A stretch of 35,914 nt of DNA. Origin: Komarekiella atlantica HA4396-MV6. GTDB lineage: Bacteria; Cyanobacteriota; Cyanobacteriia; Cyanobacteriales; Nostocaceae. This document shows positions 1 through 35,914 of this stretch, piece by piece (position 1 is the first letter of the stretch; every line of letters begins with the position of its first letter). The translations under genes were made by a program, and so were the position numbers. A model generated the notes under the pieces. That model saw only the letters and a list, made by a program, of their open reading frames with translations, had not been told where the DNA came from and made no database searches. The stretch lies in contig JAHHHK010000050.1 of the NCBI GenBank assembly GCA_019359395.1, positions 1 through 35,914 on the forward strand, in the 5' to 3' direction.

Positions 1-1728
1 ACTAAATTGAACTTAGATAATGTTTTATATAATTGCTATGGCCCGACAGAAGCTTCCATTGATGCAACTTTTTGGAGATGTCAGCGCGGCAACAATTACA
101 TTCTTGCTCCTATTGGTTGCCCCATTACCAATACACAGATTTATATCCTAGATGAAGATTTACAACCTGTGCCGGTTGGTGAATCTGGGGAACTGTATAT
201 CGGCGGTGCTGGACTTGCCCGCGGCTATCTTAACCGTCCTGATTTGACCAGAGAAAAATTTATTCTCAACCCTTTTAGCCAAGAGCCAGGAGCGCGACTG
301 TATAAAACTGGCGACTTAGCTCGTTACCTGGGTGATGGCAACATTGAGTATATTGGTCGCCTTGACTCCCAGATAAAAATCCGAGGCTTCCGCGTCGAAT
401 TAGGCGAAGTTGAGGCAGTACTATCTCAACACCCTGCTGTGCAGCAGTCTGTGGTGATAGCGCGGGAGGATGTCCCTGGAGATAAGCGCCTAGTAGCTTA
501 TGTTATTCTCAACTCCGAACAAGTAGCCATTATTGATAAACTACGGCACTTTCTCAAACAGAGATTGCCTGACTATATGGTTCCTTCAGCTTTTGTAATG
601 TTAGAAGCCTTGCCAATGACACCTAACGGCAAAGTAGACCGCCGTTCTTTACCAGAACCCCCTCAAACCAGACAAGAAACAGAAGCAATTGTCGTTCCCC
701 GCGATGAGGCAGAACTCCAACTAGCAAACATTTGGGAAAAAGTTCTCGGTATTCAGCCGATTGGCATCAGGGATAACTTCTTTGATTTAGGAGGAAACTC
801 TCTGCTAGCCTTGCGTCTGGTTGCACAAGTGGAGAAAGCTTTTAAAAAAAATTTACCCCTAGCGACGTTTTTCCAAAATCCGACTATTGAGCAACTAGCT
901 AAAATTCTGTGTCAATCAGGATTGCCAAAATCCTTATCTTATTTAGTACCAATTCAACCTAATGGTTCCAAACCACCTTTATTTTTATGTCAAGGTGTTA
1001 GCTTATATCAACCTCTAATTTCTTATTTAGGTTTAGAGCAACCTGTTTATGGATTGATAGCAGAGGATGGACAAGGAAGACCAGTTTATTTAAATCGAAT
1101 AGAGGAATTAGCAGCTCACTATATTGAAGAGATAAAAACTCTCCAACCTGAAGGCCCTTATCTTCTGGGAGGTTTATCTTTTGGAGGTGTTATAGCATTT
1201 GAAGTTGCTCAGCAATTGGTTTCACAAGGAGATCAGGTAGCTTTATTAGCTTTGTTTGATTCTTGTCTACCAGGCGCACAAAAAGTATTGCCAATGCCAA
1301 TTTACAAGAGACTCTTACATCACTTAAATCAGATTTTACAAATTGGCCCTAATTATTTATTAGAAATGCTCAAGCGGAAGATGAACATTTCTTATGGAAA
1401 AATTGCCTTCAAAAATAACTTTTTTAGGATTAAAAATCTCGAATATCTAATTAGGCGAGAGGCATATAACCAAGGAGTAAAAAAATATTCAATAAACTAT
1501 GTACCACAAGTTTATCCCGACCGTGTGACTCTGTTCAAAGCTATTGATAGGGATATCACTAATGTTGAGGTTGTTGAAGTTGAGCCGGGACTGGGTTGGA
1601 CTAAGTTGGCGGCTGGAGGATTGGAGATCCATGAAATTCCTGGCGATCATCATGGCATTTTGAAAGAGCCAAATGTTCAGTTATTGGCTGAAAAATTGAA
1701 GCTTTCTATAGACGAGAGGACAAAGTAG
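1..1728 (+). CDS. Non-ribosomal peptide synthetase, C-terminal part (A-PCP-TE), 5' truncated by window edge
   Basis: The reading frame is open from base 1, so this is the end of a longer gene. Residues here are numbered from base 7. The first 215 residues are the second half of an adenylation domain: A5 (YGPTE, about 11-15), A6 (GELYIGGAGLARGYL), A7 (YKTGDL), A8 (GRLDSQIKIRGFRVELGE) and A10 (NGKVDRRSL). A peptidyl-carrier domain follows, with DNFFDLGGNS placing the phosphopantetheine serine at 265. The last 250 residues are a type I thioesterase: nucleophile motif GLSFGG (Ser391), an aspartate in LFDS, and a histidine in GDHHG (548/549). A terminal TE means this is the final module, releasing the peptide or a cyclised product. 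The specificity-determining A3-A5 pocket lies mostly upstream, so the substrate cannot be read. The gene converges on the polysaccharide island and is probably unrelated to it. Confidence 0.95.
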   Translation, partial: TKLNLDNVLYNCYGPTEASIDATFWRCQRGNNYILAPIGCPITNTQIYILDEDLQPVPVGESGELYIGGAGLARGYLNRPDLTREKFILNPFSQEPGARLYKTGDLARYLGDGNIEYIGRLDSQIKIRGFRVELGEVEAVLSQHPAVQQSVVIAREDVPGDKRLVAYVILNSEQVAIIDKLRHFLKQRLPDYMVPSAFVMLEALPMTPNGKVDRRSLPEPPQTRQETEAIVVPRDEAELQLANIWEKVLGIQPIGIRDNFFDLGGNSLLALRLVAQVEKAFKKNLPLATFFQNPTIEQLAKILCQSGLPKSLSYLVPIQPNGSKPPLFLCQGVSLYQPLISYLGLEQPVYGLIAEDGQGRPVYLNRIEELAAHYIEEIKTLQPEGPYLLGGLSFGGVIAFEVAQQLVSQGDQVALLALFDSCLPGAQKVLPMPIYKRLLHHLNQILQIGPNYLLEMLKRKMNISYGKIAFKNNFFRIKNLEYLIRREAYNQGVKKYSINYVPQVYPDRVTLFKAIDRDITNVEVVEVEPGLGWTKLAAGGLEIHEIPGDHHGILKEPNVQLLAEKLKLSIDERTK

Positions 1729-1741
1729 GTTTGAGCCTATT

Positions 1742-1779
1742 AGTAAACAGTAAACAGTAAACAGTAAACAGTAAACAGT
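1742..1779. repeat. Heptamer tandem repeat, AGTAAAC x5
   Basis: Five exact head-to-tail copies of AGTAAAC plus a partial sixth lie 13 bases after the NRPS stop, followed by ATCAGTT. Short tandemly repeated heptamers are typical of Nostoc and Anabaena spacers. A degenerate inverted copy is at 10581-10603, just past the hepA stop. Confidence 0.9.
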
Positions 1780-1895
1780 TATCAGTTAAGATAATTGGGT
1801 TTAAGGGGAATTACTATATCGGCGATCGCAAACAAGCTGAAAACTAATAACCCAAAGCCGATTAGTGGCAAATCCGAATAAAATCAAAAATAACT

Positions 1896-1931
1896 ACAGA
1901 TGAACATAGATAAATATCGGTGTTCATCTGT
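1896..1931. terminator. Hairpin between convergent genes, probable bidirectional terminator
   Basis: A perfect 11-bp inverted repeat (ACAGATGAACA at 1896-1906, TGTTCATCTGT at 1921-1931) with a 14-nt loop lies between the NRPS stop at 1728 and the convergent glycosyltransferase stop at 1953. There is no long T run, so termination is inferred from position and symmetry. The surrounding sequence resembles dispersed repeats of cyanobacterial spacers. Confidence 0.6.
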
Positions 1932-1952
1932 GTTTATTTGTGGTTCGTGATA

Positions 1953-3074
1953 CTACGAAATACTTGGGATCGCAGAGCGAATTGTATGAATAAAGTTTTG
2001 GGCATAACGCTGCGTTGAGAAATCGCAGGCACGTTGTCGCGCTGCTAGTCCGACATTTCGGGCAAATTCTTGCTCGTCAAGATAGCGGAGAATGGCGATC
2101 GCTAATTTATCCGCATCGCCGTAAGGTGTTAATAGTCCATTAACGCCGTCAGTAATAATCTCAGTCGGGCCCCCAGCATCGCCAGCGATAATCGGTTTGC
2201 CCAACGCCATCGCTTCAATAATTACAATCCCAAACGGCTCTTTATCTGATGCATGTACAAATACATCCATTGCCTGTACCCATTCTGGGATGTTACGCTG
2301 TAGCCCAGCCATAATCACCCGCTCTTTCAAGCCTAGAGTTGCTATTTCTGCTTTTAAAAATTCCTCATAATCTGGTTCCAAATCGTGCTTACCGCCAACC
2401 ACTACACAATGGGCATCGGGGTATTTTTGCAAAACTTGGGGCATTGCTTGTACCAATACGTGCATTCCCTTCCATCGTTGCAATCGCCCGACAATTCCAA
2501 TTAACGGCCCGTGCAATGGTAAGCCCAACTTGCGGCGTGTTTCTTCAACAGAAGGCAAAGCAGTAGGCTCGAATCTATCTAGGGCGACACCAGGATAAAC
2601 TAAAGGTGTTGGTCTGTGGGGCCAAATCTGCGCTTGTGCTTGCTTACCATCTTTTGAGAGGGTGACGATCGCACGAGCAGGTATTAAAGTAGCAAGTCGT
2701 ACTAACCAAGTTTGATCACTAGGTACTTCTAGTTGATACCACACAGCGGGCAACCCCGCTAGCATCGCCGCTAAACCCCCAGATATATGAGTAATCCACA
2801 TCCAATTAACAATCATATCTGCACGTTCGCGGCGGGCGATCGCAGCTATCTGAAAAACAGCAGCAATAAAACGGTGAAGTTGGCGTAAACGACCGCTTTT
2901 AACAATTCGCGTATCAATGCCGAGGGACTTCACTTGTTCTACCATCGGCCCGTCTTCCAAAAATATCACCAACCACTCAACACCTGCATTACGTCCTTGA
3001 TGCATTAAATCCCAAAGCATCATTTCACCGCCACCTTTTTGCTCGGCTAGTGGCATCACAACTATAACTTTCAT
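1953..3074 (-). CDS. Glycosyltransferase family 4, last gene of the HEP-type island
   Basis: A 373-residue GT-B glycosyltransferase. The N-terminal half carries the acceptor-side signature with a glycine cluster (KGGGEMM, about 13-19). The C-terminal half has the nucleotide-sugar-binding fold: IVGRLQRWKG (194-203) and the E-x7-E motif EPFGIVIIE (Glu279/Glu287), followed by AGGPTEII. It should transfer a sugar from a nucleotide donor to a growing lipid-linked oligosaccharide at the cytoplasmic face of the membrane. The donor and linkage cannot be read from sequence. The ATG start has an AAAGG about 9 bases upstream. It lies 11 bases after the membrane polymerase gene, so the two are co-transcribed. 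By position it matches, from memory, the last gene of the Anabaena HEP island. Confidence 0.92.
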   Translation of the reverse strand: MKVIVVMPLAEQKGGGEMMLWDLMHQGRNAGVEWLVIFLEDGPMVEQVKSLGIDTRIVKSGRLRQLHRFIAAVFQIAAIARRERADMIVNWMWITHISGGLAAMLAGLPAVWYQLEVPSDQTWLVRLATLIPARAIVTLSKDGKQAQAQIWPHRPTPLVYPGVALDRFEPTALPSVEETRRKLGLPLHGPLIGIVGRLQRWKGMHVLVQAMPQVLQKYPDAHCVVVGGKHDLEPDYEEFLKAEIATLGLKERVIMAGLQRNIPEWVQAMDVFVHASDKEPFGIVIIEAMALGKPIIAGDAGGPTEIITDGVNGLLTPYGDADKLAIAILRYLDEQEFARNVGLAARQRACDFSTQRYAQNFIHTIRSAIPSIS

Positions 3075-3085
3075 AATTTAAACCT

Positions 3086-4525
3086 TTATTTTAATGTCGT
3101 AATTCCTTGATGTTGATAATACTTATGTGCCGCCATAGTCATAGCTAAAAAGCCCCAAAGAATCATACCTGCTACACTCAACATGCCACTACCAATAAAT
3201 AGCTGTGTAGAAGCACTAATCCCAATAGCACGGGCAGCACTGACAAAACTATCAAAACGGGCTTCACTATACTGACTAACGCTGAAAAGCATCAAGATTA
3301 ATCCACCCATATAAGGTATGGCTCCAAACCAGCCTAGAGTGAAGAACATATCTAAAATGCCGCTGTCAATTACAAAAACTTCTATTTGGCCGGTTTTTTC
3401 GTTAACCTTCCAGATATTTCCTAAACCGCTACCTAGACCGTTAGAAAGGGCTAGACCAAGGTTTCTGTCATAACTCCCCGATCTATCTTTAAAACTGCCA
3501 TCTTCTTGAAGATGATAAAAAGTTTCTAACCGACTACCAATAACTGTAGAAAGTGGTTCGATGGTTGCTAAGGGAATAACACACATTGCCATCACCAGAA
3601 TTATTGTAATTAGGCGCATTTGAATACGAGCTTTAACTGAACCCATAATCATAATTACTCCTAATAACCAACCGCCCCAGTTAGTACGTGCTTGTGCTAG
3701 TAAAAAAGACAAGTAACCAACAGCTGAGGCAGGAAAAATTAATTTTCCCGAACTGGTAAATAACAATAACAACCCAGCTTGCATGACGGAGCCAAACGGC
3801 CCAACTGAGTGCAGTGTGCTCCACACGCGCATCCCAAAAGGTACTGGGTTTCCCGAACTGGTAAACAGTTTTGATTCTATTAACCAGTAACGATCCCACT
3901 CAGGAGCTACCACGAATTGATATATGCCATAAGCTCCTGTAATCAAAACGCACCAAAGAAATGTGCGCTGAATGTTCTGGCGATAACTGGGATAATCTCG
4001 CCAGTTTGTGAATAAGTGAAAAGCAAAGATAATTGGACTTAGCCAATCTAGAAGACCGCGTGCTACAGGAATTGGTGAGTTATAAATTAGCCCGACCAAA
4101 AAGCCATAAAACACGCCGACAAAACCCAAGATAAAAGGTAAGCCACCTTGGCGGTAAGCAGCAGGAAGGTGACGTAAGAAACTCCCTATGGTAACAAACA
4201 CCACCAAGTAGGGTGCGATGAGCATCTGACGGGTGGGATCCCAGCCAACTCGATAATCAACTAAGCGGGTAGCTAAGGGCGTAAGAAACCATATCCACCA
4301 GGTAAAACCGATGTAGAGAATGGGATGACGCAAGTATAAAAATACGGCTACAAGCAAAGCTGTCACGGGATAAATCAGGCGCAATAAAGCAGCAGCGCCA
4401 GCAAAATAGCAAGCTATAGTTACGAATAGAAAGCCGAGGATGACAATCCAACCTTGTGGCGATCGCTCTTTGGGAGAAAAGTTTTCTTTTAAAAAACTAT
4501 TGAAAAGTATCTGCTTGGAAATCAC
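3086..4525 (-). CDS. Wzy/WaaL-like O-antigen polymerase or ligase, multi-pass membrane protein
   Basis: A 479-residue hydrophobic protein with roughly ten to twelve membrane segments and one large hydrophilic loop at about 325-390. The stretch LLAQARTNWGGW (275-286) resembles the conserved (S/A)RTxWxG signature of the Wzy_C family, and the loop contains the GSRL...YDRN pattern usual in that family. The likely role is periplasmic polymerisation of polysaccharide repeat units, or their ligation to an acceptor. These two activities cannot be separated by sequence. Translation probably starts at GTG (4525), 7 bases after a GGAG site; the nearby ATG is in another frame. It is followed after 11 bases by the last glycosyltransferase. 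It is the only polymerase candidate in the island. Confidence 0.85.
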   Translation of the reverse strand: MISKQILFNSFLKENFSPKERSPQGWIVILGFLFVTIACYFAGAAALLRLIYPVTALLVAVFLYLRHPILYIGFTWWIWFLTPLATRLVDYRVGWDPTRQMLIAPYLVVFVTIGSFLRHLPAAYRQGGLPFILGFVGVFYGFLVGLIYNSPIPVARGLLDWLSPIIFAFHLFTNWRDYPSYRQNIQRTFLWCVLITGAYGIYQFVVAPEWDRYWLIESKLFTSSGNPVPFGMRVWSTLHSVGPFGSVMQAGLLLLFTSSGKLIFPASAVGYLSFLLAQARTNWGGWLLGVIMIMGSVKARIQMRLITIILVMAMCVIPLATIEPLSTVIGSRLETFYHLQEDGSFKDRSGSYDRNLGLALSNGLGSGLGNIWKVNEKTGQIEVFVIDSGILDMFFTLGWFGAIPYMGGLILMLFSVSQYSEARFDSFVSAARAIGISASTQLFIGSGMLSVAGMILWGFLAMTMAAHKYYQHQGITTLK

Positions 4526-4562
4526 TATACATCTCCACCATGCAGGTTATTTAGTGAAAAGT

Positions 4563-4612
4563 TTTAAACGCAAAGGGGCGCAGAGGAAAGCGCGGAGGGG
4601 CACAGAGTTCAC
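4563..4612. repeat. Dispersed intergenic repeat fragment (CGCAGAGG/CGCGGAGGGGCACAGAG type)
   Basis: The spacer between the polymerase and the next GT2 carries a purine-rich block with repeated CGCARAGG-like units. It resembles the AACGCAGAGG repeats scattered through Nostocales spacers. Similar blocks are at 23821-23903 and 35162-35230. Family membership is from recollection, not a search. Confidence 0.5.
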
Positions 4613-4619
4613 GCTGTTC

Positions 4620-5543
4620 TTACAGAATTTTGAATTGCTGATATGCTTGCCAACGCCCACGCCAGGATGCTAGCAACTTTTTACCCGCCAGCTGGCCTTG
4701 GCTGGGCAGAAGTCTTAGCCATTGTACTAAGCCCAAGCTATCGCGTGTGCCAACGAATACAGCCCAGAGTAAAAAGGCGGTACGGCTGATAGATGGCAGA
4801 TGTTCTAATAAAACTAGAGTTTCGTTATGAACTAAATTAATAAAGGCAATTTCATTAAAGTTATTTCGCTGATCTTCATCAAAACGTTGGGCTGGAAAAT
4901 GGTCTACAGCCACTTGGGGGTCGTAAATTATCTGCCAACCAGCCCGCTTGAGAGTCAGAGTAAATGCCATTTCAAAGTGTACTTGTGCCCCTGTACCTCG
5001 CATCCGTTCATCAAAGCGCAATTGTCCGTATGCCTGGGTACGAAAACTCATGTTTACGCCCTTGAGAATATCGACTTCGCGGGGTTCTCCGACTCCCAGG
5101 TGATGGTTGCCAATCACGCGCCCAAACCACTGCAACTGACCGACTACTAGGCGGGAATCGTCTTCTAGTTTGCTACCGTGGTGTATCCAGTCGCGCCCAC
5201 CTACGCCGCCGATGCGACTATCACAGATAAAGTGAGCGTTGATCCGCTCTAACCAATCTGGGTGAGGTGCGGCATCATCATCGGTAATTGAAACAATATC
5301 GCCTTCTACTACTGCTAGTCCAGCGTTAAGGGCTGCCACTACCCCCGGTTGCGTTACCTTCACAGTATGTAGTGGCAGGTTGTGCGCTTTGTATTGGTCA
5401 AGGAATTGCCAGGTTTCCGCATCTGTATCACGCACAACTACTATCACTTGATCGGCTGGTTTAGTTTGCTCCTGTAGCGCCGAAAGGCAACGGCAAAGAT
5501 CTAGAGGACGGCGATAGGTCGGGATGAGAACGGTGTTCTGCAT
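4620..5543 (-). CDS. Glycosyltransferase family 2 (GT-A)
   Basis: A 307-residue GT2 enzyme. The N-terminus opens directly with VLIPTYRRP and a nucleotide-binding Rossmann-like fold. The metal-binding DDD motif is at 88-90 (ITDDDAAPHPDW), followed by GGVGGRDW. It should use a nucleotide sugar plus a divalent metal to extend the polysaccharide repeat unit. The ATG at 5543 is well supported: GGAG lies 7 bases upstream and the conserved fold begins at residue 4. That start lies inside the preceding glycosyltransferase gene, giving an 83-base overlap in a different frame and suggesting translational coupling. Donor sugar unknown. Confidence 0.92.
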   Translation of the reverse strand: MQNTVLIPTYRRPLDLCRCLSALQEQTKPADQVIVVVRDTDAETWQFLDQYKAHNLPLHTVKVTQPGVVAALNAGLAVVEGDIVSITDDDAAPHPDWLERINAHFICDSRIGGVGGRDWIHHGSKLEDDSRLVVGQLQWFGRVIGNHHLGVGEPREVDILKGVNMSFRTQAYGQLRFDERMRGTGAQVHFEMAFTLTLKRAGWQIIYDPQVAVDHFPAQRFDEDQRNNFNEIAFINLVHNETLVLLEHLPSISRTAFLLWAVFVGTRDSLGLVQWLRLLPSQGQLAGKKLLASWRGRWQAYQQFKIL

Positions 5544-6684
5544 TGCTTAACTCCTCGAATAGATCCACATAAGTTTGCGCCATAGTAGTCCAGCTGTGTT
5601 GTTCTGCTACAGAGCGAGCTGCTTGACCCATCTGTTGCATTAAGATGCGTTCGCCCTTGGCGTTGGCGGAGCCATCGCTTACTAACGACAACAGTGCTGC
5701 TGCTAAAGCATCGGTATCGTCTGAGTTGGGCAAGACGACTCCACATTCTGGTGTTACTAATTCTGCACCACCTGTCGCTGTAGCAGTGATTACAGGCAAT
5801 CCAGAGGCGAGTGCTTCTAACAATACAAGCGTGCAAGCTTCATAACGGGAAGGAAAAACGAATAAATTTACCGCCCGCATAATTTCGGCAATATCACGTC
5901 GATATCCGACAAAATGCACGCGCTCATTTAATCCCAGAGATGCTGCTAGCTGGGGGAAGGGGCTACCTTCAGTGTTACCCACCACTACTAAATGTAAGTC
6001 GGGAACTTTTACCAAGGCGTGCAACACGGTATCCAAATTCTTCCTAGGTGTGCGGATGTCTCCGGCAAATAATGCTAGGGTGACATTTTCTGGGAGTCCT
6101 AATTTTTGCCGAGATACTACACCAGGAGCAAATTCTTGTAAATCAACTCCATTGACTATTACCCGAATTCGAGAACGGGGAACGCCAATATCAACTAATT
6201 CTTGTGCTACCTTTTCGGATACAGCTACGACGACTTTCGCAGTTTGAAAAGCTTGTTTTTCCCAACGGGCATTTAAAGCAGTAAAAAGCCACTGATAAAG
6301 ACCATACAAATCTCGGCGGTTGCGGGAAATATGAACAGGCGATCGCAACCATGAACTGTGGACAAAATGTACAGCATTCACATCAGCAGCAGTCATACTA
6401 ATTGCTCCATTGACTTTAAGCAAGTCAATGCCAAAGCGATGTTTCCGTAACCAATCTGCGCTTTTCTTAGCAAATATAAAATTCCGAATGAATTCAGTTG
6501 GATATCCTTTAACTGGAATTGCTATCCAGTTAACTTGGCTATCATTTTCTAGTTCTGGTGCAATTTCACTTGCTAATAATGTCAGGTGATGACCGCGATG
6601 AATTGCTTCTTTTGCAACCTCATAATTTACCCGTCCTTGACCATCACCTCGTTTAACTTTATGGGTAACAATACACAGTTTCAC
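5461..6684 (-). CDS. Glycosyltransferase family 4
   Basis: A 407-residue GT-B enzyme: N-terminal acceptor domain (MKLCIVTHKVKRGDGQGRV), then the C-terminal donor domain with LFAGDIRTPRKN (205-216) and E-x7-E at Glu282/Glu290 in EACTLVLLE, followed by ATGGAELV. The likely start is GTG at 6684 with GAGGT 5 bases upstream. The last 27 codons overlap the next GT2 gene and encode a Ser/Pro-rich tail unlike the family's usual end, as if the original stop was lost and the frame ran on. Context is the HEP-type island; the transferred sugar cannot be told. Confidence 0.92.
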   Translation of the reverse strand: MKLCIVTHKVKRGDGQGRVNYEVAKEAIHRGHHLTLLASEIAPELENDSQVNWIAIPVKGYPTEFIRNFIFAKKSADWLRKHRFGIDLLKVNGAISMTAADVNAVHFVHSSWLRSPVHISRNRRDLYGLYQWLFTALNARWEKQAFQTAKVVVAVSEKVAQELVDIGVPRSRIRVIVNGVDLQEFAPGVVSRQKLGLPENVTLALFAGDIRTPRKNLDTVLHALVKVPDLHLVVVGNTEGSPFPQLAASLGLNERVHFVGYRRDIAEIMRAVNLFVFPSRYEACTLVLLEALASGLPVITATATGGAELVTPECGVVLPNSDDTDALAAALLSLVSDGSANAKGERILMQQMGQAARSVAEQHSWTTMAQTYVDLFEELSNAEHRSHPDLSPSSRSLPLPFGATGAN

Positions 6685-6723
6685 GTCCTACCTCTACCAA
6701 TAGTTTAAATTTAATTAGCTCAA

Positions 6724-7716
6724 TTATTTCGATATCTCTAACAACTTACTTGCCAAAAGTTGCGGAGTAAAGCTGAGAGTTAGTGCTGCTATAGTTCGCA
6801 AATTAAATCTTTGTTTGTTCAACACTTGCCAAAAATAAGGGCGTGCGGCTGTTGTCTGATTAATTCGTAGTAAACCAATTCCCAAAGTAGTATTAGCAGC
6901 TAACCATTGTTCTTGAAAGTATGTTTTAAATTCTTGTAAACGAGTATCTTCCATAAACACTTTGTAGCAAAACATTTCGCTTTTGGCTTTGCGAATTTTT
7001 GCTTGTACATCTCGACCACCACTAAGCATAGTGTCAGTTTGTTCATGGACACGATATTGCGTTAGTCTTTCTGGATAATAATAAGCACCACGCCCAGATA
7101 TACAACAGAGATAAGTTAAATATAAATCCCACATCCCACCAACTTCTGGAGGAATACTATCCCAATCAATAACATCATTGCGAATTACACAAGCGGCGGC
7201 AGTGGCTATACTTTTATTTATTAGCCCAATTGTAAAAAAAGATTGATGAATGCCTTGTGCCAGTTTATCTCGTTTATAAGCACGTGTATTTTCTTCAGTT
7301 CCAATATCATTAATTTTGCCATGTGCATCTATAATGTATTGGTCACAGAAAGCGAGAACTAGTTCGGAATTTTTTTCGAGAATTGGTACAAGCTTTGCTA
7401 AAAAACTTTCATTCCATATATCATCATCATGAAGGCTAGCAACGTATTTACCTTGCGCCATTTTGAAGCCATGTTGTTGATTAGCAAACATGCCGATATT
7501 TTGTGGTTGTCGCCACAATTTTATGCGTGAATCATTAAAAGATTCGATAATAGCTTGGGGATTTTCTCGACTACAATTATCAGAAACAATAATTTCAATG
7601 TTTTGATAAGTTTGTTTAACAGCACTAGCGATCGCTAGCTTAAGATACTCTGGACGATTATATGTTGGAATAATAACACTGACTAAAGGATGTTGATATT
7701 TTTGACTTGATAACAT
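6724..7716 (-). CDS. Glycosyltransferase family 2 (GT-A)
   Basis: A 330-residue GT2 enzyme with VSVIIPTYNRP at 12-22, VSDNCS at 44-49 and the metal-binding LHDDD at 95-99. The catalytic domain takes up about the first 220 residues. The last 100 are helix-rich with no membrane segment, so this is a soluble or peripheral transferase rather than a synthase. It lies in line with its neighbours (39 bases before the next gene, 83 bases after the previous one). Probable role: addition of one sugar of the repeat unit or a side branch. Confidence 0.92.
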   Translation of the reverse strand: MLSSQKYQHPLVSVIIPTYNRPEYLKLAIASAVKQTYQNIEIIVSDNCSRENPQAIIESFNDSRIKLWRQPQNIGMFANQQHGFKMAQGKYVASLHDDDIWNESFLAKLVPILEKNSELVLAFCDQYIIDAHGKINDIGTEENTRAYKRDKLAQGIHQSFFTIGLINKSIATAAACVIRNDVIDWDSIPPEVGGMWDLYLTYLCCISGRGAYYYPERLTQYRVHEQTDTMLSGGRDVQAKIRKAKSEMFCYKVFMEDTRLQEFKTYFQEQWLAANTTLGIGLLRINQTTAARPYFWQVLNKQRFNLRTIAALTLSFTPQLLASKLLEISK

Positions 7717-7799
7717 ATTTTTACTTTGTATTTTGTCCGGTAAAAGTTGTCCCCCAAAGCAGCCAAATTGGCTTGATTTATTTTAATAGCTTAATTAGT

Positions 7800-8966
7800 T
7801 CAAATAGAAAAATCATATATGATTTTTTCATAAATTTCTTGGAGATGTTTTACATGAACATCCATTGTAAGTTCTTTTATCAAAAAAGCATGACCTTGTT
7901 CGCCAATTTGGCGACTTTTTTGATAATCTCTGTCCAGTTCATTAATAGCATCAGCCAGCTTTTTAATATCATTAGCTGGCACAAGAATACCTGTTTCACC
8001 ATCGCGTAAGTGTTCTGGAATACCTCCAACTGCGCTGGCAATTACAGGTCGATAACGAGCATAAGCTTCAAGAGTAACAAGTCCAGCAGGTTCAGGCCAA
8101 ACACTAGGAAATATAACTGCAAAACACTGTTGATAAAGTGTATTTAATTTGTCACCCTCACACCAACCGTGCCAAGTGATCCGGTTATTCAATCCTAGTG
8201 AACTAGCTAATTTTTCTAATCGCAGCTTATCCCATCCTTCACCTGCTATATCAAGATGAATTTGCGGATTTATATGTACTAAAGTTTTTAGCAACCATTC
8301 CAGTCCTTTATCAGGTACAATCCGGCCAACAAAAAGAATTCTATGATTTTGATGAATTTCTAAACTTAGGGGTTTTGTGCCAATTGGGGGTACTGAAGTA
8401 CCACAACGCAGAGTAATAATTTTCTCAGACGGCACACCATTCTTTATTAACTGTTCTCGGACATAATTGCTATTAGCAACAACTGTAATTTTTAGATTAT
8501 TTAATATATTTAAAACTTGCTGAGAGTGCAGAAATTCCTTAACCGCTCTTTGAGGTCTGCGGCTACCACAGCCATCTACTACTTTGCCCCAAGTACATCC
8601 CAAATATGAGAAATTTCGCTCGCAAACTATACCCTGACCTGCTAAATATTTTGTGCCACTAGGACAGTAGGTTGAATGATTATGAACAGTGAAGACTGCG
8701 GGACATTTACCTGTAAGCCCTAATAATAAATCTGGACTATGAATATGAACTAATTTCAATTGGCTTTGGTCAACATTCTGAAGAGATTTGATAACGCGAT
8801 CGCTTACACCAGGTAGTTGATGATTAATCAGAGAAGTTAAATAAGTTTCCGCTCCTCCGCTTCCATTTATTTCAAAGCCAGAACAGTGATAAATCAGTTT
8901 TTCATCAAATACTTCCTGTGAGATTATTTTTTGATATTCCTTATTTTCTTTAATTAAATTCGACAT
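7800..8966 (-). CDS. Glycosyltransferase family 4 with a four-cysteine insert
   Basis: A 388-residue GT-B enzyme. The donor domain shows LFVGRIVPDKGLEWLL (211-226) and E-x7-E in EPAGLVTLE (Glu292/Glu300), followed by VGGIPE. The acceptor domain has HNHSTYCPSG near 95-104 and then further cysteines at 115, 124 and 133. The four cysteines (101, 115, 124, 133) form a small cluster that recurs in a subset of GT4 enzymes and may hold a metal or disulphides. The ATG start at 8966 has GGGGA about 8 bases upstream. A strong hairpin lies between it and the preceding glycosyltransferase gene. Donor sugar unknown. Confidence 0.92.
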   Translation of the reverse strand: MSNLIKENKEYQKIISQEVFDEKLIYHCSGFEINGSGGAETYLTSLINHQLPGVSDRVIKSLQNVDQSQLKLVHIHSPDLLLGLTGKCPAVFTVHNHSTYCPSGTKYLAGQGIVCERNFSYLGCTWGKVVDGCGSRRPQRAVKEFLHSQQVLNILNNLKITVVANSNYVREQLIKNGVPSEKIITLRCGTSVPPIGTKPLSLEIHQNHRILFVGRIVPDKGLEWLLKTLVHINPQIHLDIAGEGWDKLRLEKLASSLGLNNRITWHGWCEGDKLNTLYQQCFAVIFPSVWPEPAGLVTLEAYARYRPVIASAVGGIPEHLRDGETGILVPANDIKKLADAINELDRDYQKSRQIGEQGHAFLIKELTMDVHVKHLQEIYEKIIYDFSI

Positions 8967-9019
8967 TTTTAATCCCCGGTGATTTTCAAGCCTAACTAGA
9001 TTTAACCTCTTACATAAAT

Positions 9020-9050
9020 ATTATTTGCATCTATACGTGATGCAAATAAT
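9020..9050 (-). terminator. Perfect 12-bp stem-loop between two glycosyltransferase genes
   Basis: ATTATTTGCATC (9020-9031) and GATGCAAATAAT (9039-9050) pair perfectly around a 7-nt loop, 52 bases after the upstream glycosyltransferase stop. It is AT-rich and lacks a trailing T run, so it may be a weak terminator, an mRNA-stability element or an operator. Confidence 0.55.
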
Positions 9051-9101
9051 GGCAAAAAGTTACGTATGCCCAAAGTTTATGATTAACTTATATTCAATGT
9101 T

Positions 9102-10271
9102 TCAGTTGAGTAATCCCTGAGTTCTAAATATTTGTTGTAGTTGTTGGTTATAAAGTGCTTGATTATAACCAGTAGCAGTAGTTCTAGCTGCTTTACCCAT
9201 TTCTATACGAATCGATTCATTAGCAGCTAAAAAACTTAGCTTTTCAGCAATAGCTTTCTCATCTCTGGGTGGTACGATAAATCCGTTCACGCCATCTTCG
9301 ACTAAATCAGCAGCACCACAATGAGAAGTAACAATTACAGGTAAACCGCAAGCCATTGCTTCGAGTACAACCAGTCCAAAACCATCTTCAACGGAAGGTA
9401 AAACTAGTACTGAACAACGACTAAATACTTGTACAGGATCTTGGTGATTGAAGTTCCAAAATTCTTGCTTGATATTAGAGTATTTACTTAGTGTTTTCTC
9501 TACTAGTAATCGTAATATACGTGTTGATGTACCACCAACTAATAAGAGTTCAGAATTAGGAATTTTAGCTTGTAAGAAAGCAGGGATTAAATATTGAACT
9601 CCTTTACGAGGTTCAATTGTGCCTACATAAAGAGGACGAAATGTTGAGTCAGTTTTGGGAACAGGATAAAATCTTTCAGTATTAATAAAGGGAGTAAGAA
9701 CAGCAATTTTTTCTGCGGAAAATCCTGTATCAATAAATGATTGTTTAGCAACTTGTGAAAGTACAATAATTAAATCAGCTTGCGTACACTCTTCCAAGAA
9801 GCGTTGCAGCATCATAGGATTCATCATTGCTACAGTAGAATCAGAAAGAAACTGCATTTCTTGCTGAATTTGTTCTTGCATAAATGGAAGGTAATTATTA
9901 AGGCAATAAAGCCAAGCGATCACACCTTTGGCTTTGGCTACCCTAAAGCCTAAATTAGTTTGACCTGCTACCCCCATAATTAAGTCACAGGGCTGAGATT
10001 GTAACTTTTTACTTACCTGTTGATCAAAATATAAATCACTCAATAGTACAGCCCAATCATTACGACGACGTAGTAAGGGAGTAGCAAGTAATCGTCTACT
10101 CCAGCGAGAATACCCAACGGGATAAATTGGAAAATCTGTGTGAGGTATTTCCAAGCCGGCACAAAATACAGTTAAATCTGCAATTTCGCTTAAACCTGCG
10201 GCTGCATTTGCTAAGCAAACTCCTTGTCCTCCTGTACCTAAGCTTGTATTACAAGTAAGAGTAATTTTCAT
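9102..10271 (-). CDS. Glycosyltransferase family 4
   Basis: A 389-residue GT-B enzyme with an N-terminal glycine-rich loop (NTSLGTGGQG, 8-17). The donor domain has YVGTIEPRKGVQYLI (215-229) and EDGFGLVVLEAM, where the acid pair is Asp296/Glu304, the common EDGFG variant of the E-x7-E motif. It lies downstream of hepA, separated by a 334-base spacer, and probably starts a new transcript or is read through from hepA. Role: sugar transfer during repeat-unit assembly. Confidence 0.92.
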   Translation of the reverse strand: MKITLTCNTSLGTGGQGVCLANAAAGLSEIADLTVFCAGLEIPHTDFPIYPVGYSRWSRRLLATPLLRRRNDWAVLLSDLYFDQQVSKKLQSQPCDLIMGVAGQTNLGFRVAKAKGVIAWLYCLNNYLPFMQEQIQQEMQFLSDSTVAMMNPMMLQRFLEECTQADLIIVLSQVAKQSFIDTGFSAEKIAVLTPFINTERFYPVPKTDSTFRPLYVGTIEPRKGVQYLIPAFLQAKIPNSELLLVGGTSTRILRLLVEKTLSKYSNIKQEFWNFNHQDPVQVFSRCSVLVLPSVEDGFGLVVLEAMACGLPVIVTSHCGAADLVEDGVNGFIVPPRDEKAIAEKLSFLAANESIRIEMGKAARTTATGYNQALYNQQLQQIFRTQGLLN

Positions 10272-10605
10272 AACTTTGAGTTAGCAAAAGTTGAATTTGA
10301 GCAAACTTGCTCGAAGATTTGCAAATAGTCTTCGACTAAGTTGATGAGGTTTTACATGAAATACGTCCGTCTGGAGTTCCATCAGGACGATTGGGCTAAG
10401 TTATTAATAAAAAGTCTGCCAACTTGGCAACTTTAATTGCTTGAAATTGAAGTAAACTACCGAAGATGGAGGTAACACCTATAATATTTTGGTTTTGCAA
10501 AACCCTTTAGATGATAAATTATCAGAGTATGCAACCATTTTAATTTAACAGTTATCAGTCATCAGTTGTTTTCTGACCACTGTTTACTGTTTGCTGTTTA
10601 CTGAT
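10272..10605. other. 334-base spacer between hepA and the downstream GT4
   Basis: Contains a perfect 14-bp palindrome GGTTTTGCAAAACC (10491-10504), a GAGCAA/TTGCTC palindrome near 10297-10310, and the heptamer repeat block at 10581-10603. Only mini-ORFs of 26 and 33 codons are present, overlapping on opposite strands, and neither is convincing. The length suits a promoter for the downstream glycosyltransferases, but no clear -10/-35 pair was found on the minus strand. Confidence 0.5.
10581..10603. repeat. Degenerate inverted copy of the AGTAAAC heptamer repeat
   Basis: TGTTTAC-TGTTTGC-TGTTTAC is the reverse complement of the heptamer array at 1742-1779, with one substitution. It ends 3 bases before the hepA stop codon position. 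Both sites also share AACAGTTATCAGT nearby (10547 onwards here, 1774 onwards there). Confidence 0.8.
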
Positions 10606-12453
10606 TTAATCTATTTGACTCATTTCGTACTGCATTTGGTGATATTTCCAAAGCTTACCTTGAAGCTCAAGTAGTTCTTGATAATTACCTTGTTCTACGA
10701 TACGTCCTTGTTCTAGTACTACAACTTTATCTGCTTTAGCAATAGTAGAAAGACGGTGAGCGATCGCAATGACTGTTCTCCCAACAGATAGCTTTTCTAA
10801 TGAGTCTTGAATTAAGCGCTCAGATACAGAATCTAAAGCGCTAGTTGCTTCATCTAAAATCAAAATTTCTGGATTCCGCAGTAAAGCACGCGCAATTGCA
10901 ATTCGCTGTCTTTGTCCTCCAGATAACCGCACACCTCTATCTCCTAGTTGTGTGTTAAAACCTTCTGGCATTTCTAGAATAAATTCTAGTGCATTTGCTA
11001 GTTTGGCAGCTTCTACGATTTCAATTTCACTTGCTTTTGGTGTACCGTAAGCAATATTATTCCGAACAGAAGTGTTGAAAATAAATGTGTCTTGACTAAC
11101 AACAGCTATCTTATGACGTAGAGAGTTTATTTCAAATTGCCGCAAATCAACTTCATCGATATAAATATTTCCCTCTGTGGCATCATAAAAGCGAGGAATT
11201 AAATCAGCAAGTGTTGTTTTACCAGCACCAGATGCTCCAACTAGCGCTGTCATTTTACCCCGTTCAATGGTGAGCGTAACATTATGCAGTACTAAGTTAT
11301 CGGCACTGTAACCAAAATCAACAGATACTAAGTTGATTGACCTTTTTAAATCTTGAAACTGAATTGTGCCGTTTTTAAAATAGATTTTATCATCTGTTCT
11401 CAGAAGATTTTTAATGTTTTCTGCTGACCCTTGAAGGGTGCTGAGAAATGCTCTAGTGCCATTAATATCTTGAACGAATGGAACGAGGCGCAATAGTACA
11501 AAGAAAAAGGTTAGTAAAGAAGCTACTTGTAGTGTTCCGTTGACAACAAAGTTAGTGAACGCTAAAATAATCATTCCAATCAATACAGTAGTCGCTATAC
11601 CTTCAGCAATTGGTCTGACTAGTGTCCAGATTAATATAACTTGAGTTGAACTACTAACAACGCGATCGCTAGCTTTATAGTAACGCCGACGCTCAAATTC
11701 TTGAGTACCAGAAGCATGAACTGTGCGAATACCATTAATAAATTCTATGGCTGTTGATGTAAAGTTACCGTTAGCTACCGACATGCCAAAACTTGTTTCT
11801 CTGACTCTGGCATTTAGCGTTGATAATCCTACGGCTAAAAGTGTAAATAACAAGATTGCAATCAATGTTAGTTGCCACGAAAGCACAAACATTGATATTA
11901 AGTAAACTAGGGTTGTCATCCCTTTACTAAACAAAAATGCTGCTCCACTAAAACCTTGCCTTACCCGCTCAATTTCTGTAGTAATTGTATTAATCAGTTC
12001 CCCAGAACGAGTTTTTGCAAAGTAGCTTAGCGACAAGGATTGTAACTGTTCAAAAATTTGCTTACGCAAGCGATCGCCAAGATAAAGTTGGGATAATTCA
12101 GTATATACTTGTGCAAAGTAATTGAAGCCTACACGTAACCAGGTACTCAACAAAATTAGCAGAGATATTCTATATAGACGGCTAACTGCTGATGTATTAG
12201 CACCTAATATTAAATTATCAAACCAGTCTATTCCTATCTTGATTGGTTGAGCATCAGGACTAGTTAAACTTTGCAAAAATGATAGCAAAAAACCAATACT
12301 TACACCTTCAAAGGTTGCAGTTAAAAATGAAAATATTAAAGCAAGTATAGCAGTCTTACGAAAGTGTCTGAATTCTCGTAGAATCAAATAGTTGTTTTGC
12401 CAGAAGCTAGTAGCTTTGATTAAAGTGTGGAGTGGTCGAGATTGGAAATACAT
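10606..12453 (-). CDS. hepA: HepA-type ABC exporter of the heterocyst envelope polysaccharide island
   Basis: A 615-residue half-size ABC exporter (MsbA type). Residues 30-345 hold six membrane segments. The ATPase domain has Walker A GASGAGKT (406-413), signature LSGGQ (510-514), Walker B ILILDE (530-535) and switch His566. As a homodimer it would flip or export a lipid-linked saccharide across the inner membrane. In Anabaena, hepA mutants fail to deposit the polysaccharide layer around heterocysts and so cannot fix nitrogen in air. The identification rests on fold plus position directly after hepC and next to a Wzc-like gene, the order I recall for the HEP island. The 195-base hepC-hepA spacer carries two tandem hairpins. 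Alternative: another lipid-flippase ABC transporter of the same family. Confidence 0.87.
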   Translation of the reverse strand: MYFQSRPLHTLIKATSFWQNNYLILREFRHFRKTAILALIFSFLTATFEGVSIGFLLSFLQSLTSPDAQPIKIGIDWFDNLILGANTSAVSRLYRISLLILLSTWLRVGFNYFAQVYTELSQLYLGDRLRKQIFEQLQSLSLSYFAKTRSGELINTITTEIERVRQGFSGAAFLFSKGMTTLVYLISMFVLSWQLTLIAILLFTLLAVGLSTLNARVRETSFGMSVANGNFTSTAIEFINGIRTVHASGTQEFERRRYYKASDRVVSSSTQVILIWTLVRPIAEGIATTVLIGMIILAFTNFVVNGTLQVASLLTFFFVLLRLVPFVQDINGTRAFLSTLQGSAENIKNLLRTDDKIYFKNGTIQFQDLKRSINLVSVDFGYSADNLVLHNVTLTIERGKMTALVGASGAGKTTLADLIPRFYDATEGNIYIDEVDLRQFEINSLRHKIAVVSQDTFIFNTSVRNNIAYGTPKASEIEIVEAAKLANALEFILEMPEGFNTQLGDRGVRLSGGQRQRIAIARALLRNPEILILDEATSALDSVSERLIQDSLEKLSVGRTVIAIAHRLSTIAKADKVVVLEQGRIVEQGNYQELLELQGKLWKYHQMQYEMSQID

Positions 12454-12496
12454 AGATTTTCAACAATAGTCTTATAAAGTAAATAAACATAGATGC

Positions 12497-12554
12497 TATG
12501 CAAATTTTTTTGCATATTGAGTGCGGCAAATGAACTAATCAATTACCGCACTCA
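12497..12554 (-). promoter_or_regulatory. Two tandem hairpins in the hepC-hepA spacer
   Basis: In the direction of transcription, the first hairpin pairs 12546-12554 with 12518-12526 (9 bp, TGAGTGCGG/CCGCACTCA, 19-nt loop). The second pairs 12509-12516 with 12497-12504 (8 bp, TATGCAAA/TTTGCATA, 4-nt loop). They lie 45-100 bases ahead of the hepA start. They could act as a partial terminator after hepC, a leader structure controlling hepA, or an RNA-processing site. No function can be assigned from sequence alone. Confidence 0.5.
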
Positions 12555-12648
12555 GCCTTAAGAGTTATTTTTGCAGAATTGAGAAGAGTGAGAAAAACTT
12601 GACCCGCTTATAGTTAGCGCTAATTACGAACTTTTAGGAGCAAATAAA

Positions 12649-13410
12649 TTACAGTGTTGAACTATCTAAATGCAATAAGTTTGGCTGTGTATCTATCTCC
12701 CATGAACCAGTAATTTCTGATAGTTTATTCAGCTGGCGTTTTCCTTGTAAACTTAGCTGTACTGCCTCTTCTAAAGTCCAACCACGAGTTCCCACCAAAC
12801 TCATTTCACCGCGCAATACATTCAGTAATTGGGGCAAGTTATCCAGATCATATTTACGCATCCAATGCCCTAACGGTGTTATTTTATGCTTTGCAGTTGT
12901 GCAAAACTTGATTGCTTGAAAGAGTTTACCTCGTTCTCCAACATGCCACTCACGAGAAAAAACCGACTCTGGCGAATCAAATTGCATCAACCCAACTAAT
13001 ATCAGCATAATTGGACTCACTAATAGCAGTAATACTAAAGCAGTAATCCAATCAATTAGTCGTTGCAACCAGTTCAAAGGATAGCTACCTCTCGGTAGTT
13101 GATTTCCAGGACGGATGCGTAGGAATATTGGCTTATGAGCTTGCTCACACGCATCTGCCCAAAATCTCAGTGAAGTCTCACCGAGTTTTGGATCTATGCT
13201 CACCAAATTTACTGGAGAATGTTTTAAACAATCTACTAATAATTGCTCATTATCTAATGAAGGTAGATATGGTTGTTTCACTTCTTCAGTAGGCTTCACC
13301 AACAGCTGACCCCGCCGCCACTGAAGCTTGCAGTGTGAGGAGGGATTAACTTTGTGCTGCTTGTTAACATTATAAAAATTCTGTAGAGTTGGAATTATTG
13401 AAGTTGTCAT
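12649..13410 (-). CDS. hepC: HepC-like initiating sugar-phosphate transferase (bacterial sugar transferase family)
   Basis: A 253-residue protein. Residues 113-210 match the core of undecaprenyl-phosphate sugar-1-phosphate transferases: a membrane hairpin at about 118-141 (RLIDW...SPIML), GERGKLFQAIKF (158-169), a DLDNLPQLLNVLRGEMSLVG block (188-207) and a distal ITGSW (233-237). This family loads the first sugar onto the lipid carrier. The N-terminal 110 residues are a soluble extension of unknown role. Features unlike the family: the segment between KF and ITPLG is only six residues plus a lysine, with no acidic dyad; PRP is TRG; and SLDELPQ is DLDNLPQ. Activity may therefore be altered. 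The gene precedes hepA, and a 780-base spacer upstream suggests its own regulated promoter, as expected for a heterocyst gene. Confidence 0.87.
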   Translation of the reverse strand: MTTSIIPTLQNFYNVNKQHKVNPSSHCKLQWRRGQLLVKPTEEVKQPYLPSLDNEQLLVDCLKHSPVNLVSIDPKLGETSLRFWADACEQAHKPIFLRIRPGNQLPRGSYPLNWLQRLIDWITALVLLLLVSPIMLILVGLMQFDSPESVFSREWHVGERGKLFQAIKFCTTAKHKITPLGHWMRKYDLDNLPQLLNVLRGEMSLVGTRGWTLEEAVQLSLQGKRQLNKLSEITGSWEIDTQPNLLHLDSSTL

Positions 13411-14014
13411 ATGTCTTTGGATTTATACAATAGTGAATTGCTGAAGTGTTATCAAAGACTATCAAGATTAAAGACTCAGTTTGAATCTTTTTTGCCCCAA
13501 AAGCTGTAGATAATTGTGTGCAAAATGTGCTATTTTTACTTATCCTATAGACAAGTACACATGTTGCGTAATGATTCTGGTTTCAAGAGATACTAAGCAG
13601 ATAAATAACAATAAACGTAACTGAAAAGCTTGGTGCTAGATTAGGGATTTCCTCTTGGGATTAAGGATAGTGGGGAGATACAGAGGAATATTACCTAATT
13701 ACTCTATTGCTTCATACCTACATTTAATTACGCTTATCTACTTATTTGGATTGTTCTAACTAAACCAGTTTACTCTTGCTTTCTAGTTTTTTGGAAGAGG
13801 CTTTAATCTCTAGAATATAAGAATATATAAGAATAAATAACGCTCACATAAATTCTTTATTGACTCTTTAAGTAACCACTAGTTTTTATAAAAATTATAA
13901 AGATTGCATCAATGTTGTTTATTTTATGCTGATAGTAATACAACTAAATTGTGACATTAAAAATGCTGATTAATTATAAATAATTTAACTAAGTAATTTT
14001 TAAACAAGGCATTG

Positions 14015-14036
14015 TAGGGGCACGATTGTGCCCCTA
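14015..14036. repeat. Palindromic repeat TAGGGGCAC-GATT-GTGCCCCTA
   Basis: A perfect 9-bp stem with a 4-nt loop, of the GTAGGGGC...GCCCCTAC type dispersed in Nostocales spacers. It lies downstream of the Wzc-like gene and could terminate its transcript or fold in the hepC leader. Confidence 0.7.
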
Positions 14037-14077
14037 ACGTGTTGCTTTTGTATTCTATTCGGTTACAAACTGCTATA

Positions 14078-14111
14078 TGTGCGATCGCAGCTGTTGAGAT
14101 GCGATCGCACA
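14078..14111. repeat. HIP1-bearing hairpin downstream of the Wzc-like gene
   Basis: TGTGCGATCGCA (14078-14089) and TGCGATCGCACA (14100-14111) pair perfectly over 12 bp with a 10-nt loop, each arm carrying a HIP1 octamer. It starts 79 bases after the Wzc-like stop in transcript order. A terminator-like role is possible, but no T run follows. Confidence 0.7.
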
Positions 14112-14190
14112 ATCTACAAGATATCCCAGAGTGTGACACCAGCATCCACTCTAATTAAAAATCCTCTAAAAGCAGGATATATGTTATCTA

Positions 14191-16419
14191 CTATTTTTCC
14201 ACAGCTTGTTTGAGGGCTAATCGTTGTTGTTTTGCATAGGGTACATAAGTATGAGCAGCGTTTGATACTCCATCTGCTACAACCCCAATTAGATTTAACC
14301 TGCTCAGCATGGTTGTAGCCTGGGCTAGCTGGGTTCGCGTTACACCACCAATGCTTGCCACCAGTACTACACTACGACAAGATGATGCGGTGAGCATGGC
14401 ATCTACCAAACCGAGAACTGGAGAAGCATCTATGAGTACCAAATCATAGTTTTCCTCAAATGTTGCCATCAATTGCATCATCCGAGGGGAACTCAAGAGA
14501 TTAGCTGAGTCAGCAGGCGTTGGCCCGGCGGTCAAAATATCAATGTAGGCTGAGCCTGAGGACTGAATACTAATCTGGTTGGGTAGAGTGACATCACTCG
14601 CCAATAGAGTTGAAAGTCCTTGTTCATTGGGAAGATTGAGCTGTTTGTGCAGACTAGGATCTCTTAAATTGGCATCAATTAACAGTACTCGTTTGTGTAA
14701 ACGAGCAGCACTCATTGCCAAACCTAATGCTAAAGCTGACTTACCCTCATCAGGCAAAGCCGAGGTAATCATCAAAGACTTTAAGCTGGTTACAGAATTT
14801 AAAAGTTCAATATTTTTGTAAATTAGATCCAGCGATTCCCAACGCGGTGGGGATTGCAACACCTGAATTGTCCAGGGGGCGAGAACTTCTGGCTTGCCAA
14901 AAGGCAACTTAATCATTGATTCTCTTGTTTTAGCAGGTGGTAACTTGGGAGTCGTACCCAACAATGGCAAAGCAACTTGCTTCTCCAACTCAGCAGTAGT
15001 ATGAACAGCATCATCAGCTGCTTCTCGAATAAAGGCAGCAACACCTCCTAACATTAACCCAACCACTGCACCCAACAGAAGATTCTGCTGGAGGTTAGGG
15101 CCCAACTTTGCACCTATTTGAGGATCTTCTACAACTTCCCAATTAAATCCACCCTTGGAAAGTTCTTGCCGCAATTGCTGCTCTGCTCTTAAAAGTTGCT
15201 CCAACCTTTCACGGCTAAATTGTAATTGCGGTAACATGCGATTGTAATAAGCTAACAGAGGTGGAAAGCGTTTGAGTTCCAAGCGCAGTTCGTTCTGTTT
15301 CTGTGTCAAAGTTTGATCGCGAGCACTTAAGGCAACTATATTTGTCTGCGTCTCTACTAGCTGGCCAGCAAGGCTGAGGTCAATTTCACCAAGCTGTCCT
15401 TGTTCAAGAAGAGATTGTCCAGCAGAGAATGCACCTGTAGGCTTTCCGCCTAAAGTCCTTCCGACTTCTTGTTGCAATAATACCTTCTGGCTTTGAAGTT
15501 GTTCTTTGAGTTTTTGCACACTCGGAGTTTCATCCGTGAAGCGTAAGCGTTCTTGTGCTAAAGCCAGTTCTGATTTTTGGATTTCGTTTAGTAAGCCTTG
15601 ATAGCGAGTAGACTGACTAAGACGGGAAGAAACTAGAGCGTTTTGTGGAGAACGGTTAAGTTGTTCTTCCAAAGATTTTTGACGTGCAAAAGCCTCTTCA
15701 TATTGAGAACGAGTTGTCTGTCGCTCTTGCTCAATAGTGTTCAAAGCTGTTTCAATCGCTTTAGCTTGTGCTTCTGGATCGATTAAATTTTGGTTTCTGC
15801 GAAACCGTTGTAAGTTTGCCTCAGACGCGTTTACTTCTTCACTGGCTTTACTCAACTGTTCCCTGATAATTTGCAGACCTTTCTGCAAACGCGAATCCTG
15901 CTGTTGTTTGTTGTATTCTAAATAAACTTGCCGAATTGCATTCAAAACTTTTTGTGTCTTCTCTGGATCTGTATCTATATATTCAACTTGAAAAATTTTA
16001 GTAGCGACATTATCTTCTTTAGTCCTTAATTGATTTAAGACTAAAGAACTTTTAATTTCAGCTGTTGTAATATTCGGATAGTCAGACTGAAGTTTATCAA
16101 CCGCTTTTTGGATAAGTCCAGAACTCTGCATCAAGTTAAGCTGGGTCGCTGTATCGATAACAACGTTAGAGTCGGTAAACTGATTTTCTGGCCCAATTCC
16201 TTCTTTCTTGCCTTGATAATTAGCTTCTATTAGCAGTTGCATCGAACTTTTGTAAGTAGGATGTGTTCTAGAAGTTACTATACCTGCAATAGCAATAGAG
16301 CTAATAAATACTGCTAAAAACCAGGGAAATCGCCGCACAAGTATTGCAAATAATTGTCCGTAGCCTGGTTCATTTTCGGGGGCTGTAGTTATATGTGGAT
16401 TTAGACTATTTTGAATCAC
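14191..16419 (-). CDS. Wzc-like polysaccharide co-polymerase with BY-kinase domain
   Basis: A 742-residue inner-membrane protein: Wzz-type chain-length domain with membrane segments at about 31-50 and 444-465, a long periplasmic coiled-coil region between them (about 150-420), and a C-terminal cytoplasmic bacterial tyrosine-kinase domain. Kinase motifs are Walker A ALPDEGKS (554-561), A' VLLIDANLRDP (578-588) and Walker B VLIDASP (661-667). The Walker A loop is PDEGKSA instead of the usual PGEGKST. The C-terminal tyrosine cluster is poor, with Tyr725 and Tyr728 only. It controls chain length and coordinates polymerisation with export. The start is probably GTG with AAGGA 8 bases upstream. In the Anabaena HEP island a Wzc-like gene also lies just before hepC. 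No separate Wza partner is visible. Confidence 0.92.
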   Translation of the reverse strand: MIQNSLNPHITTAPENEPGYGQLFAILVRRFPWFLAVFISSIAIAGIVTSRTHPTYKSSMQLLIEANYQGKKEGIGPENQFTDSNVVIDTATQLNLMQSSGLIQKAVDKLQSDYPNITTAEIKSSLVLNQLRTKEDNVATKIFQVEYIDTDPEKTQKVLNAIRQVYLEYNKQQQDSRLQKGLQIIREQLSKASEEVNASEANLQRFRRNQNLIDPEAQAKAIETALNTIEQERQTTRSQYEEAFARQKSLEEQLNRSPQNALVSSRLSQSTRYQGLLNEIQKSELALAQERLRFTDETPSVQKLKEQLQSQKVLLQQEVGRTLGGKPTGAFSAGQSLLEQGQLGEIDLSLAGQLVETQTNIVALSARDQTLTQKQNELRLELKRFPPLLAYYNRMLPQLQFSRERLEQLLRAEQQLRQELSKGGFNWEVVEDPQIGAKLGPNLQQNLLLGAVVGLMLGGVAAFIREAADDAVHTTAELEKQVALPLLGTTPKLPPAKTRESMIKLPFGKPEVLAPWTIQVLQSPPRWESLDLIYKNIELLNSVTSLKSLMITSALPDEGKSALALGLAMSAARLHKRVLLIDANLRDPSLHKQLNLPNEQGLSTLLASDVTLPNQISIQSSGSAYIDILTAGPTPADSANLLSSPRMMQLMATFEENYDLVLIDASPVLGLVDAMLTASSCRSVVLVASIGGVTRTQLAQATTMLSRLNLIGVVADGVSNAAHTYVPYAKQQRLALKQAVEK

Positions 16420-16460
16420 TTTTATTATCCTTCTCTTCTCTTTGTTACCCTGCTGAAGTT

Positions 16461-16520
16461 CTGAGCGGAGGCTTCTTTGGCTCAGACTTCTCTTTGCGTA
16501 GCTTGCTTCGCCCTAAAGGT
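16461..16520. repeat. Possible dispersed repeat (TTTGCGTAGCTTGCTTCGCCC type)
   Basis: The 113-base spacer between the GT4 and the Wzc-like gene contains GCGTAGCTTGCTTCGCCCTAAAGG, cut here to its key parts GCGTAGC and GCTTCGCCC. It resembles a repeat common in Nostoc spacers. Related words occur at 18100-18150 and 35760-35800. Confidence 0.45.
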
Positions 16521-16532
16521 AAACCCAATAAA

Positions 16533-17633
16533 TCAAATGAATGACTGATGCACGCCACGCGTTTGACCAATAATTTTCTCGACTTTACTAAAGAATGCTT
16601 TTTCCGAAAAATTTGTCACTGCATGATTACGGATATGATCGTAATTCCAAGTGATTTTTCCTGCTTCTAGTAAAGCAGCTTGCAAAGATTCGGGTGTCTG
16701 TCTTTTAAAGAAGACCCCTGTTTCTCCAGGTATCTGAGTATCTAATACTCCACCTGCGCCATAGGCGATGACTGGTGTTCCACTAGCATTAGCTTCTACT
16801 GGAACTAAGCCATAGTCTTCTAAAGCTGCAACGATAATAGATTTAGCTTTAGAAAATAAGTTTTTGCGTGTTCCATCGCTTACGTGTCCTAAGAATTCAA
16901 TGTTATCTAATGCTTTGGACTTTAACCGCTCTTGTTCTGGCCCGTCACCTGATATTAATAACCGCCACCCTAACCAATTAAAAGCTTCGATGATTATATC
17001 AAGACGTTTATAGCTGATCATTCTAGCTGAGGCCAGATAATATTCATCTTTTATATCCGAAAAAATAAAGTTACTAGTATCAATTGGATAGTTAATTACA
17101 ATTGCTGGTTTACCGTAAATACTTTGAATGCGTCGGGCGACAACGCTGGAATTAGCAATGTACAAGTCAGGTTCCTGAGCATAAGTCAGGTCTACGTTTC
17201 TCATCAATTGGAAGATGTATTCAATTAAAGGAGCAAAGTATCGATAGTCTCCGTATTCTCGTAAATAAGTTTCTGTGTCCCACAAGAAACGGGTAACATT
17301 ATGACAAAAGCAAATGTGGCGGGCAGAGGGGCGTTTTCGTACTGCTTTGGCGAAGCTAGTACTACTGCTGATAATTAAATCGTACTCTTGTAGATTCAAT
17401 GCCCGAAAAGCCGGGAAATATAAAGGAGCGATCAATCTAAAATACTTGGCTGCACCTGGAATCTTTTGCAAAAAAGTCGTGTTAACTATGCGCTCACCTA
17501 CATCAATAGTTTTTTGGCGATCGTATAAAGATGTGAAAATATCGGCTTCGGGATAGCGCTTACATAGCAGTTCAAACACGCGCTCTGCCCCACCGCGCTG
17601 GGTTAAATAATCATGGACTAGAGCAATTTTCAT
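16533..17633 (-). CDS. Glycosyltransferase family 4 (WbaZ/mannosyltransferase-like)
   Basis: A 366-residue GT-B enzyme opening with MKIALVHDYLTQRGGAERV, the signature of a GT4 subgroup that includes mannosyltransferases such as WbaZ. The donor domain has ASARMISYKRLDIIIEAF (201-218), GDGPEQERL (229-237) and E-x7-E in EDYGLVPVE (Glu272/Glu280), followed by GAGG. It probably adds an early sugar of the repeat unit. It lies just ahead of the Wzc-like gene and behind a 698-base spacer full of inverted repeats, so it may start a transcript. Confidence 0.92.
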   Translation of the reverse strand: MKIALVHDYLTQRGGAERVFELLCKRYPEADIFTSLYDRQKTIDVGERIVNTTFLQKIPGAAKYFRLIAPLYFPAFRALNLQEYDLIISSSTSFAKAVRKRPSARHICFCHNVTRFLWDTETYLREYGDYRYFAPLIEYIFQLMRNVDLTYAQEPDLYIANSSVVARRIQSIYGKPAIVINYPIDTSNFIFSDIKDEYYLASARMISYKRLDIIIEAFNWLGWRLLISGDGPEQERLKSKALDNIEFLGHVSDGTRKNLFSKAKSIIVAALEDYGLVPVEANASGTPVIAYGAGGVLDTQIPGETGVFFKRQTPESLQAALLEAGKITWNYDHIRNHAVTNFSEKAFFSKVEKIIGQTRGVHQSFI

Positions 17634-17722
17634 TAATTTTACCTAAAGTTATAATAAAGCTTTTTTGAAAGTTAACCAGCAATTTACTATCAACAACTTT
17701 AGTGTTCAATAGTATAACTTTC

Positions 17723-17787
17723 GTTCATAGTGAGCGCTTTATCGCTCTGTATAAGGTTTTAAAGAGCTAAAGCTAGTCACTACGAAC
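17723..17787. repeat. Inverted repeat GTTCATAGTGA ... TCACTACGAAC
   Basis: Arms 17723-17733 and 17777-17787 match at 10 of 11 positions around a 43-base centre containing GAGCGCTTTATCGCTC. This is the layout of the GTTCGTAGTGAGCGCTTTAG-type repeat I recall from Nostoc spacers. Confidence 0.7.
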
Positions 17788-17819
17788 TCTCATTTAATTC
17801 AGTTATACTTATCTTTTAT

Positions 17820-17930
17820 GAGGATATTTGAGAAGTAACAAATATTTTGTATATCCCTTAACCTCCTTAAAAATGAGGTTCAAGAAGTTATCCAACTTTG
17901 GATATTAACAGTAACTTTTCAAATATCCTC
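17820..17930. repeat. 111-bp element with about 20-bp imperfect terminal inverted repeats
   Basis: The left end GAGGATATTTGAGAAGTAAC (17820-17839) and the right end GTAACTTTTCAAATATCCTC (17911-17930) are near-perfect inverted copies with two mismatches. The interior has no ORF. The shape fits a miniature inverted-repeat element or a long stem-loop; no target-site duplication is obvious. Confidence 0.6.
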
Positions 17931-18024
17931 TAAATATTGCTTGAAATATCTACACAGAATCTAGAAAATCTTGATCATTGATTTAGCTGATAAGTAGGAA
18001 GGCTAAATTAAAGCTTACCTAGAT

Positions 18025-18160
18025 TGCCGGGTTTCGACTCCGCTCAACCCTTGTATTCTCAGGGTTCGAGCATTGAGCGTACTCCTTCTCCTACGGAGAC
18101 GCTAGCGCGAACAAAGAAGCAAGCTACAAAGTAGCGTCCCGCAGGGAAGTCGAAATGCGT
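18025..18160. repeat. Composite repeat, TTCGACTCCGCTCAACCC ... GTCGAAATGCG
   Basis: Bounded by TTCGACT and AGTCGAA, with internal GGAGACGCTAGCG, AAGCAAGCTAC and AGCGTCCCGCAGGGAAG words. This is a mosaic of short palindromic words typical of Nostoc dispersed repeats. Confidence 0.6.
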
Positions 18161-18331
18161 CTTACAAATAATTGCAACTTCCTACTTACCAGGATATTTA
18201 GATAGTAATACATCATTTATTTATGATATTGGTATCATTGGTTGATATTGTTCTGATTTTGAGAGCAGACAGTTAACTCTTGTGATCACCACACATAAAA
18301 ACTTGCTACTACTATCTATAAAATCTAGAAT

Positions 18332-19645
18332 TTACCCAACTGCTGCAAGAATTTTTTCTGAGGCAAAATAAGCGTTTTGCTCAGTTCGTAGTTGGTCGCA
18401 GAGTCTACCTTTGGGCAATTCTACATCTTCGTAAGTGAGGACTTGATCCTTAAGAATATCTCGCTTCAAACGACATCCTTCAGCTAAACCAATTGGTAGA
18501 AGGTTTTGTTCTTGGACGATGTGGGAATTTTCACATTGTCCGTAGGTCATATAGTAGCCGATGCCGTCTAAAGTTTCCCCTGCTTTTAGGTCAATTTTGG
18601 CGGTAGTGACAACATCCACGAGGGGGCCAGCTATTGGAGACATAACGGCATCTTGGAACAGGACAGCACGCGCGACAGATAGTGGAACTTCAAAATGACA
18701 GAGGTGATAGGGAGTATAGAAGCTGTAAAGGGGCCCTTCACCTAGTTTGTACAAATTGAGGTAGTGGCGTTGCTTGGGGTCATCGTGAGTGGCAAATACA
18801 TACACACCTGGCCCAGGTTTTGCTCCAACTACATAATCGACGATACCGCCTAGTTGTTTGAGTTGTTCAACATCATAAAGATGGGTCATTTCTTCAACAT
18901 AACCGCTGAAGTCATATCCCAGCATCCCCCGTTTGGCGACTTTCATCCCTGTGGCATTGGCAACGATCGCCTGCTCAAAGGAAATTTTTGTTCCGTCGGC
19001 AAAGCTAGCTACCATGTGGGGTTTTTGACCCCAACGCTTAGCAAATGCTTCTTGGGTGGTGGGATTACGATAGGGGTCTTGAAGTCCTTTAATGTTACCG
19101 CACAACAGCGGAGTTAAACCAATGCTTTTGACAAATCGGTAAAGATTCATTTGCACCCCTGGCTGATCGCCATCACAAGCGCTGAGAATCACCCCTGCTT
19201 TATCGGCATAGACTTTGAGGATCGGGCCGATAGTGCCATCGAGTTCGGCATTCATCATAATCACATGTTTGCGATGGGCGATCGCTTCTAAGACGATATG
19301 AGCACCAAACTCTACAGCGCCCGTAACTTCGATTATGGCTTCAATTCCTTCGGCGCGACAAAGTAAGTTGGCATCTTCTGTGACGGCATACTTAGAAGAA
19401 GCGATCGCATCTTCTAATTCGCTGACGGTTGCAACAACTTGAATGTCCTCAATTCCCGCTTCTGAATAAGCTTGCTTGGCGGCGTCAATCCGACGGTTAG
19501 AGATCGCAACTAACTCCATCCCCGGAACTGAATTGACTATCTGATTGGCAATTCCTCTACCCATAAAGCCAGCACCAATCATCCCTACTTTGATCGGATT
19601 GCCTGCTGCTGCGCGGGTTTGTAAGGCGCGATCGATAATAATCAT
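18332..19645 (-). CDS. NAD(P)-dependent oxidoreductase with C-terminal SAF domain (homoserine-dehydrogenase-like, COG4091 type)
   Basis: A 437-residue protein. The N-terminal Rossmann domain has GMIGAGFMGRG at about 21-31, then the catalytic-like middle domain (EVTGAVEFG, NAELDGTIGP, ACDGDQPGV). The C-terminal 90 residues form a SAF-like domain (PIGLAEGCRLKRDI...). Enzymes of this group are often annotated as predicted homoserine dehydrogenases, but members occur in carbohydrate clusters, and here the island context argues for a sugar or sugar-acid oxidoreductase. GGAG lies about 8 bases before the ATG. A homologous oxidoreductase sits at this place in the Anabaena HEP island, from memory. 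The substrate is unknown. Confidence 0.88.
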   Translation of the reverse strand: MIIIDRALQTRAAAGNPIKVGMIGAGFMGRGIANQIVNSVPGMELVAISNRRIDAAKQAYSEAGIEDIQVVATVSELEDAIASSKYAVTEDANLLCRAEGIEAIIEVTGAVEFGAHIVLEAIAHRKHVIMMNAELDGTIGPILKVYADKAGVILSACDGDQPGVQMNLYRFVKSIGLTPLLCGNIKGLQDPYRNPTTQEAFAKRWGQKPHMVASFADGTKISFEQAIVANATGMKVAKRGMLGYDFSGYVEEMTHLYDVEQLKQLGGIVDYVVGAKPGPGVYVFATHDDPKQRHYLNLYKLGEGPLYSFYTPYHLCHFEVPLSVARAVLFQDAVMSPIAGPLVDVVTTAKIDLKAGETLDGIGYYMTYGQCENSHIVQEQNLLPIGLAEGCRLKRDILKDQVLTYEDVELPKGRLCDQLRTEQNAYFASEKILAAVG

Positions 19646-19715
19646 TAACTAAACTCCTTTATAGAACTGTTTGTTGGGATACCAATTATCTATATTCGGC
19701 TCAGATTCCCTCTCA

Positions 19716-19746
19716 GATTCCCGACTTCTTAGATAAGTCAGAAATC
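19716..19746. repeat. Imperfect hairpin GATTCCCGACTT/AAGTCAGAAATC
   Basis: A 12-bp imperfect stem (two mismatches) with a 7-nt loop, 8 bases after the GT4-like stop side of the spacer. It resembles the GACTTCTTTAAGAAGTC repeat of Nostoc spacers and lies between the GT4-like gene and the oxidoreductase gene. Confidence 0.6.
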
Positions 19747-19753
19747 TTATTAT

Positions 19754-20974
19754 TCAGTTTTGCTGTCTATGTTCTATCATTTGCTCCACAGCATTTCGGT
19801 AAGCCTCAGCAAACTTTTCTTTGGTATGATTTTCTCTTGCATATTCCCATGCCTTACAAGACATTAGTTTTAAGTCTTCTCCAGGCAAATTAGCAATTTT
19901 TCTAACTGTTGCCTTAATTTCTTCAAGGGAATAGTTCTTTAAAATCACGCCAAAATCGTGAACATCTACACCAGATTCGTAGGTTAAAATTGGAATTAAC
20001 CCGGCTTGTAAGCTGGTTATTACCGCTCCTGCCTGTCCCTCAGAAACAGAAGGATAAACAAGTCCTAAACAGTTATTTGTAATTTCTAAAAATTCAGGAC
20101 TACTAACATCAACCCAACCATGAGTATGAATGTTTGGTGTTTCATATAACTCTTTATAGAATGCCTTTTCAAATTCTTTGTCGTTACTGACAGGGCCGCA
20201 AACCGTTAAATGATATTCCGGCATTTGAGCAAAAGCATCTAAAACTAAGTCTAATCCTTTGAGAACTAAAGCACTACCACCAAACCAGAGAAAACGCTTT
20301 CTGATCGCATCAAAGTCTTTCTTGTCGGGACAAGGATAAACGTGTGACGAGGAAATGGGGATACGAAACATCGGTTTGTTAGCGTATTTAAATGTATTAA
20401 CTGTGAAATCGTTGCCTAACACAGTAGCGTAATCGGCATATTCAATTCCCAAGTTAGGCGTTTCAAACCGCTGCGGACGTAAAGTAATACCTCTACGCTG
20501 TTGTAGTTCTAAAAGTCTGTTACATTCAGCTGCATTGCGAAACACCATATTAGCAATATCAACGTGGAAAATTTTGATGCAATCTTTATTGAGTAATGGT
20601 GTAAGTGCTTCTAGCCGATGGCGTAGGTCAATGAAAAATGCGTAGTCTTTTTGAGGAACGAATTCATCATTGTGGAATTGTATAACATCAACACTATAAC
20701 CAAGGTCTAAAAAAGTTTGCGCGATGAGCAGACACTCCCAATTCCAACTTTGGTCATTGGGAACAGGTTGACCTGGTTTTAACAAGAATGGTTCAATCCG
20801 ATAAGAAAGGAGTACATTTCCTTTAGAAGGTTGATTTGGTTTTAAGGAAACAACCTGCAAAGTTTTGATGTAATTGATGCGAGTGTTTACCTTTTTGATC
20901 AAAGAAGAGATAGAGTTAGCAAGATGAGATATGGTATTGTTTGGCACTTGATATTTCCAATTTTTTTGACTCAT
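19754..20974 (-). CDS. GT4-like glycosyltransferase, divergent
   Basis: A 406-residue protein. The C-terminal half is recognisable as a GT-B donor domain (FLWFGGSALVLKGLDLVLDAF; HLTVCGPVSNDKEFEKAF; YPSVSEGQAGAVITSLQAGLIPI). The usual E-x7-E pair is incomplete: the first Glu is present in SEGQ, but the position eight residues on is Thr/Ser. The N-terminal half (about 60-190) is unlike the neighbouring GT4 enzymes and carries a basic N-terminal extension of about 50 residues. It is probably a sugar transferase of the repeat unit, though loss of the second acidic residue leaves its activity less certain. Confidence 0.82.
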   Translation of the reverse strand: MSQKNWKYQVPNNTISHLANSISSLIKKVNTRINYIKTLQVVSLKPNQPSKGNVLLSYRIEPFLLKPGQPVPNDQSWNWECLLIAQTFLDLGYSVDVIQFHNDEFVPQKDYAFFIDLRHRLEALTPLLNKDCIKIFHVDIANMVFRNAAECNRLLELQQRRGITLRPQRFETPNLGIEYADYATVLGNDFTVNTFKYANKPMFRIPISSSHVYPCPDKKDFDAIRKRFLWFGGSALVLKGLDLVLDAFAQMPEYHLTVCGPVSNDKEFEKAFYKELYETPNIHTHGWVDVSSPEFLEITNNCLGLVYPSVSEGQAGAVITSLQAGLIPILTYESGVDVHDFGVILKNYSLEEIKATVRKIANLPGEDLKLMSCKAWEYARENHTKEKFAEAYRNAVEQMIEHRQQN

Positions 20975-21112
20975 TAAAGAGTATTTGGCAACTATTTTTC
21001 AGTTTTTAATTGGCAATGAAATCTAGCAATCTAAGATATGTTGTGAGCATCACTAAACCAGAATAAAATTGGTACAAATAACGGGCGATCTCGAACTATT
21101 TAAGAGCTATAT

Positions 21113-21670
21113 TTATCTAGAACTTGCACCCCCAACACTCATCATTCTCAATAAAGGCCAATTTAAATCTTTCTCGGAAATTTCAGTCACATCTAAAGGC
21201 CAATCAATATTAAAAAATGGATCGTCATAGCGTAGACCTTTCTCATATCCAGGCGTGTAAAATTCACCCACTTGATAGACAACTTCAGTCTCATCCGCGA
21301 GTGCTTGATAGCCATGAGCAAACATTTCTGGCACATATAAGGCGCGGTGATTGTCTGCTGTAAGTTCTACACCAATATGTGATAAAAAAGTGGGCGACTC
21401 AGGACGCATATCGATAATTACGTCATAAATAGCACCTTTAGTACAGCGAATTAATTTTGTTTCTGCTGCTGGGAGAGTTTGATAGTGCATTCCCCGCAGA
21501 GTGCCTTTTTTGTAGTTAAAAGATAGGTTACATTGAGCAACTGTTGGCTTTAATCCGTGTGCTTCAAATTCTTGAGCGCAGAAAGTCCGCGCGAACAAAC
21601 CTCGGTGATCTGGCTTTGCTTCTAAATCAATGATGAATGCGTCTTTGAGCGCGGTTTCGGTAAATATCAT
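21113..21670 (-). CDS. rfbC: dTDP-4-dehydrorhamnose 3,5-epimerase-like protein (RmlC/RfbC family)
   Basis: An RmlC-family cupin of 185 residues from the ATG at 21670. A TTG three codons upstream (21679) is possible but has no ribosome site. Family signatures, numbered from the TTG: DHRGLFAR (24-31), NLSFNYKKGTLRGMHYQ with the catalytic His65, FAHGYQAL (120-127), a YQVGEFYTPGYEKG run with the active-site tyrosine, and YDDPFFNIDWP (151-161). It epimerises C3 and/or C5 of a 4-keto-6-deoxy nucleotide sugar. With rfbF in the same island the nucleotide is probably CDP rather than dTDP. Length is normal for the family. Confidence 0.9.
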   Translation of the reverse strand: MIFTETALKDAFIIDLEAKPDHRGLFARTFCAQEFEAHGLKPTVAQCNLSFNYKKGTLRGMHYQTLPAAETKLIRCTKGAIYDVIIDMRPESPTFLSHIGVELTADNHRALYVPEMFAHGYQALADETEVVYQVGEFYTPGYEKGLRYDDPFFNIDWPLDVTEISEKDLNWPLLRMMSVGGASSR

Positions 21671-21714
21671 AGATTTCAAGGGTTAGTATTAACAAAAATT
21701 TGGTAATTGATCCA

Positions 21715-22557
21715 CTATCGACTATTTTCTACTTGTTGCTTTAACTCTATGCGGGGATAGGTATCATCCCAGTATTGAGTACAAAGGTCTGGGCGTTCGG
21801 GGGGATTAGCTGTATAACAAAAAAATAATGCTGAGCGGTCTTCTGTGCGTACTGTTCCATGATGGAAAGTATTTTTTGTATCTACAATCATGACTGTTCC
21901 TGCTGGCCCTGTACAGGATTCCCAAGCTGATTTAGGAATGACTTTTTTTACTTGTTCATCATTAATACCTAAATAGCTTGACTTCAAAAGTTTGTAGTAA
22001 ATGCGCCAATAATTCAAACTAAATAAGGGAGTTAAAGAACGCGGAATGTATTCAAAAGGCCCGGTTTTTTCCTCGACATCATTTAAGTAAATAAAGATTT
22101 TGATAATACGGCGGTCTTCTGCATCACTGTGCCAAAGCAGCGTACCAAACTGATCGTTGCTCTTGAAATCTTTGCGTAAATGTACACCGTGAAAAGTAAT
22201 AGGAAGACCAATATAATTCTCGATGATGTTGAGTAGTCTTTTCTCCCTTCCCCAGGTAGAGATTTCTGGTAAATCTGTAACTGTGTAAATTTGCGGCCAC
22301 TTTTTATCTAGATGGTCGTTATTTAATTCTTCCATCTGAGACAATTGATTGTAAGCAGTTTTGAGCAGTTCTGAGGTAGAATTTAATCCTAATTCTGCAA
22401 GTGTTGTCACATAAGCACCATCTTTTTTGAGAGTATTAAGAATTTTGCGATCGCGTCCTTCCAATGCAGGCAAATTGGGAGCGTGTTTCAAAAGTGCTAA
22501 TTTATAAACTAACTCAGATCCTAGTGAAGCTATTTTGTCTTTAATGTTGTTAAGCAT
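21715..22557 (-). CDS. Phytanoyl-CoA dioxygenase-type Fe(II)/2-oxoglutarate oxygenase
   Basis: A 280-residue protein of the PhyH-like double-stranded beta-helix family. The iron ligands are clear: H143 and D145 in WHSDAEDRR and a distal histidine at 232/233 in FHHGTV; R241 in EDRSALFF is the likely 2-oxoglutarate-binding arginine. The family hydroxylates or epimerises small molecules, including nucleotide-bound or lipid-linked sugars in some clusters. Here it lies between a GT2 gene (7 bases) and the 3,5-epimerase, so a tailoring role on the polysaccharide precursor is likely. The substrate cannot be inferred. Confidence 0.88.
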   Translation of the reverse strand: MLNNIKDKIASLGSELVYKLALLKHAPNLPALEGRDRKILNTLKKDGAYVTTLAELGLNSTSELLKTAYNQLSQMEELNNDHLDKKWPQIYTVTDLPEISTWGREKRLLNIIENYIGLPITFHGVHLRKDFKSNDQFGTLLWHSDAEDRRIIKIFIYLNDVEEKTGPFEYIPRSLTPLFSLNYWRIYYKLLKSSYLGINDEQVKKVIPKSAWESCTGPAGTVMIVDTKNTFHHGTVRTEDRSALFFCYTANPPERPDLCTQYWDDTYPRIELKQQVENSR

Positions 22558-22564
22558 GGTATGG

Positions 22565-23605
22565 TCACTTTGTTTTTAATACCGATTTAGTACCAGAACG
22601 TTTATTATTAGCTCGCATTTCTTGAGTAGATGGTTCACTAGCTTCAGAGATTTTAAACTCTTTAAAAGCCATGACATCAAATGCTGACAAGCTAACTAAA
22701 GCCAAAAACGGAATGACTATTTTAATAGCAGACAAAGGCCATCTTCTTAAAGCACCTAAGAAAACTTTTAAATTTACTTCTCTACCATTTTGCAAAAGCA
22801 TCCGTCTACAAAACTGTTTAGAATATCCACTCTCCTCCAGTTTCAAAATCACTTCCGGTATATGTTTGTATTGCATTAATAGTGCAGACTTTGGTTCTTT
22901 CTGCCAATAACTCACACCAACAATACATTCTAAATAAGTCTCTTTAGTAACAATTACACTGCCATTAGCCGCACAATAACCGGCTAAATATGCCAAAGAT
23001 ATCCAGTTATTCTCAGCATCTTGCCAAATTTGTAGAGCACGTTTTACTAAGTCGGTGCGGTACACCGTAGCAGTCAAAAATATAACGGCACCAACACTTT
23101 TGGAAAAACAATGTTCAAATATTGCTTTACCATCACCATAAGCATTTTCGCTATCAACGTCAAACCAGCGATTATCAACTATCGTTGGTGGATGTACTGG
23201 TTCACCAGTAATTTTATTCCGACCAGAAAAGTTGAGAAACAATAATGATAAATCTTCGTGTTGCTTGAGTTTATCGATGACATAGCTAACGGCTCTTTCC
23301 TGAATTGGGTCATCATCGCCAATTGTCCAAACGTATTTTGTTGTTGCAGAGTTTAGGCAATAAATAATATTTTTGACTACGCCTAAGTTTTTAAAGTTTT
23401 TATTTACTTTAAATGTGATCGAACTAAGTTTAGTTTGCCACTTTCTTATAACATCCTGAGTATTGTCGGTAGAACAATTGTCAGAAACTAAAATTTCACA
23501 ATTAGACTCAAAGCCCTTGATAGCTTGAGCTAGCCATGCTAGCTGTTTATCAAGTAACTCAGCACGATTATAAGTAGGGATGGCAATAGTCAGTAATTTA
23601 TTCAT
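22565..23605 (-). CDS. Glycosyltransferase family 2 (GT-A)
   Basis: A 346-residue GT2 enzyme: LTIAIPTYNRAELL (5-18), LVSDNCSTDNT (39-49), metal-binding GDDD (96-99). The catalytic domain takes up about the first 240 residues. A hydrophobic stretch near 295-312 (LSAIKIVIPFLALVSLSAF) may anchor it to the membrane. It is the first gene of a tight pair with the dioxygenase (7-base gap). It adds a sugar during assembly; the donor is unknown. Confidence 0.92.
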   Translation of the reverse strand: MNKLLTIAIPTYNRAELLDKQLAWLAQAIKGFESNCEILVSDNCSTDNTQDVIRKWQTKLSSITFKVNKNFKNLGVVKNIIYCLNSATTKYVWTIGDDDPIQERAVSYVIDKLKQHEDLSLLFLNFSGRNKITGEPVHPPTIVDNRWFDVDSENAYGDGKAIFEHCFSKSVGAVIFLTATVYRTDLVKRALQIWQDAENNWISLAYLAGYCAANGSVIVTKETYLECIVGVSYWQKEPKSALLMQYKHIPEVILKLEESGYSKQFCRRMLLQNGREVNLKVFLGALRRWPLSAIKIVIPFLALVSLSAFDVMAFKEFKISEASEPSTQEMRANNKRSGTKSVLKTK

Positions 23606-23820
23606 GGTGAGAAATAAAAATCAGTTTTTGTAAAGCCTACTATACTGCTGTTTGATATATTGCTTTGCTATCGAATGTAATATCTCAATTTTCAAGAGAA
23701 AAGCAATGTTCATAAACTACTTCATTTATTGATGCACTCAGCCAGGAAACTTTTAAAATTAATAGTGCTAAATTAGGATGTTTTTTTAGTTTAGGATTTA
23801 CGAAAAAGTAACGGAAAATC

Positions 23821-23903
23821 GAACCACAGAGAAGCCAGTGCGTTGGGCGGGTTCCCCGACTTGAAGCAACTGGCGCGACGCAGAGGACACGGAGAAATAA
23901 GAG
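23821..23903. repeat. Dispersed repeat AACCACAGAGAAG...GACGCAGAGGACACGGAG
   Basis: A repeat block with an inner imperfect stem (CCAGTGCGTT and GCAACTGG) around a GGGCGGGTTCCCCG centre, flanked by CACAGAG and CGCAGAGG words. Typical, from memory, of Nostoc intergenic repeats. Confidence 0.65.
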
Positions 23904-23975
23904 TTTCAGAGATTTTTTGCGTAAGTTCTATAGTTATTTACCAAACAGTTGTTTTATCAATATTTTCAATGAAAG

Positions 23976-24005
23976 AAGCAGTGTAAGTAAAAAATTACAC
24001 TGCTT
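23976..24005 (-). terminator. Stem-loop directly after the C-methyltransferase stop
   Basis: AAGCAGTGTAA (23976-23986) pairs perfectly with TTACACTGCTT (23995-24005) around an 8-nt loop. It starts 12 bases after the stop codon in transcript order. The T run sits in the loop rather than after the stem (CTTTC follows), so termination is probable but not certain. Confidence 0.65.
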
Positions 24006-24016
24006 TTATTTGAAAG

Positions 24017-25285
24017 TTACGATATTACAGATAGTAGATTTCGTACAGGTAATGAATAAACTTGTACTTCAGGAATTGGCACTACAAACTGTCCACCCCA
24101 CTCGCTAATAAACGCCATTTGTTCCATAATTTCCTCCCTGAGATTCCAAGGTAAAATTAGTACATAATCTGGTTTAGTTTCGCGAATTGTGTCTGGATGA
24201 AAAATGGGAATATGAGTTCCAGGTAAAAATAATCCCTGTTTGTAGGGATTGCGGTCTACTGTATAATCGATGAAATCTTTACCAATACCACAGTAATTAA
24301 GCAGTGTGTTGCCTTTAGCTGGCGCACCATAGCCAACAATTGATTTACCTTTGGCTTTAGCCATTAGGATGAAACTTAATAGCTTGTGCTTTGTCTGTTT
24401 GACTTTTTCTCCGAATGTAATGTAAGTTTCTATCCGGTGCAATCCAGCAGCAATTTCTTTTGCTTTGATTTGGCTAACTCGTTCGCTAATAATGGGATTA
24501 TCAACATAGTCATGTTTAGCATAAATTCTCAAAGAACCGCCATGGGTTGGTAATTCCTCCACATCAAAAAGTTTTAAGTTGTGCGCTGCAAAAATTTTTT
24601 CTACAGTGAGGAATGAAAAGTAAGAAAAATGCTCGTGATAAATAGTGTCAAACTGATTTTGTTGAATGAGTTGTAAAATGTGAGGAAACTCCATCGTCAA
24701 AATGCCGTTCGGTTTGAGAAGGAGTTTCATCCCGGCGATAAAATCATTTAAATCTGGAACGTGAGCTAAGACATTATTGCCTATTAAAAGGTCAGCTTGT
24801 TTTCCTTGTATAACTAGTTCTTTAGCAGTTTCAACTCCAAAAAACTTGTTTATACTAGGAATACCTTTTTCTTGTGCTACCTTGGCTATATTAGCTGCTG
24901 GCTCTATTCCTAAAACGGGGATTTCCTTTTCTACAAAGTATTGCAGTAGGTAGCCATCGTTGCTAGCAATTTCAATAACTTGAGTCTGATGATTGAAGCC
25001 AAACTTTTCTACTATCATATCGGTGTAAGTCTTAGCGTGTTTTAGCCAAGTTGCCGAATAAGAAGAAAAGTAAGCATAGTCACTAAAAATTTGCTCTGGA
25101 GTTTCAAACTGTTCTAATTGAACTAACAGGGTATCTTCTGAGATATAAGCATGGAGTGGATAAAATTTCTCGGCACTACTTAGCTGTTCTGCTGTTAGAT
25201 AAGCGTTGGCTAAAGGTGACATTCCTAAATCAACAAAGGTATGGTGTAAAGGTTGACGGCTAAAACGACATTGGGCAATTCTCAT
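24017..25285 (-). CDS. Sugar C-methyltransferase (TylC3/NovU/TcaB9-like) with degenerate zinc site
   Basis: A 422-residue protein with the three-part layout of nucleotide-deoxysugar C-methyltransferases. There is an N-terminal domain with DLGMSPLANAYL, a central SAM-binding domain with EIASNDGYL (105-113) and YHEH (216-219; the family's catalytic Tyr/Glu/His region), and a C-terminal Rossmann-like domain (GYGAPAKGNTLLN). It would put a methyl group from SAM on a ring carbon next to a keto group, giving a branched-chain sugar. The N-terminal zinc site normally uses two C-x2-C pairs; here C6 remains but the other positions are S9, S49 and T52. Hairpins lie on both sides of the gene. Confidence 0.88.
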   Translation of the reverse strand: MRIAQCRFSRQPLHHTFVDLGMSPLANAYLTAEQLSSAEKFYPLHAYISEDTLLVQLEQFETPEQIFSDYAYFSSYSATWLKHAKTYTDMIVEKFGFNHQTQVIEIASNDGYLLQYFVEKEIPVLGIEPAANIAKVAQEKGIPSINKFFGVETAKELVIQGKQADLLIGNNVLAHVPDLNDFIAGMKLLLKPNGILTMEFPHILQLIQQNQFDTIYHEHFSYFSFLTVEKIFAAHNLKLFDVEELPTHGGSLRIYAKHDYVDNPIISERVSQIKAKEIAAGLHRIETYITFGEKVKQTKHKLLSFILMAKAKGKSIVGYGAPAKGNTLLNYCGIGKDFIDYTVDRNPYKQGLFLPGTHIPIFHPDTIRETKPDYVLILPWNLREEIMEQMAFISEWGGQFVVPIPEVQVYSLPVRNLLSVIS

Positions 25286-25330
25286 AAACTAAATCTCACT
25301 GATGGAAAACAACTTGGTAGATGAGAGAAA

Positions 25331-25356
25331 TCCGAATCAACAATATTTGATTCGGA
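25331..25356 (-). terminator. 10-bp stem-loop between the SDR gene and the methyltransferase
   Basis: TCCGAATCAA (25331-25340) pairs perfectly with TTGATTCGGA (25347-25356) around a 6-nt loop, 35 bases after the SDR stop, followed on the transcript by TTTCTCTC. It could be a partial terminator or a differential-expression element inside the operon. Confidence 0.55.
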
Positions 25357-25391
25357 AATTGCATTTGTTGACTGCTAGGAAGGTACTTTAA

Positions 25392-26420
25392 CTACTTTTT
25401 CTTCCAAAAAAAATCGTGGTCAATTTGCTCAGTCCGAATCAGATACTCTAGTTGCTTTAAGCGTGTAAATCCTCTAAACAAGAAAGTATCTTCAGCCATA
25501 TCTATTTGACTGAATAAATCAAATAATTGCTGAGCACCGGACTGAGCATTCCAATCACATTTAAATCCGGGTAATATTGTGTTAATTTTCTCGAATGAGA
25601 CTCGATAGCTGCGGTTGTCTGCACCGTTGTCACCAAAGGACAATTTACAATTTGGGAAAATAGCAGCAATAATCTCAGCAATTTCTTTGACACGATAGTT
25701 GTTCGCTGTATCTCCCACGTTGAAGATTTGATTATGTACAATATCCCGTGGCGCTTCTAAGGCGCAGACTATGGCTTTGCAAATATCTAATGCGTGGACT
25801 AATGGACGCCAAGGTGTACCATCACTGGTCATTTTGATTTGTTTTGTAGTCCATGCCAAGCCTGCCAAGTTATTTAAAACAATATCAAAACGCATCCGAG
25901 GAGAAGCGCCAAAGGCAGTGGCATTCCGCATAAAAGTAGGAGAGAAGTCATCGTCAGCTAGTAGTTTGACATCTCGCTCTACTAGAGTTTTGCATTCTGC
26001 GTAGGCTGTTTGAGGATTAATAGGAGATGCTTCTGTGACATCACCTTCGGTAGCAACACCGTAGACACTGCACGAAGACATATATATGAAGCGGCGCACA
26101 CCTATGGCTTTAGCCAGGTTAGCTAGGCGAACTGAACCTAGATGATTAATTTCGTAAGTGATATTCGGTGCTAATTGTCCGGTGGGGTCGTTGGAGAGTT
26201 CCGCCATGTGAACTATTGCTTCCACGCCTTGCAAATCTTCCGGGGTGATGTCACGGATATCTTTGTTGAGGGTTTTGGCTGTCACTTCAGTACCGTTGTA
26301 CAGCCAACCGACTTTATAGAAACCAGTATCGATGCCGAGAACTTCGTGTCCTCGTTCGATTAACAGAGCAGGTAATAATGAGCCAAGATAGCCTTCTGTT
26401 CCGGTTACTAATATTTTCAT
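25392..26420 (-). CDS. NAD-dependent epimerase/dehydratase (extended SDR)
   Basis: A 342-residue extended SDR. It shows the cofactor loop GTEGYLG (7-13), an active-site Ser at 115/116 in SSCSVYG, and Tyr140/Lys144 in the YxxxK motif (YAECK). Domain order and length match nucleotide-sugar epimerases, dehydratases and ketoreductases. It acts on the nucleotide sugar made by RfbF or on a later intermediate. It is not of the RfbG type (no GHTGFKG start), so calling it a CDP-glucose 4,6-dehydratase would be speculative. It is co-directional with the methyltransferase 106 bases downstream. A relic of an acyltransferase lies 33 bases upstream. Confidence 0.9.
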   Translation of the reverse strand: MKILVTGTEGYLGSLLPALLIERGHEVLGIDTGFYKVGWLYNGTEVTAKTLNKDIRDITPEDLQGVEAIVHMAELSNDPTGQLAPNITYEINHLGSVRLANLAKAIGVRRFIYMSSCSVYGVATEGDVTEASPINPQTAYAECKTLVERDVKLLADDDFSPTFMRNATAFGASPRMRFDIVLNNLAGLAWTTKQIKMTSDGTPWRPLVHALDICKAIVCALEAPRDIVHNQIFNVGDTANNYRVKEIAEIIAAIFPNCKLSFGDNGADNRSYRVSFEKINTILPGFKCDWNAQSGAQQLFDLFSQIDMAEDTFLFRGFTRLKQLEYLIRTEQIDHDFFWKKK

Positions 26421-26453
26421 TGTTGTTAAATTCTCTGTATTGATGAGTTCGAT

Positions 26454-26549
26454 TCAATTTCGCTGAGCAATTACTCTAGCGGCTACACCAACCGCATTTG
26501 AGTCAGGAAGAATGTTTTTATTGATGACTGCTGCGACAAATTGTGGCAT
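26454..26549 (-). pseudogene. 3' relic of a hexapeptide-repeat (left-handed beta-helix) acyltransferase
   Basis: Reading leftwards from the ATG at 26549 gives 31 codons and a stop. The peptide contains VAAVINKNILPDSNAVGVAARVI, quoted here by its parts VINKNILPDS and AVGVAARVI. That is the typical end of LbH acyl/acetyltransferases (V-x-K-x-I-P-P-x-S-x-A-x-G-x-P-A-R-V-I). The rest of the gene is missing: the frame breaks up at the palindromic repeat that begins 13 bases upstream. It probably marks an O-acetyltransferase once present in the sugar operon. A short real peptide cannot be excluded. Confidence 0.6.
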
Positions 26550-26561
26550 ACAAATCCTTTG

Positions 26562-26590
26562 GTAGAGACGTTGCAATGCAACGTCTCTAC
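26562..26590. repeat. 29-bp palindrome GTAGAGACGTTGCA-A-TGCAACGTCTCTAC
   Basis: Two perfect 14-bp arms around one base. The GTAGAGACG palindrome is one of the most common dispersed repeats in Nostoc and Anabaena spacers. It abuts the truncated acyltransferase relic. Confidence 0.85.
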
Positions 26591-26896
26591 AATGGTCTAT
26601 CTGTCACATACTCTTTTTTAATTGGTATAACTTTTTGTAGGAATTGTGTGGAGTCTAATACCAACACCACTACTTTCCATTTAAATATCAGTAATACCGG
26701 AAAGTTTCACATATATATGTCAATGCAAACGGTTTTGTAGAACTGATAAAAAATTGGAGGATACAGTTACTTTGGCAAGTAAAAATTAATAGCGATCGCT
26801 CACACATTTCCTGATAGTGTAGAAGTTATTTTAATGTTGCGATCGCTTATTCTTAATTCTACTTGCATCCACCCAACAAGCACAAGCAACTATCTC

Positions 26897-28108
26897 TTAA
26901 GCTACTAGAGTTTCTAGATGCGACGGTTGAGGAATTTGTGCCACAATGGCTTGGCCAATTTCCAAGGAAGATGTAGCAGCAGGAGAAGGAGCATTGCAAA
27001 CATGGATGGAGTTTTGACCTTGAACAATCAAAAAGTCATCCACCAAAGAACCATTGTTCATCAAAGCTTGAGCACGGACTCCCGCATGGGTGGGAACTAA
27101 ATCCTCTGCTTGAACTTCTGGAATTAGTTTTTGCAAGCTTCTCACGAAGGCTGCTTTACTAAAAGAACGAATGATTTCCTGAATACCTTCATCGGCGTGT
27201 TTGGCTGCCAATTTCCAAAAACCGGGATAGGTTATGACTTCCAGAAAATCCCCTAAGTTAAAGTCGGTTTTTTGATAACCTTCGCGCTTCAGGCTGAGCA
27301 CTGCATTTGGCCCTGCATGAACGCTGCTATCAATCATCCGGGTAAAATGAACACCCAAAAAGGGAAAATCTGGATTTGGAACCGGGTAAATTAGCGTCTT
27401 GACTAGATGGCGTTTTTCTGGGATTAGTTCGTAATATTCTCCCCGGAATGGTACAATTTTTGCTTGAGGGTCAACTTGACCTAACTTGGCAATGCGATCG
27501 CTATGCAATCCTGCACAATTAATTACAAAGCGCGTTTCAAAACTACCGTTGTTTGTTTCTAATACCTGATTTTTACCACTTGGGGAGATTTTCAGAACTT
27601 TCGTATTGAGGTATAAGTCTCCGCCTTGTTGTTGAATTAACTCAGCATATTTCAAACAAACTTGCTTGTAATTAACAATCCCAGTTGAGAAGACCCGAAC
27701 TCCACCTACACATTTTACATGAGGTTCAATTTCTTTAACTTCCTCTGGGCTGATTCTCTGGACTGCTATGCCATTTTCTAAGCCTCGCGTGTAAAGCTTT
27801 TCCAGACGTGGTAGCTCTTGTTCTTCTGTGGCAACAATTACTTTACCGCAAACTTCATGCTCAATTCCATATTCTTGGCAGAATTCTACCATTGAGCGAC
27901 TACCGTCACGACAAAATTTAGCTTTGAAACTCCCCGGCTTATAGTAAATACCAGAATGAATCACTCCACTATTATTACCGGTTTGATGAAAGGCCCATTG
28001 GCTCTCTTTTTCTAGTACTAAAATACGTGCATTGGCATAGCGTTTACCTAAAGCTAATCCAGTGGAAAGTCCGACTATTCCCCCGCCTATAATCGCAAAA
28101 TCATACAT
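26897..28108 (-). CDS. lhgO: L-2-hydroxyglutarate oxidase-like FAD protein (LhgO/DAO family)
   Basis: A 403-residue FAD oxidoreductase with the dinucleotide motif IIGGGIVGLS (6-15) and the LhgO signature HQTGNNSGVIHSGIYYKPGS near 41-60. The family end GVRAQA...APSPAATSSLEIG is complete. Known members oxidise L-2-hydroxyglutarate to 2-oxoglutarate, passing electrons to the quinone pool or oxygen. It lies between rfbF (57 bases) and the sugar genes, and a homologue is, from memory, at the same place in the Anabaena HEP island. The role in polysaccharide synthesis is unknown: it may oxidise a sugar intermediate, or provide 2-oxoglutarate for the PhyH-type oxygenase downstream. Confidence 0.9.
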   Translation of the reverse strand: MYDFAIIGGGIVGLSTGLALGKRYANARILVLEKESQWAFHQTGNNSGVIHSGIYYKPGSFKAKFCRDGSRSMVEFCQEYGIEHEVCGKVIVATEEQELPRLEKLYTRGLENGIAVQRISPEEVKEIEPHVKCVGGVRVFSTGIVNYKQVCLKYAELIQQQGGDLYLNTKVLKISPSGKNQVLETNNGSFETRFVINCAGLHSDRIAKLGQVDPQAKIVPFRGEYYELIPEKRHLVKTLIYPVPNPDFPFLGVHFTRMIDSSVHAGPNAVLSLKREGYQKTDFNLGDFLEVITYPGFWKLAAKHADEGIQEIIRSFSKAAFVRSLQKLIPEVQAEDLVPTHAGVRAQALMNNGSLVDDFLIVQGQNSIHVCNAPSPAATSSLEIGQAIVAQIPQPSHLETLVA

Positions 28109-28165
28109 TAGTATTATCGCACCTGGAGCCAGAGTATTAAAGTGTTTGCAGATAAAACTTATTAT

Positions 28166-28939
28166 CTACCATACCTTCCAAGGAGCCTGACTGTTCTTCC
28201 ATAGCTCCTCTAGGTAGTTTTTATCGCGTAAAGTATCCATCGGTTGCCAAAAACCGTGATGCTTGAAAGCAGATAGCTGTTCCATATCAGCTAGCTTTTC
28301 TAATGGCTCTTGTTCCCAAACAGTAGAATCATCAGCAATCAAATTAATTACTTCTGGTTCTAGGACAAAATAACCGCCATTAATCCAAGCACCATCACCT
28401 TCAGGTTTTTCCCGGAAGCTGGTAATTTTAGTTTGCTCATTTCCTAAAGAAATAGCACCAAAACGTCCCGCTGGCTGAACTGCGGTGAGCGTTGCTAAGG
28501 TATTTTGTTCTCTATGAAAGTTCATTAGCTCTGTGATATTTATATCACTTACACCATCACCATAGGTAAAGCAAAAAGTGTCATTACCAACATGTTCGCT
28601 GATGCGCTTTAAACGTCCACCTGTCATTGTATTATCACCTGTATTCACTAAGGTGATTCGCCAGGGTTCAGCATAACCAAAATGTACATTCATCTGGTTA
28701 AATCGCAAATCAAAGGTAACATCTGACATGTGTAAGAAGTAGTTGGCAAAATACTCCTTAATTATGTAACCTTTGTAACCGCAACAAATAATGAAATCAT
28801 TAATGCCGTGGGCAGAGTAGGTTTTCATTATATGCCATAGAATTGGTTTGCCACCAATTTCAACCATCGGCTTGGGTTTGATACTAGTTTCTTCACTGAG
28901 GCGTGTACCAAGCCCTCCAGCCAAAATCACCGCTTTCAT
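28166..28939 (-). CDS. rfbF: Glucose-1-phosphate cytidylyltransferase
   Basis: A 257-residue nucleotidyltransferase of exactly the usual RfbF length. It has the loop GGLGTRL (8-14), KPKPMVEIGGKPILWHI (21-37), TYGDGVSD, REKPEGDGAWINGGYF and the family ending GFWQPMDTLRDKNYLE. It makes CDP-glucose from CTP and glucose-1-phosphate, the entry to CDP-deoxysugars. GAGGT lies 7 bases before the ATG. It is the first gene of the island's sugar block, and a terminator of the upstream signalling operon separates the two units, so a promoter should lie in 28940-29172. Confidence 0.95.
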   Translation of the reverse strand: MKAVILAGGLGTRLSEETSIKPKPMVEIGGKPILWHIMKTYSAHGINDFIICCGYKGYIIKEYFANYFLHMSDVTFDLRFNQMNVHFGYAEPWRITLVNTGDNTMTGGRLKRISEHVGNDTFCFTYGDGVSDINITELMNFHREQNTLATLTAVQPAGRFGAISLGNEQTKITSFREKPEGDGAWINGGYFVLEPEVINLIADDSTVWEQEPLEKLADMEQLSAFKHHGFWQPMDTLRDKNYLEELWKNSQAPWKVW

Positions 28940-29256
28940 GCAATTACCTCGGAGATTTGCAGGTAGATTATTATTTGACTTTTACGATATGAAGAGGATG
29001 CACTTGGATAGAGAAAAATTGATTTCTAATTTATTTTTCTCCGTCAATAATCTAACGAAGATTTTATTCAAAATTATGAAGGAATGATAAATTAAAAACT
29101 TTTGTCTGTGAAAGCTTCATAAATATATAGAAACCGGAAAATTCCATATTAATTGAAATACAAAATCTACCTAAAAAACAATCAGGGTTAGCAGAAGCTA
29201 ACCCTGATTAAGACTGATTTTTCTCAATCACAACCAATATTTGCTAGTAACAAAAT
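28940..29256. other. 317-base spacer with operon terminator and putative rfbF promoter
   Basis: Holds the strong terminator at 29173-29209. Between it and rfbF is AT-rich sequence with no ORF that has a ribosome site and recognisable content. Confidence 0.55.
29173..29209 (-). terminator. Rho-independent terminator of the vWA-PP2C-kinase operon
   Basis: AATCAGGGTTAGC (29180-29192) pairs perfectly over 13 bp with GCTAACCCTGATT (29197-29209) around an AGAA loop. On the minus strand the stem is followed by G and six T residues (29178-29173). It is 47 bases after the kinase stop. This is the best terminator in the window. Confidence 0.92.
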
Positions 29257-31437
29257 TTACTTTTTGTTGTTAGCTTTTTCTAACATACTTGAGCTTTGGA
29301 ATAAACTGTCACATTTGTTTTCTACGACTACGCACATATGGCTGAGTGCTTGCTGGTAATTATCCATATCGTCTTGCTCAAGAGATATTTTAGCAGCTGT
29401 TTGTAAATCCTCAATAGCTTGCGTACGGTTTTGGTTAGATTTAGTGCCACTATATTGTGAAAGTTCATAACGAACCATACCTCGTTTAAGATACACTTTC
29501 GCTAGCTTGGGATTGAGATTTAGTGCTTGATTAAAGTTGGCTATTGCTTCTTTGTATTCTTGAGCGTAATCGCTGCTATATTGAGCGATTTGATAATAGG
29601 CAACACCGCGCTGAAAATAAGCTTCTGTTTTGGAAGAATTGAGGTCTATTGCTTCGGTAAAATCTGCTATGGCTTTTCTATAACCTTTTTGAGAATCACC
29701 GCTGTATTTAGCAATTTGAGCGCGGACAATACCTCGCCTAATTAAAGCTTCTACTTCATTACTATCGAGGCGTAGGGCATTATTAAAGTCTGCGATCGCC
29801 AGGTTATACTCTTTGTCAGGGTCGTTACTATATTCAGCGAGCATATAGAGAGCATTACCCCGATTCACAAAAGCTTTAATTTCTTGAGGATTGATTTGCA
29901 GAGCTTGGCTATAGTCTGTACGTGCGCCTTCATAGTCTTTCAAATTGTAGCGGGCATTGCCCCGATTGACGCGAGCTTTCGCATTTTTGGGATCTTTTCC
30001 TATTGCTTGACTGAAGTTTTCAATTGCTAGATCATAGTCTCGCACTTTGTAAGCAGCATGACCCTGTTTATAATAATCTGCGAAGCTAAGAGTATCTTTT
30101 TTAATTGGCTGACGAGGCTTTAATGTTTGTTGAGTGTAAGCATTTTGGAAAACAAACGGACGAGTAAATTTAATCATTACGTCCAAATATCCCAAAACAC
30201 CAAAACCCAGCAAGCAACAAATAATCGGGTATAATTTTGGTCTTCTGGAAGGTTGATAAGGCGCAACACTTTGGGTAATTGGCTGCCAATAATTGACTGC
30301 GTGCGTTGGTATGCCTGGCTGTGGTGAACGTGGAGTTTGATTGTAGCGTCTTTTCGATTTGATTCGCGGTTGTAGATGTTCTCTACTTTCTATAGCCCGA
30401 TGGGATGGAAAGGGGTCACGTCCGCCTAATCGCGATGTTCGTTCACACCAGGGACAGCTTTGCAGATGATTGTTGTAGCGATGCTGGGGATTTACAGTAC
30501 AGCTAATCAGGCTATCTTCGGCTTCAGCTAGTGCCGATAGCCAGGTTTGAGCGCTAGGGCGTAGGTGTGGGCTGTTGTGACCTTCTTCAAAACAACGCAC
30601 AAATAATTCTTGTAAGTTGGGATGGAGAATTTCCCAAGCGGGTGCAATTGGGGTAGGCAGGTAGGGTACGCGCCGCTGTTTACTGTAAGTAAAATGTCCA
30701 GCAGCAATGCGTGCTTCATAGGGGGGTGGCTCAACAGCGCCTTGAAAGATGCCAGAAAATGGGTGCGTGCCTTCCATTAATAATTGGAATACCAGCACTG
30801 CTAACCCAAATAAGTCGTGGGAAATTTCGCGATCGTGTTGGGCAAAAGTTTTATTCTGTAGTTCTGGTGGGGTAAACTCTGGTTTACCCACTGAGCAGCG
30901 GTAAACAATATGGTTGCTTGGGTCGCGTACTTGGAAAGAATCTGTGTCTACCAAGGTAACGAGTGCTGTATCGCTGACGAGGATATTTGACTCATTCACA
31001 TCGCCAACGCAATATCCACTAGCGTGTAGAGCAGCGAAAGCCGCCGCTAGGTTCCGAGCCGTGCGGAGCAGGTATTGATAATTGAATAAAGGGCAGTGTT
31101 GGCGACGGGTTCTGGGGTTGTAAAAGTCGATGATTGGACGCATCCCTTGAATGCGTGGCATTAAGAAGCCGATGACGCCACCGCTGCCATCTGCCGATCG
31201 CAATAAAACTTCTGGCCAAGCGATGGAGATATGCCCTAAACTAGCCGTAGGGTTTTCCGGCGGGTTGGCAAGCATCGCCTGGAGTTTGTCAGCATGGGCA
31301 ACAGTTGGCTTGTGATAAATCTTTGCCACCATATTGCTATCGGATGGCAGTGCATAGACACAAGCTTCACCGCCACGACCCAGACTGACACTGAGGTTGA
31401 GAATTTCTTGCTTAGGAAGACAACGTAGTACCTGCAT
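29257..31437 (-). CDS. YegI-type protein kinase with zinc ribbon-like motif, one membrane segment and TPR repeats
   Basis: A 726-residue protein. Residues 15-300 are a Ser/Thr kinase-like domain of the TerY-P/YegI group: glycine loop LGRGGEACVY, Lys39 in VAKIY, catalytic Asp146 and Asn151 in GDVNESN, and DTD (164-166) in place of DFG. A Cys/His cluster follows (C313, H324, C328, C331; CPWC). After a basic linker there is one membrane segment at about 403-422. Residues 452-700 form about six TPR units, several with inserts (AEYSNDPDKEY). The positive charges before the membrane segment put the kinase inside and the TPRs outside, by the positive-inside rule. It is the third gene of the triad, paired with a PP2C phosphatase and a vWA protein. 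The target is unknown. Confidence 0.92.
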   Translation of the reverse strand: MQVLRCLPKQEILNLSVSLGRGGEACVYALPSDSNMVAKIYHKPTVAHADKLQAMLANPPENPTASLGHISIAWPEVLLRSADGSGGVIGFLMPRIQGMRPIIDFYNPRTRRQHCPLFNYQYLLRTARNLAAAFAALHASGYCVGDVNESNILVSDTALVTLVDTDSFQVRDPSNHIVYRCSVGKPEFTPPELQNKTFAQHDREISHDLFGLAVLVFQLLMEGTHPFSGIFQGAVEPPPYEARIAAGHFTYSKQRRVPYLPTPIAPAWEILHPNLQELFVRCFEEGHNSPHLRPSAQTWLSALAEAEDSLISCTVNPQHRYNNHLQSCPWCERTSRLGGRDPFPSHRAIESREHLQPRIKSKRRYNQTPRSPQPGIPTHAVNYWQPITQSVAPYQPSRRPKLYPIICCLLGFGVLGYLDVMIKFTRPFVFQNAYTQQTLKPRQPIKKDTLSFADYYKQGHAAYKVRDYDLAIENFSQAIGKDPKNAKARVNRGNARYNLKDYEGARTDYSQALQINPQEIKAFVNRGNALYMLAEYSNDPDKEYNLAIADFNNALRLDSNEVEALIRRGIVRAQIAKYSGDSQKGYRKAIADFTEAIDLNSSKTEAYFQRGVAYYQIAQYSSDYAQEYKEAIANFNQALNLNPKLAKVYLKRGMVRYELSQYSGTKSNQNRTQAIEDLQTAAKISLEQDDMDNYQQALSHMCVVVENKCDSLFQSSSMLEKANNKK

Positions 31438-31490
31438 GGTGAATTACCGCTAACGGGAGTTGTTTAAAATGCCAAACACTAAACTATTGC

Positions 31491-32273
31491 CTATGAGTTG
31501 CTCAATGCAGCAATAATGAGTGTTAAATCGTCATCAGTGCGTTGCGTAATCCGCTCTGAGCGTAAAAAGCTTACCAACTGTTCTTTTGCCACTGTCTTAT
31601 CCTCAGAATTCGCTACAAACTCAAACAGAGGAAAAAAGAACGGTTTATGAGGTTCACTAACAACCATATTCAAAGCCAGCATTTGTAGTCCGTCGGTAAG
31701 GACACCAACATTGATTATGTCTTCACGCCATAATCTCATCTGCGCTGTATCTAAAGCACTGGCCGAAGTCAAAAAAGTGGTTTCGTTGATGTATTCGCCG
31801 CTGTCAGGCATGGTTAGTGCGAGGAGGTTGCCCATGCTATCTTTGGCTACGGCCAAACCATCACCTATCTGTGCCACAGCTACAACTTCTGGCGTGGCAA
31901 CCAGAAGAATTAAGGTAGTCGCTAATTCTTGAGGCTGTTTATTACAAGCAGCCGCCTCATCTTCCACAGCTTTTTTGGCGGCCACCATCGCCTCGCTCAA
32001 TAGCGATCGCACATTGGTATCATCAGTCAAGAACTTCCGGGTAACTTGTTTGATGGAAATATTTTCTATTGCTGTTTCCACAGCAACCATTGCCCCCACT
32101 TTCCCCTGGCTTGCTGAACCTGCACCATCTGCTGCCGCTACTACTAAAACATTATCTGATAATATCTGCCAGTGGTGAGCGTCTTGACACAACTGCTTGT
32201 TCTTTAAGTGGCTTGTACCACATACAGACGCAGCTACTACCCGCCATTGAGCAATCTGTTTTGATGTGTTCAT
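31491..32273 (-). CDS. PP2C-family Ser/Thr phosphatase (PphC/YegK-like)
   Basis: A 260-residue PP2C domain with the metal-binding acids in order: D31 in CQDAH, D49 in AADGAGSA, D138 in QIGDG, D194 in LTDG and D247/D248 in TDDDLTLI. There is no signal peptide or membrane segment, so it is cytosolic. It probably reverses phosphorylation by the kinase encoded 53 bases downstream, as in the yegL-yegK-yegI arrangement of E. coli, and may act on the vWA protein or its partner. It lies 51 bases after the vWA gene in one operon. Confidence 0.92.
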   Translation of the reverse strand: MNTSKQIAQWRVVAASVCGTSHLKNKQLCQDAHHWQILSDNVLVVAAADGAGSASQGKVGAMVAVETAIENISIKQVTRKFLTDDTNVRSLLSEAMVAAKKAVEDEAAACNKQPQELATTLILLVATPEVVAVAQIGDGLAVAKDSMGNLLALTMPDSGEYINETTFLTSASALDTAQMRLWREDIINVGVLTDGLQMLALNMVVSEPHKPFFFPLFEFVANSEDKTVAKEQLVSFLRSERITQRTDDDLTLIIAALSNS

Positions 32274-32324
32274 AAATTTTATTCCAACAGCTCGCTGTCG
32301 TTAACATCAAGCTGCCATCTTTAA

Positions 32325-32999
32325 TTAAACAGCCCCCCAGCCAATTGGTGGTAGTGCCACCTGTTCGTCTACCTGTGAATGGGAAACAGCTGACATACTA
32401 GCTGACAGCCAGACAAACATCTCGATAAAGTTTAGACCTTTGAGTTTTAGAGGAGTACGCACAGTAATTTGATTTAAGCGCGTCATGTTCGCGTTTTCGA
32501 CACCGACAGTAAAGAAAGCTACACGTTTGCTTGCTTCATCTCCTTGTAGGCGCTGCGCCGCTTGCTCTACCACATTGTCTTGCTCACCCTGTGGCTCACC
32601 ATCAGTGATCATAAATACCCAAGGACGATAGTAAGCAATGCCGTTAGAACGATATTGAGATTTGCGCTCTTGAATTATGTCCAAGGCTTTATGAATTCCC
32701 GAACCCATCGTAGTCAGTCCTTGTGCTGTCAAAATGGGGGGATTGAATTGATCAGCAGTCACAAAATCTTGCACTACGTTGACATTGCTATCAAAGGTAA
32801 CTATCGCTACCTCTACCCGTCTTGCTGCCAAGGAATTTTTCACTAATTCATCTTTCAAACTCAGCAACCCCTGATTTAAAGCCTCAATCGGCTCTCCTTG
32901 CATTGAGCCAGATGTGTCTAGTAGTAGCACGCACGGACAACGTGGTTCTGGGTTTTCCGCAAACTCCACAACTTCATCAAGTCTTAATGTATCATGCAT
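32325..32999 (-). CDS. TerY/YegL-like von Willebrand factor A protein
   Basis: A vWA domain with a full metal-ion-dependent adhesion site. Numbered from an upstream GTG at 33074, these are D53-T-S-G-S57 in LLLDTSGSM, T121/T122 in GLTTMGSG and D158 in ITDGEP. The run EFAENPEPRCPCVLLLDTSG is close to the E. coli YegL start. The ATG at 32999 gives 13 residues before that run, as in the family, and is preferred; GTG at 33074 would add 25 residues but neither start has a good ribosome site. It is first of the triad, before the phosphatase and kinase. Such proteins are thought to serve as binding scaffolds in Ter-type stress signalling; the ligand is unknown. Confidence 0.9.
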   Translation of the reverse strand: MHDTLRLDEVVEFAENPEPRCPCVLLLDTSGSMQGEPIEALNQGLLSLKDELVKNSLAARRVEVAIVTFDSNVNVVQDFVTADQFNPPILTAQGLTTMGSGIHKALDIIQERKSQYRSNGIAYYRPWVFMITDGEPQGEQDNVVEQAAQRLQGDEASKRVAFFTVGVENANMTRLNQITVRTPLKLKGLNFIEMFVWLSASMSAVSHSQVDEQVALPPIGWGAV

Positions 33000-33183
33000 A
33001 ACTTTTTGTGTTATGTTATAGTCCAAAGCTTTATTTACCTCGTTCTCAAAGTATATAGTTTCTGATGCCGACACGACTACAGATATGATGTTTGGCAGTA
33101 GATACTTTAATTTTTATTAAACAGAATATTTTCACAAGAATCTCTACATATTTAAGGAACTCTTAATCACGACTAGACTGCGT

Positions 33184-33312
33184 TTAATAAATAAAGAATT
33201 TATCAGGAGCTAACATTACCTGTTGTAGTGGATCTACCAAAAATTCTATCTCTTCATAACTAGGATACAATAAATACGTAAATATTCCTAGATAAGTTTT
33301 TAAAGATTTCAT
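33184..33312 (-). CDS. Small protein of 42 residues with a strong ribosome site, unrecognised
   Basis: Minus-strand ATG at 33312, stop at 33184. GGAGG (33322-33326 on the plus strand as CCTCC) lies 9 bases before the ATG, one of the strongest Shine-Dalgarno sites in the window. The peptide starts MKSLKTYLGIFTYLLYPSYE, continues EIEFLVDPLQQVMLAPD and ends KFFIY. It is aromatic and acidic with no clear membrane helix, signal peptide or cysteines. It is co-directional with the vWA gene 184 bases downstream (110 to the GTG) and may be the first gene of that operon or have its own promoter. I do not recognise the family. Length is below usual annotation cut-offs, so it may be missed by gene callers. 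Confidence 0.6.
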   Translation of the reverse strand: MKSLKTYLGIFTYLLYPSYEEIEFLVDPLQQVMLAPDKFFIY

Positions 33313-33750
33313 GTAGTAAAACCTCCATTTTATATAAAAGTAATTAATCCTAATTAAGACCATCAGACTTCAAAGTATACTCACGTAACTGTGTGAACTT
33401 TACATCAAAATTGCTTAGCAAGTAAGTAGGGCGTAAATAAACATAATTGTTAAGGTCTTGAGCCAATAGTTATCGTTAGGGAGGGTAACTGACAACTAAA
33501 CTGACGCCTGCTGAAATTGTCATGACAAATATTTACATTTTTTTGTGCCTACTTAACTTAAATTTTCAGACTTGTTATCAAACGTGCCAAATGTAACAAA
33601 AAAGTTATGAAAATTATAATTTGTAATATATATACATATTTAAACAAATAATTTGTGTATAGAGAAATATTAAAAAGAAGAGAATACTTCAGAGCCGATA
33701 TTTCCCATTTACGAATATTTAGTCGCTGATCCGCAAAAAAATCAAAAAAC
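33313..33750. promoter_or_regulatory. 438-base divergent regulatory region
   Basis: Lies between the small ORF (minus) and the PatA-like gene (plus). AT-rich, with a long low-GC block at 33590-33680 (TAATATATATACATATTT) that may hold the plus-strand promoter. No tRNA, repeat array or further ORF with a ribosome site was found. Confidence 0.45.
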
Positions 33751-35136
33751 ATGAATAACTCAGGTACATTTACTAAATTACGTCCTCAGAGTTTGTTAAA
33801 ACAGTTATTTAATTGTTCTGAGAGTATTTGTTTACAAGTATTTAGCAACTCAGTTTCCTGGTGGATTTATTTAGAGCAAGGCAAGATAATCTATGCTACC
33901 CATTCAATTGAACCCTTTGATCGATTAGAACGTCATTTGCGTCGCCTTAGCCATCAAATTCCATCACTTACTAATGAAGTTCGTGTTCAATTACGTCTGA
34001 TGTTTGAATCAGATACACATAGTCAAGTAGTAGAACATGAGAGGAACTCTAAAAATCAGCCTCCTGAATATCAAGCTATACAATGGCTTATTAGTCAACA
34101 ATATCTACATTCTACACAAGCAGCAGTACTGATTCCAGAATTGGTTAAAGAGGTGCTTGAATCATTTTTACTGATCAAAAAAGGTACTTATGAACTAACA
34201 GAAGCACTTAATAGAATGCCAATCATTTGCAGATTGAATGTAGAAAATGTTTTAGAACGCTGTCAAGCACGATTAGAGAGTTGGAAGTCTTTCGAGCCTC
34301 AAATTTCTTCTCCCTATCAACGTCCATATCTGTTAATTACTGGTAAACCTTCTAAACAAAACTTACCAGAACTCCAACCAAATTTAACTAACTGGATGAA
34401 GGGTTTTAGCTTACGTCATCTTGCTGTGATTATGAATCAAGACGAAATCGAACTAGCCCACAATTTATACCCTTACATCATTCAGGGAGGAATTATCTTA
34501 CATGAGCCAGATCCACCATTTGATCAGTTACCAAATACATTGGAAGATTTAGCACAATCTTCTAAATTGATAACATTAGTTGATGTTATAGATGAACTAA
34601 GTACCACTAATAGTAAAGCTTACCCAGGTATTTTTGAAGATAATAAAACTAATGTTGAGCAATTACCACAAGTTTCTGAATCTTTAAAAGAAAACCTTCA
34701 GAAATTCACAATAACCAATAATATAAATCCTGCTTCTGAAAGAGTAATACCTGCTACTGTAACTGGCAAAAAAACCTACAAAATTGTTTCTGTAGATGAT
34801 AGCCCCACAATTCTCAAAGAAATTAGCCGTTTTTTAGAAAATGAAAACTTTTCTGTTGTGACGATTAACGAGCCATTAAAAGCTGTGATGTCGATTATCC
34901 GGCACAAACCAGACTTAATTTTATTGGATCTTAACATGGTAGGAATTGATGGATATGAGTTGTGCCAGATTATACGAAATAACTCACTATTTAAAGAAAT
35001 ACCGATTATTTTTGTAACAGGAAACAAGGGGCTTGTAGACAAAGTAAAAGCCAGATTAGTAGGAGCATCTGGATATCTCACTAAACCTTTTACTCGCGCG
35101 GAATTATTGAAGATAGTGTTCATGCATCTGATTTAG
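33751..35136 (+). CDS. PatA-family response regulator (PATAN domain plus C-terminal receiver)
   Basis: A 461-residue protein. The N-terminal 250 residues are a PATAN/DUF4388-like domain, recognisable by LKQLF...GKIIYATHS and FDRLERHLRRL. A poorly conserved linker follows, and a receiver domain starts at about 344: acidic pair D349/D350 in SVDDS, phospho-acceptor D393 in LLDLNM, and K445 in YLTKPF. There is no DNA-binding output domain. PatA in Anabaena is of this architecture and controls heterocyst pattern; other members control motility and development. The protein is longer than PatA itself (about 380 residues, from memory), so it is a paralogue rather than PatA. The ATG has no clear ribosome site. 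It is divergent from the triad and far from a kinase gene of the two-component type. Confidence 0.88.
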   Translation: MNNSGTFTKLRPQSLLKQLFNCSESICLQVFSNSVSWWIYLEQGKIIYATHSIEPFDRLERHLRRLSHQIPSLTNEVRVQLRLMFESDTHSQVVEHERNSKNQPPEYQAIQWLISQQYLHSTQAAVLIPELVKEVLESFLLIKKGTYELTEALNRMPIICRLNVENVLERCQARLESWKSFEPQISSPYQRPYLLITGKPSKQNLPELQPNLTNWMKGFSLRHLAVIMNQDEIELAHNLYPYIIQGGIILHEPDPPFDQLPNTLEDLAQSSKLITLVDVIDELSTTNSKAYPGIFEDNKTNVEQLPQVSESLKENLQKFTITNNINPASERVIPATVTGKKTYKIVSVDDSPTILKEISRFLENENFSVVTINEPLKAVMSIIRHKPDLILLDLNMVGIDGYELCQIIRNNSLFKEIPIIFVTGNKGLVDKVKARLVGASGYLTKPFTRAELLKIVFMHLI

Positions 35137-35161
35137 CCCTTTGAAAGCGTAATATATTTTT

Positions 35162-35230
35162 CTTGGTGTCTTGGCGTCTTTGTGGTTAAAAAGTCAATTT
35201 TGGAACCACTAAGGCACTAAAGCACAAAGG
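35162..35230. repeat. Inverted repeat of AACCACAAAG type after the PatA-like gene
   Basis: CTTGGTGTCTTGGCGTCTTTGTGGTT (cited by its ends CTTGGTGTC and TTTGTGGTT; 35162-35187) is an imperfect inverted copy of AACCACTAAGGCACTAAAGCACAAAGG (ends AACCACT and CACAAAGG; 35204-35230). Identity is about 20 of 26. It could fold into a long hairpin ending the upstream transcript, and is a common spacer repeat in Nostocales. Confidence 0.65.
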
Positions 35231-35253
35231 TAAACAGCCGAAAATTCGGGAAT

Positions 35254-35460
35254 ATGTACATGGCTATTAATCTAGAAATTGACGAAAACTTAATTCAGGA
35301 AGCACTCGAACTTGGTGGTGATCGTACTAAGCGTGCCGTTGTTGAAGAAGCATTGCGAGAGTATGTGCAGCGTCGAAAGCAACTGAAAATTATAGAACTA
35401 TTTGGCACGATTGAATACGACGATGATTATGATTACAAACAACAGCGCCAGAGAGGATGA
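35254..35460 (+). CDS. vapB: VapB-type antitoxin
   Basis: A 68-residue protein, or 66 from the second ATG at 35260. It begins MAINLEIDENLIQEALELGG, then RTKRAVVEEALREYVQRRKQ and an acidic tail (EYDDDYDY). This is the ribbon-helix-helix-like VapB family that binds its own promoter and neutralises a PIN-domain toxin. The stop overlaps the toxin start by 4 bases (ATGA), the classic coupled layout. Confidence 0.88.
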   Translation: MYMAINLEIDENLIQEALELGGDRTKRAVVEEALREYVQRRKQLKIIELFGTIEYDDDYDYKQQRQRG

Positions 35461-35759
35461 AAGTCATTGTTGATACTTCAGTTTGGTCTTTAGCTCTCAG
35501 ACGCGCTAGCAAAGCTGACGACTCACCTTATATTGCATTATTTCATGAATTAATTACGGATGGTCGAGTTGCTTTGCTGGGTGCTGTTCGGCAAGAGGTA
35601 CTTTGCAAAATTCGTCACGCTAACCAATATAATCGGCTTAAAAATTATCTCCGCGCATTTCCAAATCTTGACTTAGAGATTGAAGACTACGAACTTGCTT
35701 CTGAGTTTTATAAGAGGATGTTTGTAAAGTCTAAGATGGTTAAAAATGTCATTCTGTAG
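35457..35759 (+). pseudogene. vapC: VapC-type PIN toxin, C-terminally truncated
   Basis: One hundred residues against about 130 for the family. The start is intact: MKVIVDTSVWSLALRR with catalytic Asp6 and a second acid at Glu47 in VRQEV. Normal similarity ends near ELASEFY (79-85). The last 15 residues (KRMFVKSKMVKNVIL) are unlike the family, and the third and fourth catalytic acids and the end of the fold are missing. The stop lies at the edge of a repeat-like block (TAGACGCTTCTGCGGCTTCCCGCAGGG, key words GCGGCTTCCCGCAGGG). A frameshift or repeat insertion probably destroyed the toxin, leaving vapB able to act alone. Confidence 0.8.
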
Positions 35760-35800
35760 ACGCTTCTGCGGCTTCCCGCAGGGTGTGGAGCAGGGCAAAC
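35757..35800. repeat. Repeat fragment GTAGACGC...GCGGCTTCCCGCAGGG
   Basis: Contains GCGGCTTCCCGCAGGG, a word of common Nostoc dispersed repeats; CCCGCAGGGAAG also occurs at about 18138-18151. It coincides with the premature end of vapC. Confidence 0.55.
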
Positions 35801-35914
35801 GCATCTAAATATAGTACATATATACTAAATATAGGATAAAGGTAGTGATCGCCGGGTGACATGTAGGTAAGGATTCAAGCTTTGATGATAAAGTCATTGT
35901 AAAAGTAGCAATAT
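35801..35914. other. Window end, no gene seen
   Basis: AT-rich sequence with TATAGTACATATATACTAAATATAGG. No reading frame with recognisable content, and no obvious continuation of the vapC fold. Confidence 0.4.

Follow-up and report, generated by a model that had tools for sequence, protein, structure and literature searches.

Does the 42-codon ORF that precedes a vWA–PP2C–kinase triad in Komarekiella atlantica HA4396-MV6 belong to a gene, and if so, is it the peptide or the act of translation that selection keeps? We addressed this question in a window of 35,914 nucleotides, the whole stretch of DNA that was analysed, and in the corresponding spacers of other genomes of the family. The preliminary description of the window had proposed an overlooked small gene opened by a strong ribosome site, perhaps an adaptor or regulator of the TerY-P system or a heterocyst-related protein. 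In Nostoc, the sister genus, the avoidance of stops and frameshifts supports a translated frame that had been overlooked next to the vWA gene; its start, its length and its likely role differ from those proposed.

The 42-codon ORF and its neighbours

The ORF lies on the strand of the triad, in the spacer between the vWA gene and a divergent gene. Codons are numbered from its ATG, with negative numbers upstream.

29257 to 31437, minus strand: kinase-like TPR protein of the triad (Pkinase match of 28.2 bits, under the cut-off of 31.7)
31491 to 32273, minus strand: PP2C phosphatase of the triad, PP2C_2 (PF13672)
32325 to 32999, minus strand: vWA (TerY-like) gene, PF00092; start corrected to the ATG at 32999 or to a TTG nine codons upstream
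33077 to 33079, minus strand: corresponds to codon 76, where the Nostoc frame usually stops; TAG or TAA in 50 of 50 aligned triplets
33184 to 33312, minus strand: 42-codon ORF, ATG to TAA, with a local ATG and GGAGG; the shortened 3' part, on our best reading, of a conserved frame
33184 to 33363, minus strand: in-frame extension of the ORF to the ATG at 33363 (codon -17), 59 codons
33751 to 35136, plus strand: divergent DUF4388-receiver gene, the syntenic neighbour

We take the vWA, PP2C and kinase genes to be a TerY-P triad and the divergent gene to be of the PATAN-REC type. The spacer between the vWA gene and the divergent gene is syntenic through the family. A vWA match at E-values up to 1e-60 was obtained in 215 of the 217 genomes of the family. 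Of 80 spacers, 78 have the divergent neighbour and two are truncated by the end of a contig; 19 of 20 additional spacers also have it. The start codon of the vWA gene at 32999 is ATG in 78 of the 80 spacers and in all 20 of the further ones; homology together with this conserved ATG speaks against the mechanically assigned start, GTG at 33074.

The anatomy that had drawn attention to the ORF is present as described: GGAGG, nine bases and then ATG, on the triad's strand. Taken alone it is not above chance. The window holds one ATG ORF of 40–80 codons with GGAGG at Shine–Dalgarno (SD) distance, and dinucleotide shuffles of the window (n=40) hold 0.3 comparable ORFs on average, with at least one in 11 of the 40. 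When any four-base SD core is accepted in place of GGAGG, five ORFs are observed against 4.5 expected. The evidence for a frame therefore comes from the comparison of genomes.

That comparison shows the proposed start at 33312 to be local. All five genomes of the window's genus have ATG as the ORF's first codon; 52 of 52 Nostoc have ATA there (the comparison covered 52 of the 53 Nostoc genomes), and 8 of 23 others have ATG. GGAGG is found in three of the five window-genus genomes and, as read by eye, in 0 of 52 Nostoc. The 42-codon frame is open in four of the five genomes of the window's genus and broken in the fifth; three of the five carry the upstream ATG at codon -17. The usual Nostoc start, codon -13, falls at 33349–33351 of the window, where the triplet is AGG. 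The 42-codon ORF is best read as a shortened local form of the Nostoc frame, its new ATG and GGAGG possibly serving as a restart site; with so few genomes, it may just as well be in the course of being lost.

An open frame with defined limits in Nostoc

In Nostoc the typical frame runs from an ATG 13 codons upstream of the window's ORF start to a stop near codon 76. Of the 53 genomes, 52 have an ATG at codon -13 or -17, and no strong ribosome site precedes it in the 13 sequences inspected. The frame is 89–94 codons long in 41 of the 53 and at least 79 codons long in 46; the seven frames under 79 codons include two that break early, at 24 and 38 codons. When a start codon is not required, the frame stays open through the conserved block for a median of 119 codons, and the two shifted frames for 6 and 27.

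We counted stop gains along the tree and set them against the neutral expectation. In a separate alignment of all 53 Nostoc genomes, codons -12 to 75 gained two stops against 24.8 expected (P about 6e-9). Neither shifted frame is depleted (13 against 15.4 and 26 against 18.3). The depletion is seen in both main branches of Nostoc, with no stop gains against 5.4 expected in one (9 genomes) and two against 16.9 in the other (44 genomes). Its limits are the ATG and the stop: the ten-codon bins upstream, as far as codon -13, run roughly at expectation, and the bins from codon -12 to 67 hold at most one stop gain each.

Two simulations agree with this count. In the first, codons -13 to 75 gained one stop against 22.3 expected and none of 100 simulations was as low; four other frames gained 16, 25, 27 and 23 stops against 19.8, 20.7, 31.2 and 20.9; the fifth, an antisense frame, fell below its expectation, with 11 against 23.0. 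Under an empirical substitution spectrum the frame again gained one stop, against 19.6 expected, with none of 300 simulations as low; none of the five control frames was depleted, and the antisense frame became ordinary (11 against 12.4). This spectrum under-predicts stop gains in four of the six frames of a 150 bp upstream control (for example 26 against 12.4), so that the stop-gain test is conservative rather than exact. The stop-gain result overturned our first conclusion, that the stretch was conserved noncoding DNA and not coding.

Both simulations and the ten-codon bins used 50 of the 53 Nostoc genomes, as did the tests of indels, codon rhythm, ω and amino-acid exchanges described below. 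The three left out comprise two at a contig edge and one under the threshold of the peptide search, which probably missed this genome owing to its broken frame. Since the initial peptide search recovered 52 of the 53 Nostoc genomes, any bias towards open frames is slight.

Frameshifts are likewise scarce. Three frame-breaking indels were counted in the 168 bp of codons -13 to 42 and four in the 84 bp of codons 43–70, against 23 in the 147 bp just before the frame and 67 in the 239 bp further up. Indels of a multiple of three make up 7 of 14 events in codons -13 to 70, compared with 4 of 27 and 10 of 77 in the two upstream stretches. Codons 71–76 are unprotected, with seven frame-breaking events in 18 bp. 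Only one of the four events within codons -13 to 42 preserves the frame, and general conservation of the DNA may therefore account for part of the scarcity of indels, substitutions also being fewer here. The indel count of the vWA gene, inflated by end gaps, was set aside.

At the amino-acid level no selection on the frame is detectable. The codon model gave ω of 0.99 for the Nostoc frame and disfavoured values under about 0.8 and over about 1.25, with 0.8–0.9 within range; the controls were 0.04 for the vWA gene and 0.18 for the divergent gene. For the 42 codons ω was 1.10, and the low dN/dS by which the preliminary description proposed to recognize its peptide did not materialize. Variation shows no codon rhythm across the 42 codons (0.082, 0.078 and 0.074 at the three positions; vWA gene, 0.012, 0.002 and 0.142; divergent gene, 0.058, 0.050 and 0.169). 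The synonymous fraction, BLOSUM scores and hydropathy of the Nostoc frame all lie at the neutral expectation; an apparent constraint on hydropathy (p 0.007) vanished under the empirical substitution spectrum. Among genomes of the window's genus, differing codons divide 0:1, 0:1 and 0:4 into synonymous and nonsynonymous, and 1:5 in the genome with the broken frame.

Searches for a relative of the peptide were negative. Pfam and NCBIfam returned no family match to the small frame and PHROGs only chance-level matches, AlphaFold2 predicted no fold for the Nostoc form (mean pLDDT 38), and a literature search of titles and abstract openings found nothing on the frame. In 60 genomes the peptide also matched weakly within long frames, most of which exceed 1,000 codons; these matches were set aside as near chance (E-values of 0.0144 and weaker per genome) and look like stretches of polyketide acyltransferase.

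The frame across genera and the DNA beneath it

Outside Nostoc the frame is patchy. In genus g4 (eight genomes) the same frame has an open run of 66 codons, and where 4.2 stop gains are expected none is seen. Four of the five genomes of the window's genus have it open for 61 codons, and two of the three in genus g29 for 98–100 codons; in these two the run has no ATG ahead of that of the 42-codon ORF, which opens a frame of 86 codons. In three other genera that have the vWA gene, the same frame is shorter than 60 codons in 11 of 11, 10 of 10 and 13 of 13 genomes, with ordinary stop gains; for genera g79 and g28 the stop-gain comparison covered 10 of 13 and 13 of 16 genomes. Of 29 further genomes of other genera, five have the frame open for at least 60 codons.

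The frame overlies two blocks of conserved DNA and is flanked by promoter-like boxes.

33050 to 33055, minus strand: TATACT inside TATATACT, which is highly conserved; candidate -10 box of the vWA gene
33266 to 33276, minus strand: second conserved block, TATTTATTRTA
33300 to 33316, minus strand: CTACAYRNAATCTTTAA, a conserved noncoding block found with one mismatch or none in 92 of 100 family spacers
33374 to 33379, minus strand: TATACT, candidate -10 box of the small frame

The block CTACAYRNAATCTTTAA occurs with at most one mismatch in all 57 spacers of Nostoc and the window's genus and in 35 of 43 spacers of other genera, and shuffled spacers show at least three mismatches to it in 100 of 100 cases. 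It has one exact copy in its own genome, some 300 bases before the vWA gene. The pattern formed by the two blocks has 42 matches in the named collection, under titles of Nostoc, Desmonostoc, Komarekiella, Atlanticothrix, Amazonocrinis, Rhizonema, aff. Roholtiella or Nostocales; the vWA gene follows 293–321 bases downstream in 41, and the 42nd locus is cut earlier. The position expected of a leader ORF, immediately ahead of the vWA gene on its strand, is thus kept. Judged from the genera compared above, the frame is narrower in its distribution than the DNA block beneath it, and it is probably the younger of the two. The 42-codon ORF is part of a probably translated, lineage-limited frame over an older, family-wide noncoding block.

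The upstream TATACT is exact at its fixed place in 36 of the 53 Nostoc genomes and in four of five genomes of the window's genus. In Nostoc its first base lies 28 bases ahead of the codon -13 ATG; among Nostoc background segments 1 of 211 has an exact TATACT. Genus g4 is without this box, with two mismatches in eight of eight genomes. The surveys of TATACT and of open runs across genera covered the genomes whose best match to the block had at most two mismatches. On the other side, TATATACT of the vWA gene sits shortly past the stop of the small frame. We find no intrinsic terminator in 32900–33900.

The decamer TATACTTTGA has exactly two copies in the window, at 33046–33055 and 33370–33379, both in the spacer and both at -10-like positions; two copies were reached in 3 of 100 shuffles. 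We considered whether the boxes belong to a SigJ-dependent promoter, whose J-Box is described as an extended -10 in which three G precede the hexamer (PMC6495340). This assignment was rejected, as GAG precedes TATACT in the window and mostly TGG in Nostoc.

Possible roles: ribosome passage or a tolerant peptide

Our leading explanation, held tentatively, is that the frame is a leader ORF of the vWA–PP2C–kinase operon in which the passage of ribosomes is kept rather than the peptide. The Nostoc transcript would begin at the TATACT box just upstream of the small frame, and ribosomes would translate the frame and finish just before the vWA promoter. As stops and frameshifts are purged and amino-acid changes hardly at all, what counts is probably that ribosomes traverse the AT-rich leader; their passage might shield the RNA or set the surviving amount of the read-through vWA–PP2C–kinase transcript. 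In the window's genus the frame would have been shortened to end after codon 42, with ATG and GGAGG as a replacement start. The comparison shows the open frame, its limits and the lack of detectable selection on its amino acids; transcription, translation, the shielding role and the effect on the vWA gene are predictions. The candidate separate -10 box before the vWA gene weakens the case for an operon leader. In its fullest form, in which the frame is selected purely for being read, its translation controls the TerY-P operon and it arose within an older noncoding element, we consider the proposal doubtful.

The main rival is a loosely constrained small protein: a young peptide whose product is used and tolerates nearly any missense change, for example a cationic, hydrophobic or disordered one. 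We regard this as possible, if rather unlikely. It would account for the same avoidance of stops and frameshifts, and the -10-like box near the ATG, together with a stop before the vWA promoter, would make the frame a separate unit; restriction to a few genera fits a young gene, and an ω of 0.8–0.9 would be compatible with it. Against it stand the estimate of 0.99, the neutral BLOSUM and hydropathy values, the loss of the hydropathy signal under the empirical spectrum, and a peptide without Pfam or NCBIfam family, with PHROGs matches at chance level and without predicted fold. Less probable still is that the stretch is an untranslated, conserved noncoding regulatory element upstream of the vWA promoter and the ORF an accident. 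The absence of codon periodicity, an ω near 1, a core block kept in family members that lack the open frame, an ORF and SD at chance level in the window and a start codon that is not kept all agree with such an element, but stops are avoided in one frame only, between an ATG and a stop and in both main branches of Nostoc, and frame-breaking indels are fewer inside that frame.

A conserved 42-residue adaptor or regulator of TerY-P starting at 33312, the role first suggested for the ORF, now seems very unlikely. The frame, its GGAGG and its position are real, it is open in four of the five genomes of the window's genus, and in two of the three g29 genomes the same ATG opens the 86-codon frame; against this, the ATG is absent from 52 of 52 Nostoc, there is no synonymous excess, the frame is broken in the fifth window-genus genome, the peptide contains no domain and its Nostoc form has no predicted fold. 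To our knowledge the small frame is no known part of TerY-P. The genes downstream do resemble that system, being three in number and on the same strand, with the vWA and PP2C families matched and the kinase below its cut-off. Unlike a TerY-P component, the small frame is missing from three genera of the family that keep the vWA gene, which argues against a part common to all. Nothing supports the adaptor proposal, nor is there support for a heterocyst-related role. A structured regulatory RNA or sRNA is the least probable reading, close to negligible: conservation of DNA in the absence of codon periodicity would suit it, but Rfam gave no family at the gathering threshold and three sub-threshold matches only, the consensus folding energy was near zero on both strands of 39 spacers (seven divergent or edge genomes dropped, the rest thinned by identity), a test of limited power on AT-rich DNA, the single-strand fold had a z-score of 0.01, and 32900–33900 yielded no intrinsic terminator.

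The preferred reading, a leader kept for ribosome passage, has a partial parallel in ermBL. Like ermBL ahead of ermB (PMC5118997), the small frame lies directly upstream of a gene on the same strand; nonsense changes in ermBL are reported to alter downstream expression together with transcript turnover. Unlike ermBL as described there, the frame reaches up to 98 codons, shows no sign of a sequence-specific stall peptide and is followed by a candidate separate promoter for the downstream vWA gene. The frame also resembles the Norf small proteins of cyanobacteria, small ORFs that earlier annotation had not included and that were then examined as genes for small proteins (PMC5126843). One of them, Norf4, is called highly conserved in a section title of that work; the small frame, by contrast, drifts freely in its amino acids and is limited to a few genera.

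The frame is rejected by a dN/dS screen and absent from the family libraries searched, yet it avoids stops strongly over 53 genomes. It offers a clean case in which selection against nonsense is parted from selection against missense, and a testable candidate for translation that serves regulation without a functional peptide. This suggests that translated frames can escape surveys of small ORFs built on conserved amino acids, and that a start codon which follows a good ribosome site in one genome need not be the ancestral one.

Two further observations concern the side of the divergent gene. A second conserved AT-rich element, ATATGTATATATATTA, lies on the minus strand at 33624–33639, by the DUF4388-receiver gene, and is found in several genera. 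Beyond that gene, a small upstream frame without an NCBIfam match (35254–35460), which we take to be antitoxin-like, is followed by a VapC-family toxin gene. The toxin is 100 aa long and matches only positions 1–83 of the 125-position NCBIfam model, below the cut-off, and the pair (35254–35759) looks broken at its 3' end.
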